From Lachnospiraceae bacterium (GTDB taxonomy: Bacteria > Bacillota > Clostridia > Lachnospirales > Lachnospiraceae): 64,000 bases of DNA. Positions 1 through 64,000 of this stretch are shown here, one piece after another. A model generated the notes under the pieces. It was not told the DNA's origin. It did not search any database and worked only from the letters and a program-made list of their open reading frames with translations. The stretch is taken from contig JAJQBC010000069.1 of NCBI GenBank assembly GCA_021203465.1, forward strand, positions 62,001 to 126,000. The letters run 5' to 3'. Every line of letters begins with the position of its first letter. The first letter of the stretch is position 1. Position numbers and translations under genes: made by a program.

Positions 1-921
<921 letters not shown>

Positions 922-940
922 CTATTTTGATTTAAATTTT

Positions 941-1735
941 TTAGCCCAAAATCGCCTTGTCATTCGCGAATTCTTTTCCGCTGACCTGCTCGAAGCGGCT
1001 CAGCAGATCCTTGACACTTAAGCCTTTCTTTTCTTCGCCACGGATGTCGAGAATAATCTCCCCTTCCATCATCATGATCAACCTGTTTCCATGAGCAATC
1101 GCGTCGCGCATATTGTGCGTAATCATCAATGTTGTCAGGTGGTCTCGATTCACAATCATCTCCGTCGTCTCGAGCACCTTGGCCGCCGTCTTCGGATCGA
1201 GCGCCGCCGTGTGCTCATCGAGCAGCAGAAGCTTCGGCTTGCGCAGCGTCGCCATCAGAAGGGTCAGCGCCTGACGCTGTCCGCCCGAGAGCAGTCCGAC
1301 CTTCGAGGTCATCCGGTCCTCAAGTCCGAGTCCAAGCCCCGCGAGCAGCTCGCGATAAGCCTCGCGTTCGCTTCCCTTAATACCCTGCCGCAGCGTGCGC
1401 TTCTGTCCGCGCCGCAGCGCCAGCGCCAGGTTTTCCTCAATATTCATCGCCGCCGCCGTGCCGGTCATCGGATCCTGGAACACACGCCCCAGATAGGAGG
1501 CCCGCTTGTACTCCGGCAGCTTTGTCACATCCTGCCCGTCGATCAGGATCTGCCCCTCGTCAACCGGCCACACGCCCGCGATCGCGTTCAGCATTGTGGA
1601 CTTGCCGGCGCCGTTCCCGCCGATCACAGTCACAAACTCACCGTCTTCAATTGTCAGACTCACGTCAATCAGCGCCTGCTTTTCATTGACGGTTCCCGGA
1701 TTAAAGGTTTTGGAAATATTTTTAAGCTCCAGCAT
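941..1735 (-). CDS. ABC transporter ATP-binding protein (TrpZ/uncharacterised ABC importer type)
   Basis: Walker A GGNGAGKST, signature LLSGGQRQ, Walker B LLLLDEH; adjacent to permease and SBP. Confidence 0.9.
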   Translation of the reverse strand: MLELKNISKTFNPGTVNEKQALIDVSLTIEDGEFVTVIGGNGAGKSTMLNAIAGVWPVDEGQILIDGQDVTKLPEYKRASYLGRVFQDPMTGTAAAMNIEENLALALRRGQKRTLRQGIKGSEREAYRELLAGLGLGLEDRMTSKVGLLSGGQRQALTLLMATLRKPKLLLLDEHTAALDPKTAAKVLETTEMIVNRDHLTTLMITHNMRDAIAHGNRLIMMMEGEIILDIRGEEKKGLSVKDLLSRFEQVSGKEFANDKAILG

Positions 1736-2655
1736 CAGCGGTTTCCTCCCTTCTTAACCGGTTTTGAAAAGTATTTTCCCTGCCAGTACGGGATCGCCAG
1801 GAAGAAGGCCACGACCAGCGCCGACAGAAGCTTCAGGAGATCGGTGTCAATGCCGAGCCAGATCACGACCTGCAGCACCAGATAGTAGATGATCGAGCCG
1901 AAGGCCACCGACAGCAGCGTCAGGGCGAAATTATGGAAAATTCTCCCGAAGACCGCCTCGCCGATGATGACGGCCGCCAGGCCGATCACGATCGCGCCGC
2001 GCCCCATATTGATGTCGGCAAAGCCCTGATACTGCCCGAGCAGCGCGCCGGAGAGCGCCACCAGACCGTTCGAGATCATCAGGCCGAGCACGCGGTTGAA
2101 ATTCGTGTTGATACCCTGCGCCCGCGCCATACTGCCGTTGCAGCCGGTCGCGCGCAGCGAGCAGCCGAGCTCCGTCCCGAAAAACCAGTACAGAATCGCG
2201 ATCAGGATCACAATGATCACTGCCACGATCAGAATTGTATTTTTATAGAAAGCCACACCCTTGACATAACGAAGGGAGACCAGCAGATCATACTTGTCCA
2301 CATTGATCGCCTGATTGGACTTTCCCATAATTTTCAGATTAATAGAATATAACCCGAGCTGGGTCAGAATGCCGGACAGAATCGCCGGAATCCCCATAAA
2401 AGTGTGAAACAGCCCTGTCGCCATGCCGGTCAGCATTCCGGCCAGCGTCACACAGAGCAGTGCGATCCAGACATTATACCCCGCCTGCATCATCATAATA
2501 CAGACCGCGCCGCCCGTACAGAGCGAGCCGTCCACGGTCAGATCCGCAATATCCAGGACACGGTAGGTGATATAGACGCCGATGGCCATGATCCCCCAAA
2601 TCAGTCCCTGCGCCGCCGCGCCCGGCAGAGCGTTTATCAAGCTTGCAATATTCAT
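1735..2655 (-). CDS. ABC transporter permease (BPD_transp_2-like)
   Basis: Hydrophobic multi-TM protein overlapping the ATPase gene. Confidence 0.85.
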   Translation of the reverse strand: MNIASLINALPGAAAQGLIWGIMAIGVYITYRVLDIADLTVDGSLCTGGAVCIMMMQAGYNVWIALLCVTLAGMLTGMATGLFHTFMGIPAILSGILTQLGLYSINLKIMGKSNQAINVDKYDLLVSLRYVKGVAFYKNTILIVAVIIVILIAILYWFFGTELGCSLRATGCNGSMARAQGINTNFNRVLGLMISNGLVALSGALLGQYQGFADINMGRGAIVIGLAAVIIGEAVFGRIFHNFALTLLSVAFGSIIYYLVLQVVIWLGIDTDLLKLLSALVVAFFLAIPYWQGKYFSKPVKKGGNR

Positions 2656-2697
2656 ATTCCTACCTTCCCCTGTTTATCCTTGCAAAGTCTTTGAAAA

Positions 2698-2735
2698 CGA
2701 GCAGCGAGAGAGAAAAATCCCTTCTCGCTGCCGCC
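2698..2735 (-). terminator. intercistronic hairpin between SBP and permease genes
   Basis: GCAGCGAGAG...CTTCTCGCTGC inverted repeat at 2701-2731. Confidence 0.5.
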
Positions 2736-2769
2736 TTTGGTCTTATGTTTTATTCAAATATGATGAACC

Positions 2770-3837
2770 TTACTCTTCCGTCGCGATCGCTACATAATCG
2801 TCCGGAACCGTGATACCAAGATCCTCGCAGATCTCGGCGTTGTACTCCTTCGTGACGTTCGGAGCATACTCGATCGCCATCGTGGAGATATCCTCCTCGC
2901 CGGTCAGGATACGCGCAGCCATCTCGCCGGTGGTGTAACCGAGGTCATAGTAGCTGATGGAAAGCGTCGCGACGCCGCAGCCCTCGCAGATGCCCTCCTC
3001 GCCCGCGATAACCGGAACGCCGGCCGGGCGGCAGATGTTGTCGATGATCTCGGTATTCGAGGCCGCGGTGTTGTCCGTCGGAACGTAGATCACATCGCTC
3101 GCGTCAGCGGCGCTCTGCACCACGGTCGCGATGTCGTTGGAATCCGAGAAGCTGTACTGCGTGCAGGTGTAGCCGAGAGCCTCGAGCTCTACCTGAATAT
3201 TGTCCACCTGATACTGGGAGTTCGCCTCAGCGCTGCAGTATACAAGGCCTACCGTCTCCGCATCCGGGAAGAGCTCTGCGAGCATCGCCGCCTGCTCCGT
3301 GAGCGGAGCCAGATCGGACGTGCCGGAGATGTTTCCGCCTACCGTGCCGTCGAAGCTGTCAAGCTCCAGCGCGGTCGCGTAGTCCGTGATGGACGTGCCG
3401 AGAATCGGAATCGTGTCGGTGCCGGCCTGCGCAGCCTGAAGAACCGCCGTCGCATTGGCAAGGATCAGGTCAACATCAGCAGATACAAAGCTGTTGATGA
3501 TCGTCGAGCAGGTATTGGAATCGCCCTGCGCGTTCTGCTCGTCAAAGGTCACTGCATCGCCAAACGCCTCGGTCAGCGCATCCTTGAAGCCCTGCGTCGC
3601 CGCGTCCAGCGCATCGTGCTGTACCAGCTGGCAGATGCCGACCGTGTAAGTCTCGGTCGCCGCGTCTGCAGTTTCCTCAGCCTCCTCGGCTTCCGCCTCA
3701 GCTTCCTCGGCCTCTTCGGTTTCCTCCTCAGCGGTCTCTTCCGTCGTGTCGGACGACGTAGAAGAACTGCTGCTTCCGCATGCGGCAAGGCTGAAAGCCA
3801 TCGTCGCACAGAGAAGGATTGCTAACATCTTTTTCAT
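2770..3837 (-). CDS. ABC transporter substrate-binding lipoprotein (ABC_sub_bind family)
   Basis: Signal peptide/lipobox MKKMLAILLCATMAFSLAACGSSS, then acidic linker and periplasmic-binding fold; downstream permease and ATPase. Confidence 0.88.
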   Translation of the reverse strand: MKKMLAILLCATMAFSLAACGSSSSSTSSDTTEETAEEETEEAEEAEAEAEEAEETADAATETYTVGICQLVQHDALDAATQGFKDALTEAFGDAVTFDEQNAQGDSNTCSTIINSFVSADVDLILANATAVLQAAQAGTDTIPILGTSITDYATALELDSFDGTVGGNISGTSDLAPLTEQAAMLAELFPDAETVGLVYCSAEANSQYQVDNIQVELEALGYTCTQYSFSDSNDIATVVQSAADASDVIYVPTDNTAASNTEIIDNICRPAGVPVIAGEEGICEGCGVATLSISYYDLGYTTGEMAARILTGEEDISTMAIEYAPNVTKEYNAEICEDLGITVPDDYVAIATEE

Positions 3838-3985
3838 AATTTTTTCCTCCATGTTTCTTAAATGTATTTTTGCTCTCCATAACCGCAGGCTACAGACATA
3901 CGTCTGTGGCTTGATGGGCATTCCGCCCATCCCAAATGAAAAATACAGGCTTTTTCATTTGCTGCTGCTCTGAATTGCTGCCAAA

Positions 3986-4014
3986 ATTATAAGGCTTTAA
4001 CGCGCAAAAGTCAA
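3986..4014 (-). promoter_or_regulatory. sigma-A type promoter for the SBP-permease-ATPase operon
   Basis: Minus strand TTGACT-17 bp-TATAAT (AGTCAA at 4009-4014, ATTATA at 3986-3991). Confidence 0.75.
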
Positions 4015-5409
4015 CTACTGTTGCAAAAGCCTCCGGCCCATCAGCACACCCATCGCCGAAGCCATCATCAGCCCCCTCGTCCAGCCCGAGGAGTCGCCCA
4101 GACAATGCAGGCCTTTGATGTTCGTATTGAGATCCGCATCCATCTTTACTTTATTAGAATAGAACTTCAGTTCCGGGCTGTACAGCAGCGTCTCCGCGCT
4201 CGCGAAGCCGGGCACCACCTCGTCCAGCATACGGATGAACTCGATGATATTCGTCATCGCCCGGTAGGGCATGGCCGCCGTGATATCCCCGGCCACCGCG
4301 TCCTTTAGCGTCGGCTTCACATTGGAGCGCGCAAGCTCCTTCTGCCAGGTGCGCTTACCGTCCAGAATGTCCCCATAGCGCTGCACCAGAATATGACCCG
4401 CGCCGAGCATATTGGTCAGCTCACCGACCTTCTGCGCGTAGGCGATCGGCTGGTTGAAGGGCTCGGTGAAATTGTGGCTCACCAGGATGGACAGGTTCGT
4501 ATTTTCGCTCTTTAAATCCTTGTAGCTGTGGCCGTTGACAACCGCAAGGTTGTTGTCATAATTCTCCTGGGAGACGAAGCCGCCCGGATTCTGGCAGAAG
4601 GTGCGCACCTTGTTCTTCCAGGGCTTCGGATAACCGATCAGCTTGCCCTCATAGAGCACCTTGTTGATCATCTCCATGACCTCATTGCGGCACTCCACAC
4701 GCACGCCGATATCCACCGTGCCCGGTCTGTGGGCAATGCCATTCTCCGCACAGACCTTCTCGAGCCAGTCCGCGCCGCGCCGTCCGGTGCCGATCACGAT
4801 CTCGTCGCCGAAAATCTCCTGCTCCCCGGCCTTCGTCACGATCCGCACACCCTTGCAAACCTCGTTTTCCAGAATAATATTCTCGCACTCCGTGCCAAAC
4901 AGGATCTCCATGCCCCGCTCCAGCAGGTGATTCTGAATATTGAGATAGAGCTGCTGCGCTTTCTCCGTGCCAAGATGACGGATCGGACAGTTCACAAGCT
5001 GCAGGCCCGCGCGGATCGCTCTCTTGCGGATCTCCTTGATCTCCTCGCCCTCATAGACGCCCTCGACATGCTCGTCCGCGCCGAATTCCAGATAAATCTT
5101 ATCCGTATAATCGATCAGCTCCTGCGCGAACTCTTCACCAATCAGCGTCGGCAGATCGCCGCCCACCTCACAGGAAAGGCTCAGCTTCCCATCTGAAAAG
5201 GCGCCTGCGCCGGAAAAGCCCGTCGTGATCATGCAGTTGGGCTTACAGTTCATGCACTTCCCGGTCTCGGACTTCGGGCAATGCCGCTTGTCGACCGGCT
5301 TGCCTTTCTCGACCATCAGGATCTTTTTCTTCGCACCGCTGCGAACCAGCTCGAGAGCCGTAAAAATGCCGGCAGGGCCGGCGCCTATGATAATTACGTC
5401 ATATTTCAT
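4015..5409 (-). CDS. NAD(P)/FAD-dependent oxidoreductase (COG2509-like)
   Basis: MKYDVIIIGAGPAGIFTALEL Rossmann motif; CxxC-type cysteine cluster CPKSETGKCMNCKPNC. Confidence 0.85.
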   Translation of the reverse strand: MKYDVIIIGAGPAGIFTALELVRSGAKKKILMVEKGKPVDKRHCPKSETGKCMNCKPNCMITTGFSGAGAFSDGKLSLSCEVGGDLPTLIGEEFAQELIDYTDKIYLEFGADEHVEGVYEGEEIKEIRKRAIRAGLQLVNCPIRHLGTEKAQQLYLNIQNHLLERGMEILFGTECENIILENEVCKGVRIVTKAGEQEIFGDEIVIGTGRRGADWLEKVCAENGIAHRPGTVDIGVRVECRNEVMEMINKVLYEGKLIGYPKPWKNKVRTFCQNPGGFVSQENYDNNLAVVNGHSYKDLKSENTNLSILVSHNFTEPFNQPIAYAQKVGELTNMLGAGHILVQRYGDILDGKRTWQKELARSNVKPTLKDAVAGDITAAMPYRAMTNIIEFIRMLDEVVPGFASAETLLYSPELKFYSNKVKMDADLNTNIKGLHCLGDSSGWTRGLMMASAMGVLMGRRLLQQ

Positions 5410-5430
5410 GGTTTTTCCCCATCCCCGGTT

Positions 5431-5540
5431 ACAATTTTCGGGACTGCTGCAAAGCAGTCCCTGCCCCGTAATGAGCAATTTTAGCCCTGTAAGGGGCAAG
5501 ATTGCGAACGCAGGGGCAAAAGCTGTCGCTAGTAACTATA
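5431..5540. repeat. intergenic compound hairpin element
   Basis: GGGACTGC-tgcaaa-GCAGTCCC (5440-5461), then nested TGCCCC/GGGGCA, GCAAT/ATTGC, GCCC/GGGC pairs at 5462-5518. Confidence 0.5.
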
Positions 5541-5600
5541 GCATATTGCCCTGAAAAATCAAGTTTTTATTGACGTCTGCAGCCCCGGTTCACAGCTATT

Positions 5601-6092
5601 TCACAGTTTTTTCCGCCCGTTCAGCACGCATTCCACGAGGCGATCCTGCACATAGCTCAGCTTCAGTGAGAAAAACGGTGCATCCTTCGTCAGCAGCTCC
5701 AGAAATATATGGTCGCCCTCCCAGAGCGGAAGCTGCACCACCTCCTCCTTTGGCACCCAGCGCAGCACGCCCTCCTCGCAGTCCGCGGTCAGCTCCCCCG
5801 TGAAGTCGTCCGCAGTATAAAGACACATGTATTCTGTGAGTTCATAATCCGCGGTAAAGGTCACGATGCCGCGAAAATGCCAGGAGACAAGCGTGAGGCC
5901 TGTCTCCTCCCGCACCTCGCGCAGCAGGCACTCATCCGGGCTCTCCCCCTTCTCGAAATGTCCGCCGACACCGATCCATTTTCCCTCGTTGATATCATGC
6001 TCCTTTTTGACACGGTGGAGCATCAGATACTTTCCGTCCTGCTCAATATAGCACAGAGTCGTCAGGGGACTCTTTTCTTTCTTCATTTCCAT
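5601..6092 (-). CDS. NUDIX hydrolase (MutT/8-oxo-dGTP diphosphatase family)
   Basis: Nudix box GHFEKGESPDECLLREVREETGL. Confidence 0.9.
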   Translation of the reverse strand: MEMKKEKSPLTTLCYIEQDGKYLMLHRVKKEHDINEGKWIGVGGHFEKGESPDECLLREVREETGLTLVSWHFRGIVTFTADYELTEYMCLYTADDFTGELTADCEEGVLRWVPKEEVVQLPLWEGDHIFLELLTKDAPFFSLKLSYVQDRLVECVLNGRKKL

Positions 6093-7164
6093 CTTCCCGC
6101 TCTTTCTTGTTGTTTTCGCCTGTTTCTCCGGACTCCTTCCTTCTGGCCCAGAGCGGCTTCTTTTTCTTCTCCTTCCTCCGCTCTGTCGCTTCCGGCCGGT
6201 TTTCTCCGGATTCCTCCATTCCATCCCAATATTTCCTTTTCATCGCCGCCTTCTTATCTTTCCTGCCGCGGGAAATCCGGCGCAGGATCAGCACGATAAC
6301 CGCGATCACCACCGCCCACACGGCGAGCACCGGCAAAGAGCCGACGAAGACGATCACGAAATTACGAAGACCTTTTCCAACGCTGTAAAGGCTGTCGTTA
6401 AAGCGGTCCGCAATCTGCCCGAAAAAGCCCTTCTCGGCGGTCTCGGTGATGCGCTCCACCTCGTCCACATCTACATAAACCGTGCTGTAGTCCACCTGGT
6501 TGTCCAGCACGCGCAGCTGGCTCTCATAGCTCTCGAGCTCATAGCGCACCTCAGAGAGCTTGCTCTCGATCGCAAGCAGATCCTCCATATTCTCCGCCTC
6601 CTCAAGGAGCTCCAGCAGACGCTCCTGCTCCGTCTCGAGCGCAGTCTTGTGGCTCTCGACATCGGTGTGCTCGAGCGTCACGTCCTCGACGGACTCGCTC
6701 TTGTATGTCACGTTTCCCAAATCCCCGACCACGTCGACAAACTCATCGAGCCGGTCCGACGGAATGCGGATCGTATAGTACGCGTAGCGCGTGCTCTCAT
6801 AATAATAGCTGTTGCCGCTGACCGACGAGCTCTCGATATAGCCGCCGAGCTCCGTCGTCCGCGCGGAAATGCTCTCCAGCACGGAGTCAAACTCCGTCGT
6901 CTGCAGACTCAGGTTTACGGTCTTGATCAGCTTGCGGGAGGTGTCCGTCACAGACTCGATGCCGCTGCCGGAGCTGACACCCGAATCACTCTCTGCCACC
7001 TCATAATCGTCATACTCCGCCTCCTCATACTCCACGGCCTCCTCTGTGGTCGCCGCCTCCGTCCGATAATACGAAGCGACCGTATCCGCCGACGAGCTGC
7101 CGCAGCCGGCCATTCCCAGAACCATCAGTGCCGTCATCATGACAGCCAGAACTCTCTTCTTCAT
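6043..7164 (-). CDS. DUF4349 domain lipoprotein
   Basis: Lipobox MVLGMAGCGSSS; KLIKTVNLSLQTTEFDSVLESI...GGYIESSSVSG...Y.IRIPSDRLDEF pattern; coiled coil; C-terminal TM and basic tail. Confidence 0.8.
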   Translation of the reverse strand: MKKRVLAVMMTALMVLGMAGCGSSSADTVASYYRTEAATTEEAVEYEEAEYDDYEVAESDSGVSSGSGIESVTDTSRKLIKTVNLSLQTTEFDSVLESISARTTELGGYIESSSVSGNSYYYESTRYAYYTIRIPSDRLDEFVDVVGDLGNVTYKSESVEDVTLEHTDVESHKTALETEQERLLELLEEAENMEDLLAIESKLSEVRYELESYESQLRVLDNQVDYSTVYVDVDEVERITETAEKGFFGQIADRFNDSLYSVGKGLRNFVIVFVGSLPVLAVWAVVIAVIVLILRRISRGRKDKKAAMKRKYWDGMEESGENRPEATERRKEKKKKPLWARRKESGETGENNKKEREDGNEERKESPDDSVLY

Positions 7165-7233
7165 ACGCTCTCCTCCCATTTCCGGGGGCCTTCATGCCCC
7201 GCGATTCCGGATCACACATCGAAGGCGCGATCC

Positions 7234-8118
7234 TCACTCCAAAACTGCCTCCTCAAACGTAAACTCCGCGGCGACCCGTCCGTCTTCAAGCTGCAGCGCC
7301 AGCCGATACAGATGCTCCTCGCCGTCGATCGACCAGATGCTTAAGTCCAGCGCACCGTCCAGCACGATGCCGCTTCCCATCTCGATCCAGTGCCCTTTTT
7401 CCTCTCCGAGATAAGGAACCGTATACCACACATCGTCCAGATACACCTCCAGATCTAACAGGCTGAAGTAGCTGACCGTCTCCTCCCCGGAATTTTCGAG
7501 CGAATAGCCGACGGTCGTGTTGCCGCCCTCTGTGCCCGGATAGTCCAGTCCGAGTGTCAGACCGTCCAGCGAGGATGTGAGCTCCTGCTCCGCGGCCTCG
7601 TCGATCAGCTCTCCGCCGTACTCTGCCATACTGCCCGCCGCTTCCGAAGATCCCCCGGCGGCTGCCTCGTCATTTTCCTCACCGGCGTCGGTTCCGGTCT
7701 TCTCCTCCGCGGCCTCTTCCATATCCCAGGTTTCTGCAGACGCCGCTTCTTCTGTCTCCTCCGTCGTCTCCACCTCGGCCGTATCGGACGAAGTCGAAGC
7801 TGAAAAAAAGCTGTCCGACAGCGACAGCGACATCGCCACCGCTCCGCAGACAAAAAACACCAGAATAACCGCCGCCATTTCCACAAAACGAGGTCTGAAT
7901 TGCCGGCGGATCGCCTCTTCTTCCTCGTCCACTTCTTCTTCCTCTTCTGCCTCTTCCTCCAGCAGTTCGGACATGACCTCCTCAAATTCCTGAGAAAAAC
8001 TGTGTTTTCGTTCAATCTCCCGCTCCGGCGGCACGAAGCTTAAATCCTCCTCCAGACACTCCTCCAGGACGCGTGCGAGGAGCTGCTCCCCGTCCGTGAG
8101 CGTATTATGCTTTCTCAT
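7234..8118 (-). CDS. putative anti-sigma/membrane-anchored protein with C-terminal Ig-like domain
   Basis: N-terminal acidic cytoplasmic part, single TM (VEMAAVILVFFVCGAVAM), extracellular beta-rich domain; overlaps 3' end of the sigma gene. Confidence 0.6.
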   Translation of the reverse strand: MRKHNTLTDGEQLLARVLEECLEEDLSFVPPEREIERKHSFSQEFEEVMSELLEEEAEEEEEVDEEEEAIRRQFRPRFVEMAAVILVFFVCGAVAMSLSLSDSFFSASTSSDTAEVETTEETEEAASAETWDMEEAAEEKTGTDAGEENDEAAAGGSSEAAGSMAEYGGELIDEAAEQELTSSLDGLTLGLDYPGTEGGNTTVGYSLENSGEETVSYFSLLDLEVYLDDVWYTVPYLGEEKGHWIEMGSGIVLDGALDLSIWSIDGEEHLYRLALQLEDGRVAAEFTFEEAVLE

Positions 8119-8656
8119 AACGCTCCGCCTCCTTTCGCAGCATCTCCTGAAGCTTTTTTCTCGCGCGAAAACAGCGCACATTCACATTTTTTGCCGAAAT
8201 CCCGAGAATGTCCCCGATCTCCTTATCTGACATACGATATATGTACTTGTACTCGAAGACGACCCGATAACTGTCATCGAGCTCCAGCACGCAGGCGACC
8301 AGCGCGTTATACTACTCCTTTTTCAGATACTGTTCCAGCGCATCGCCTTCCCAGCCGCTGCGCTCCGCCTTCTCCGTCAGTTCCTCCTCGGGTCGGCTTT
8401 TGCGCAGGATATCCGCCGCCTTACTGCGGACAATCGTGGCAAGGAAATTGCGCGTCCTTAAGCTGTGTACATCCTCCACCTTGTCCAGATGACGCGTGAG
8501 CGCAAGAAAAGCCTCCTGCACCGCGTCCTCCGCCAGATGTTCGTCCTTCAGCCGTTGATTCGCGACGTACCACATGAAATGGCGGTACTGTTCATAGATC
8601 TCCACAAATTTTTCCTGCTCACTGGGGCTGTCCAGGAGCGCGAGAAATAAGAACAT
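8105..8656 (-). pseudogene. ECF-type RNA polymerase sigma factor interrupted by in-frame TAG (8312-8314)
   Basis: Region 2 in ORF 8312..8677; region 4 (MSDKEIGDILGISAKNVNVRCFRARKKLQEML) continues in the same frame after TAG: ...LEQYLKKE*YNALVACVLELDDSYR... Confidence 0.8.
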
Positions 8657-8851
8657 GTTTATCCTCCGTAAATGCATTTACATCTATTAAAACGTTAACT
8701 ATAATCATTTTACTACAATACTCCCGCAAAATCTTCTTAATTTTTTGAAAACATTTCAAAAGTGCAAAAAGCCGCTGTTTCCATCAGAGAAATTCTTTGG
8801 CAAAACAACGACTTTCAGAGCTTTATACTGTTTCATCTGGAATCAGAATTT

Positions 8852-11092
8852 TTACACCCGAAGCTTCGTCCCCTTCTGGTCGCGGCCTCCGGCCTTCACA
8901 CGGCTGAGCGGAATTTCTTTCTCCTTATAGAGAATCGTCTGCTCCGTCCCCGGATAGAAAGGATAGGCCTCCTCAATATGATCCTTCGCGGCAAGCTTCA
9001 TTGCGCGCACGCCGATGGCCGCCTTCTTCTTTTCGGGGATCTCCGAAATCGGAAAGCGCAGGAAGTAGCCGTCCGCAGAGCGCAGCACAAGCTGCATCTT
9101 CTCCGTAATGAGGCTCATATAAATCACTTCGTCGCCCTCGTTCAGCTTCGTCGCCATGCTCGTGCGCGTGCGCACATCGTACTCATAGCCGCTGACCGTC
9201 TTACACATGCCGTCCTTCGTGACGAAGAGAAGGCTTCCCTTCAAAAGCTCCTCCATCGCGCAGACATAGACGACACGGTCTTTCGCGCTGTCGTAGTTGC
9301 TGAAATTGTCGATCGGCGCCGCCTTGTCGCGAAATTTTCCGAAAGGCAAATCAAGCACCTTCGCCGTATACATCTTACCCGTCTCGGTGAAGACGCAGAT
9401 ACGTCCCGTGTTCAGGCAGGTGAAGACATAACGGCTCTCCGCATCAGCGGCCTCCCTGTTGCGCTCGTAGACCGTCTCGTCCATCGTGCGGCAGTAACCA
9501 AAGCGATCCATCAGGAATACGACCGGCATTTCCTCGATCTTCTTTTCCTCATAGACGACCTCCACCGCATTCTCGATCGTGGTCCTGCGCGGAACGGCGT
9601 AGGCCTTCTTATAGCGGTTCAGATCGTCGGTGATGACCTTCGCCATCTCGTCGTAATTATTTAAAATATCGGAGTAGCGCGCGATGTTCTTCATCGTCGC
9701 GTCGTGCTCCTTCATCAGCGCCTCGATTTCGAGGCCGATCAGGCGATAGAGCCGCATCTCGAGGATTGCCGTAGCCTGCCGCTCCGTGAAATTCAGCTGT
9801 GCGGCCTGTTTTCTCGAGGCCTCGGACTTGAAACGAATGCCCTCCGTAACGCCGCTCATCAGACAGGCCTTCGCCATCTTAAGATCGCGGCTGCCGCGCA
9901 GCACCTCGATGATCAGGTCGATCACATCGCAGGCCTTGATGAGTCCCTCCTGAATCTCCTTTTTGTCAAGCTCCTTATTCAGCAGCGTCTGGTATTTCCG
10001 CGTGTTGAGCTCAAACTGAAAATCGACGACATGCTCGAATACCTGCTTCAGGCTCAGCGTCTCCGGCCTTCCGTCCGCGACCGCGAGCATGTTCACGCCG
10101 AAGGTATCCTCGAGGCGGGTCTTTTTGTAGAGCAGGTTCGTGAGCTGCTCCGTGTCCGCGCCTTTTTTCAGCTCCAGCACAATGCGGATGCCCTCCTTCG
10201 AGGACTGGTTTGTGATATCGACGATGTCCGTCGTCTTCTTCGTCTCGACAAGCGTGCCAATGTCGTTCAGGAATTTCCCGATGTTCGCGCCGATCATCGT
10301 GTAGGGAATCTCCGTGATGACAAGCTGCTGCCGCCCTCCTTTGAGCTTCTCGATCTCCACGCGCCCGCGGATCTTGATCTTGCCGACGCCTGTTTTGTAA
10401 ATTTCTGTTAATTCGTCTTTGTTGACCACGATGCCGCCGGTCGGGAAATCCGGTCCCGGCATAATCGCAAGCAGCTCCTCCGTCGTCATCTGCGGATTCT
10501 TCATATAGGCTTTCATCGCGTCGATCGTCTCGCCCAGATTATGCGGCGGAATGCTCGTGGACATGCCGACCGCGATGCCCTCCGCGCCGTTGATAAGGAG
10601 ATTCGGGATGCGCGCCGGCAATACTGAAGGCTCCCGTTCTGTCTCGTCAAAATTTGGCATAAAATCCACGATGTCCTTATCGAGGTCGGCGAGCAGCGCC
10701 TCCTCAGAGACCTTCTGTAAGCGCGCCTCCGTGTAACGCATCGCGGCTGCGCCGTCGCCCTCGATCGAGCCGAAGTTTCCGTGGCCGTCGACGAGCGGCA
10801 GTCCCTTCTTGAAGTCCTGGCTCATCACGACGAGCGCCTCGTAGATCGAGCTGTCGCCGTGCGGATGATATTTACCCATTGTGTCGCCGACGATACGCGC
10901 GCACTTGCGGTAGGGGCGGTCGCTGCGGATACCAAGCTCGTGCATGTCGTAAAGCGTCCGGCGCTGCACGGGCTTTAAGCCGTCGCGCACATCCGGCAGC
11001 GCACGCGCCACGATAACACTCATCGCGTAGTCGATGTAGGACTTCTGCATAATATCGGAATATTCCGTTTTGATGATCATTTCTTCACTCAT
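8852..11092 (-). CDS. parC: type IIA DNA topoisomerase subunit A (topoisomerase IV ParC-like)
   Basis: [33 protein letters not shown]...[15 protein letters not shown]. Confidence 0.85.
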
Positions 11093-11102
11093 GACAGGCC
11101 TC

Positions 11103-13025
11103 CTACACGTCGAGCTCCGCCTCTACGGCGTTCTCATAAATAAATTTCCTGCGCGGCGGCACCTCGCTGCCCATGAGCATCTCCGTCACGGAGGAGGCCA
11201 GACGCGCGTCCTCGATCTCGACGAGCTTCAGTCTCCGGCTCGCCGGGTCCATCGTCGTCTCCCAGAGCTGCGTCGCGTCCATCTCGCCCAGCCCCTTGTA
11301 GCACTGCAGCGTAAAGGGACCGGTGTGCTTCTTCCGGTAACGTTCGAGCGCCTTATCGTCATAGAGATACTCTTCCTTACCGCGTGCCGGCATCGCCTTG
11401 TAGAGCGGCGGCATCGCGATGTAGACATGCCCTTCGTAGATCAGTTCCGGCATAAAGCGGTAAAATAAAGTCAGCAGCAGCGTGCTGATATGCGCGCCGT
11501 CCACGTCGGCATCGGCCATGATGATAATCTTATCGTAGCGCAGCTTCGTGATATCAAAATCGTTGCCATAACCCTCTGAGAATCCGCAGCCAAAGGCGTA
11601 GATCATCGTCTTGATCTCGGCGTTGGCGAGCACCTTGTCGATACTGGCCTTCTCGACATTCAGGATCTTGCCGCGAATTGGCAGGATCGCCTGGTAGGCG
11701 CGATTCCGGGCCGTCTTCGCCGAGCCTCCGGCGGAGTCACCCTCGACGATGAAAATCTCGCACTTCGAGGCGTCACGGCTCTCACAGTTCGCAAGCTTCC
11801 CGTTGGAATCAAAGGAGAATTTCTGTTTGGTGAGGAGATTGGTCTTTGCGCGCTCCTCTGTCTTGCGGATCTTCGCCGCCTTCTCCGCGCAGCTGATCAC
11901 TGCTTTGAGCGTCTCGAGATTACGGTCAAAATAGCGCTGGATCTCCTCGCCCGTCACCTTCGCGGTGGCCTTCGAAGCGTCCTGATTGTCAAGCTTCGTC
12001 TTCGTCTGTCCCTCGAAGCGCGGCGCGGGATGCTTGATCGAGATCACCGCGGTCATGCCGTTGCGCACGTCCGCACCTGTAAAATTCACGTCCTTTTCCT
12101 TCAGGATGCCGAGCTCGCGCGCGTAGGAATTGATCACCGTCGTAAATATGGTTTTGAAGCCGGTGATGTGCGTGCCGCCCTCCGCGTTGAAAATATTGTT
12201 GCAGAAGCCGAGCACATTCTCGTGAAATTCATTGATATACTGGAAAGCGCCCTCGACCGTGATGCCCTCGCTCTCGCCCTTGAAGTAGACGACGTCGTGC
12301 AGCGGCTCCTGCTTGCTGTTGAGGTCCTTCACGTAGCCTTTGAGTCCCTCCGGCTCGTGGAATTCGATGTGCTCGACCTCCGCGCCGCGCCGATCCTCGA
12401 AAATGATTGTAAGCTCCGGATTCAGATAGGCGGTCTCGTGCATCCGGCTCTTGACCTCCTCGGCCTTGAAGCGGGTCTTCTCAAAGATCTCGCCGTCCGG
12501 CAGGAAACGGATCTTCGTCCCGGTCTCCTTCGTGCGCCCGATCGTCGGCAGGAGACCGTTTTTCAGCTCCAGCACGGGAATGCCCTTCTCATAACGGTCG
12601 TGGTGAATATAACCCTCCCGTGAGACCTCGACGTCCAGCCAGGCCGACAGCGCGTTGACGACCGAGGAACCCACACCGTGCAGGCCGCCGCTCGTCTTAT
12701 AGACAGAGTCATCGAATTTGCCGCCCGCGTGCAGCGTCGTGAACACGAGGCGCTCCGCCGACATGCCCTTCGCGTGCATGCCCACCGGAATTCCGCGCCC
12801 GTTATCCGACACTGTGCAGGAGCCGTCCGCCTCGAGGAAGACCTCGATGCGGTCGCAGTAGCCCGCCAAATGCTCGTCCACGGAGTTATCCACGATCTCA
12901 TAGATCAGGTGGTTCAAGCCCTTCGTCGAGACACTTCCTATATACATGCCCGGTCGCTTGCGCACCGCCTCCAGCCCCTCCAGGACGGCGATACTGTCCG
13001 CGTCATAGCTTTTCGTCTTTGCCAT
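11103..13025 (-). CDS. parE: type IIA DNA topoisomerase subunit B (topoisomerase IV ParE-like)
   Basis: [51 protein letters not shown] Toprim motif. Confidence 0.85.
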
Positions 13026-13103
13026 ACTTCTTTCACCTGTTTCCTTCTATCTTGTATCACATTTTCACAGTATAACACAAGATATGGAAAAGTATCAATG
13101 AAA

Positions 13104-13148
13104 AAATCCCTCCCATCATATAAGAATGACCGGGAGGGATTTTCTTTT
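13104..13148 (-). terminator. rho-independent terminator downstream of glgD (bidirectional shape)
   Basis: AAATCCCTCCC (13104-13114)/GGGAGGGATTT (13132-13142) flanked by A/T runs. Confidence 0.85.
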
Positions 13149-13157
13149 CTATCGTAA

Positions 13158-14273
13158 TTATACTACATCATTCCTCTTGATATAGCCCGGATGCTCCGGA
13201 TCCGCAATGATCTCCTTCATGTGGATCACCTGTGCGTTCTTGTCCACGACCTGACCCTCGATGTGGACGCCCTCGCCGATCGTGACGTTGTCCAGCAGAA
13301 CCGCGTTTCGCACCACCGCGCCCGGCTTGATCTTACAGTCTCTGCCGACGACGGAGTCGATAACCGTGCCCTCAACGACGCTTCCATTGGCGATAAAGGA
13401 ACCCTTCACCTCGGCCGTCTCGAAGTACTGCGCCGGGCAGGAATCATTTGTTCTGGTATAGATTGGCCAGCTCTGCTTGAACAGACTCTCCGCGATCTGC
13501 TGCCGGTTCACCGACAGATTCGCGTCATAGTAACTCTTGAAATCCGTGATCGGTGCAAAGAATCCCTTGTGAGCCACCCCACGAATATCAAGCTCGTCGC
13601 ACTTCGCGTTGATGATCATCCGCAACGTATACATGGAGGACAGCTTCTGCGCCTCATCCAGCAGGTCGAGGAACATGGCCTTCGACATGACATAAGTATC
13701 CATGAAAATGTTCCGGTTCTTTACTGTACCACTGTTCAGCTCGAAGGATTTCACACCCTTCTGGCGGTTCAGATTCACACAGTAGCAATTCTGATAAGCG
13801 TCCTTTGCATTGTCGACCGCATGGTAGAGCACACTGATATCCGCTCCGGACTCAATATGCGTGTTCAGCATCGCGGCAAAGTCCTGCTGATAGATCATGT
13901 AGCCCGGTGCGATCACCACATGGATATTCGACGTATTCTTGATATGGTCGATGAACTCCATGTAGGTTCGGACATCAGTGTTGTAGTAGTCATTCTCCTC
14001 CGTGGAGGAAGCGAACATCATGCGCAGATATCCGCTCTTGGAGTTGATGTTGTAATGTCTGCCGGTACCGAGATGCTGCACCAACGACTGCGGCTTTCTG
14101 CGGATGTAAACCTGAATTCGGTCAATCTCACTGTTAGACATATTGGAGATCGGGAAATCAACCACGCGATATCTGCCAAGGAAGGGGAAGGCGGCGATCG
14201 AGCGGAAAGACTCCATTCCTTCTACCCAGACATTGCTCTCCGAAAAACTGATAATTCCTAATGCTCTCACCAT
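13158..14273 (-). CDS. glgD: glucose-1-phosphate adenylyltransferase subunit GlgD
   Basis: GlgC-like nucleotidyltransferase with degenerate N-terminus and hexapeptide-repeat C-terminus; paired with glgC. Confidence 0.92.
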   Translation of the reverse strand: MVRALGIISFSESNVWVEGMESFRSIAAFPFLGRYRVVDFPISNMSNSEIDRIQVYIRRKPQSLVQHLGTGRHYNINSKSGYLRMMFASSTEENDYYNTDVRTYMEFIDHIKNTSNIHVVIAPGYMIYQQDFAAMLNTHIESGADISVLYHAVDNAKDAYQNCYCVNLNRQKGVKSFELNSGTVKNRNIFMDTYVMSKAMFLDLLDEAQKLSSMYTLRMIINAKCDELDIRGVAHKGFFAPITDFKSYYDANLSVNRQQIAESLFKQSWPIYTRTNDSCPAQYFETAEVKGSFIANGSVVEGTVIDSVVGRDCKIKPGAVVRNAVLLDNVTIGEGVHIEGQVVDKNAQVIHMKEIIADPEHPGYIKRNDVV

Positions 14274-14279
14274 AATTCT

Positions 14280-15416
14280 CTACCCCTTTACATTTTTCGC
14301 TATAAGTTCGATGTGCTCGCTGTCCGGGTCACCCACGACAGCCTGCGCGCCGATCTTCACGCCATCCGCGACGAGCGCGCGCTGTACGACCGCGCCCTCC
14401 TCCACGACGACGCCTGACATCAGGACACTGTCGACAACCTTCGCTCCTGTCTTGACCTCCACGCCGGTAAACAGCACGGAATTACGCACTTCGCCCTCGA
14501 TCACACAGCCCTGCGTGACATAAGCGCGCTTTACGCTGCCCGTCGGAGATACATACTGCGGCGTCGCGGGGGCGTCCTCCGTGTAGATCGACCAGGTGCG
14601 GTCGTCAAGCTCCAGGCCGTTCTTTTTGTCCAGAAGATCCATATTCGCTTCCCAGAGCGAGTCGATCGTCCCAACATCCTTCCAGTAGCCCTTGAACTTG
14701 TAAGCAAAGAGTCTCTTTCCGTCATTCAGCAGGGCAGGGATAACATCCTTGCCAAAATCGTGGCTGGAATTCTCGTTCTTCATGTCGGCCAAAAGCATCT
14801 TTCTTAAGAGCTTCCAGGTAAAGATGTAAATACCCATGGACGCGAGGTTGCTCTTCGGCTGCGCCGGCTTCTCCTCGAACTCCACGATGCGTCCGGTCTC
14901 CGGGTCGGTATTCATGATGCCGAAACGGCTGGCTTCCTTCATCGAAACCTCGAGCACCGCAATCGTCGCATCCGCATTATTTTCCCTGTGGGCGTTCAGC
15001 ATCTTGGAATAATTCATCTTATAAATGTGATCACCGGAAAGGATCAGTATGTACTCCGGGTCGTAGCTGTCCACGAAATCGATGTTCTGCGAGATCGCGT
15101 CCGCCGTTCCCCGGTAGACGTCCAGCTCCGAATCCGCCTTCTCACGCGGCGGGAGCACGAAGACACCGCTGTCGCGGGAATCGAGTCCCCACTTACTGCC
15201 TCCGGACACATAGCTGTTCAGTAGGACGGATTCATACTGGGTCAAAATGCCGACCACATCAATACCGCTGTTCGCACAGTTGCTCAGCGGGAAGTCAATA
15301 ATCCGGTATTTTCCGCCGTAACCGACCGCTGGTTTTGCGACCTTATTGGTAAGATCATGGAGACGGGAACCACGCCCGCCGGCCAGAATCATTGCCAACA
15401 TGCTGTTTTGCTTCAT
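14280..15416 (-). CDS. glgC: glucose-1-phosphate adenylyltransferase
   Basis: [47 protein letters not shown]. Confidence 0.95.
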
Positions 15417-15570
15417 AAGAATGGACCTCTCTTTCACTCATATAAGTCTATTATACAATCTTGTGGGAAAATTGCAATTTTTCTTTTTCAATTTTGGAGT
15501 TTTTCACAATAATTACGCAAAAGCTTAACATGGATTCACATCATTTTTGTATACTTTCACAAAAATGCAG

Positions 15571-15613
15571 AGACAGCGGATGAGCCGTTCAAAAAACAGG
15601 CTGTCCGCTGTCT
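15571..15613 (-). terminator. terminator downstream of nrdD
   Basis: AGACAGCGGA/TCCGCTGTCT inverted repeat. Confidence 0.75.
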
Positions 15614-15624
15614 TCATTTTCCTT

Positions 15625-17760
15625 TTACATCGATTTTCTTTCCGCGATCTCCGCCATCTTCGCCGCGTTCAGGCGGGTGTCACCCTTCACGCGGGAATAA
15701 GAAAGGTAACCGTTCATCCGATCGATCTTCGTCAGGTTGCGGCTGCCGCACTTCGGGCAGACATCCATCTCGAGTTCCTGATGTCCGCAGTCGTCGCAAT
15801 AGGCGAGCGAGAGGTTCACGCCCTCGTAAAAGCCCTTCTTCATCGCGCGGCGCACGAGCGTGCGCACCGCCTCCTTATTGTAGCCAACCGGGTAGCGCAC
15901 ATACTGGATCTTGCCGCCGTTGCAGAGCTCCCAGAAACGTCCCTCGCTGTCCTGCTTCTCGATCGGCGTCATATCCTCAGTCACATGGCAGTGGAAGCTG
16001 TTGCTCACATAGGGTCGGTCGGAGACATTCTCCACAATCCCGTATTTCTTGCGGAACTGCTCGATCTGCAGGCCGCAGAGGCTCTCCGCCGGCGTGCCGT
16101 AAATCGCATAGAGAATACCATCCTCTTTCTTGTACTGCGCGATCTTCTCATTGATATATTTCATGACGTCCAGCGCAAACTGCCCGTCCTCGCGGATCGA
16201 TTTGCCATTGTAGAGCTCCTGCAGCTCGTTGAGCGCCGTGATGCCGAAGGATGCGGTCATCGGCGCAAGCAGCGGCTTGATCTTGTCGTGCGGGTCGAGA
16301 TGGCCGCCGTAGAAGCCGCCCTCGCAGTAGGCGAGCGGGTTCGTCGAGGCGCGCATCTCGCCGAGATAATCGCGGGTACGGATGTGCAGGTTCCGGATCA
16401 TCTCGAGGTAATAGTCGAGCACCTCGTAGAAATCGCGGTTCTCCGAGCGGGACTGCGCGAGAATCATCGGCAGATGCAGGCTCACCGCGCCGATATTGAA
16501 ACGCCCCACAAAGACCGGCACGTCATCCTCATCGGCCGGTTCCATGCCGCCGCGCTCGTACCAGGGGCTTAAGAACGCGCGGCAGCCCATCGGGCTGATG
16601 ACCTTGCCGTACTTCTGGTACATGCTGGAAATATAGCCCTCGCCGCTCATCGAGAGCCAGTCCGGATACATCGTCTTGCAGGAACACTCGACGCCGGCTT
16701 CAAAGACATCCTCACAGACGCCGCCCTTCCCGTGAATCGCCTCGTCATACAGGAAGACGATCTTCGGGAACAGCACCGGCTTCTTTGCGCCCTTTTTGCC
16801 CTGCCCCTCCTGATGTACCTGCAGCATGACGATATTGCACATCTTCTCAAATCTGCCCTGACCGAGGCCCATCGACATCGTGACGAAGGGATAGTCGCCG
16901 CGCGAGGAACCGACCGTATTCAGCTTGTACTCGATGCCCTGCCAGCCCTGCTCGAAATCGCGGTGGACGCGCTTCAGCGCGTAGTCCTCCGCCTTCGCCT
17001 CCGCGCCCTCCCAGGACGGGTCGGCATAGGACAGAAATTCCTTCTTGAACTTATCGTAACTCTTCTCGGCATAGGGTGCCAGAATCTTGTCCACCTCCGG
17101 CACCGTGAAGCCGCCGTACTGCTGGGAGGCCGTGCTCAGGATAATATCTCCCATCACATCGAAAGCCGTATCGAGCGTCTTCGGCTCATTGTACCAGACA
17201 TTGCCCATCTCGAAGCCGCCCTTCAGCACGTTCGCCACGTCGAAGAGGCAGCAGTTCATCGTGTCGAGGCGCGCCGACTGGTCATGGATATAAATATAGC
17301 CGTCGCGGCAGGCCTGCAGCTCGTTGCGGTTCATGAAGAACTTGCGGTAGAGCTCCTTGTTCAGCTCATTGAAAATGAGACTGCGCTTCGTCGCCACGAG
17401 CGCGCTGTCCGTGTTCGCGTTGCTCTTGTCGCCGATATAGCGGATCGACTGGCTCTTGGTGTAGACATCGTCCATCATGTGCACGAAATCCTTCTTATAA
17501 TTCCGGTAATCCCGATAGCTCTTCGCCACCGCCGGGTTCACCTGGTCGAGCGCGCCCTCGGCGATATTGTGCATCTCCTGAACATCGATATTCTCCTTGC
17601 CCAGCGCCTCCGCATGCTCGTAGGCGAAGCTGCGGATGAAGTCGATCTCCTCATCCGTGAACTTGTACAGAATGCGCGCCGCGGACTTGTTGACCGCATT
17701 GACAACCTTCTGCACGTTGAAGGCCTCGCGCGTGCCGTCCTTCTTGATCACATACATCAT
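15625..17760 (-). CDS. nrdD: anaerobic ribonucleoside-triphosphate reductase
   Basis: ATP-cone N-terminus; NrdD body; C-terminal CDDCG...CPKCG zinc site and RMNGYLSY glycyl-radical region. Confidence 0.95.
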   Translation of the reverse strand: MMYVIKKDGTREAFNVQKVVNAVNKSAARILYKFTDEEIDFIRSFAYEHAEALGKENIDVQEMHNIAEGALDQVNPAVAKSYRDYRNYKKDFVHMMDDVYTKSQSIRYIGDKSNANTDSALVATKRSLIFNELNKELYRKFFMNRNELQACRDGYIYIHDQSARLDTMNCCLFDVANVLKGGFEMGNVWYNEPKTLDTAFDVMGDIILSTASQQYGGFTVPEVDKILAPYAEKSYDKFKKEFLSYADPSWEGAEAKAEDYALKRVHRDFEQGWQGIEYKLNTVGSSRGDYPFVTMSMGLGQGRFEKMCNIVMLQVHQEGQGKKGAKKPVLFPKIVFLYDEAIHGKGGVCEDVFEAGVECSCKTMYPDWLSMSGEGYISSMYQKYGKVISPMGCRAFLSPWYERGGMEPADEDDVPVFVGRFNIGAVSLHLPMILAQSRSENRDFYEVLDYYLEMIRNLHIRTRDYLGEMRASTNPLAYCEGGFYGGHLDPHDKIKPLLAPMTASFGITALNELQELYNGKSIREDGQFALDVMKYINEKIAQYKKEDGILYAIYGTPAESLCGLQIEQFRKKYGIVENVSDRPYVSNSFHCHVTEDMTPIEKQDSEGRFWELCNGGKIQYVRYPVGYNKEAVRTLVRRAMKKGFYEGVNLSLAYCDDCGHQELEMDVCPKCGSRNLTKIDRMNGYLSYSRVKGDTRLNAAKMAEIAERKSM

Positions 17761-17770
17761 ATCTTCCACC

Positions 17771-17786
17771 CCACTATATCTTGTGT
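17771..17786. promoter_or_regulatory. NrdR-box-like palindrome upstream of nrdD
   Basis: CCACTATATCTTGTGT, close to NrdR consensus ACACWATATCTWGTGT. Confidence 0.5.
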
Positions 17787-17880
17787 CATTTTCCCGTTTT
17801 AAATGCCAGATGTTGATATCCAGTATATACTATGGAGTGTCAGATTGCAATAGGCAAAATGATAAAAATCTCGCCGCCCC

Positions 17881-18387
17881 TGCCCGGCCGCTGCCGCCGG
17901 GATGTCCGTCACCCTGCGAAGCGCACGCGCTGACAGCCCGCCCTGTGCGGGGTAAAACAGTCACCGCCTTCGGGATTTTCGTCATCTGCGGCTGCGAAAC
18001 TTCGAATTGAGCCTCCGGGTCAAATGTCTCTCGTCAGGCTGTCGAACGATAAGTCCTTTTGATGGACATTGAGGGCGATTTGTTACAGGAACTGCATACG
18101 GCTGGAAGCGACCAAAGACGGGTTCAAAACACTACAGAATTGTTTTGAACCCGTCATTCGTAAGGTCGCGAAGCCGTATGCTTAATTCCTGTTAAAATCG
18201 CCATCTGGGAATCGAAAGGACTTATCGTGCGGCAGTCTGTGCTGCGACTTGCCCCGGAGGCTCATCCGTTTCTCACTCGCAGATGATGAAAATCCAGCGA
18301 AGCCGTTTCCAATGTTTACCCCGCACAGGGCGGGCTGTCAGCGCGTGCGCTTCGCAGGGTCACACACCTTTCCGGCAGCGGCCGGGC
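17881..18387. repeat. giant imperfect palindrome / long foldback element (~250-bp arms, 9-nt loop)
   Basis: Perfect 46-bp inverted block 17911-17956 vs 18315-18360; further paired blocks 17973-17990/18278-18295 (one mismatch), 18008-18019/18253-18264, 18047-18059/18215-18227, 18074-18081/18195-18202, 18094-18103/18172-18181, 18118-18131/18141-18154; outer 17882-17896/18373-18387. Confidence 0.92.
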
Positions 18388-18412
18388 GGCATTTCCCATA
18401 CGTGATTTCGCG

Positions 18413-20947
18413 TCAGGCAATCTCCAGTACCTTGTAGCCGTCGTCCTCGACCGCTTTCTTCAAAGCAGCCTGATCCGGCGTGCCGCAGAGCGTGAGCACC
18501 GCGGTGCCCTTCTCGTGGCTCACCTCGGCGGACTCCACCTCCGCAAAGGCCTCGAGCGCCTTCTTCACTCTCGCCTCACAGTGACCGCACATCATTCCTT
18601 CGATCTTCATCGTCATCTTCTCCTCACCCCCTTTCACCTCCGGAAGGAACGGCTCGCTTCCGAGCGCGTCTTTCCGCTTTTTATCCCGCCCTGCATCGTC
18701 CATGCGGAACAGGTTCAGGCGCAGCGCGTTGCTCACGACGCAAAAGCTTGAGAGACTCATCGCCGCCGCGCCGAACATCGGGTTCAGAGTCCAGCCGAAG
18801 ATCGGAATCCAGACGCCCGCGGCGAGTGGGATGCCGATCACATTGTAGAAGAAGGCCCAGAACAGATTTTCATGAATGTTCCGCAGCGTTGCACGGCTCA
18901 GACGGATCGCCGCCGGGACATCGGAAAGCCGGCTCTTCATCAGCACCACGTCCGCCGCGTCAATCGCGATGTCCGTACCCGCGCCGATCGCGATACCGAT
19001 ATCCGCGCTCGTGAGTGCCGGCGCGTCGTTGATACCGTCGCCGACCATCGCAACCCGGCCCTTCTTCTTCAAGGCGCTGATCACAGCCGCCTTGCCGTCC
19101 GGCAGCACACCCGCGACCACCTCGTCGACACCCGCCTGCGCGCCGATCGCCCGCGCGGTGCGCTCGTTGTCGCCTGTCAGCATGACGACATGGATGCCCA
19201 TGTTCTGCAATTCCTTCACGGCGCGCGGGCTGTCCTCACGGATCACGTCCGCGACCGTGATAATGCCAAGCAGGCGCCCGTCCTCACTGAAGAAGAGCGG
19301 CGTTTTGCCCTCTTCGGCCAGCTCGGCGGCCTTCGCAGCGACCTGTTCAGGAATCTGCGTTTTTCCGGAGATAAATTTCCGGTTTCCACCGGCGAGCGCT
19401 CTGCCTTCCAGCGTCCCCGTGAGCCCGTTGCCGGCGACAGCCTGAAAATCATCGACTTCCTGCTGGGACATGTTCCGTTCCTTCGCCAGCGCGAGGATCG
19501 CGCGCGCCAGCGGATGCTCACTCTTCTGCTCCAGCGCGCAGGCCTTTTCGAGCAGCTCCTCTTCGCTGCAGCCGTCCGCGGGGCAGATATCCGTCACGCG
19601 CGGCTCGCCGCTCGTGATCGTCCCGGTCTTGTCGAGCGCGACAATCTGTACCTTGCCAGTCTCCTCGAGGGAGACGGCGGTCTTGAACATCGTGCCGTGC
19701 TTCGCCCCCATGCCGTTGCCGACCATGATCGCGACCGGCGTCGCGAGCCCGAGCGCACAGGGGCAGCTGATGACAAGCACCGAGATGCCGCGCGCCAGCG
19801 CATAGCCAACCGTCTGCCCGGCGAGCAGCCAGACCGCCGTCGTGATGAGTGCAATCGTGATAACCGAAGGCACGAAGACTCCGGACACCCGATCCGCAAC
19901 CTTCGCGATCGGCGCTTTGGTCGCTGCCGCGTCGCTCACCATCTGGATAATCTGCGATAGAGTCGTATCTTCTCCCACCCGCGTCGCCTCGCAGACGAGA
20001 TAGCCCGACTGATTCAGCGTCGCCGCCGAGACTGTATCGCCCAGCTCCTTGTCAACCGGAATGCTCTCGCCGGTCAGCGCGGACTCGTTGACCGCACTCG
20101 TGCCTTCCTTCACGACGCCGTCGACCGGAATATTCTCGCCGGGACGCACTACAAAGTGGTCGCCGATATGCACCTGCTCGATCGGCACCTCGATCTCGCT
20201 CTCCCCGCGCTTCAGGACGGCGGTCTTCGGCGCCAGCTTCATCAGACTCTTGAGCGCGTCCGTCGTCCTGCCCTTCGACATCGATTCCAGCATCTTGCCG
20301 ACCGTGATCAGCGTCAGGATCATCGCCGCCGACTCGAAATAAAACTCATGCATATAGCTCATGACCGCCGTCATATCGCCCTTCACCTGCGCGTCCGTCA
20401 TCGCGAAGAGCGCATAGACGCTGTATACATAGGAAGCGGTCGAACCGAGCGCGACGAGCGTATCCATATTCGGGGCACGGTGAATCAGCCCCTTAAAGCC
20501 GCTGATGAAGAACTTCTGATTAATCACCATGACCGCGGTCGTGAGCAGCAGCTCCACGAGCCCCATAGCGACATGATTTCCATCGAAAAACGCGGGCAGC
20601 GGCCAGCCCCACATCATGTGTCCCATTGACACATACATCAGCGGAATCAGCAGGCAGAGCGAAGCGATCAGCCTGCGCTTCATCTTCGGCGTCTCCGTGT
20701 CTTTCAGCATATCGTCATAATCCGGCGCGCTGCCGCCCGTCTTCTTTGCACCCTTCAGCGACGCCCCGTAGCCCGCGTCCACGACCGCCGCGATGATCGC
20801 TTCCGGCGCGGCGCTTCCCTCCACTCCCATGGAATTTGTCAGAAGGCTCACCGAGCATGAAGTGACGCCCGGCACCGCGTTCACGGCCTTCTCGACCCGC
20901 GCACTGCAGGCCGCGCAGCTCATGCCGGTCACATTATATTGTTCCAT
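18413..20947 (-). CDS. copA: copper-translocating P1B-type ATPase with N-terminal and extra C-terminal HMA domains
   Basis: [12 protein letters not shown] (N-HMA), CPC motif [19 protein letters not shown]-terminal [16 protein letters not shown] (CopZ-like). Confidence 0.95.
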
Positions 20948-20986
20948 AATTAAATCCCTCCTACCGCCAGGCAAAAACCGGCGTCA

Positions 20987-21316
20987 TTATTTCATCAGCT
21001 TCTGTAACAGTGTAACCAGTTCGTCAATAACCTCATCATTCCCCGCGCGAATATTGTCCGCCACGCAGGTTCTGACATGATTTGCCAACAGCACCTTATT
21101 GAAACTGTTGAGTGCGGCGTTCACCGCCGCCACCTGCACGAGAATGTCCGCACAGTACGCGTCGTTCTCCAGCATGCCCTGTATCCCGCGCACCTGTCCC
21201 TCAATACGCTTCAGGCGGTTCATCAGGTCGCGGTACTCCTTCTCGGAACGCTCCTTTTTCTTCTCCGTCATCATCTCACAGCACATCTGCTCCTCTTTAT
21301 ATGCTTCTTCCATCAC
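20987..21316 (-). CDS. csoR: CsoR/RcnR family metal-sensing repressor
   Basis: RLKRIEGQVRGIQGML...YCADILVQVAAVNAALN...LLANHVRTCV with C-H-C metal ligands. Confidence 0.92.
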   Translation of the reverse strand: MMEEAYKEEQMCCEMMTEKKKERSEKEYRDLMNRLKRIEGQVRGIQGMLENDAYCADILVQVAAVNAALNSFNKVLLANHVRTCVADNIRAGNDEVIDELVTLLQKLMK

Positions 21317-21331
21317 ATTCCTCCGTGCAAA

Positions 21332-21348
21332 ATACCCTTCTGGGGTAT
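21332..21348. promoter_or_regulatory. CsoR operator 1
   Basis: ATACCCTTCTGGGGTAT palindrome. Confidence 0.8.
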
Positions 21349-21365
21349 ATCATGACAGTGCCATC

Positions 21366-21391
21366 ATATACCCCCAAAGGGTATTTGTCAA
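21366..21391 (-). promoter_or_regulatory. csoR-copA promoter region with CsoR operator 2 in the spacer
   Basis: Minus strand TTGACA (21386-21391), 17-bp spacer containing ATACCC...GGGTAT (operator 21368-21384), then TATGAT. Confidence 0.8.
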
Positions 21392-21602
21392 TATCCCATA
21401 TAAAAATCCCGGACAGGGCTGCGGACATCTGTCCAGTTCACAGTTTGGACGCGATTTTCTCATAAAGTAATCACATTTATCCCGTAATATAAATTATATA
21501 TGACCATGCAGAACAACAGACTATATACTCTTCATTCCCCTGAGGCCTGATGTAGTCCTGAGTTGTTACAATACTACGATATTATTTTTAGGAGGTTCCG
21601 CT

Positions 21603-22864
21603 TTGAGCAGCAAAAATTCCGACATTACAGCCACCACCGAAAATCTTGAGAGTGCCATCGACCGATACCGCAGGGAAGATGTCCTGGCCATGTTAAAAAA
21701 AGGCGTCCTTAACGGGCTCTCGGACGACAAGACAGAATACTTTTATTGTCGCCTTGCCACGCTGCGCAGTACGGAGATTCTGGATTATCTGAGCAAACAG
21801 AAAACATATTTCCCTGCAAAAATGATGCAGCTGGATTTCGACACATCCCAGAACAGAAGCTTCGTCCTGGATGCCCTGGAAAAATACCGCAAAAAATTCA
21901 ATCTGTCCGACGACGAGGAATGCGACCTGCTGTTCGCCATCGCCTGCTCCGTCGGAGACGCCAGACTAGTAAAAAATCTGATTCGGAAGAAGAAAGCCGC
22001 CAACTACTATCCTCTGATCGGCTCTGCGCCCTTCCCGGTATTCATTCAGGTCTCCCAGATCGCGGCGGGTGCGATCAGCGACGACCAGTGGCTCGAGCTG
22101 TACCTGAGCGCCTTCACCTCCCGGGACGGCAGCGCCAGAATGGACTACATGCTGAGACAGGGCATGGATCTGTTCCGGAAAAATGCAGAGGGAAAAAACG
22201 CGGCAGACCTGCTGGAGGAACGGATTCAATCCTACCGCTATGGCAGCAAAAAAACGGGCGCTATCAGAAAATTCAGGAAGAGCAACTACTGTCTGAGCTG
22301 AGAAAACTCCAGACTGCTCTCGAACAGCCGCCAGAGAAAAAGCACTCCCGGAAAAAACTGATCGCCATCGCCTGCGCCTGCCTGGTCGTAGCCTTCGCCG
22401 TCTCGGCAACCGTCTATTACATGACCTGGGACGACGAGGCCGGGGAAGCGGAAAGCAGTGCAGAGACAGACGACTCTGAAGAAACGGACAGCACAGAAGA
22501 AGCTGACAGCACGGAAGAAACGGAGGAGGCGACCGCAGACTCTGACGAGAGCGAAGCCACCGAAGAAGAGACCGCTTACTCCACAGACACTTCTCTGACC
22601 GTTGCAGATGGTGACACAGTCAACATTGATTACACCGGATACATCGACGATGTCGCCTTCGACGGTGGAAGCACAAACGGATCCGGCACGGATCTGACCA
22701 TCGGTTCCGGGAGTTATATCGATGATTTTGAAGAGCAACTGATCGGCTCTCATCCTGGCGACACGGTAAGCGTCACCGTCACCTTCCCGGAGGATTATGG
22801 AAATGAGGAACTGAACGGTCAGGAAGCTGTCTTTGAGGTCACGATCAACGGAATCTACCAGTAA
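21603..22864 (+). CDS. ankyrin-like/TM/FKBP-type PPIase-domain protein, requires -1 frameshift at A7 (22248-22254)
   Basis: ORF1 21603..22301 (TTG start, AGGAGG RBS) and ORF2 frame ending 22864 join at GCAAAAAAACGGG; C-terminal half has TM (IAIACACLVVAFAVSATVYYM), acidic linker, VADGDTVNIDYTGYIDDVAFDGG...GSYIDDFEEQLIGSHPGDTVSVTVTFPEDYG (FKBP/trigger-factor-like). Confidence 0.75.
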
Positions 22865-22876
22865 GCTGCCATGATA

Positions 22877-22925
22877 AATGCCGCCCGGCCTGCAGTGAAA
22901 TGCAATACCGGGCGGCATTTTTTTC
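22877..22925. terminator. bidirectional terminator between convergent genes
   Basis: AATGCCGCCCGG (22877-22888)/CCGGGCGGCATT (22908-22919) followed by T-run. Confidence 0.9.
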
Positions 22926-22940
22926 TGACGTTTTCTTCAC

Positions 22941-24452
22941 TTATTCCAGGCCAAGCACGATGCTCGTCACAGCCTCGCGCAGATCCACCATCAGGCTTCT
23001 CTCCATCAGGCCGACCTGCCCGCCGTCCAGATAGACCAGACAGTCCTCGCCGTCGTACTGATAGATCGTGACCGTAACGGAAGGATAGTCCTCGCTGTCC
23101 AGATAGACCGTCATCGACAGTTCCTGCGTTGAGGCGCTCTCCTCAGAGGTAAAGCTGTCGATCTCCAGCGCGTTCACCGCGCTCATCGCTGTATCGAAGT
23201 CAATCTCCTGATCAGACAGCAGATAAATGATCTCGTCCTCATCGATGTCCTCGTCGTCTTCCTCCTCGATTTCCTGCAGCTCATTCCACTCACCGCGAGT
23301 CATCGCGCTGACTTCATAGGTTTCGCCGTTTATGGTGAAGGACACGCCCGTCACGCTCTCCCAGTCAAGGCTCAGTACCGCCCGCGGGCGCAGGGAATCA
23401 TAGGAGTTTGCCGCGAGCGTCTCGTAATCTTCGTCTGTGAGCTGATAGATGATCTCACTGTCGCCGACGCGCGCGTAGGCAAGTGTTATCACCTCGGTTA
23501 CGCCGTCCTCATTTTCTTCATCCGTCATTACGGTCCCGATGTAGAGGACATACTCTTCCGTCTCTGTTTCGACCGTTTCGTCCTCCTCCACGGCGGATGT
23601 ATCCTCCTCTGTCATTTCCTCTTCATCCGCCTCGTCCACGACCGCAACCTCGGCGGTCAGCGTGATCGTATAGTCCGGATCATCCAGCCCATATTCCGAG
23701 AGATCCTCCGAGGACGCGGTGTAGGTGACATAGTCGGTCAGGGAAAGGTCCGTCAGTGCACTGAGATAATCCTCCACTCGCTCGTCGTCCAGAACCGAAT
23801 AGTTCCCGTTCTCCACGTTGTAATAGTTGTAGCTCTGCGTATAGGCGTAGACGTCCTCCTCGTCATAAACCGCGTCCAGCGTCGCATCCCCGGCGACGGT
23901 CAGTTCCACCAGCGACTCGATCTCCGGGATATCATCATGCTGCATGTATTCATCCCGGTCGGTCGTGACGTATTCGAGGAGATCATCCTCGATCAAATAG
24001 ACCTTATCGTCGCCAATACTGATGTAGCGCTGCTCGTCGATCGTGGAGTAGTTGCCAAGCGATACGATCGTCTCCCCATCCTCCGTCGTCAGGGTGATCG
24101 TACACTGCGGCTCCTCCAGACCGTACTGACTGTAGTCCTCCACATCCTCAATGATGAAGCAGGCGTGCACTTCCTCAAAATGCTCCAGAAATTCTGCGAT
24201 CGTGTCCTGATTGACCGGGAAGTCCTCATCCCCCGTGTTGTACCAGATATCGTCTGTCTTCTCAAATTCCAGAGCTTCCTCCTCGTATTCCCAGGAGACG
24301 CCAGTGAGCTCGTCCTGTGCGAGCGTCAGGATAATTTCATCCGTCGTATTGACACTGTCCACATGCTCCGTGATAGACTGCGCGAGCAGGGCTGCGCCGC
24401 ACAGGGCAAGAAACAGCACGGAAAGAACGATTAAATTTCTTCTGCGCCTCAT
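22941..24452 (-). CDS. DUF4340 domain protein
   Basis: N-terminal TM; GNYSTIDEQRYISIGDDKVYLIEDDLLEYV; position downstream of Gld-like genes. Confidence 0.8.
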   Translation of the reverse strand: MRRRRNLIVLSVLFLALCGAALLAQSITEHVDSVNTTDEIILTLAQDELTGVSWEYEEEALEFEKTDDIWYNTGDEDFPVNQDTIAEFLEHFEEVHACFIIEDVEDYSQYGLEEPQCTITLTTEDGETIVSLGNYSTIDEQRYISIGDDKVYLIEDDLLEYVTTDRDEYMQHDDIPEIESLVELTVAGDATLDAVYDEEDVYAYTQSYNYYNVENGNYSVLDDERVEDYLSALTDLSLTDYVTYTASSEDLSEYGLDDPDYTITLTAEVAVVDEADEEEMTEEDTSAVEEDETVETETEEYVLYIGTVMTDEENEDGVTEVITLAYARVGDSEIIYQLTDEDYETLAANSYDSLRPRAVLSLDWESVTGVSFTINGETYEVSAMTRGEWNELQEIEEEDDEDIDEDEIIYLLSDQEIDFDTAMSAVNALEIDSFTSEESASTQELSMTVYLDSEDYPSVTVTIYQYDGEDCLVYLDGGQVGLMERSLMVDLREAVTSIVLGLE

Positions 24453-25903
24453 GTGTGTTCCCTCCTTCTTCTGAATACTTCTTCCAGCCCAAAGACCAGA
24501 TAGACCAACGGAATCACGCCAATCAGGAACATCTTGATCATTCCCGCCTGCGCCGATGAGATCGTCAGATAATTGTAGCTCATCGACTTGCTGCGGATCG
24601 AGATGGCGTCCGTCTCGCCGATCAGCCAGGAAACAGCGTTCATGACAAAATCAGAGTTTGCCCCGGAAGAGTAGGCGATATAGGTCTCCTCCATCATTTC
24701 ATCCGAGCTGATGTAGACCAGCATACCGCCGCTTTCAGAGTCCTCCACGGAGACCGCGACGGAGAACGGCCCGCCGATATCGCCGTCTTCCATATCATAG
24801 GTGGTCAGGCTGTATCCCGCCACCTTGGAGAAGGATTCCGTCGACGTGTCCAGCAGGGAGGTGACCATGACATCGTCCGATGTCTCGTTGATCGTCAGCC
24901 CCTGCGCGATTGAGACGATGACATAGTTATTATTTTCCGACAGCTCGGAGGTGATGTCCGAGTCGCCCAGCTCCGGCAGGAGAATATAGGGATAATCAAA
25001 AGCGTAGTTGTCGCGGCTTCCCTCCACGACGATGCCTTCCTCCACGCTCACCCCATAGTGTTCCAGAACAGAATGCAGATTCGCCATCTCGTCATCCTCC
25101 TGTGGGCCGGAGAGTACGAAGAGCTTTCCGCCGCCGTCCAGGTACTCGATCAGCATATCCGCTTCCTCTTCCGAGATATCGCTCGTGGGCGCGTTGATCA
25201 GGATCGCGTCCGCATCTTCGGGAATTTCATCCACGGTCAGGAGAGAGAACTCCTCCGTCTCGATATTCTGCTTTGTGATGCTCTCCGCAAAGCTGTCTGA
25301 GAGATCCGCCTCCCCATGGCCGGTCAGCATATAGAGGATCGGCAGCTCTTCCCTCGTCACATAGTCGATCGCCGTCGTGATCTCTCCCTCGCCATCGAAG
25401 GAGTAGGCCGCGGAGCCGCTGGTGTAATAGTTGGTGTAATCGGCCTCATACATGTCGTCGTAGGAAATATAGCGGGAACGCTCGCCGCTTTCTACGATCA
25501 GCGCATTGTTCACCACAGTTTCATCCGTATATTGTTCCGCAAAGGTCGGATAGACGTCCGGGTTGATTTTCTCGACGGTGATATTGCCGCTCAGGGAGTC
25601 GTACACATCCAGCAGCTTTTCAATCACCGAATCCTCTTCCCCGTTCTGGACGATCCAGTAGATCGTGACCTCGTCGGTGAGTGCCTGTACCTCCGCCTTG
25701 GTGGAAGAAGTGACAGAATAGAGCTGTGCTGCCGAGATGTCATAGTGGGTCCAGGTGCTCGGCAGGGAAGATACTACAATGTTCAGAACAATCAGAATCG
25801 CGAGCACCAGGGCGCTCATGACAAAGCTGTAGCCGCCGACCTTCGCCGCGCGCGTGTTCAGCGCCTCTCTTTTTTCACGAAAAGAAGTTTTCAGATTTCT
25901 CAT
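24449..25903 (-). CDS. GldG-like ABC transporter auxiliary protein
   Basis: ABC_transp_aux-like: WTHYDISAAQLYSVTSSTKAEVQAL...ILYMLTGHGEADL. Confidence 0.85.
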   Translation of the reverse strand: MRNLKTSFREKREALNTRAAKVGGYSFVMSALVLAILIVLNIVVSSLPSTWTHYDISAAQLYSVTSSTKAEVQALTDEVTIYWIVQNGEEDSVIEKLLDVYDSLSGNITVEKINPDVYPTFAEQYTDETVVNNALIVESGERSRYISYDDMYEADYTNYYTSGSAAYSFDGEGEITTAIDYVTREELPILYMLTGHGEADLSDSFAESITKQNIETEEFSLLTVDEIPEDADAILINAPTSDISEEEADMLIEYLDGGGKLFVLSGPQEDDEMANLHSVLEHYGVSVEEGIVVEGSRDNYAFDYPYILLPELGDSDITSELSENNNYVIVSIAQGLTINETSDDVMVTSLLDTSTESFSKVAGYSLTTYDMEDGDIGGPFSVAVSVEDSESGGMLVYISSDEMMEETYIAYSSGANSDFVMNAVSWLIGETDAISIRSKSMSYNYLTISSAQAGMIKMFLIGVIPLVYLVFGLEEVFRRRREHT

Positions 25904-26766
25904 CCGTTGTACCTCCGATTCTCCAGAGTCTGCACACAGAGGAACAGGAAAAAGGTGATCACGCTGAGATCGTAGACCACCGCCGTCAGGTCGAACACGC
26001 CGTCCACAAAAGTTTCAAAACGTGTAAACAGACTGATCTGCGCCATCACATTTGGCAGAAGCCCCTCCAGTGAAGACGGGTCGTGCAGATACACGGCCAC
26101 AGCCGCCGCGATCAGAACAACTGCCACCAGGATACCGGCGAGATCCGATTTCGTCAGGTAACGGACGAGCATGGAGAGAACCAAAAACACCACTGCGATG
26201 GCGATGATGGAGCCGACCGTCGTGGAGGACACATAATCCGCCAGCGAGTCACAGAAATACAGAAACAGCATCGCCACGATGCAGACACCGACCGCCATAC
26301 TCTGGGACTCCGTCAGGCAGCTGATAAACATTCCAATACTCATAAGAGCAAGCCCGAGCAGGAAGAACGCGAAAATCGACCCATAGGAAGTGGGCAGATA
26401 GACCTCTCCAAACTGGGCAAAGATCAGCGGGTAAAAGCTAATAATGATAACCGGAATGGCAAATACAATCACCATGGAAAGGAATTTTCCGATCACGATC
26501 TCTGTCGTCGAGATCGGCAGGGAAAATAAGAGCTGATCCGTCTTCTGGCTCCGCTCCTCCGCCATAATCCGCATGGTCAGGATCGGTATCAGGATGATGA
26601 AAATAATGGAAATAAAACTCAGCACGTACTCAAAGTTCGCGACCGAGGCGTTGATATTATAAAGAAGCGCGCCAATACCGGTAAATACCAGCAGAAAAGC
26701 ACCGAAAACGTAAGCCTTCATGCTGTGATAGTAAAGGGAAAGCTCATGCTCCAGGACAGCGATCAT
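25900..26766 (-). CDS. ABC transporter permease (GldF/ABC-2 type)
   Basis: Multi-TM; MRIMAEERSQKTDQLLFSLPISTTEIVIGKFLS. Confidence 0.85.
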   Translation of the reverse strand: MIAVLEHELSLYYHSMKAYVFGAFLLVFTGIGALLYNINASVANFEYVLSFISIIFIILIPILTMRIMAEERSQKTDQLLFSLPISTTEIVIGKFLSMVIVFAIPVIIISFYPLIFAQFGEVYLPTSYGSIFAFFLLGLALMSIGMFISCLTESQSMAVGVCIVAMLFLYFCDSLADYVSSTTVGSIIAIAVVFLVLSMLVRYLTKSDLAGILVAVVLIAAAVAVYLHDPSSLEGLLPNVMAQISLFTRFETFVDGVFDLTAVVYDLSVITFFLFLCVQTLENRRYNG

Positions 26767-27740
26767 GCGTTCTCCACCTCCTTTTCGACACTAATGGGCT
26801 CCGACGCGTCGCCTGTCATTTCCATAAAGATATCCTCCAGCGTCGCATGGACCGGATTCAGCTTGCGCAAGACCTTTTCGTTTCGGGCAAAGGCCAGAAA
26901 AACTTCCCGGCAGATTTCGCCCGGTTCTTCTTCGCTCACATTCAGGACAGCGCTGCAGCCTTCTTCTGTCTCCTCCGCCACGTCGATACTGCTTATTTTT
27001 TCTACGTGCTGCAGGAGTTCACGCAGTTCCGCCGCGCTCGTCTCAGCACATATCTCGATCGTATTCCCAGCGGATAAGGCCTGACCTAAATTTTCCAGCC
27101 GGTCAAAGGCCACCAGCTTTCCCTTGTGGATGATCAGCACCTTATCGCAGATGGCCTGAATTTCCGAGAGGATATGAGAGCTTAAGATCACCGTATGCTT
27201 TTCGCTGAGTTTTTTGATCAGATCCCGGATCTCGATGATCTGCGCTGGATCGAGACCGACGGTCGGCTCGTCCAGAATGATGATTTCCGGATTTCCCAGC
27301 AGCGCCTGTGCGATGCCGACCCGCTGCCGGTAGCCCTTCGAGAGATGCTTGATCAGTTTTTCCTCCACCTCTTCAATGTGTGTCTCCTCCACGACCCTGT
27401 CGAGCTCTTCCTCGAGTTCTCCGCGCTTCAGACCCTTGGCTCTGGCCACAAAATACAGATACTCCAGCACCGTCTGCTCCATATAGAGCGGCGGCAGCTC
27501 AGGCAGGTAGCCAATCAGCTTCTTCGCCTCCTTCGGCTGCTCAAAAATGTCATAGCCGCCGACAATCACATCGCCGGCGGTCGCGGCCAGACAACCCGTG
27601 ATGATATTCATCGTAGTCGTCTTTCCTGCGCCGTTCGGCCCCAGGAAGCCGTAGATCTGTCCCGGTGTGATCGTAAAGGACAGATCGGATACGGCGAGCT
27701 GATCGCCGTACCGCTTTGTCAAGTGTTTCACTTCTATCAA
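26763..27740 (-). CDS. ABC transporter ATP-binding protein (GldA/CcmA-like)
   Basis: GPNGAGKTT, LSKGYRQRVGIAQAL, IILDEPTVGLDP. Confidence 0.93.
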   Translation of the reverse strand: MIEVKHLTKRYGDQLAVSDLSFTITPGQIYGFLGPNGAGKTTTMNIITGCLAATAGDVIVGGYDIFEQPKEAKKLIGYLPELPPLYMEQTVLEYLYFVARAKGLKRGELEEELDRVVEETHIEEVEEKLIKHLSKGYRQRVGIAQALLGNPEIIILDEPTVGLDPAQIIEIRDLIKKLSEKHTVILSSHILSEIQAICDKVLIIHKGKLVAFDRLENLGQALSAGNTIEICAETSAAELRELLQHVEKISSIDVAEETEEGCSAVLNVSEEEPGEICREVFLAFARNEKVLRKLNPVHATLEDIFMEMTGDASEPISVEKEVENA

Positions 27741-27910
27741 ATGAAAGACCTCCTTTCAAGGACAGACGCCCGCGCCTGCCCTTAGAAGGAGTATATATTC
27801 TGTTTTTGTTAAAACCATGGAAATGTTGTGAAGTGCAAGTGAAAATTCTGTGAAAACCGTCTGGAACAGCAGCTCTGCTGTTATCGCGGTGAAACACATC
27901 GGAGAGCGGC

Positions 27911-28783
27911 CTACAGCCGCTCTCCTGTCAACAATTCATAAGCCTGCAGATACTTTCCGATCGTCTTCTCCACGATCTCTTCGGGCAGCGTCCAGTCGTT
28001 GCCCGGATTTGCTTTCAGCCAGTCGCGGGCAAACTGCTTGTCAAAGGAGGGCTGGCTGTGGCCCGGCTCGTAGCCCTCAGCGGGCCAGAAGCGGGAACTG
28101 TCCGGCGTCAGCATCTCGTCGCCGAGCACAATATTGCCCTGCTCATCAAGGCCGAACTCGAACTTCGTGTCCGCGATGATAATGCCGCGGCCGAGCGCGT
28201 AGTCCGCGCATTTCTTGTAGAGGGCAATCGTGTAGTCGCGCAGCTTCGCCGCGTACTCCTCTCCCTTGCCGGGAAAATATTTCTCGAGATGCGCGACGCT
28301 CTGCTCATAAGAAATATTTTCATCGTGGTCGCCGATCTCCGCCTTCGTGGAAGGAGTGTAGATCGGCTCCGGCAGCTTATCGGACTCCTTAAGTCCTTCC
28401 GGCAGCGCAATGCCGCAGACCGTACCGCTCTTCTGATAGCTCGCCCAACCGCTGCCCGTGATGTAGCCGCGAACGATACACTCGATCGGGAGCATCTGAA
28501 GCTTCCGACAGAGCATGCTGTTGCCGTCAAACCGCGGCTGCCGGAAAAATTCCGGCATATCCTTTCCGTCCACCGAAATCATGTGATTTGGGAGAATGTC
28601 CCGGGTCATGTCGAACCAGAAGCGCGACATCTGTGTCAGCACCGTGCCCTTCTTCCTCACGTCATTTTTCAGAATCACGTCAAAGCAGCTGATGCGGTCC
28701 GTCGCGACCATAACCAGGCTGTCGCCGCAGTCGTAGATCTCGCGTACCTTGCCCTCTTTGACCGGTTTCATTTCCATACTCAT
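27911..28783 (-). CDS. purC: phosphoribosylaminoimidazole-succinocarboxamide synthase
   Basis: VKEGKVREIYDCGDSLVMVATDRISCFDVIL; IIADTKFEFGLD. Confidence 0.95.
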   Translation of the reverse strand: MSMEMKPVKEGKVREIYDCGDSLVMVATDRISCFDVILKNDVRKKGTVLTQMSRFWFDMTRDILPNHMISVDGKDMPEFFRQPRFDGNSMLCRKLQMLPIECIVRGYITGSGWASYQKSGTVCGIALPEGLKESDKLPEPIYTPSTKAEIGDHDENISYEQSVAHLEKYFPGKGEEYAAKLRDYTIALYKKCADYALGRGIIIADTKFEFGLDEQGNIVLGDEMLTPDSSRFWPAEGYEPGHSQPSFDKQFARDWLKANPGNDWTLPEEIVEKTIGKYLQAYELLTGERL

Positions 28784-28893
28784 ATCTTTCTTCCTCCGTC
28801 TTTCTTCTTTAAAATCGTGAATAGCGACCATACATCCCCTGCGGACAGAAAAGTTTTCTTCATATGCAAAAACGCACAGGCCATACCATCATG

Positions 28894-29310
28894 TCAGCGA
28901 AACATTCCAAACAAAGAATTGTTCAGGGAATCCACGAGCTCCTGAATCGCCTCGCTCGCATCGTTCAGATTCTCGATTGCCTCTGTTAGCTGCTCCATGT
29001 CCAGCGCCCGCATCGTCTCATTCAGCGTATCGACATCCAGACCGGCAATGGTTCCGGAGAGCTGCTCCCAGTCAATGTCCGAGTCGGAAATCTCCGTCAG
29101 TACACTCTCCGCCTCCGTGAGCGTGCTGTTCACTGTATCGATATCCAGCTGCGATACCTGCTCCACCACCGGCTCCAGCGTCCTCTGCACCCAGACCAGT
29201 GCTCCCAGCAGGCAGACTGTCAACAGCACGGATACAATGCTGAGAACTCTGTTAAATTTCAGATCCCGACGCAGCTTTTTTAACTGCTTCTCCAGCTCAT
29301 TGTCATCCAT
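28894..29310 (-). CDS. small membrane-anchored coiled-coil protein
   Basis: Single TM followed by repetitive helical heptads; overlaps the upstream GT gene by 8 bp. Confidence 0.6.
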   Translation of the reverse strand: MDDNELEKQLKKLRRDLKFNRVLSIVSVLLTVCLLGALVWVQRTLEPVVEQVSQLDIDTVNSTLTEAESVLTEISDSDIDWEQLSGTIAGLDVDTLNETMRALDMEQLTEAIENLNDASEAIQELVDSLNNSLFGMFR

Positions 29311-30640
29311 GGCTTTCTCCTCCTGTAGTGTGCTCCTTCTTTACCTGCTCGCGGACGTTGCGGCGTACCTTTGCCTCCACCGCCGTGAAGCACGCGCTCT
29401 CCTCCGGACTCAGGCCATCCATGCAGACACTGCCAAACTGCCGGAGAATCTCTTCCATTTTCTCCAGACACACGCGTCCCTTTTCAAGCACCGCGACGAT
29501 CAGCATCCCGTCCTTGTCCGTGCGCATTGCGACATACTCGCCGCGCTTCAGGCGGCTTAAGGTTCGTGCCGTCCGCTGCGGCGTCTGCCCGGTGATCGCA
29601 GCGATCTCCTTCTGCCGCCCAAACTGCCGGATATCCCGGAACAGCCAGAGCAGCGTAGCGTCATCCAGAGTCAGCTGTTTCAGTACCTCATCAGAGTGCA
29701 AGAACTCCTCTATCAGCCTGCGTCCATAATAAAAATCCGGCCAGAAGCCCACTTTGCCCAGCAGCTCCTGCTCCGTTTGCGGACTTAACTCCGAACCGCC
29801 CTTCTTTCTGGTCGTGGGCAGCGGCATGACGACGCCATCCTTCGCCGCGCTGAGCAGATAGTAGCGCACCTTGCCCTGCACATCCTCATAGTCGTCTCCG
29901 TAGACATCCTTATAGAAATCATTGTAATACTCAAAAGTAACAATCTTCGTCCGGATCGTGGTGGCAATGTTCATGCTCTGCGAAACCAGACTGTTTTTTC
30001 GCTTCAAATAATAATAGACCGGCTCCTGAATCGCGCGGAAGGTCTCCGCATAGCGGATATACTCGAGATTAAAGAGAAAGTCCTCGCACCAGCTCAGCTC
30101 CGCGTCCATCCGTATCCCATGCTCCATGATAATGGAACGGCGGAACAGCTTATTCCAGAGCACCCCGTAATAAAAATCCGCCGGATTCTCGATCATATGT
30201 GCGGCAAACTCAACGCGGTCCATCACCTGATCCTCGTCGATGTCCCCCTTCTGCGACATGCGCGTACCCGACACACGATAAAAATCTGCGATCACCAGAT
30301 CGCAGCCTGCCTCCTTGGCCGCACTCACCAGCAAACTGGTCGCGTTCTCCGGCAGCCAGTCATCACTGTCCACAAAACGGATATACTCCCCGCAAGCAGC
30401 CTCAATCGCCCGGTTCCGGCTTAAAGAAACGCCCGCATTCTCTTGATGGATTACGCGGACTCTGGCGTCCTTTTCCCGATATTCATCCACCAGAAGCTCC
30501 GAACCGTCCGTACTCCCGTCGTCGATCAGAATAATCTCCAGATTCTCATAGTCCTGACCCAGCAGGCTGTCCACACAACGCGCCAGATACTTCTGCGTGT
30601 TATAGACTGGTACGATAATGCTTACCAGCGGATTTCCCAT
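29303..30640 (-). CDS. GT2 family glycosyltransferase with C-terminal MarR-like winged-helix region
   Basis: PLVSIIVPVYNTQKYLARCVDSLLGQDYENLEIILIDDGSTDGS...; C-term LTLDDATLLWLFRDIRQFGRQKEIAAITGQTPQRTARTLSRLKRGEYVAMRTDKDGMLIVAVLEKGRVCLEKM. Confidence 0.8.
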   Translation of the reverse strand: MGNPLVSIIVPVYNTQKYLARCVDSLLGQDYENLEIILIDDGSTDGSELLVDEYREKDARVRVIHQENAGVSLSRNRAIEAACGEYIRFVDSDDWLPENATSLLVSAAKEAGCDLVIADFYRVSGTRMSQKGDIDEDQVMDRVEFAAHMIENPADFYYGVLWNKLFRRSIIMEHGIRMDAELSWCEDFLFNLEYIRYAETFRAIQEPVYYYLKRKNSLVSQSMNIATTIRTKIVTFEYYNDFYKDVYGDDYEDVQGKVRYYLLSAAKDGVVMPLPTTRKKGGSELSPQTEQELLGKVGFWPDFYYGRRLIEEFLHSDEVLKQLTLDDATLLWLFRDIRQFGRQKEIAAITGQTPQRTARTLSRLKRGEYVAMRTDKDGMLIVAVLEKGRVCLEKMEEILRQFGSVCMDGLSPEESACFTAVEAKVRRNVREQVKKEHTTGGESHG

Positions 30641-30651
30641 GCCAATCCTCC

Positions 30652-31143
30652 TCATACGCGCTGCTTCGTCAGCTCCGCGAACTCTGTGCCCGCCGCGCGG
30701 CAAAGATCCGCGGGCGAGAGCTCGATCTGCGAACCGATCCGGCCACCGCTGACATAGATCTCTGACTGCTCCTGCGCAGAGCGGTCAATACGCGTCACAT
30801 ACTGCTTCTTCATACCGACCGCCGTGCAGCCGCCGCGGACATAACCCGTGACCCGGTTGATATCCTTCACGTGAAGCATCTCCACGCTCTTCTCTCCCAC
30901 GGCGCGCGCCGCCTTTTTCAGATCCAGCTCCTCCTCGATCGGAATCACGAACACAAAATAATTCTTACTATTTCCAACCGTCACCAGCGTCTTGAACACC
31001 TTCTCATGCGGCAGTCCCAGCTGGTCCGCGACCTGAATTCCGTCCACGAACTCCCCGCACTCATAGGTATGATACTGAAACGGAATCTTCATCGACTCGA
31101 GAATCCGCATCGCGTTAGTCTTGACCTCTTTTTGCTTCGCCAT
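30652..31143 (-). CDS. ybaK: Cys-tRNA(Pro)/Cys-tRNA(Cys) deacylase YbaK family
   Basis: TNAMRILESMKIPFQYHTYE...KVFKTLVTVGNSKNYFVFVIPIEEELDLKKAA...GGCTAVGMKK. Confidence 0.92.
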   Translation of the reverse strand: MAKQKEVKTNAMRILESMKIPFQYHTYECGEFVDGIQVADQLGLPHEKVFKTLVTVGNSKNYFVFVIPIEEELDLKKAARAVGEKSVEMLHVKDINRVTGYVRGGCTAVGMKKQYVTRIDRSAQEQSEIYVSGGRIGSQIELSPADLCRAAGTEFAELTKQRV

Positions 31144-31206
31144 GGCTTTTCTCCTCACACAGCTTCTATTTTTGCATGTTTCTGCAAAAAAAGCAACCAC
31201 GGATTC

Positions 31207-32547
31207 TTACTCCGCCAGCGGCAGGCAAATCTCGCCCACGAAGCAGTCGTCTTCACGCCGCCAGCTGAAGCTGCCGCCGTGCTTCTCGATGATTTTCCGG
31301 CAGGTTTTGAGGCCGATCTGCGTGCTCTCTCTGCGATTTTCCTGTTCGCGCACATGATTCGTGACCTGGATCTTCAGCTGGCCTTCTTCTTCTCGGATTC
31401 GAATCTCGACCGGATAAGCCCTGTCCGCATATTTCTGCAGGTTCCGAAGCAGGTTGTCAACCACGCGCTGCATGTATTCGCCGTCTACCATCACCGCGCC
31501 GGTAAGCCCGCCTGTCTCACATTCCATCTGCCCGCCTTGCTCCTTCCAGTCCAGAAGCTGGCGGCAGCAGAGTTCATTCACCAGATCCGCGCAGCTCATG
31601 CGGATCAGCACTAAGCTCTTCTCCTCCTGCCCGTAAACCAGAAAATATTCAAAGAGCCGGTCGGAGACGCGCTTCATCTGGAATGCTTTCTCTCGGCAGC
31701 GCTCCAGATAGGACTGCCGCTGCTCCTCGTTTTCACAGCGCCCGCGGCTTAAGATTTCCAGATACCCGATCAGGGAAGTGAGCGGCGTGCGCAGATCGTG
31801 AGACATCGCGGTCACCAGCTCCATATTCGCCTTCTCGGCCTCGGCCTTCTTCTGCTGCTCCTCCAGAATTCCATTTTTCAGCGTCTCAATGCCCTTCGCA
31901 AGGTCGGTGAGCTCATCCCTGCCACGGATTGTGACCGGGTAGCTTAAGTTCCCGGCGCTTAAAACCGATAGTTCCCGTTCCAGACAGTTGATATAACGAA
32001 TCTTCCGATGCACCATCAGGAAGAGAAGAAGGATGAATACAATCCCTCCCACCACGTATTTCAGGACATTCAGCCAGTTCATATCCTGCATCGTGATATA
32101 GTATTCCAGCTCCGCCTTGATCGGCGTTCCATCGCAGAGCTCCAGATCATAGTAAGTGACGCGGTTCAGCTCCAGCATTTCCGGAGGCTCATCCTCGCCC
32201 TCATTGATCGTCAGATAAGGACCAATAAGCGCGTCCACATCGCGGTAAAACATCACATAGATGTCCTTCTGCCGCTGCACCCAGCCTACCAACAGCTCTA
32301 TATTATCCTCTCCCACCTGATTTGTCTCAATGAAATCATTCAGGCTCTCCAGCGTCTCATCCATGGCCAGGTCAATTGATTCCTCCGAATAGCGCCGGTT
32401 CGCGGCGATATCATAGGCCAGATTTTCAGTCAGGCTTGCAACCAGAACGGCCACAAGCAGCGCGGCAGCGCTCATCACAATCAACTCCAGCGTGAGCCGG
32501 TTTCCCCATTTCTTCTCAGACGACACAGTATCCCCTTCCCCAGACAT
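31207..32547 (-). CDS. sensor histidine kinase
   Basis: Two TMs, HAMP, AMSHDLRTPLTSLIGYLE H-box; C-terminal ATPase somewhat degenerate. Confidence 0.9.
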   Translation of the reverse strand: MSGEGDTVSSEKKWGNRLTLELIVMSAAALLVAVLVASLTENLAYDIAANRRYSEESIDLAMDETLESLNDFIETNQVGEDNIELLVGWVQRQKDIYVMFYRDVDALIGPYLTINEGEDEPPEMLELNRVTYYDLELCDGTPIKAELEYYITMQDMNWLNVLKYVVGGIVFILLLFLMVHRKIRYINCLERELSVLSAGNLSYPVTIRGRDELTDLAKGIETLKNGILEEQQKKAEAEKANMELVTAMSHDLRTPLTSLIGYLEILSRGRCENEEQRQSYLERCREKAFQMKRVSDRLFEYFLVYGQEEKSLVLIRMSCADLVNELCCRQLLDWKEQGGQMECETGGLTGAVMVDGEYMQRVVDNLLRNLQKYADRAYPVEIRIREEEGQLKIQVTNHVREQENRRESTQIGLKTCRKIIEKHGGSFSWRREDDCFVGEICLPLAE

Positions 32548-33202
32548 TCTGTATGTAACTCTCCCTCTCTTTTCCCAGTTTGCGGCGAATATTCCGAATG
32601 TGAACCATGACCGTATTGCCGGAGCTCGCATAGAAAGTTTCCTTCCACACGGCCTCATAAATTTCCCGCACAGAAAAAACCTTTCCCGGGCTGGAGATAA
32701 GCAGCAGCAGAATCTGATACTCCATCTCCGTCAGGGCGATCCGCTCTTCGCCCGCGAAGACGCTCTGGCGCTTCCGGTCCACTGTGATATCGCGGTAGAA
32801 TGCAAGTTTTTCCGGCCTCTCCTGCTGCCCCTTGTAGACCTGATAACGGCGCAGCAGCGCGCCGACCCGCGTCAGCAGCTCCGTATAGGAAAAAGGCTTC
32901 ACCAAATAGTCGTCGCCGCCCGCGCCGAATCCCTGCACTTTGTCGCGCTCCCCGGACTTCGCCGTCAGGAAGAGGATCGGCACATTCGTCTGCTCCCGTA
33001 TCTTCTCACAGGCCCAGATTCCCGACTCTCCGGGCATCAGGATATCCAGAATGACCAGATCTGCCTCCGAAGCCCGCTCAAGTGCCTCATGCGCATCGCA
33101 GGCCTCCATGACCTCATAGCCCTCTCCGGAGAGCATCACGCGCAGCACCTCGCGGATCTCCGGTTCATCGTCCACCACCAGTATTTTCTGTTTTTCCGGC
33201 AT
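32516..33202 (-). CDS. OmpR-family response regulator
   Basis: KILVVDDEPEIREVLRVML, LVILDILMPGESG, winged-helix C-terminus. Confidence 0.93.
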   Translation of the reverse strand: MPEKQKILVVDDEPEIREVLRVMLSGEGYEVMEACDAHEALERASEADLVILDILMPGESGIWACEKIREQTNVPILFLTAKSGERDKVQGFGAGGDDYLVKPFSYTELLTRVGALLRRYQVYKGQQERPEKLAFYRDITVDRKRQSVFAGEERIALTEMEYQILLLLISSPGKVFSVREIYEAVWKETFYASSGNTVMVHIRNIRRKLGKERESYIQNVWGRGYCVV

Positions 33203-33395
33203 AACAAAAGCCTCCCTCAAAACTTTGCGTTACCGACAGTGTAGCACTTTACAGCAGGAAAAGAAAAGACCTGACGGAAGACTTTAAGAATTCTTAAGCA
33301 TTCCTATTTGATAATTCTTTTCAACTGGAAGCTTGCGTTCTGAGTTAGTCGGTGCTAACATTTAACTATCGTTGAAAAAGGGAGTTCCCAAAGTT

Positions 33396-34094
33396 ATGTT
33401 TCTGGAAATACAGGAAATCCGAAAATCCTTCGGCTCCGGCGAGAACCGAACGGAGGTCCTGAAGGGCGCCAGTCTCGCGGTCGACAAGGGTGAATTCTGC
33501 GTGCTGCTCGGCCCCTCCGGCTCGGGAAAATCGACGCTGCTCAATATCGTCGGCGGCATCGACGCGGCGGACTCGGGCGAGATCGCGATCGGCGGGGAGC
33601 GCATGTCCGGCATGAAGGAACGGCGACTGACCGACTATCGCAGGCGGCATCTCGGCTATGTCTTCCAGATGTACAATCTGATCCCAAACCTGACCGTGCG
33701 AGAGAATATCGAGGTCGGCGCGTATTTAAGCGAAGACCCGCTCGATGTGGACGATCTGCTCCACACGCTGGGGCTTGACGAACATCAGAGGAAACTCCCG
33801 GGGCAGCTCTCCGGCGGGCAGCAACAGCGCACGGCGATCGGACGCGCGGTTGTGAAAAAACCCGACATCCTGCTCTGCGACGAACCGACCGGCGCGCTCG
33901 ACTACCAGACCTCGCGGGAAATCCTGAAGCTCATCGAGACCGTGAGCCGCCGCTACGGCAGCACCGTACTCATGGTCACGCACAACGACGCGATCCGGCG
34001 CATGGCTGACCGCGTCGTGCGCCTGCGGGACGGGCAGATCCGGGATAATCGCCTGAACGAACAGCGCATCCCGGCGGAGGAGCTGGAATGGTAA
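33396..34094 (+). CDS. ABC transporter ATP-binding protein (LolD/MacB-like)
   Basis: [38 protein letters not shown]. Confidence 0.95.
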
Positions 34095-36421
34095 GAAAGA
34101 AAAATCCCTTGTACCGGCGTCTTCCGCGAGAGCTGCGAAGCGAGCTCGGAAAATATCTCGTGATTTTCCTTCTGCTAACCGGCTCGATCGGCTTTGTGTC
34201 CGGTTTCCTCGTGGCGGACGGCAGCATCCTCGCCGCCTACGAGGAGAGCTTTGAAAAATACAATATTGAAGATGGAAACTTCCATCTGAGTGAAAAGATG
34301 AACCGCGCGCAGCGAAGCTCCATCGAGGACTTCGGCGTCACGCTCTACGATAATTTCTACGCGACGGAAACTCTGACAAATGGCAGCAGACTGCGCATCT
34401 TCCAGAATCGCAGTGAGGTCAATCTCGTCTGTCTCATGGAGGGGCGGATGCCGGAGACGGCGGATGAGATCGCGATCGACCGCATGTACGCGGACAATAA
34501 CGGTCTCTCTGTCGGCGATACACTGCAGAGCGAATCCCGCAGCCTCACCATCTCCGGCCTCGTCGCGCTCCCCGACTACAGCTGCCTTTTCGAGGACAAT
34601 GGGGATTCCATGTTCGACGCCGTGCAGTTCGGCATGGCCGTCATGTCCGCGGAGGGCTTTTCCACATTTCACGACGCGGAACTCACGTGGAGTTACTCAT
34701 GGAAATATGACGCGGATATTGCTCCGACAGATGAAGACGCCGAGCAAGAAATCTCCGAAGAGCTCATGAAAGCCATGCTCCGCGAGGTAGGGCTCGAAGC
34801 CTTCGTTCCGCGCTATCTCAATCAGGCGATCATGTTCACCGGCGACGATTTCAGCAGCGACAAAGCGATGATGACCGCACTGCTCTACATGGTCATGGCG
34901 ATCATGGCCTTTGTCTTCGCGGTCACAACAAACGCCACGATCGCAAAGGAGGCGAATGTCATCGGAGTCTTACGCGCCTCCGGCTACACACGCGGTGAAC
35001 TCATCCGGCACTATATGACATTACCCCTGCTCGTGACGCTCGCCGGCATGCTCGTCGGCAATTTGCTCGGATATACGGTTTTCAAAAATCTCTGCGCCGG
35101 CATGTATTATGGAAGCTACAGTCTGCCGACCTACGAGACGCGCTGGAACGCCGAGGCCTTCCTTCTGACCACGCTTGTCCCCGGCATCCTGATGCTGCTC
35201 ATCAATTTCGTGCTTCTGCGCCGTACCTTAAGCCTTTCGCCTCTTAAATTTTTGAGGAGGGATTTGAGCCGGAAGAGCCGCTCCCGCGCGCTGCCGCTGC
35301 CCCGCCGCGTCCCCTTTTTCACACGCTTCCGGCTGCGCATCATCTTCCAGAACGCGGGCAACTACGCAATTCTCTTCGTCGGCGTGCTCTTCGCGAATCT
35401 GCTCCTGATGTTCGGCCTGATCTTCCCCTCCGTCCTGAATCACTATCAGGCTACGCTCGAGGACAATCTGCTCTGCAATTACCAGTACATTCTGCAGATT
35501 CCCTTAAGCGCCATGAACGAGGAGCGGAAGCTCGAGAGCCTGCTGTCCATGCTGCTCTTCTCGCTGGACGCGCAGACGGAAAATGAGGACGCAGAGGAAT
35601 TTACGGCATATTCTCTCGTTACACTGGAAGGCGAATATAAAAGCGAGGAGGTTCTTCTCTACGGGATCGCCGCGGACAGCCGCTATATCAACGCGGATTT
35701 TGAGGAGGAACAGATCTATATCTCACAGGCCTACGCGGAAAAATTCGGCACACAGCCCGGCGATATCATCACCCTGAAGGAAGAGTACGGGGACGAATAC
35801 TACGATTTCACGGTCAGCGGCGTCTACGCCTACGAGGGCGCGCTCGCGCTCTTTATGGAGCAGGATTACCTGAACGCGTACTTTGATCTGGGGGACGATT
35901 ATTTTTCCGGCTATTTCTCCGACACAGAGATCACCGACCTCAACGATCAGTACATCTCCTCGGTCATCGATCTGGAAGCGCTGACGAAAATCACGCGGCA
36001 GCTGAACGTCTCGATGGGCACGATGATGTATATGGTGGACGCTTTCTCCGTCGTCATGTTCCTCGTACTGATCTACCTGCTCTCGAAGACAATTATTGAA
36101 AAGAATGCCCAGTCAGTCTCCATGGCAAAGATTCTTGGCTACACGCCCGGCGAAATTGGACGGCTGTACATCCTCTCGACCACGCTCGTTGTGATCCTCT
36201 GCCTGCTCGTGACACTGCCGCTGGAAACGCGGATCATGTACTGGCTGTTCCGCGCGGTCATGCTGACCAGCATCACCGGCTGGATTCCCTTCTATATGGA
36301 CCCGCTGATCTATGTGCAGATGTTTGCGCTGGGAATAACTGCCTACACACTCGTCGCGCTGCTGGAGCTGCGGAGGATCCGCCAGATCCCGATGGACGAG
36401 GCGCTGAAAAATGTAGAGTGA
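34088..36421 (+). CDS. FtsX-family ABC transporter permease
   Basis: 777 aa, two FtsX-like TM blocks, overlaps ATPase stop. Confidence 0.9.
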   Translation: MVRKKNPLYRRLPRELRSELGKYLVIFLLLTGSIGFVSGFLVADGSILAAYEESFEKYNIEDGNFHLSEKMNRAQRSSIEDFGVTLYDNFYATETLTNGSRLRIFQNRSEVNLVCLMEGRMPETADEIAIDRMYADNNGLSVGDTLQSESRSLTISGLVALPDYSCLFEDNGDSMFDAVQFGMAVMSAEGFSTFHDAELTWSYSWKYDADIAPTDEDAEQEISEELMKAMLREVGLEAFVPRYLNQAIMFTGDDFSSDKAMMTALLYMVMAIMAFVFAVTTNATIAKEANVIGVLRASGYTRGELIRHYMTLPLLVTLAGMLVGNLLGYTVFKNLCAGMYYGSYSLPTYETRWNAEAFLLTTLVPGILMLLINFVLLRRTLSLSPLKFLRRDLSRKSRSRALPLPRRVPFFTRFRLRIIFQNAGNYAILFVGVLFANLLLMFGLIFPSVLNHYQATLEDNLLCNYQYILQIPLSAMNEERKLESLLSMLLFSLDAQTENEDAEEFTAYSLVTLEGEYKSEEVLLYGIAADSRYINADFEEEQIYISQAYAEKFGTQPGDIITLKEEYGDEYYDFTVSGVYAYEGALALFMEQDYLNAYFDLGDDYFSGYFSDTEITDLNDQYISSVIDLEALTKITRQLNVSMGTMMYMVDAFSVVMFLVLIYLLSKTIIEKNAQSVSMAKILGYTPGEIGRLYILSTTLVVILCLLVTLPLETRIMYWLFRAVMLTSITGWIPFYMDPLIYVQMFALGITAYTLVALLELRRIRQIPMDEALKNVE

Positions 36422-36438
36422 AAGGAACAGTATATTAT

Positions 36439-38157
36439 ATGAAAAGGAAAAGGTTTCATTTTGAAAAAGCTCTGCTTCTCATCCTGACTTTGTGCTGTCT
36501 CTCAGGATGTAAGAATGCTTCAGATTCCTCAGACGACACAGCTTCTCAAGAAACAACGGATCCCAACACACAGAAAACGGAGGAAAACACAGCCGAAACC
36601 ACCCCCTACCGCTCCTCCCTCACCGTCGACAAAGCGGAGACCGTCTACGTGAAGGCACAGGCCGACGGCACACCGACGGAAATCACCGTCGAGACGGAGC
36701 TTAAGAATCCAGACCCGCAAGGACTCTCGCCAATCTCCGACTTCTCGCTCCTGAACGATATCAAAAATACCGAGGGCGACGAGGATTTCACGCAGGGCGA
36801 CGACGGCTCGCTCACCTGGGAAAATCAGGGCGCGGACATTTCCTATAAGGGATCTACCGAAAAAGAACTTCCCGTCAATGTGCTGATTAGCTACTATCTG
36901 GATGATCAGGAAATCGAGGCCGGGGATCTTGCGGGCAAAAGCGGACGGCTGCGCATCCGCTTCGACTACGAGAACCGAACCACGGAGGAGGTCGAAGTAA
37001 ATGGTGAGACGGTGAGTACAAAGGTACCCTTTACGGCAGTCACGCTGCTGTACCTGTCTTCCGATATTTTCTCCAATATTGAAGTGACAAATGGAAGCCT
37101 CGTCTTCCTGGGTTCCCAGGAGATCGCCCTTGGCTTTGCACTGCCGGGGCTCGCCGAATATCTCAAGCTCACGGATTATGAGCTTACCGAGGATCTGGAA
37201 ATTCCGGAATATGTGGAATTCTGCGCCGATGTGACGGACTTTGAACTGGATTTCACGGCGACTGTCCTCACGCCAGGATTATTTTCGGAGATGGAGGAAT
37301 CCGATCTCGATGAGCTGGACGACATGATCGCCGATATGAAGGAGCTGGGCGACGCCTCCTCCGATCTGGTAGAGGGAACGGAAGAGCTATATGATGGTAC
37401 CAGCGAACTCTATGACGGCACGGGGGAACTTTTGGATGGTGTGACGGAGCTGCGGGACGGTGTAAAGGAATACACAGACGGCGTATGGGCCGTGGATGCA
37501 GGGCTGGACAGCGTGAATTACTATCTCTACCAGCTGACGCTCTCGAACGAGGAACTGCAGGAATCCGTGCAGGCATTAGCAGACGGACTTTCGGAAATCG
37601 AAGCTGCGCTCAGCGCGATCGAACTGCCGGATTCCTCAGAATCTGCCTCCACGGAAGAACTGAGCGAAGAACAGACCGCGCTCTACGGACAGCTCTCTGT
37701 ATTTCAGGCACAACTCACCGCGCTGCGGGAAAGCATAAGTCAGCTCTCCGCTGGCAGCCAGCTTCTCTTTGTCGGCGTGAAGAGCTACACCGACGCCGCC
37801 TATCAGATTTATCAGGGAACAAAGGAACTGAGCGAGGGCTCCGCCGAGCTGGCAAACGCCAAATTTGAGCTGAACGACGGCATGCAGGAGCTGCTGGACG
37901 CCATAGAAGAGTTAAACGAAGGCGTCGGCGACCTAAACGAAGGCGTGGAAGAACTCCGCGATGGTGTGAAGGAATTCGATGAGGAGGGTATCCAAAAACT
38001 CAGCGATCTCTTCGGGGACGATCTCGCCGCGCTCGTCGTCAAACTGCGCGCCCTCAAAATCGCCGACGACGCCTACCAGAATTTTGGCGGCATCGCCGAT
38101 GGAGCGATCGGCAGCGTGCGCTTTCTCATCGAGACGGAGGAAATCGCCCCAGAATAA
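36439..38157 (+). CDS. lipoprotein with DG-heptad coiled-coil repeats (YhgE/Pip-extracellular-domain-like)
   Basis: Lipobox TLCCLSGC; ELYDGTSELYDGTGELLDGVTELRDGVKEYTDGV and ELNEGVGDLNEGVEELRDGVKEF repeats. Confidence 0.7.
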   Translation: MKRKRFHFEKALLLILTLCCLSGCKNASDSSDDTASQETTDPNTQKTEENTAETTPYRSSLTVDKAETVYVKAQADGTPTEITVETELKNPDPQGLSPISDFSLLNDIKNTEGDEDFTQGDDGSLTWENQGADISYKGSTEKELPVNVLISYYLDDQEIEAGDLAGKSGRLRIRFDYENRTTEEVEVNGETVSTKVPFTAVTLLYLSSDIFSNIEVTNGSLVFLGSQEIALGFALPGLAEYLKLTDYELTEDLEIPEYVEFCADVTDFELDFTATVLTPGLFSEMEESDLDELDDMIADMKELGDASSDLVEGTEELYDGTSELYDGTGELLDGVTELRDGVKEYTDGVWAVDAGLDSVNYYLYQLTLSNEELQESVQALADGLSEIEAALSAIELPDSSESASTEELSEEQTALYGQLSVFQAQLTALRESISQLSAGSQLLFVGVKSYTDAAYQIYQGTKELSEGSAELANAKFELNDGMQELLDAIEELNEGVGDLNEGVEELRDGVKEFDEEGIQKLSDLFGDDLAALVVKLRALKIADDAYQNFGGIADGAIGSVRFLIETEEIAPE

Positions 38158-38166
38158 GAATATATA

Positions 38167-38694
38167 CTATGGTTCATTCTCTACCGCGATCTGGCACACC
38201 TTCATCGCGTTCAGGGCATTCTGGTGACTCTCTGGCGTGACACCCGCGCAGCAGGACGCGTCGACCACGATCGGGATCTCCGGCAGGTACGCTTTCGCGA
38301 GCAGCACATTGGAAATCACACAGATGTCCGTGCACAATCCCACGAAGGTAATACTCTCGATCGCTTCCTTCTCATTTGCCTGACGGAGCAGCTCGCCCAG
38401 CTTTACTGAGCCAAAAGTCGGCTTATCGACAGGCTCCTCCTTACAGAAATCCACGAGCTCCGGGCGGATCCGCCAGCCCTCCGTGCCGCGGATGCAGTGC
38501 GGCACCGGGAGCCTGTGTCCCTCCTGCGTGTCCATATAATTCTGTTCATGCGTGTCCCTCGTGAAAATCACACGCCCCGGAAAACTGCGTATTTTCTCCG
38601 CCACCCGCGGCACGATCGCCACGGCCTCCTTCGTGCCGAGCGCCCCGTCGATAAAATCATTCTGCATGTCCACAACTACCAGTATTTTCTGCAT
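38167..38694 (-). CDS. cysteine hydrolase, isochorismatase/nicotinamidase family
   Basis: ILVVVDMQNDFIDGALGTKEA...VGLCTDICVISN. Confidence 0.9.
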   Translation of the reverse strand: MQKILVVVDMQNDFIDGALGTKEAVAIVPRVAEKIRSFPGRVIFTRDTHEQNYMDTQEGHRLPVPHCIRGTEGWRIRPELVDFCKEEPVDKPTFGSVKLGELLRQANEKEAIESITFVGLCTDICVISNVLLAKAYLPEIPIVVDASCCAGVTPESHQNALNAMKVCQIAVENEP

Positions 38695-38881
38695 CGTCGT
38701 TTTCTTCCTTTCTTCTCTCTTCGCACACTATTCGTTTTTCCCACTTTGTGACTGTCTGCTTACGGCACGGATATCATCCCTCCCCAATCCAGTGCTTTCT
38801 GTTATTTTACCATATTTTGTCCCATAGTTGGAAACTTAACATAAATAAATTTGCAGTCGCTCTACAATGGTAAGAAAATCC

Positions 38882-38910
38882 TTGACGCACAAAGCCGCTT
38901 ATGCTATAGT
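38882..38910 (+). promoter_or_regulatory. rpsB-tsf promoter
   Basis: TTGACG-17 bp-TATAGT. Confidence 0.75.
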
Positions 38911-38916
38911 ATTCAA

Positions 38917-39049
38917 GGCTGTCCGGCGAACGGACGGCCAAAAGTTGCGCGAAAAATCACGCGAGGCTATTTCGGGGGCGGTGTCCTTATAAGGATTCTC
39001 TCGGAAGCGATGGCTCCGCGGAAGAAAAACCAAAATGGAGGAAGAAAAA
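38917..39049 (+). promoter_or_regulatory. structured 5' leader of rpsB
   Basis: GGCTGTCCG-GCGAA-CGGACGGCC stem (38917-38939) plus further hairpin (TCCTTATAAGGA) before RBS. Confidence 0.5.
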
Positions 39050-39796
39050 ATGAGCGTAATTTCCATGAAACAGCTGTTGGAAGCCGGCGTCCACTTCGGA
39101 CACCAGACCCGGAGATGGAACCCCAAGATGGCGGAGTACATCTACACAGAGCGTAACAGCATCTACATCATCGACCTGCAGAAGTCCGTCGTAAAGGTTG
39201 ACGAAGCTTACAGGGCTGTCGCTGATATCACCGCACAAGGCGGTACAATTCTCTTCGTCGGCACGAAGAAACAGGCGCAGGACGCGATTCAGGCGGAGGC
39301 CGAGCGCTGCGGCATGTTCTATGTGAACGAGAGATGGCTGGGCGGCATGCTTACCAATTTCAAGACGATCCAGAGCCGTATCGTCCGCATGAAGCAGATC
39401 GAGGCCATGGAGCAGGACGGCACCTTTGATGTGCTGCCGAAGAAGGAAGTCATTGCACTTAAAAAGGAACTCGAGAAGCTGCAGAAGAACCTGAACGGCA
39501 TCCGCGATATGAAGCGCCTTCCGGACGCGATCTTCGTGGTTGACCCGAAGAAGGAGCACATCTGCGTACAGGAGGCTCACTCCCTTGGCATCCCGCTGAT
39601 CGGCATCTGCGATACCAACTGCGATCCGGAAGAGCTGGACTATGTGATTCCGGGCAACGACGATGCGATCCGTGCGGTCAAACTGATCGTTTCCAGAATG
39701 GCGGACGCCGTCGTGGAAGCGAGACAGGGCGAGGCCGAGGAGTATGACGAGCAGGCGGAGTACGAAGAGGACGCCGCATACGAGGAGCAAGAGTAA
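39050..39796 (+). CDS. rpsB: 30S ribosomal protein S2
   Basis: [45 protein letters not shown]. Confidence 0.98.
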
Positions 39797-39817
39797 GCTT
39801 TAAGGAGGGTTCAGAAT

Positions 39818-40756
39818 ATGGCTATTACAGCTGCAATGGTAAAGGAATTAAGAGAGATGACCGGTGCGGGTATGATGGACTGCAAGAAGGCCCTGACCGC
39901 TACCGAGGGAAATATGGACGAGGCCGTCGATTTCCTGCGTGAGAAGGGACTTGCCACCGCGCAGAAGAAGGCGAGCCGCATCGCCGCGGAGGGCATTGTC
40001 GCCACCGCTCTCACCGAGGACGCGAAGAAAGCTGTCGCCGTCGAGGTGAACGCGGAGACCGATTTCGTGGCAAAGAATGAGAAGTTTCAGGGCTATGTGG
40101 CACAGGTCGCGGCTCAGGCTCTGACGACGAAAGCTGCGGATATCGACGCTTTCCTCGCGGAGGAGTGGACCGCGGAGCCGGGCAAGACCGTGAGCGAGGC
40201 GCTGGCTGCACAGATCGCCGTGATCGGCGAGAATATGAAGATCCGCCGTTTCCAGCAGATGGAAGAGCAGAATGGTTTCATCGCTTCCTATATCCACATG
40301 GGCGGCAAGATCGGCGTGCTCGTGGACGTGGAGACCGATGTGATCAACGATGAGATCCGTGAGATGGCAAAGAACCTCGCGATGCAGGTCGCGGCTCTGA
40401 AGCCGATCTACACAAATAACAGTGAGGTTGATGAGACCTACAAGGCGCATGAGCTTGAGATCATCAAGGCACAGATCGAGAATGATCCGAAGATGGCCGG
40501 CAAGCCGGAGAAGGTTATTAACGGCGCGGTAATGGGTCGTCTGAACAAGCAGCTCAAGGAGATCTGCCTGCTCGATCAGGTCTATGTAAAGGCCGAGGAC
40601 GGCAAACAGCTCGTCTCCGCCTATGTAGCGCAGGTTGCGAAGGCCAACAGCGCGAATATCGCGATCAAAGGCTTTGTTCGTTTTGAGACCGGCGAGGGTC
40701 TTGAGAAGAAGAACGAGGACTTCACGGCTGAGGTCGCAAAGCAGATGGGACTTTAA
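39818..40756 (+). CDS. tsf: elongation factor Ts
   Basis: MAITAAMVKELREMTGAGMMDCKKALTATEGNMDEAVDFLREKGL. Confidence 0.98.
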   Translation: MAITAAMVKELREMTGAGMMDCKKALTATEGNMDEAVDFLREKGLATAQKKASRIAAEGIVATALTEDAKKAVAVEVNAETDFVAKNEKFQGYVAQVAAQALTTKAADIDAFLAEEWTAEPGKTVSEALAAQIAVIGENMKIRRFQQMEEQNGFIASYIHMGGKIGVLVDVETDVINDEIREMAKNLAMQVAALKPIYTNNSEVDETYKAHELEIIKAQIENDPKMAGKPEKVINGAVMGRLNKQLKEICLLDQVYVKAEDGKQLVSAYVAQVAKANSANIAIKGFVRFETGEGLEKKNEDFTAEVAKQMGL

Positions 40757-40774
40757 TTCTCCCTTAAAAAAGTC

Positions 40775-40805
40775 GAACCCCCGGATTTCTCCGGGGGTTC
40801 TTTTT
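40775..40805. terminator. bidirectional terminator tsf / PepSY gene
   Basis: GAACCCCCGG/CCGGGGGTTC perfect 10-bp stem then TTTTT. Confidence 0.95.
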
Positions 40806-40814
40806 GTGTTCTGA

Positions 40815-42062
40815 TCAGTCATCCCACTCCGCGTCGTATTCGAGGATCTCGCCCGTGACGGCATTGATCGTGCACTCATATTCCATATTTCCCTGATAGA
40901 ATTCGATTTCATATTCCATAATCCCATCATCCCTGTCCAGCTTCGCCTTCTCAAAGACGACATCGGAAGCCGAGAGTCCTGCCTGGTTCAGGGCGATAGC
41001 CTTCGCCTCGTCCACGCTGATATAGGAACCGCTGTCCGTACTGCCGGACGAACCTGAGCTCGAGGATACGCTGGGCGCAGTCTCCAGAGCTTCGACACTC
41101 TTATCCACGATCGCACCATCCGAGACACGAATCTCATACTCATACTCAGTAGTCGAGCTGACAAACTCGATGTCATATACAGCGACGCCGTCGTCCATAT
41201 CCTCATGTGCCTTCGTAAAGGTCACGTCGGAAGCGGAGACTCCCGCGTCGGAGAGCGCCTTATTTTTGGCGGTTTCCAGATCGATCCGGCTATTCGCCGT
41301 TGACGCGGAGCTGTCGCCCGAAGTTGTCTGCGCGGAGGAGCCTGTATCCGTGGTTCCGCTCTCCACCACCGGAGTCGTCTCAACTGTCTCCACCACGACA
41401 GTTTCCGTTTTCGCCGCAGGCGTATCTTCTGCCGCGCTTGCCGCAGCAGCCGGCTCCTCCACAACGGTCGTCACTGTATGCGTCTCTTTGGACTTGCTGT
41501 AGATCGCCCCTCCGCTCACCTTGATCTCATACTCATATTCCACATTTTCCACGTAGAATTCGATATCATAAACCGACTGTCCATCGTCGTGGTCGAGATC
41601 CGCTTTGGTAAAGGTAACCTCGGATGCGGTAAGTCCCGCGTCCGTCAGGGCAATTTCCTTTGCCTCCTCCAGCGTGATCTCCGAGACCTCCGCCGCCGTG
41701 CTGGCCAGGGCAATGATCTCCGCCGACTTCTTGATCACGGTTCCGTCAGACGAGAGAATCCAATACTCATATTCCGTATCACCCGCGGTAAAATCCACTT
41801 CGTAGACGAACTGCCCGTCCTCATGATCGAACTCAACTTTGACATACTGTGCGGAAGCCGGATCCACACCCGCGTCGGCAAAAGCATAATTCTGTGCCGC
41901 TTCTTCCCCGATGGCTGATTTCTGCGCGGCGGCTGTCTTTGCGCCTGACGCCGCGTAGGCTGTCCCTGCTCCTAAGAGTGCAACTGCGGACGCGATACCC
42001 GCGATCGACATGACTGTTTTTTTTCTGGTTCCAAAAAATTTCTGAATGATATTCTGCTTCAT
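40815..42062 (-). CDS. exported protein with four PepSY-like repeats
   Basis: Four repeats of A...AL.DAG...S.V.FTKA..D.DDG...YDIEF....EYEYEI....G.I. Confidence 0.85.
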   Translation of the reverse strand: MKQNIIQKFFGTRKKTVMSIAGIASAVALLGAGTAYAASGAKTAAAQKSAIGEEAAQNYAFADAGVDPASAQYVKVEFDHEDGQFVYEVDFTAGDTEYEYWILSSDGTVIKKSAEIIALASTAAEVSEITLEEAKEIALTDAGLTASEVTFTKADLDHDDGQSVYDIEFYVENVEYEYEIKVSGGAIYSKSKETHTVTTVVEEPAAAASAAEDTPAAKTETVVVETVETTPVVESGTTDTGSSAQTTSGDSSASTANSRIDLETAKNKALSDAGVSASDVTFTKAHEDMDDGVAVYDIEFVSSTTEYEYEIRVSDGAIVDKSVEALETAPSVSSSSGSSGSTDSGSYISVDEAKAIALNQAGLSASDVVFEKAKLDRDDGIMEYEIEFYQGNMEYECTINAVTGEILEYDAEWDD

Positions 42063-42123
42063 CTATTTTGTCCTCCTTTTGTTTTCTGTAAGCACAGTAT
42101 AAAACAGAAAAATTAGAAGAACA

Positions 42124-43536
42124 TTAGAGCGAAAAATTTTTCAAAAAAACTTTAAAAGTCGTTCCGCGCCCTGCTTCGCTCTCCACTGTGATCTCGCCGC
42201 CGTGAAATTCGACAATCTCCTTCACCATCGCAAGCCCGAGCCCGTTCCCCTCCCCGCTGCGCGAGGCGTCAGCCTGATAAAAACGCTCAAAGATATGCGG
42301 CAGGCTCTCCGCATCGATACCGACGCCATCATCCTGCACGGTGAGAATGATTCCCGCCTCGTCGGAATGCAGGGCAACCCATGTATGACCATCCGGCTTT
42401 CCATAGCGATAGGCGTTGCCAATGAGGTTCGTCAACAGCCGCGTCAAAAGCTCACGGTTACCGCAGAAATGGATATCCGGCTCCGCCTCAAAGCGCAGCT
42501 CGATATTCTTTTCCCGTAGCAGCGCCAGATCCATGCAGACGCCCTCCGTCAGCGCCGTCAGATCCAATTCTTCCTTCGCATAGCGCTCCGGCTGAAGCTC
42601 CAGCCTCGTGAAATCCAGCAGATTGCCGATCAGCCGGTTCATCTTGCGGCTCTGCCGCTGGATGACCTGAAGCGCCTCCTCATATTCCTCCTGTGTCTGC
42701 GGGGACTCCAGAGAAAGCTCGCACTGCGCGCTGATCACGGCGGCCGGCGTCCGAAGCTCGTGGGAGGCGTCGGAGACGAAGCGCTGCTGCGCCTGAAAGG
42801 ACTCGTCCAGCCTCGTGAACATCTCATTGAACTGTCCGGCAAGCTGATGCAGCTCATCCTGCCCCTCGCTGAGCTCAATCCGTTTTCCCAGATCATTTCC
42901 CTCGCGGATCTGCGCCGCCGTGTCCGCGATCTGCCGAATCGGGCGCAGCATCCGCCCCGCGATCAGAAAGCCCCCGATGATGGCCAGCACGACAAGACTC
43001 GGCAGAAGGATAAGGGAGGTTCGGGAAATGGCGGATAACTCAACCTCGCCCTGCGTCTCGGCGACAATGCCGTGCAGCCACAGATCCTCAAGTCCCTCCG
43101 TCTCCAGTCTGTGGTCAAAAATATAGTAGAGCGTCCCCTCCACCGTTATACGCTGCACCTCCAGGTCGGAAAGCGCGACTGAGGCGCTCTCCCGCGCAAT
43201 CGGATTCTCGCCGTAGACGAGCGTGCCGTCCGTCCGGCAAAGAGAGGTGTAAATCTCATTGACGGCATCAAGGAAGTCGTCGTCGATCTCAATATAACCC
43301 CCGTCAAAATGCGCATAATAATCCACATCATTGTCCGCATAGAGGTCGTCAATCGAAGCGTAATACTCGACTTCGTCCACATTATTCTCTACCGTCTGTA
43401 TCAGTTCGTCACGGATTGTCTTCTGAATGATCTGGCGGCTGGCCGACAGAATCACAAAATAGGTGAGCGCGACGACCACAATCAGCACGGCCGAAAACCA
43501 GAGCGTGATCTTCGCGCGGATGGATAATCTTTTCAA
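42124..43536 (-). CDS. sensor histidine kinase
   Basis: HAMP; FVSDASHELRTPAAVISAQCEL; N/G1/G2 boxes DDGVGID, GEGNGLGLAMVKEI. Confidence 0.95.
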   Translation of the reverse strand: MKRLSIRAKITLWFSAVLIVVVALTYFVILSASRQIIQKTIRDELIQTVENNVDEVEYYASIDDLYADNDVDYYAHFDGGYIEIDDDFLDAVNEIYTSLCRTDGTLVYGENPIARESASVALSDLEVQRITVEGTLYYIFDHRLETEGLEDLWLHGIVAETQGEVELSAISRTSLILLPSLVVLAIIGGFLIAGRMLRPIRQIADTAAQIREGNDLGKRIELSEGQDELHQLAGQFNEMFTRLDESFQAQQRFVSDASHELRTPAAVISAQCELSLESPQTQEEYEEALQVIQRQSRKMNRLIGNLLDFTRLELQPERYAKEELDLTALTEGVCMDLALLREKNIELRFEAEPDIHFCGNRELLTRLLTNLIGNAYRYGKPDGHTWVALHSDEAGIILTVQDDGVGIDAESLPHIFERFYQADASRSGEGNGLGLAMVKEIVEFHGGEITVESEAGRGTTFKVFLKNFSL

Positions 43537-43539
43537 AAC

Positions 43540-44214
43540 TTAAGCGTCCTCCCAAATAACATAGCCTCTGCCGCGCACGGTGTGAATCAGCTTTTTCTTC
43601 TGTCCGCTGTCGATCTTGCGGCGGAGATAGCTGATATACACATCCACGACGTTCATGCCCCCCTCATAATCATAGTTCCAGATATGGTCCTCGATCTGTT
43701 CCCGGGACAGCGTGATACCCGGATTGTGCATCAGATATTCAAGCAGCGCGTATTCTCTGGCTGAAAGAGTAATCTCCTGCCCGCCGCGCGTAACCCGCTT
43801 TGCGGCGCAGTCCATGACGAGATCCCCGACTGCAAGCTCGCTCGTCGCCGTGCCGTGACTCGTGCGGATCATTGCCCGGATGCGTGCGCTCAGCTCTTCA
43901 AAGGAAAAGGGCTTCACCAGATAGTCATTTGCCCCGCTGTCGAGCCCCTTCACGCGGTCGGCGACGGAATCGCGCGCCGTCAGGAAAAGCACCGGCGTCA
44001 TTTTTCCGGCATTCCGCAGAGCCGTGAGCACGGCGAAACCATCCGCTCCCGGCATCATGATGTCCAGAATCACGGCGTCGTAATCCGCGCAGGCCAGCAT
44101 GTCAATCGCTTCTCTTCCATCATGGCAACTGTCCACACTGTAGCCGTCCGAACTTAATTTTTTACTGATGATGCGGTTCAGATCCCGCTCATCCTCCGCA
44201 AGAAGAATTCGCAT
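43540..44214 (-). CDS. OmpR-family response regulator
   Basis: MRILLAEDERDLNRIISKKL, DIMMPGADGF, winged helix. Confidence 0.95.
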   Translation of the reverse strand: MRILLAEDERDLNRIISKKLSSDGYSVDSCHDGREAIDMLACADYDAVILDIMMPGADGFAVLTALRNAGKMTPVLFLTARDSVADRVKGLDSGANDYLVKPFSFEELSARIRAMIRTSHGTATSELAVGDLVMDCAAKRVTRGGQEITLSAREYALLEYLMHNPGITLSREQIEDHIWNYDYEGGMNVVDVYISYLRRKIDSGQKKKLIHTVRGRGYVIWEDA

Positions 44215-44230
44215 ACAAACCTCCTTTTCA

Positions 44231-44884
44231 TCAGGAGTCTCTCGACTCGATCAGGATCATAATACCTTCGCCAATCGTGATCTGCGCCACATCCTCCGTA
44301 ATTTCATTCGAAATCCCCCGGGACGCACTCCCTCGGACGGTAAAATCATAATCGCTGAGCGGATATTTCACCCCCTGCAGCGTCACGCCACGCACCTCTT
44401 CCGTGAACGGAATTAAAGAAAAGAAATCGCCATACTGCTCCTCGCGTTTCAGCGAAATATCGCCGCTGATCAGCCGAATGCGGTTGTACTCGTCCAGAAT
44501 GCGGCAGGAAACCCCTTTTTCAAAAGGAAGATACAGCGTATGGATGTTTCCCAACACATGGTCGAGCCTGGTTCCGGTCGCCCCGACAATCGTGATATCT
44601 GTGCTGCCCAGCTCCAGCGCGAGTTCGACAGTGATCTGTGTGTCCGTGGCGTCCTTCACCGGATTAAACTCTCGAAGCTCAATGTCCGTATGCCGATATT
44701 TTTCAAGAATCTCCGGCTGCAGACTGTCAAAATCGCCGACGATGCGCGTCGGCCGGATCTCCTGCTTATAACAAAAGGCCAGCCCTTTATCCGCACAGAT
44801 AATGTGGTCAAAGGGCTGCTCCAAAACGCCGAGGACAAAATCGACATCGATCCTGCCCCCGCTGATAATCAGGGTTTTCATCAC
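44231..44884 (-). CDS. thiN: thiamine diphosphokinase
   Basis: ICADKGLAFCYKQEIRPTRIVGDFDSL; GATGTRLDHVLGNI. Confidence 0.92.
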   Translation of the reverse strand: MMKTLIISGGRIDVDFVLGVLEQPFDHIICADKGLAFCYKQEIRPTRIVGDFDSLQPEILEKYRHTDIELREFNPVKDATDTQITVELALELGSTDITIVGATGTRLDHVLGNIHTLYLPFEKGVSCRILDEYNRIRLISGDISLKREEQYGDFFSLIPFTEEVRGVTLQGVKYPLSDYDFTVRGSASRGISNEITEDVAQITIGEGIMILIESRDS

Positions 44885-45534
44885 TTCATAATCTCCATGA
44901 AATCACGCACATTCTGCCCGATATCTCCCTTGAAAATGGCAGATCCGGCCACGATCACATTCACCCCCGCGTCAAGGACCATCCGAAGATTCTCCTTCTT
45001 AATGCCGCCGTCCACCTCGATGTCGGTGTCAAGCCCGCGCACGTCAAGCATCGCACGAAGCTCGCGGATCTTCTGTGTAGACTCCGGAATATAGGACTGT
45101 CCGCCAAAACCCGGCTCCACCGTCATGAGGAGAATCATATCCGCCTCATCGAGCACATCCGCAAGGACACTGTTCGGCGTCTTCGGTTTAATCGTCACGC
45201 CTGCTTTAACACCTTTTTCCCGGATCGCGCGCAACGTCTTCTTTATATCCTTACAGGCCTCATAATGCACAGTGATAATATCTGCCCCGCAGCGCACAAA
45301 TTCATCAATATAACGATCGGGATCCACAATCATCAGATGGACATCCAGCACGAGATCCGTAACCTTTCGAACGGATTCCAGCACCGGCATGCCAAATGAA
45401 ATACTCGGAACAAACAGGCCGTCCATCACGTCATAGTGCAGATACTGCGTGCCCGCCTCCTGCACACGCCGGATATCGTCTCCGAGATGCGCGAAGTCCG
45501 CCGACAATATCGAGGGTGATAAGTATTTTTTCAT
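44881..45534 (-). CDS. rpe: ribulose-phosphate 3-epimerase
   Basis: LSPSILSADFAHLGDDI; HYDVMDGLFVPSISFGMPVL; TVEPGFGGQSYIP. Confidence 0.97.
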   Translation of the reverse strand: MKKYLSPSILSADFAHLGDDIRRVQEAGTQYLHYDVMDGLFVPSISFGMPVLESVRKVTDLVLDVHLMIVDPDRYIDEFVRCGADIITVHYEACKDIKKTLRAIREKGVKAGVTIKPKTPNSVLADVLDEADMILLMTVEPGFGGQSYIPESTQKIRELRAMLDVRGLDTDIEVDGGIKKENLRMVLDAGVNVIVAGSAIFKGDIGQNVRDFMEIMK

Positions 45535-45537
45535 GAT

Positions 45538-46422
45538 TTAATGATACCTCCTCTTCTCCCGCTCACACAGCTCTTCATAAAAATCCAGATAGCTGTCATA
45601 GCGCCTTCTGTGGATTTTACCGGCCTCCACTGCCGCCTTTACCGCACAGCCGGGTTCCTGCACATGCGCACAGCCGGGAAAGCGGCATTTATTTTCATAA
45701 GGGGCGAACTCCGGGAAATCGTAGCGGAGTTCTTCCTTCTCCTCCTCCATCAGGTCGAGGGAACTGAAACCCGGCGTATCAAAGAGGTAGCTGTCCTTCT
45801 GAATCCGGTACAGCTCACTGTGACGCGTCGTATGCTTTCCGCGCTCAAGTTTTCCGCTGATCTGGCCGGTCTGGCTATCTGCCTCCGGGATCAGCAAATT
45901 GGTCAGCGTCGACTTTCCCACGCCGGAGGGTCCCGCCAGCGCGGTCGTCTGATCCAGAAGCATTTTTCTCAGTTCCTGAGCGCCCTCTCCCGTTTTTGCA
46001 CTGACGAATACAAGAGGGCTGCCGCTTCCCGCATAGATCCGGCGCAGCTCCTCCTGATCCTCCTGTGCCTCGTCCAGCTTGTTAAAACAGATGATCGAGG
46101 GAAGCTCTTTCTGCCGCATCATAACCAGAAAGCGATCCAGCAGCCCCAGATTCGGCTTCGGTTTCGACAGGGCGAAAACGATCAGCGCCTGGCTGAGATT
46201 TGCAACTGCGGGCCGGATCAGTTCACTGCTCCGCGGCAGGATCTCTTCGACATTTCCACTGTGCTCTGACTCATCCAGCGCCTGTATCTCCACCATATCC
46301 CCGACCAGAGGCTTTAAGCCCCGGTTTCGGAATATCCCCTTTGCCCTGCACTCATATACGCCGCGTCCTTCTACATAGACATAATAGAAACCCGCGATCC
46401 CTTTGATAATTCTTCCTCTCAT
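45538..46422 (-). CDS. rsgA: ribosome small subunit-dependent GTPase A
   Basis: Circularly permuted GTPase: CFNKLDE, GPSGVGKSTLTN, DTPGFS; C-terminal CRFPGCAHVQEPGCAVK zinc site. Confidence 0.96.
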   Translation of the reverse strand: MRGRIIKGIAGFYYVYVEGRGVYECRAKGIFRNRGLKPLVGDMVEIQALDESEHSGNVEEILPRSSELIRPAVANLSQALIVFALSKPKPNLGLLDRFLVMMRQKELPSIICFNKLDEAQEDQEELRRIYAGSGSPLVFVSAKTGEGAQELRKMLLDQTTALAGPSGVGKSTLTNLLIPEADSQTGQISGKLERGKHTTRHSELYRIQKDSYLFDTPGFSSLDLMEEEKEELRYDFPEFAPYENKCRFPGCAHVQEPGCAVKAAVEAGKIHRRRYDSYLDFYEELCEREKRRYH

Positions 46423-48464
46423 CAGGCTGATGGTCCCAGGCTGACATAGATCGTCACTTCGCCATCATAGTCCACCGTGCTGCTGGGACTGAAACGCGTC
46501 ACGTAGCCCGCTCCCACGGAGCTGCTGTATTCCGTCGCCTGCGTGATCGTACCCGTAAACCCGGCATTCCGAAGAGCGGTCACCGCCGAATCATAGGTCA
46601 TGTTTACCACAACAGACGGAATCGTAATGGCCTGTTTTCCAAGGCTGACTGTGATCGTGACCGTGCTCCCAACCGCTACGCTGCTGCCCCGATCCGGATC
46701 GGTACTGATGACCAGTCCGCTGCGAATGTCGTCCGAATAAGCCTCCGTCACCGAAACCTTAAATCCGTCAGCCTCAAGCTCAGATGTTGCTCTCGCCTGC
46801 TCATGTCCGATCACGTCCGTCACCATCGCTGTCTGCGGACCGCTGCTGATGACCAGATCAACGGATGTACCCTTTTCCACGGAAGAGTTGGCCTCCACGC
46901 TCTGACTGATTACCAGCCCTTCCTCCACGGTATCGCTGCTGCTCTCTGACACCGTGCCGACTGTCAGGCCTGCAGCCGTCAGCGCGCTGCGCGCAGTAGA
47001 CTCATCCTTTTCCAGCACGTTCGGCACCGTTACCGTAGTCTCTTCTTCTTCTTCCTCCTCAGATGTCGCTGTAGAAGAGTCCGCGCCGCTCGATGTTATT
47101 ACCTCCACGGAGCTTCCTACCTCCACACGGCTGCCTTCCTCCACGCTCTGGTTGATAATCTGCCCGGACGCGTACTCGGAGGACGCCTCGCTGCCTTTCA
47201 GCGTGATACTCAGACCCAGCTCCTCCAGCTCGATCTTCGCCTCCGTCACCGTCATTCCGAGAAGGCTGGGCATCTCCACCGTGTTGGCCGAGGAACTCTC
47301 CTCCTCTTCATCTTCCAGACTTTCCTCCGTCTGCGTGCCTTCCGAGTCAGAGCTGCTGCCGGAACCAAGTCCAAAAAGTCTGGATACCAATAGGAAGACA
47401 ATCACCACAATAATGATAGCGAGCACAATGCCTGCCGCGGTCATCGCCTTCTCCACCGCCGGGCTCAGGCGCTCATCCTCATCGTCGTCGTCCTCATCAT
47501 CATCCTCATCGTCATCCTCTTCTTCTTCGTCCATTTTATGACGCACAGCTCTTCTTACATCCTTCACCTGAGCGGTCGTGTCCTTCGTCACTATCACCGT
47601 TCTGGCCTGATCATCCGGATTGATCATCTTCACAAAATCGCCGTCCGGATCCATCAGGGACTGCTTCAAATCGGCAATCAGGTCGCCGATGTCCTGATAT
47701 CTGCGATCCGGGCTCTTCTCTGTCGTCTTTTTAATGATCTGGGAAAGACTATAGGGAAGATTCTTGCAGTAGATCTCCGGCGGGACCATCTCCTCCTGCA
47801 GATGCTTGACCGCGATCGTCACCGCCGAATCCCCGTCAAAAGGCACCCGGCCCGTCACCATCTCATAGAGCACGATACCGAGTGAGTAAATATCGCTTCT
47901 GTGATCCACATAACCTCCCCTGGCCTGTTCCGGAGAAGAATAGTGCACGGAACCCATCGCATTCGAGGTCGTCGTCTGTGAGGTGGTCGCCTTGGCGATG
48001 CCAAAGTCCGTCACCTTCACCTTGCCCTCCCGGGATATGATAATGTTCTGCGGTTTGATATCACGATGGACAATCTGGTTGTTGTGCGCGACCTCAAGCC
48101 CCGCGGACACCTGAATCGCGATGCTGGTGGCCTCCTTGATCGTGAGGCTTCCCTTCCGCTCGATATAGTTTTTGAGTGTGATGCCCTCGACCAGCTCCAT
48201 GACAATATAGTAAATCCCGTTTTCGTCGCCGACGTCGTAGACATTCACGATATTCGGATGCGCGAGCCGCGCCGCGGACTGCGCCTCCTCCTTAAACTTC
48301 CTCACGAAAGCGTCATTGCCGCGAAATTCCTCCTTCAGGATCTTGACTGCAATATAACGGTTGAGTTTGTGGTCCTTGCCCTTATAGACCTCCGCCATGC
48401 CGCCAACTCCAATTTTTTCCAGAATCTCATAGCGGTCTCCCACAATCGTTCCGATTTTAATCAT
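46422..48464 (-). CDS. prkC: PASTA-domain Ser/Thr protein kinase (Stk1/PrkC family)
   Basis: Kinase domain (HRDIKPQNIIIS, DFGIAK), TM, four PASTA-like repeats. Confidence 0.96.
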   Translation of the reverse strand: MIKIGTIVGDRYEILEKIGVGGMAEVYKGKDHKLNRYIAVKILKEEFRGNDAFVRKFKEEAQSAARLAHPNIVNVYDVGDENGIYYIVMELVEGITLKNYIERKGSLTIKEATSIAIQVSAGLEVAHNNQIVHRDIKPQNIIISREGKVKVTDFGIAKATTSQTTTSNAMGSVHYSSPEQARGGYVDHRSDIYSLGIVLYEMVTGRVPFDGDSAVTIAVKHLQEEMVPPEIYCKNLPYSLSQIIKKTTEKSPDRRYQDIGDLIADLKQSLMDPDGDFVKMINPDDQARTVIVTKDTTAQVKDVRRAVRHKMDEEEEDDDEDDDEDDDDEDERLSPAVEKAMTAAGIVLAIIIVVIVFLLVSRLFGLGSGSSSDSEGTQTEESLEDEEEESSSANTVEMPSLLGMTVTEAKIELEELGLSITLKGSEASSEYASGQIINQSVEEGSRVEVGSSVEVITSSGADSSTATSEEEEEEETTVTVPNVLEKDESTARSALTAAGLTVGTVSESSSDTVEEGLVISQSVEANSSVEKGTSVDLVISSGPQTAMVTDVIGHEQARATSELEADGFKVSVTEAYSDDIRSGLVISTDPDRGSSVAVGSTVTITVSLGKQAITIPSVVVNMTYDSAVTALRNAGFTGTITQATEYSSSVGAGYVTRFSPSSTVDYDGEVTIYVSLGPSA

Positions 48465-48479
48465 AATTTTACCTCACTG

Positions 48480-49208
48480 CTATTCTACTTCTGCCAGCAC
48501 TACCGCAATATTATCCAGGCCGCCGTTTCTGTTCGCCTGCAGGATCAGCTCGCTGCCGATCTCGGACAATGAGCGCTCCTGACTGATGATCCGGCAGAGT
48601 TCCGTATCCTCCACCATATTGCTCAGGCCATCGGAGCAAAGCAGATATTTATTTCCATGCGCTGCCTCAAGGAAGTACAGATCCGGCTGAATGTCGCCCT
48701 GTATTCCCAGCGCTTTTGTGATAATATTTTTGTCGGGATGCTTCCTCGCGCTTTCCGGGCTGAGCTCCCCTTTTCGCACAAGCTCTGCCACATAAGAGTG
48801 ATCCTCTGATATCTGGCGGATACTGTCACCGGCAATCTCGTAGATCCGGCTGTCACCGACATTCGCCGCGATTGCCTCCTCACCTGCAACCGTGAGCATC
48901 ACAAGTGTCGTACCCATACCCTCATAATCCTCACACTCGCAGGACTTCTCAAAAATTCGATGGTTCGCATAGCGCACCGCCTTCTGAAGAATCAGCGCCG
49001 GACGGGTATCCATACTTTTCTGCGCCGCTTCGATAACGCTCTCCACCGCCAGAGAAGATGCGATCTCCCCGGCCCGGTGGCCGCCCATGCCATCCGCCAC
49101 GATATAGAGATTCGGAAGATTCCCCACCGGAGCATCCGAGGCGTACACATAATCCTGATTGATCTTTCTCGCCCTTCCCACGTCTGTCATTGCAACTGAT
49201 GCATGCAC
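48480..49208 (-). CDS. stp: PP2C-family Ser/Thr phosphatase (Stp1/PrpC)
   Basis: GRARKINQDYVY, VADGMGGHRAGEIAS, GDSRIYEI, CSDGLSNMV; next to prkC. Confidence 0.95.
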   Translation of the reverse strand: MHASVAMTDVGRARKINQDYVYASDAPVGNLPNLYIVADGMGGHRAGEIASSLAVESVIEAAQKSMDTRPALILQKAVRYANHRIFEKSCECEDYEGMGTTLVMLTVAGEEAIAANVGDSRIYEIAGDSIRQISEDHSYVAELVRKGELSPESARKHPDKNIITKALGIQGDIQPDLYFLEAAHGNKYLLCSDGLSNMVEDTELCRIISQERSLSEIGSELILQANRNGGLDNIAVVLAEVE

Positions 49209-49220
49209 GCTTTCTTCACC

Positions 49221-50249
49221 TCACTTCTCAAGATATCGTCTTCTGAGCTGGCCGCAGGCACCATCGATATCCCGACCCATTTCTCTTCTTATAGTAACAT
49301 GTTTCCCTGATTTTTCAAGAATTTCTTTGAAATTCAAGACTATCCCGCGTTCCGGCCCTGCAAGTCCCCGCTCTGCGACCGGGTTAACCGGGATCAAATT
49401 GATGTGGCAATTCATGTCTCCCAGCAGCGACGCGAGCGCCCGGGCATCCTCCGGCGCATCGTTTACGCCGCCGACCAGACTGTACTCGAAGGTAACCCGC
49501 CGCCCCGTCTTCTCAAAATAATAACGACAGGCATCCAGCACCTCCGGAAGCTCATAGCGCTTTGCGATCGGCATCAGCTGAAGCCGCTTCTCCTGCGATG
49601 GGGCATGAAGCGAGAGCGCCAGCGTAATCTGAAGTTCTTCATCCGCCAGCCTGTACATCATCGGCACAATGCCACAGGTCGACACCGTCACATTTCGCTG
49701 GCTGATATGCAGCCCGCCCTCCGCGGTAAGAAGCTCGATAAAACGCAGCAATGCATCGTAGTTGTCGAGCGGCTCCCCACTTCCCATGACGACGACACTG
49801 TGGACGCGCTCTTTCGACCACTTCTGAATCTGATAGACCTGATCCAGGATTTCAGAAGCCCGCAGATTCCGCGAGAGGCCGCCCAGCGTTGATGCGCAGA
49901 AACGGCAGCCCATCCGGCAGCCTGCCTGTGAGGAAACGCAGACAGAATTCCCGTAATGATAGCGCATCAATACGCTCTCAATCACATTGCCGTCGAAGAG
50001 ACGGAACAAAAATTTACTGGTGCCGTCCTGCTTCGAGGTCTGCACCTCCAGAAGCTCCAAAGAAACTAATTCATACTCCGCACGTAGTCTCTCCCTCAGG
50101 TTCTTCGATAGATTGCTCATCTCATCGAAGTCCTCCGCCAGCTTTTCGTGAAGCCAGCTGTAGATCTGCCCCGCGCGGAACTTTTTTTCTCCGATTTTTT
50201 CCATTTCCGCCTGCAGCTCAGCAAGCGTCAGGGACTTGATATCCATCAT
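49221..50249 (-). CDS. rlmN: 23S rRNA (adenine2503-C2)-methyltransferase
   Basis: SSQAGCRMGCRFCAST radical-SAM motif; MGSGEPLDNYD. Confidence 0.96.
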   Translation of the reverse strand: MMDIKSLTLAELQAEMEKIGEKKFRAGQIYSWLHEKLAEDFDEMSNLSKNLRERLRAEYELVSLELLEVQTSKQDGTSKFLFRLFDGNVIESVLMRYHYGNSVCVSSQAGCRMGCRFCASTLGGLSRNLRASEILDQVYQIQKWSKERVHSVVVMGSGEPLDNYDALLRFIELLTAEGGLHISQRNVTVSTCGIVPMMYRLADEELQITLALSLHAPSQEKRLQLMPIAKRYELPEVLDACRYYFEKTGRRVTFEYSLVGGVNDAPEDARALASLLGDMNCHINLIPVNPVAERGLAGPERGIVLNFKEILEKSGKHVTIRREMGRDIDGACGQLRRRYLEK

Positions 50250-51529
50250 TCAGTTTTCCTCCTGAATTTCGCGATGAAGAAACCATCCCAGGGATCGATC
50301 CCCGGCAGCATCTTCTTCTGCTCCTCCAGAACAAATGGATAATGCCCGAGTATCCACTCCACATTTCCCTCGTTTTCTTCCCAATGTACGGTGCAGGTAC
50401 TATAGAGCAGCGTTCCGCCCGGCTTCACATAGCGCCAAGAAGCGTCCAGTATCCGTCTTTGCAACTGCACCAATTCGTCCTGCTGTGCAGGCGTCATCCG
50501 ATACTTGAGATCGTGTTTTTTGTTCAGGACGCCGAGTCCTGAGCAGGGGAGATCGGCCAGCACAACATCCGCTTTCTCAAAAGATTCCTCATCCGAAATG
50601 GTCGCATCCTTGCACAGCGCATGAATATTTTTAAGCTGTGACCGCTGGATATTCTCGCGGATCAGCTCTATCTTCTCCTCCGTCAGGTCGCGCGCCTCGA
50701 CCATGCCCGTACCGCCGAGCAGCTCCGCCAGATGCAGGCTTTTCCCGCCCGGCGCGGCGCAGAGATCAATACAATAATCTCCCGGACACGGCGCAGCCAT
50801 GAGCGCCGCCTGCATCGAACTGACATCCTGCACCTGAAAAAGCCCCTCGTGAAAGGAGGGCAGCGCACGCAGATAATCGTAGCCCGAGATTGCAAGCGCC
50901 GGAGCCGTTCCCTCGACCTCGTGCGCTTCCGCGCCCTCCGCTTCCAGACGTTCTTTCAACTTCTCTCTGGTGATTTTTAAAAGATTGACGCAGATCGTCG
51001 TCGGCTTCTTCCGATACTGATCTTCCAGCATACGGGCTGCACGCTCCGCTCCGTATTCCCGCGTCCACTGCTCCACAATCCACCCCGGCGTGGAATAACG
51101 GATCGCGAGAGCTTCCGGCGGGGCTTCCGGCCTCCGGCGCGCGATATTCCGCAGGACGCCGTTGACAAAGCCGGTGAGGCCGGAGAATCCCTTTGCCCGC
51201 GCAAGCCGGACCGCCTCGGAGCAAACTGCGGCGTCCGGCACCTGATCCATGTACTTCAGCTGATAGACTGACAGCCGCAGGATGCCGCGGATCACCGGCT
51301 TCTGCTTTCGCACCGGTACTTTGGAGACCTGATCGATGATCCAGTCGAGCTCCAGCAGACGCTCGAGCGTGCCCTCACAGAGCCTTGTGGGGAAAGCCCG
51401 CTCCCGCTTTTCCAGATACTGATGGCGCTCCAGCATGCCGCGCAGGGCCGTATGAGCCATCGCCCCGCGCTCTGTCACCTCCAGAAGGTACTCGAGTGCG
51501 AGCAGTCTTATATTTACCTGTTCCGCCAC
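50246..51529 (-). CDS. rsmB: 16S rRNA (cytosine967-C5)-methyltransferase
   Basis: NusB-like N-term plus DLCAAPGGKSLHLAEL, LADLPCSGLGVL. Confidence 0.95.
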   Translation of the reverse strand: MAEQVNIRLLALEYLLEVTERGAMAHTALRGMLERHQYLEKRERAFPTRLCEGTLERLLELDWIIDQVSKVPVRKQKPVIRGILRLSVYQLKYMDQVPDAAVCSEAVRLARAKGFSGLTGFVNGVLRNIARRRPEAPPEALAIRYSTPGWIVEQWTREYGAERAARMLEDQYRKKPTTICVNLLKITREKLKERLEAEGAEAHEVEGTAPALAISGYDYLRALPSFHEGLFQVQDVSSMQAALMAAPCPGDYCIDLCAAPGGKSLHLAELLGGTGMVEARDLTEEKIELIRENIQRSQLKNIHALCKDATISDEESFEKADVVLADLPCSGLGVLNKKHDLKYRMTPAQQDELVQLQRRILDASWRYVKPGGTLLYSTCTVHWEENEGNVEWILGHYPFVLEEQKKMLPGIDPWDGFFIAKFRRKTE

Positions 51530-51538
51530 GTTCCGCTC

Positions 51539-52231
51539 CTATCTCCGCCTTCTTCCGCCGCCAAAAAGGATCAACAGACGGAACATCGACAGGATCGACG
51601 CCGCGGCCGCGGCCACATAGGTCATCGCCGCAGCGGACAGCACCTTTCTCGTACCATAGAGCTCCTCTTCCGTGAGAATCCCGCTATCCCCGAGGATACG
51701 CACCGCGCGTTTCGACGCGTTGAACTCCACCGGCAATGTAATGAGCTGGAACACAACGCCAAAAAAGAAACAGAGAAGACCAATCTCAATCAACAAATAC
51801 GAACTCCCGAAGAGGATTCCGACCAGAATAATCGGAAGCGCGGCCTTCGTCCCGAAATTGGCGACCGGTACAAAGGTATTGCGAAGCTGCAGGGGCACAT
51901 AAGAACGGTCGTCCTGAATCGCATGTCCGCACTCGTGCGCCGCGATGCCGATCGCCGCCACGGATGTAGAACCGTAGACGCCATCAGACAGACGCAGCAC
52001 CTTATCTCGTGGGTCATAGTGGTCGGTCAGATTTCCACGAATGTACTCTACCTGCACGTCATAGATGCCGGCCCCCCGCAGAATGCGCTGCGCGGCCTCC
52101 GCTCCTGTGAGCCCGGAGTAACTGCGAACCTGCGAATATCTCCGATAGGTAGAATTCACCCGCGCAGACGCGCACAGGGACAGAATTGCCCCGATCAGTA
52201 CCAAAATATATGTGGGATCATAAAACAGCAC
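51539..52231 (-). CDS. zinc metallopeptidase (YugP family)
   Basis: AAHECGHAIQ HExxH-type motif, TMs. Confidence 0.92.
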   Translation of the reverse strand: MLFYDPTYILVLIGAILSLCASARVNSTYRRYSQVRSYSGLTGAEAAQRILRGAGIYDVQVEYIRGNLTDHYDPRDKVLRLSDGVYGSTSVAAIGIAAHECGHAIQDDRSYVPLQLRNTFVPVANFGTKAALPIILVGILFGSSYLLIEIGLLCFFFGVVFQLITLPVEFNASKRAVRILGDSGILTEEELYGTRKVLSAAAMTYVAAAAASILSMFRLLILFGGGRRRR

Positions 52232-52232
52232 G

Positions 52233-53174
52233 TCAATCCTCCTTTTCCGCCGGGAGAATCATTCCCGGCTCGATCTTATATCCGCGCAGGAAGGCGGAAG
52301 TCTCCATCCTCGCCTTCCCCTCGAGCTGCAGTTCTGTGACTGAAAGGAGCCCCTCCCCGGTCTGTACCAGAATCGCGTCCTTTCTCAGCTCCATGATCTC
52401 GCCGCAGACGCCCTTTCGCGCACCATCCGGCAGCACATGGCATTTCCATATCTTCAGCGTCTTTCCGAAGAGCCGTGTATAAGCGCTCGGCCAAGGATTT
52501 AAAGCCCTCACGAGCCGTTCGATGCTCACAGCATTCTTCGTCCAGTCGATCTTTCCCATGCTCTTTTTCAACATGGAAGCGTAGGCGGTCGGAGACTCAC
52601 CCTGCTTCTCCGGGATGACCTCTCCCCGTGCAAGCCTGCCCAACGTCTCAGCGCAGAGCCTCGCCCCGGCCAAACTCAGCTTGTCGAAAAGGCTGCCGCC
52701 TGTCTCATCTGCATCCAGCGGCACGACGACCTTCGCGAGCATATCTCCGGTGTCGAGTCCTTCGTCCATCTGCATGATCGTGACGCCTGACTCCTTCTCT
52801 CCATTCACCAGAGCCCACTGGATCGGCGCGGCCCCGCGATATTTTGGCAAAAGCGACGCGTGGACATTGACGCAGCCATATTTCTTCATGTTCAGAATTT
52901 CTTTCGGAATGATCTGGCCAAAAGCGGCCACCACGATCACATTGGCCTCCGTCTGTTCCAGCGTTTCCGCTGCCTCGCGTACTTTCAGCGGCTGGATAAC
53001 CGGGATGCCAAGACGCTCCGCCGCTGCCTTCACCGGCGTCGGCTGCAGACTGTGCCCACGTCCCTTCGGACGGTCCGGCTGGCTCACGACGAGCACAACC
53101 TCATGCTCTGATCCCGCCAGCTCCTCCAGCGTGCCCACCGCGAAGTCCGGCGTCCCCATAAAAATAATCCGCAT
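52233..53174 (-). CDS. fmt: methionyl-tRNA formyltransferase
   Basis: MRIIFMGTPDFAVGTLEEL; NVHASLLPKYRGAAPIQWAL. Confidence 0.97.
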   Translation of the reverse strand: MRIIFMGTPDFAVGTLEELAGSEHEVVLVVSQPDRPKGRGHSLQPTPVKAAAERLGIPVIQPLKVREAAETLEQTEANVIVVAAFGQIIPKEILNMKKYGCVNVHASLLPKYRGAAPIQWALVNGEKESGVTIMQMDEGLDTGDMLAKVVVPLDADETGGSLFDKLSLAGARLCAETLGRLARGEVIPEKQGESPTAYASMLKKSMGKIDWTKNAVSIERLVRALNPWPSAYTRLFGKTLKIWKCHVLPDGARKGVCGEIMELRKDAILVQTGEGLLSVTELQLEGKARMETSAFLRGYKIEPGMILPAEKED

Positions 53175-53175
53175 G

Positions 53176-53667
53176 CTAAGACTGTTCCTCCTCTTCTTCC
53201 TCGTCCTCCGCAGTGACATTGCGAAGTTCTCCCTCCACAAAATCCTTGTAGAGTTTTCCGTCCAGATGGTCGCACTCATGACAAATCGCACGCGCCAAAA
53301 GCTCCGTTCCCTCGAGCTCGTAGTACTCGCCATCCTCCCCCATGAACTGTACCGTCACCTCGTTCGGTCGGGTCACCGTGCCCGCCTTACCGGGAAGGCT
53401 GAGGCAGCCCTCGTCCCCGGTCTGCTCCCCTTCCGTCCTCGTGATCTTCGGATTAATCATGACAATCGGTCCCTCGCCGATATCGATCACGACAATCCGC
53501 TTCAGAATCCCGACCTGCGGCGCGGCGAGCCCCACGCCGTTTGCCCCGTACATCGTCTCCAGCATATCCTCAATCAATGTACGTACCCGCGGCGTCACCA
53601 CCGGCACCTCCCTGCTGATCTTTCTTAAGATCAGATCTCCGTCATATCTGATATTTCTGGTTGCCAT
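53176..53667 (-). CDS. def: peptide deformylase
   Basis: GVGLAAPQVG, EGCLSLPG, ICHECDHLDG. Confidence 0.97.
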   Translation of the reverse strand: MATRNIRYDGDLILRKISREVPVVTPRVRTLIEDMLETMYGANGVGLAAPQVGILKRIVVIDIGEGPIVMINPKITRTEGEQTGDEGCLSLPGKAGTVTRPNEVTVQFMGEDGEYYELEGTELLARAICHECDHLDGKLYKDFVEGELRNVTAEDEEEEEEQS

Positions 53668-53681
53668 CTCTTCCTCCTGCA

Positions 53682-55913
53682 CTAATACGACTGCTGCGGG
53701 TTATAATCAAACTGCACACGCACCCTGTCCCACTGCGTTTCTTCCTTTATTTTGCACTCCAGCTGACGTTTGGCCTCAAGCAGCCGTTCTTTTCTTTCGT
53801 TTTTTATATATATTACCCTGCGGTAGATATCGTTTTTCTTTGAGAGCGCCGCCACAGCCGGCCCAATCACCAGCAGTGCCGGATCCAGCGCGCGGATATA
53901 CACGCCAAGTTCCTCAGCTCTCCGTTTCAAAAGGCTCTGCTCTTCACAGGACAAATAGATCCCCAGCATTTCCTGCACCGGCGGATATCCCATCAGCCGA
54001 CGGTACTGCAGCTCCTGCGTATAAAAAGCGTCATAATCCTGCTCTGCCGCGGCGCGGATACTGTAGTGTTCCGGACGGTAGGTCTGGATGATCGCCTCAC
54101 CCGGCTTTTCGGCGCGTCCGGCACGTCCGACCGCCTGCGTCAGCAGCGCGAAGGTCCGCTCCCCCGCGCGATAATCCGGCGCATGCAGGGAAATGTCCGC
54201 CGCCACGACGCCGACCAAGGTCACATTCGGGAAATCGTGCCCCTTCACGATCATCTGCGTCCCGACGAGCACATCGGCCTCGCCGCGGCCAAAGGCGGAA
54301 AGAATCGTCTCATAGCTCTCCTTCGATCGCGTCGTATCATAATCCATCCTGAGAACGCGTGCCGTCGGGAACAAACGCTTTACCTCCCGCTCAATCTGTT
54401 GTGTCCCTGCTCGAAAACCGGAAATGTAGGGCGAGCCACAGGACGGACAGGCTTTCGGCATCCGCGTCTCATAACCGCAGTAGTGGCATTTTAGATAGCC
54501 GTCCGTGTGGAGCGACAGCGATACGTCACAGTGCGGGCAACGCAGCGCCTCGCCGCAGGAGCGGCAGGAGACAAAGCCGGAAAAGCCTCTGCGGTTCAGG
54601 AAGAGCATCGCCTGTTCCCCCCTGCGGAGCCGTTCGTCCAGTGCCACCATGAGCTGCCTGCTGAAAATGCCCCTGTTTCCCTCCCGCAGTTCTTTTCTTA
54701 AATCGACAATTTTAACCTGCGGCAGCACGGCAGCTCCGATCCTGCTGTCCAGACGGTACCAGCCATAGACACCTTCCCGCGCGCGATAGCTCGATTCGAG
54801 CGAGGGCGTCGCGCTGCCGAGCACAACCGACGCGCCGCAGAGGGAAGCGCGATAGATCGCCGCCTCCCGCGCGTCATAGCGTGGAACCGTCTCGCTCTTG
54901 TAAGCGCCCTCGTGTTCCTCGTCAATAATAATAACCCCTAATTGTGAAAACGGCGTAAACAAGGCGGAACGCGGCCCGATCATCACATCGAGCTGCCCTT
55001 CCTTCGCCCGCACAAACTGGTCGTAGCGCTCGCCGTCCGACAGACGTGAGTGCAGCACCGATACTCTCTCGCCGAAATGCTCATAGAATCGCCGCACCGT
55101 CTGGTAGGTCAGAGCGATCTCGGGAATCAACACAATCGCCTGCTTTCCCCGGGCAATCACACGTCCGATGAGTTCCATGTACACCTCGGTCTTGCCACTG
55201 CCGGTGACACCCTGCAACAGGTAAGTCCGGCGCTGCTCCCGCTCATAGTCCGCCCAGATTCCCTCGGCCGCCGCACGCTGCTGTACGCTCAGTTCCGGCC
55301 TTTCCGCCGTTCTGCGGAAATGCCCTTCAAAGGGATTCCTGTATCGTGTTTCCGTCTCGCTTTTCAGAACGCCGTCCCGCTCAAGCCCTCGGATCACCGG
55401 AGCTGTAATGCGGTAGCGCTCCGCCGCCTCTCTCTTTGAGATCGCACCGCCCGCATCGAGAAGCGCCGCCAGAAGCCTTGCCCTGGCGCGGTTATTTTTT
55501 TTCAGCTCCTTCTGAAGGAACTCTTCCGCCTCTTCATGCGAAGTCTTCAGCTTCAGCGTGACATCGCGCTGCCGCGCGACCTCCTGCTTTACCGGAAGCA
55601 CCGTCTTCAGCGCCTGATTCATCGTCGAGCCATACTGCTCACGCATCCAGGCCGCGAGCGCGATCAGCTGGGATTCCGCGCACACAGAGCCCTCCACAAC
55701 CCCGCTTAATTCCTTGATCTTCTCCGGCGGATAATCCGGCTCCCGCGTCAGTCCGGTCACATAGCCTCTTGTCGGGCGATTCCCCCTCCCAAAGGGAAAA
55801 CGCACCTGCATACCAATGCGGATCTTTCCGCTCAGCTCCTCCGGCACGCGGTACTGGAACACGCGATCCAGCTTTTCATGCGAAATGTCAACAATGACAT
55901 CAACATACTCCAT
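53682..55913 (-). CDS. priA: primosomal protein N' (replication restart helicase)
   Basis: GVTGSGKTEVYM, DEEHEG, zinc-binding CRSCGEALRCPHCDVSL...CHYCGYETRMPKACPSCGS. Confidence 0.97.
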   Translation of the reverse strand: MEYVDVIVDISHEKLDRVFQYRVPEELSGKIRIGMQVRFPFGRGNRPTRGYVTGLTREPDYPPEKIKELSGVVEGSVCAESQLIALAAWMREQYGSTMNQALKTVLPVKQEVARQRDVTLKLKTSHEEAEEFLQKELKKNNRARARLLAALLDAGGAISKREAAERYRITAPVIRGLERDGVLKSETETRYRNPFEGHFRRTAERPELSVQQRAAAEGIWADYEREQRRTYLLQGVTGSGKTEVYMELIGRVIARGKQAIVLIPEIALTYQTVRRFYEHFGERVSVLHSRLSDGERYDQFVRAKEGQLDVMIGPRSALFTPFSQLGVIIIDEEHEGAYKSETVPRYDAREAAIYRASLCGASVVLGSATPSLESSYRAREGVYGWYRLDSRIGAAVLPQVKIVDLRKELREGNRGIFSRQLMVALDERLRRGEQAMLFLNRRGFSGFVSCRSCGEALRCPHCDVSLSLHTDGYLKCHYCGYETRMPKACPSCGSPYISGFRAGTQQIEREVKRLFPTARVLRMDYDTTRSKESYETILSAFGRGEADVLVGTQMIVKGHDFPNVTLVGVVAADISLHAPDYRAGERTFALLTQAVGRAGRAEKPGEAIIQTYRPEHYSIRAAAEQDYDAFYTQELQYRRLMGYPPVQEMLGIYLSCEEQSLLKRRAEELGVYIRALDPALLVIGPAVAALSKKNDIYRRVIYIKNERKERLLEAKRQLECKIKEETQWDRVRVQFDYNPQQSY

Positions 55914-57383
55914 CTATCTCTCCGCCAGTTCTTTTAAAACCTCCTGAATCAGCACACGCTCATCCATCGGATATTTTACCCCTTTGATCTCCTGATAATC
56001 CTCGTGGCCCTTCCCCGCCAGCACGATCACATCGCCGTCCAACGCGTTGCCGATAGCGTAACGGATCGCTTCCTTCCGGTCGCAGATCTCCACGAAGTCG
56101 CCGTCCGTCTTCGCCATGCCGATCTTGATGTCGTCGATGATGGCCTGCGGTTCCTCATAGCGCGGGTTATCTGAGGTGATGATCGTCAGGTCGGCCAGCC
56201 GTCCCGACACCTCGCCCATCTCGTAGCGGCGGAGCTTCGAGCGGTTCCCGCCGCAGCCAAACACCGAGACCAGCCGCTTCGGGTGATATTCCCGCAGCGT
56301 ATTCAGAAGGCTCTCAAGCGCCATCGCATTGTGCGCGTAGTCGATCATCAGGGTAAAGTTGCCCGGCATCGGGATCATCTCGATGCGCCCCTTCGTCTTC
56401 ACGACGCGCAGCGCCTCCTTTAGATCACTCTGCGACACCCGAAAGTGTTCGCACACAGCGATCGCGACAAGGGAATTGTAGACGCTGAAGCGGCCCGGCA
56501 CGTCGATCTCCACGTCCATATCAAGCTTTCCGGAAATATGGTATCGCACGCCCAGATAGCCTTCGCCTCCCAGCAGCTTCATATCCGAGGCCCGGTAATC
56601 CGCCTTCTCCGAGAAACCAATTGTCTCGAGATCACAGGTATGGCCGTCCAGCACCAGATCAAAATTCTCATCGTCAATATTTGCAATGCCATGCCGACAC
56701 TGCCGGAACAGCAGCCCCTTGCAGGCCGCATACTCCTCAAAGCTTGCATGTTCGTTTGGCCCGATATGATCCGGTACCAGATTTGTAAAAATTCCAATTT
56801 CAAATGGGATGCCCGCCGTCCGGTGCATCATAAGCCCTTGCGAGGACACCTCCATCACGCAGATCTCACAGCCGGCCTCCACCATGCGCGAAAAGTATTC
56901 CTGAATCAAGTAGGACTCCGGCGTCGTATTGTCCGCCGGAATGCGCTCGTCGCCGATGATCGCCTCGATCGTACCGATGAGACCCACACGGTAGCCCGCG
57001 TGCTCCAGAATTCCCTTTATCATAAAAGTCGTCGTCGTCTTTCCTTTGGTGCCGGTGACGCCGATCACCTTCATCCTGCGCGCCGGCCAGTCAAACCAGG
57101 CGGACGACAGAATCGCCAGCGCATAGCGCGTATCATCCACCTCAATAAGCGTCACGCCCTCCGGAACCTCCACCGGACGCTCCGCCACGATGCAGCGCGC
57201 GCCCGCGGCCACAATCTCAGCCACATGCTCATGACTGTCATAGGCAAGTCCTTTGATGCAGACAAAGAGACAGCCCTCCGTGACCTTTCTCGTGTCATAG
57301 ACAAGCGCGCTGACCGCGCCCTCCATCGTTCCCTTTATCAGTCTGTAGTCCAGCTCAGAGAGCAGGGCAGAAAGTTCTTTCAT
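55914..57383 (-). CDS. murE: UDP-N-acetylmuramoyl-tripeptide synthetase MurE (meso-DAP type by DNPR motif)
   Basis: GVTGTKGKTTTTFMI; TSDNPRYEEP. Confidence 0.96.
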   Translation of the reverse strand: MKELSALLSELDYRLIKGTMEGAVSALVYDTRKVTEGCLFVCIKGLAYDSHEHVAEIVAAGARCIVAERPVEVPEGVTLIEVDDTRYALAILSSAWFDWPARRMKVIGVTGTKGKTTTTFMIKGILEHAGYRVGLIGTIEAIIGDERIPADNTTPESYLIQEYFSRMVEAGCEICVMEVSSQGLMMHRTAGIPFEIGIFTNLVPDHIGPNEHASFEEYAACKGLLFRQCRHGIANIDDENFDLVLDGHTCDLETIGFSEKADYRASDMKLLGGEGYLGVRYHISGKLDMDVEIDVPGRFSVYNSLVAIAVCEHFRVSQSDLKEALRVVKTKGRIEMIPMPGNFTLMIDYAHNAMALESLLNTLREYHPKRLVSVFGCGGNRSKLRRYEMGEVSGRLADLTIITSDNPRYEEPQAIIDDIKIGMAKTDGDFVEICDRKEAIRYAIGNALDGDVIVLAGKGHEDYQEIKGVKYPMDERVLIQEVLKELAER

Positions 57384-57563
57384 ATATGTCTCCTTATATT
57401 AAAATACTTCGGCTACTTTGTCGTTCATTCTTAATTAGTATAACACACGACGAATTACGTCTGCAAGCCGGGCAAAGTTGCTCTCCGGGATATTGTAAAT
57501 CAGCATACAGGAAAAATCAATGCCGCATCTGAAACTTGTCGCGCGTGCCGTGTCACAAAAGAA

Positions 57564-57595
57564 GGACAGGAAACGCGCAGCGCGAATTCCTGTCC
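57564..57595 (-). terminator. terminator downstream of arcC
   Basis: GGACAGGAA/TTCCTGTCC stem, T-rich tail on minus strand. Confidence 0.7.
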
Positions 57596-57616
57596 CATTA
57601 AATCCATTTCCTGTGT

Positions 57617-58546
57617 CTATCGAATGATCGTCCCCGCTCTCTCCTCCAGCGCTTCCTTTGCGTCGTCGAGATCCGCGATCACCGTCACGCGCCCCGGCTT
57701 GCCGGAGACAAAGGAGACCGCCGCCACAACCTTCGGCAGCACGCTCGTCTCATCGAACTGTCCCTCCGCAATATAGGTCCGCGCTTTCTCCACGCTGATC
57801 TCATCAAGCGGCTCTGCGTTCTCCTTGCCATAGTTCAGGTACAACTTCTTCTCGCTCGTCAGGATCAGCAGCATATCTGCGTTCAAAAGCTCGGCGAGCT
57901 TGCCGCTCGCAAGATCCTTCTCAATCACGGCACTGGCACCTTTCAAATGATGAGATTGCCGCAAGACCGGAATTCCACCGCCACCGCAGGCGATCACGAC
58001 ATGACCGGCGTCCGAGAGAACGCGGATCGACTCGATCTCAACGACATCCTCCGGCTTCGGCGCGGAAACGATCCGGCGATAACCGCCATCGACCTTCGTC
58101 ACATAGTTTCCCTTTTCCTCCTCGGCGTCCGCTTCCTCGCGGGTCATGACACGGCCCACGACCTTGACTGGTTTATAGAAGGAATCATCGTAGGGATTTA
58201 CAACAACCTGCGTCAGAATTGTGGAGACCGGACGATTGATACCGCGATTCAAAAGCTCCTCGCGAATCGCGTTCTGCAGGTCATAACCAATATAGCCCTG
58301 GCTCATAGCCGAGCAGACTGACATCGGGGCGAAGGTATAGTCCGGATGCTGTTTCCCGAACTCATTCATGGCCGTGTGGATCATGCCCACCTGCGGCGCG
58401 TTGCTGTGCGAAATGACAACCTGACAGCCTGCCTCAACCAGATCCGCGATGGCCTTCGCAGCGGCTTTGGTGGCGATCTTCTGCTCCGGCAGCGTCGTGC
58501 CGAGCGCCTTATGCCCGAGGGCAACGACAACTTTCTTCTTACTCAT
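57617..58546 (-). CDS. arcC: carbamate kinase
   Basis: VVVALGHKALGTTLPEQ; VISHSNAPQVGMI; IACGGGGIPV. Confidence 0.95.
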   Translation of the reverse strand: MSKKKVVVALGHKALGTTLPEQKIATKAAAKAIADLVEAGCQVVISHSNAPQVGMIHTAMNEFGKQHPDYTFAPMSVCSAMSQGYIGYDLQNAIREELLNRGINRPVSTILTQVVVNPYDDSFYKPVKVVGRVMTREEADAEEEKGNYVTKVDGGYRRIVSAPKPEDVVEIESIRVLSDAGHVVIACGGGGIPVLRQSHHLKGASAVIEKDLASGKLAELLNADMLLILTSEKKLYLNYGKENAEPLDEISVEKARTYIAEGQFDETSVLPKVVAAVSFVSGKPGRVTVIADLDDAKEALEERAGTIIR

Positions 58547-58567
58547 GGCAAAATTCCTTTCTTTTTA

Positions 58568-58963
58568 ACACAGCAAGCAGGACGATAAGCCGGGTTCTGT
58601 CGTGGACAATCATCTATCCAGGCGCGCCGTCACCGGCGCGCTCAAGCGACCTACCTGAAGCTGACGGGCCGCCATATACTTCTACTTGGTCTTGCTTCGG
58701 ATGGGGTTTACATGTGCCCCGCCTGTTACCAGGCGGGCGGTAGTCTCTTACACTGCCTTTCCACCCTTACGCTAGTCTGCCATGCGGTAGCTCGAATTGC
58801 TGCGCAATTCTCACCCCACGGCATTCGCTGGCGCGGTATATTTCTGTTGCACTGGCCTTGGAGTCACCTCCACCGGACGTTATCCGGCATCCTGCCCTGT
58901 GAAGCCCGGACTTTCCTCACCTCGCTTGCGCGAGCCGCGATTGCCTGTCCTACTTGCTGCAAC
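58568..58963 (-). ncRNA. rnpB: RNase P RNA (bacterial type A)
   Basis: Minus strand GAGGAAAGTCCGGGCTTCACAGGGCAGG...GGGTGGAAAGGCAGTGTAAGAGACTACCGC...GACAGAACCCGGCTTAT conserved core. Confidence 0.95.
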
Positions 58964-59005
58964 GTTCATTTTAACCGAAAAAAGCCCGTTTGTCCATGCC
59001 CTATC

Positions 59006-59767
59006 TTATTTCAAAATCAGTTCCACCGGGCAGTGGTCGCTCCCCAGCTGCTCCGCCAGAATGCGGCTATCCTCAATGTGCTCTTCAAAGCCCTCCGAGA
59101 CGAGGAAATAGTCGATGCGCCACCCTGCGTTCCGCTCGCGGGCTCTCGCCCGGTACGACCACCAGCTATAGGCCTCCGCCTTATCCGGATAAAGGTAACG
59201 GAAGGAGTCGACAAAGCCAGAGGCAAGAAGCTCGCGCATCTTGCTGCGCTCCTCATCGGAAAAGCCCGCGTTGCCGCGGTTTGTCTTCGGATTTTTGAGG
59301 TCGATCTCCTCCTTCGCCACGTTGAAGTCTCCGGTCACAATGACCGGCTTTTTCTCCTTCAGCGCGCCGAGGTAAGCGCGGAAATCGTCCTCCCACTCCA
59401 TGCGGTAGGCAATCCGGCGCAGGCCGTCCTGCGCGTTCGGCACATAGACACAGACGAGATAATAATCCTCATATTCCAGCGTGATCGCGCGTCCCTCATC
59501 GTCGTGCTTTCCCTCCATGCCGAGATCATAGAAGACAGCGAGCGGCTTCTCCCTCGTCAGCACCGCGGTGCCGGAATAGCCTTTCTTTACCGCGCTGTTC
59601 CAGTACAGCTCATAGTCGGGAAAGCAGAAATCCGCCTGCTCCGGCTGCATCTTCGTCTCCTGCAGGCACAGCATGTCCGGTTGTTCCCGGTCAAGAAATT
59701 CCATAAAGCCCTTGTTCATACAGGCACGCAGCCCGTTGACATTCCAGGAATAGAGTCGCTTCATCAT
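59006..59767 (-). CDS. xth: exodeoxyribonuclease III
   Basis: [20 protein letters not shown]...LCLQETKMQ...GDFNVA...SDHCPVEL. Confidence 0.95.
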
Positions 59768-59771
59768 AGGT

Positions 59772-60413
59772 TCAGTTCTCCTTCTTCGATGTAAAACGGT
59801 ACGCGGTTTCCAGAGTGCCGTACAGCACGACCGACCCGATCACATCCAGGATCGAGTGCTGCTTTGTAAAGACGGTCGAGGCGATGATCGACACCGCGAA
59901 CACACGCCCGATCAGAATACCTGCCCGCGGCAGCTGCCCTGCCTGCATCTCGAGCGTTCCCTGAAACACCATCGTCACATAGGCGTGCATGCTCGGGAAA
60001 ACGCTCTGCGGTGTGTCAACGGTCTGTACAAATTTCATCAACCGTCCGCTCAGTTTCTCAGAATTGTAGGTGATGCTGTCGCGGAAATCCAGTCCGGTCG
60101 GCCAGATATAGGCGATCAGAATGAACAGGTTCATGCCCGTCGAGAGCACAATCAGCGCCTTCTTATAATCCTCATCCGAGAGATTCTTCAGCGCGAGGAA
60201 CACACACACGATGATATAGGGGAACCAGCTCAGGTAAGGGTAGATGAACTGCGGCACATGTGGAATCCTGTCATCCAGTTTGCTGTGTACGAGATGCACC
60301 TTCTTGTGAGGCCTGACCTCCAGAAACACGAACAGCGCCATGTAGACGACAAACCAGATGGCAACTGGAATCAGCTTTCTTCTTTTGATAAATGTCTTTA
60401 CGTTTTCTATCAT
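59772..60413 (-). CDS. PAP2-like membrane phosphatase/phosphatidic acid phosphatase family
   Basis: Multi-[14 protein letters not shown] and [15 protein letters not shown] motifs. Confidence 0.75.
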
Positions 60414-62062
60414 ACGTTGAATACACTTCCTCCTATGAATTCCCGCAGAATGGAGTTGTTCGGGACCAGATTGCTGTCGACCCCCTGAAAATAGTTCAGG
60501 AACTTGAGCAGGCACTTCGCCTCCGGATACTCCGGCTCGCCCGGCTGGATGCCGAAAAGCAGCGGCTCCGCGTACTGCTTGAGCACAGCCAGCTCGTAGA
60601 TCAGAGCCGAGTTGAAAATCACGTCGGCCTCCTCCTGATACGGAAAAATATTTTCATCCTCACCGCGGCGCACCGACGGCCACATAGAGATTGTCTTCTT
60701 TGCGGAAGTGCCGCGCGTACGCGCATCCCGCACCATCCGGCGCAGCATCCGTCCGTCTGTCGTCGCGATCCGATTGTGCTCGTCGACGTTGAGCTGCGTC
60801 AGCGCGCTCACATAAATTTTGAGCTTTCTCTCCTTCGGAAGCGAGTAGGAAAGCTGATCGTTCAGGCAATGGATGCCCTCGATCACCAGTACCTCATCGT
60901 CGTGCAGCCGCAGCAGATTTCCCTTGTACTCCTTCTTGCCGGTCACAAAATTGAAGGTCGGCATCGAGACCTCCTCACCGCGCAGCAGCGCACTCATCTG
61001 CTCATTGAACAGCCCAATATCCATCGCGCCGAGACACTCAAAATTGAACTGCCCGTTCTCATCCTTCGGCGTGTCCTCCCGCTCCACAAAATAATTGTCC
61101 ACCGCAATCGGGTGTGGCTTCAGCCCATGCGCGAGCAGCTGCACCGACAACCGATGGGAAAAGCTCGTCTTGCCCGAGGAAGACGGTCCCGCAATCATGA
61201 TCAGCTTGCGGTCATGCCGCCCGGCAATCTGCTCCGCGATGTTCCCGATTTCCTTCTCCATCAGCGCCTCCTGCGCGAGAATGATATCGGTCATATTTCC
61301 ATCCGCAATCTGTGCGTTGAGCGCGCCGACCGTCGGCGTGCCGAGCAGCTCGCTCCACTCGTTCGAACGCTTCAGCACCTGAAACAGTTTCCGCTGGGGC
61401 CGGAATTCGGCAAGGCTGTCCGGCGTCTTCTTCGGCGGAAAGTTGAGCACAAAGCCCTCGTCCCAAGCGATCAGATGAAATTGTTTGATATAGCCCGTGT
61501 CCGGCAGCATATATCCGTAATAATAGTCCTCAAAGCCGTCCAGCAGATACACGTTCACCGAAGAACTTCTGCGAAAGCGGAACAATCGCGCCTTGTCCAG
61601 CATCCCGTGCCGCGTAAAATGCTCGATTGCCTCCTCGACCGGAATGCTCTTCTTCACGAACGGAAGCCGCTGCGCCACCAGCTCCTCCATCCGCGCCTGT
61701 ACCGTGCGCAGGAACTCCTCATCCACTATCCTGTTTTTACTCATACAGTAGTAGCCGTCACCGAGGGAAAAGCAGACCCGGATGCCATTCACTGCCTCCT
61801 GTCCCGCCACATCATAGACCGCTTTCAAGAGCAGCAGCGTCGCGCTGCGCCGATAAGTCTTGAAGCCGTCCGCGCTGGCCGTCGTCAGGAACTCGACCTG
61901 TGCATCCGCCTTCACCGGACGGAACAGCTCCCGCATTTTGCTGCCGTTCTCGAGAACGAGCACAATGTCATTGCTATAATTTTTCTGATATTGCTTCGCA
62001 AGCTCCAGATAGCTCATGCCTTCCGAAACTTCCGTCCGCTTTCCTTCTATCGTTATCTGCAT
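60410..62062 (-). CDS. nucleoside (uridine-like) kinase with N-terminal TGS/ThrRS-like region
   Basis: IAGPSSSGKTSFSHRLSVQL P-loop; N-terminal GMSYLELAKQY...; VFHS-type phosphotransferase body. Confidence 0.88.
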   Translation of the reverse strand: MQITIEGKRTEVSEGMSYLELAKQYQKNYSNDIVLVLENGSKMRELFRPVKADAQVEFLTTASADGFKTYRRSATLLLLKAVYDVAGQEAVNGIRVCFSLGDGYYCMSKNRIVDEEFLRTVQARMEELVAQRLPFVKKSIPVEEAIEHFTRHGMLDKARLFRFRRSSSVNVYLLDGFEDYYYGYMLPDTGYIKQFHLIAWDEGFVLNFPPKKTPDSLAEFRPQRKLFQVLKRSNEWSELLGTPTVGALNAQIADGNMTDIILAQEALMEKEIGNIAEQIAGRHDRKLIMIAGPSSSGKTSFSHRLSVQLLAHGLKPHPIAVDNYFVEREDTPKDENGQFNFECLGAMDIGLFNEQMSALLRGEEVSMPTFNFVTGKKEYKGNLLRLHDDEVLVIEGIHCLNDQLSYSLPKERKLKIYVSALTQLNVDEHNRIATTDGRMLRRMVRDARTRGTSAKKTISMWPSVRRGEDENIFPYQEEADVIFNSALIYELAVLKQYAEPLLFGIQPGEPEYPEAKCLLKFLNYFQGVDSNLVPNNSILREFIGGSVFNV

Positions 62063-62077
62063 AAGCGCAGTCTCCTT

Positions 62078-62848
62078 TCACACAACCTCAAAGGGATGAT
62101 GAACCGGCATGCAGTCCATGTGCACGCCCATCAGCACCTTTTCCAGATAGCCCTTTACATCCTCCATAAAAATGTGCTCAACGCCGTAATGCCCCGCATC
62201 GACAATACAAAGGCCCTGATCCACGGCATCCAGCCCGGTGTGATGATCGATATCTCCGGTGATGTAGACATCACAATGAAATTTCAGCGCTTCCTTCATC
62301 GTGCTCTTTCCCGCTCCCGGGCAGATCGCAGCAAGGGCAAGTTCCCTCTCCGAATTGCCGTAAAGACGCACGTTCGGAATACGGAAGACTTCCTTCACAT
62401 GTTGTCCGCACTCCCGGAGTGTCATCTTCCGCGGCAGCCGCCCGACGCGCCCGATGCCCTCGCCGTCCTTTACCTCCTCCAGCACAGCACAGTCCGTCAA
62501 CCCCAACATCCCTGCCGCAAGATCCGCCATACCGCGCGTGTCATAATTCGTGTGCATCGCATAATAAGAAATATCATGCCGGATCAGCCGAAGCAGGCGC
62601 CTGCCGTTCATATCCGCGTCCGTCACGCTCTTAAGCGGCGTAAAAATCATCGGATGGTGTGTGATCAGCATGTCGTAACCGCCGTCCGCTGCGTGCGCCA
62701 CTGTCTCATCATTCGCGTCCAACGCAAGCAGGATACGCTTTACCTCCTTCTCGCGCCGCCCGGCCAAAAGCCCGACATTGTCCCAGTCACAGGCATATTC
62801 TGTACTGTATTCGCGCTCGAGGAGCGCACAAATCTCACTACACTTCAT
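62078..62848 (-). CDS. Nif3-like dinuclear metal-center protein
   Basis: CDWDNVGLLAG; ITHHPMIFTPLKSV; ITGDIDHHTGLDA. Confidence 0.93.
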   Translation of the reverse strand: MKCSEICALLEREYSTEYACDWDNVGLLAGRREKEVKRILLALDANDETVAHAADGGYDMLITHHPMIFTPLKSVTDADMNGRRLLRLIRHDISYYAMHTNYDTRGMADLAAGMLGLTDCAVLEEVKDGEGIGRVGRLPRKMTLRECGQHVKEVFRIPNVRLYGNSERELALAAICPGAGKSTMKEALKFHCDVYITGDIDHHTGLDAVDQGLCIVDAGHYGVEHIFMEDVKGYLEKVLMGVHMDCMPVHHPFEVV

Positions 62849-62875
62849 AATGATATACTCCGTTTCGCTGCTCTG

Positions 62876-63610
62876 TCACCGGCAGCACAGTTCTGAAACA
62901 ACCGCCATCTTTTTTCTGCAATCCATACGGATCTGTGCGATCCACGCCTCGGCCTCCCCGAGCTCCCGGAACCTTGCCGCCTGACTGCTCTCATCCGGAC
63001 TTAAGCCTTCCATGATTCTCCGATTCTTCTGAGATTCTCTGTCCAGAAGAGAAAGGAGTACCTGCGGTGAACGCTGGATCACAACCCTGCCGAAATACAG
63101 CTCTGCCGGAGTCATTCTTTTCACCACTTTTCCCTGTACCGCCCGGAACATCGGATAATACTTTCCATCCTCGAAGACAATATCCTCATCCGTGATACCG
63201 TATTCATGCGCTTCCAGCCAGCCGCGCACCAGATGAATTTCCGACTGCGGTTGCAACACCAGCTCCGATACAGAACCCAGAAGCTACACGCCGCCCTCCA
63301 GAATCCTCCTCATCAACTGTCCGCCCATCCCGGCGATCACGACCGTATCCGCCTCATCCGACTGAAAACGCGAAAGGCCGTCGGACAGCCGCGTCTCAAC
63401 CTGCCTACTGAGCCCCGCCGCGCGAATGTGTTCACCGGCTCGCAAAAGCGGTCCCTCGTTCACATCCGCAGCGATCGCGGACGGAATCCGTCCTGCCTGC
63501 ACAAGTGCGATCGGAAGGTACGCATGATCCGTGCCGATATCGGCCAGACGGTTTCCTTTCGTCACGTAGCAGCCCAGCCGCTCCAGCCTCTTCGACAGCC
63601 TAACCTGCAT
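62876..63610 (-). pseudogene. trmK: tRNA (adenine22-N1)-methyltransferase, interrupted by in-frame TAG (codon starting at 63286)
   Basis: MQVRLSKRLERLGCYVTKGNRLADIGTDHAYLPIAL...GMGGQLMRRILEGGV*LLGSVSELVLQPQSEIHLVRGWL same frame across TAG. Confidence 0.82.
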
Positions 63611-63713
63611 CCTGTTCTCCTCATAATATGTATTCAGAGCAAGCTGTCCGTAACTCCTTTTTCCCACACATAACCATCTCCCTTCCAAAAGCATTGAAAA
63701 ATCAAGCAATAAC

Positions 63714-63839
63714 TAGTTTTGTCTTAAATACAAAACCATAGAGAGAATGTGGGAAAGCCGATAAAACTGATCTCTCTGTTTATCGCTAAAATACTTCTAA
63801 ATATTAATATAGGCGGGCAATATAGTTTTGTCTTAATTA
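63714..63839. repeat. 14-bp direct repeat TAGTTTTGTCTTAA x2 (63714-63727, 63823-63836)
   Basis: Direct reading; copies ~109 bp apart, AT-rich context. Confidence 0.6.
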
Positions 63840-63895
63840 CCCCGCCTACACATAATAATTATACCATACCAGTTTTATGAAAGCAATGAAATAGT

Positions 63896-64000
63896 TTATA
63901 TCAGTTTAGAGTTCATTGGCCTCCTGCCAAGGCAAACAGGGCAACCGCAACCATTGCTGCGCGATGCTATTGTTGCCCTCCATTCATGACCATTCTCACA
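63896..64000 (-). CDS. C-terminal fragment of a treble-clef zinc-finger (DUF4379-like) protein, runs off right edge
   Basis: Minus-strand frame: CENGHEWRATIASRSNGCGCPVCLGRRPMNSKLI* matches C..GHEW.A....R..G.GCP.C.GR pattern. Confidence 0.7.
   Translation of the reverse strand, partial: CENGHEWRATIASRSNGCGCPVCLGRRPMNSKLI

Follow-up and report, generated by a model that had tools for sequence, protein, structure and literature searches.

Among the described bacterial elements closest in kind to the palindrome treated here, REP sequences are tied to Y1 transposases, and large structured RNAs such as OLE, GOLLD, and ROOL have multibranched folds, conserved loops, and stable loci. One account of REPs gives their length as 20 to 40 bp (PMC3733652). 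YPAL/RU-2 of Yersinia is a noncoding palindromic repeat that is not A+T-rich and whose inverted repeats are internal rather than terminal; it is flanked by direct repeats of 3 to 26 bp, its targets span or adjoin dyad symmetry, and its mobility was deduced from empty and filled sites (PMC2229807). MITEs are typically shorter than 500 bp, have terminal inverted repeats of 4 to 30 bp, and often have a parental IS (PMC10969869). In addition, template switching is documented both to create and to repair hairpin stems (PMC8794818).

The palindrome that we analyzed lies between copA and nrdD in a 64,000-nucleotide stretch of DNA from a Lachnospiraceae bacterium (here called the window). A first-pass annotation of this DNA offered two readings of it, a nonautonomous, MITE-like foldback element or a large structured noncoding RNA (ncRNA), and remarked that it might affect read-through from copA into nrdD. 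We find that, within the databases and literature covered, the element represents a previously undescribed family of giant palindromic mobile repeats, adding an unusually large member to a class mostly known at <200-500 bp. It also provides a natural case in which strong covariation, commonly taken to prove that an RNA is functional, may originate in DNA.

The palindrome and its site in the window

The window copy is a near-complete, imperfect palindrome with arms around the loop CTACAGAAT (Table 1). The arms, loop, and coordinates of the first-pass annotation were borne out by the sequence and by an inverted-repeat search, which recovered a 49-nt block pair (17908-17956 and 18315-18363, 98% complementary) containing the 46-bp block that had been called perfect, a 15-nt pair at the outer ends (17882-17896 and 18373-18387, 100% complementary), and four inner inverted blocks collinear around the loop at 18132-18140. 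RNA folding of positions 17861 to 18407 gave an MFE of -355.3 kcal/mol, compared with -190.6 +/- 6.6 kcal/mol for shuffled sequences (z = -25), and 0 of 100 shuffles reached this value; the outermost MFE pair, at about 17876/18390, lies a little outside the limits first assigned. The palindrome is real and well beyond chance. No plausible open reading frame crosses it, as had been proposed, and the overlapping frames of more than 60 amino acids start or end outside it and look spurious. An Rfam search of the element found no family with a covariance-model match at gathering score. The neighbors named earlier, copA and nrdD, agree with the matches listed in Table 1.

TABLE 1 Positions in the window of the palindrome, its parts, and the neighboring features
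Feature	Position	Strand	Basis
Whole foldback element, window copy including outermost arms	17876..18390		Outermost MFE pair; inverted repeats
Left outer arm, copy-specific sequence, pairing with right outer arm retained	17876..17958	+	Copy comparison
Conserved core	17959..18313	+ (orientation used in family alignment)	87-94% identity, nearly all pairs, 12 full-length copies
Apical loop CTACAGAAT; elsewhere CTTCTTTTGTAT and similar	18132..18140	+	Sequence, copy alignment
Right outer arm, pairs with left outer arm	18314..18390	+	Copy comparison
Left part of copA intrinsic terminator hairpin, GCCGCCCCTGCC	17873..17884		Comparison with congener G014 (locus L049), where the hairpin GCCGCCCCTGCCGGGCGGC is unbroken
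T-tract after left terminator part	17861-17870	-	Comparison with G014
Right part of same copA terminator hairpin, GGGCGGC	18384..18390		Comparison with G014
copA-type copper P-type ATPase gene, 3' end towards element	18413..20974	-	TIGR01511
nrdD, anaerobic ribonucleoside-triphosphate reductase, 5' end towards element	15625..17769	-	TIGR02487

Comparison with congeners shows what the element interrupts at this site. Both flanking genes are on the minus strand, and the copA stop codon is about 23 nt from the hairpin. In congener G014, the gap between copA and nrdD holds only AAAAATAACGCCGCCCCTGCCGGGCGGCGC, with the intact hairpin GCCGCCCCTGCCGGGCGGC and a T-tract, which on the minus strand has the form of an intrinsic terminator of copA; an equivalent hairpin is present in G001. 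In the window, the terminator halves GCCGCCCCTGCC and GGGCGGC flank the element, and the window copy splits the intrinsic terminator of copA. The earlier remark on copA read-through was apt in that the element sits inside the terminator hairpin that congeners show at the 3' end of copA. The short terminator of G014 might in principle itself be a deletion remnant, since such leftovers do occur in relatives, and events at the window site may have run in either order.

The surroundings of the site differ among congeners. G012 has a copy at the equivalent position on the nrdD side with a csoR-like repressor gene (read from sequence) beyond it, and G011 retains a remnant of the right arm at the nrdD locus. 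More generally, the gene past the nrdD promoter (window 17770-18413, loci L048-L052) is copA in some congeners and csoR-like in others, while the nrdD side is conserved; this alternation probably reflects a rearrangement that broke the chromosome at the terminator or element. Upstream of nrdD, the sequence TATCCAGTATATACTATGG at 17818-17836, which congeners have conserved, is similar to an NrdR box. Elsewhere in the window, a bacterial RNase P RNA of class A lies at 58570-58956 on the minus strand (296 bits).

Dispersed copies, empty sites, and targets

Of 17 species sampled from a single Lachnospiraceae genus, 6 carry the element, with 12 long copies and additional fragments among them; a DNA search of 98 genomes (the window's own and relatives) likewise gave six carriers, all of that genus. 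A covariance model built on the central 184 nt of the element matched the same 6 of 17 congeners; it found no element in the other 11 and had no match outside the genus among 397 genomes of the family, in which 333 other genera were sampled. No match to the element was present in phage, plasmid, and IMG/VR collections, and the carriers named by a pattern scan of GTDB species genomes were Lachnospiraceae metagenome-assembled genomes (MAGs). Carrier status coincides exactly with similarity at nrdD: in this region the carriers match the window at about 90% identity, and the remaining congeners at 74 to 78% or not at all. The window's own genome holds three full and four partial copies by DNA search, the window copy included. 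Copy numbers are lower bounds, as several contigs start or stop within the element or close to it (L007 on G000:C16, L019 on G008:C268, and L022 on G012:C126). The element is about 480 to 570 bp long, with one short form of about 300 bp. Its copies lie at unrelated genes, some downstream of genes and some between divergent genes, and in both orientations relative to their neighbors.

This distribution bears on two accounts that would confine the palindrome to the window or to its assembly. One is that it arose by local inverted duplication and serves as an enlarged copA terminator, which would suit its location within that terminator and the T-tract that still follows it; as an origin, this is very improbable and is refuted by the dispersed copies, which are closely similar, occur at unrelated genes in six genomes, and occupy divergent-gene gaps as well as positions downstream of genes. 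The palindrome may still affect termination. With the T-tract in place after the long hairpin, termination may persist at copA, in which case the insertion would be harmless. The other account is that the palindrome is an artifact of MAG assembly. Every carrier that the pattern scan named is a MAG, the element forms the end of several contigs, and two loci are joined in copy L014; however, MAGs assembled independently in different projects share this architecture, and the flanks, intact to the left and right of the element, are syntenic with empty sites. An artifact is extremely improbable.

Flank searches identified sites that are filled in one genome and empty in another. At hrcA, G008 is filled and five congeners are empty, with ACT/ACT flanks; at a spoVD-like penicillin-binding-protein gene, G012 is filled and two congeners are empty, with GAAT/GAAT flanks; at clpB, G011 and, with assembly gaps, G008 are filled and two congeners are empty, with AACTT/AATTT flanks. 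At ugd, G001 is filled and G014 is empty, and the flanks CGACTCAATTTTTTCG/CGGCTCATTTTTTTCG form a 16-nt direct repeat with two mismatches. The direct repeats measure 3, 4, about 5, about 16, and 18 nt, and several sites have a repeat that is brief or inexact. Remnant outer-arm hairpins persist in relatives at the polC-purA, tpm-like, and nrdD loci, and loss by internal deletion seems to be common. Dispersed copies, empty sites, and flanking direct repeats together argue that the element is a nonautonomous palindromic mobile repeat, and the foldback reading of the first-pass annotation gains support from each of these three observations.

The targets are of interest in their own right. In the window's own genome, L005 (G000:C96:7771-7956) is a diverged short copy, itself strongly folding (z = -16.6), that lies between two copies of ATGTTTCACGTGAAACAT, an 18-nt palindrome. 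We take ATGTTTCACGTGAAACAT to be a parS palindrome. The parS-like palindromes that flank L005 read TGTTTCACGTGAAACA. The same site has one parS in G001 and two in G014, the latter through a 38-nt tandem duplication, so that the second parS copy at L005 may predate the insertion. In a dyad test of targets, parS and the copA terminator were strong (0.2% and 0.8% of background windows were as good), while the hrcA, clpB, spoVD-like, and ugd targets, four of the six sites tested, were within background for palindromicity. By eye, the targets seemed to favor TTTTCGAAAA-like dyads in general, a reading that was not retained for that reason.

Copies were also compared by phylogeny. The tree of the core is star-like, with orthologous copies ungrouped and low support except for two G011 copies, and we make no claim from it about the history of spread. 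The exceptions, L013 and L016, group at 98% support and have a mirrored block change in common (GTCC-GTAGAT / ATC-TACGGAC); this suggests that one derives from the other or that conversion occurred between copies.

An ordinary MITE, that is, a deletion derivative of an IS that has the usual terminal inverted repeats, relies on the transposase of that IS, and forms a hairpin only incidentally, would account for the size, the lack of an open reading frame, the intergenic positions, the direct repeats, and the empty sites. We consider this explanation unlikely, as the ends are unlike between copies, complementarity spans the whole element rather than 4 to 30 bp at its ends, and the direct repeats range from 3 to about 18 nt. 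No conserved terminal inverted repeats were found among the copies, and a search by end consensus found no IS with matching ends: close matches to CTTCACAGCCTCCSGGG (0 to 1 mismatch) occurred only at copy L018. The same motif gave many weak single matches and led to no autonomous element in the genomes covered; a partner of this kind may exist in genomes beyond the sample. PF01797, the Y1 transposase of IS200/IS605 type, is found in one of the six carriers, and a Y1 transposase was rejected as the mobilizer on account of its absence from the other five.

Covariation of the arms and its cause

The copies differ most in their outer arms, where identity between copies is only about 43 to 68% and yet complementarity within each copy is kept; identity in the core is mostly 87 to 94%. 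Pairing across 11 copies (a set that omits the chimeric copy L014) is present in 96.8% of 2,000 cells. Double changes occur at 54 of 183 pairs, compared with 25.7 +/- 3.5 in shuffles, of which 0 of 500 were as high, and with 15 to 20 in slid structures. Pairwise comparison of the outer arms gave 751 compensated double changes, 402 single changes, and 130 uncompensated ones.

L014 (G008:C224:4968-5368) joins the flank of the ugd locus to a right flank that it has in common with fragment L007, and its outer arms form only 23 of 51 Watson-Crick pairs. Its junction would be due either to recombination between two copies, with chromosome rearrangement, or to misassembly of the MAG, and this poorly paired copy may serve as a natural control. 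A reading of L012 and L014 as one locus with an inverted element was withdrawn, as L014 joins two loci.

Such covariation is what would be expected if the copies were dispersed genes for a rod-shaped structured RNA of about 500 nt, encoded on the plus strand of the window and kept in shape by selection on the fold. The first-pass annotation had taken loss of pairing among homologues as grounds to refute an RNA role; pairing is kept, which by that test favors RNA. Very strong position-specific covariation in 11 to 12 copies, the highly conserved core, the greater stability of the plus-strand fold than of its complement in all copies, and an excess of G-U over A-C in conserved columns (four versus two) are all on the side of this explanation. 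Several observations speak against it, and we regard it as quite unlikely. Among variable pairs, G-U and A-C number 45 and 34, a difference that is not significant in a count that leaves out L014 and favors neither strand (an earlier count of 52 G-U versus 64 A-C was distorted by L014 and was dropped). Core loop columns are 85% conserved and paired columns 97%, the opposite of what is expected for loops that bind a protein or ligand. We saw no promoter-like site inside the element, which occurs in either orientation relative to neighboring genes; orthologous copies are no more alike than other copies, no Rfam family matches, and the clean insertions show movement. An RNA role still has some likelihood, given the modest strand bias in the numbers of G-U.

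Further features of the arms concern how the changes are made. Four copies (L003, L011, L012, and L015) carry mirrored indels in both arms, and L013 and L016 share a mirrored block of 4 to 5 nt. Judged from the sequences, arm covariation favors DNA-level copying from arm to arm over selection on an RNA, because G-U and A-C pairs are about equally frequent, indels and blocks are mirrored, loops are less conserved than stems, and the element occurs in both orientations without a promoter. We infer this copying step, and much the same pattern would be expected if a DNA hairpin were under selection because transposition required it. Of the proposal of a large structured ncRNA, what stands is that pairing is kept through massive compensatory change, and what does not is that this singles out RNA, since copying from one DNA arm to the other accounts for the pattern no less well.

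A model of spread and maintenance, and comparison with known systems

The explanation that best covers the whole, and one that we think probable, is a mobile palindromic repeat that is mobilized in trans and whose arms are kept matched by arm-to-arm copying. We propose that the element would be inserted by an activity supplied in trans, a transposase or something else, and sometimes at palindromic targets such as the terminator and parS; where such a target becomes duplicated, the two complementary copies would lengthen the hairpin outward. One arm would then template the other, by template switching in replication or by gene conversion between arms, and any substitution or indel that arose on one side would thereby be copied into the opposite arm. 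The arms would stay complementary because each can be the template for the other. Either selection or conversion between copies may preserve the core sequence and its mismatches, and copies would be lost by internal deletion that leaves short outer-stem hairpins. The natural case of covariation that the family offers is a clean one, with a conserved core, fast and coupled change of the arms, mirrored indels, empty sites, and a mismatched cross-locus control.

We also entertained the idea that the element moves as a hairpin, a rod of single-stranded DNA or RNA recognized by its shape and conserved core instead of by terminal repeats, with fold-back synthesis remaking the second arm from the first. 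We hold this to be decidedly unlikely; if true, each copy would have private, well-matched outer arms, and the replication cycle itself would enforce the palindrome. Covariation-scoring pipelines would probably label the element an ncRNA.

Compared with the systems described above, the element resembles OLE, GOLLD, and ROOL in size and strong covariation and differs from them in being a single unbranched rod, mobile, and without an Rfam match. Like the REP/BIME-RAYT systems, it is palindromic, extragenic, and found after genes; unlike them, it is far from 20 to 40 bp in length, and five of six carriers have no PF01797 match. With template-switch (quasipalindrome) hairpins it shares multibase compensatory changes and probable repair of a stem from the opposite arm; those cases are mainly short rRNA and microRNA stems (PMC8794818), and the process would act here over arms of about 250 bp. 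Prokaryotic MITEs (Correia/NEMIS, ERIC, RUP, Chunjie, and QMITE) are likewise small, nonautonomous, and intergenic, with direct repeats and foldable transcripts (PMC10969869). Our element is noncoding, nonautonomous, and dispersed, with insertion at empty sites and target duplication; unlike MITEs, it is palindromic throughout, its ends are unconserved, and no parent IS was found by the end-consensus search. At about 480 to 570 bp, with the short form near 300 bp, it straddles the 500 bp below which MITEs typically fall.

The closest parallel is YPAL/RU-2, which is also palindromic, noncoding, and not A+T-rich, has internal inverted repeats, and is known from filled and empty sites; in both, the direct repeats vary in length (3 to 18 nt here). 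Dyad targets, characteristic of YPAL/RU-2, exceed background here at two of six sites only. To our knowledge, fast-changing, still-pairing arms around a conserved core have not been described for YPAL. YPAL/RU-2 is enterobacterial and about 168 bp long, unlike the 480- to 570-bp element of Lachnospiraceae, and the likeness is one of behavior, with no known link in sequence. In behavior, then, this family seems closest to YPAL/RU-2 at about three times the length, an element that would work like YPAL or a MITE rather than being a member of the YPAL family.
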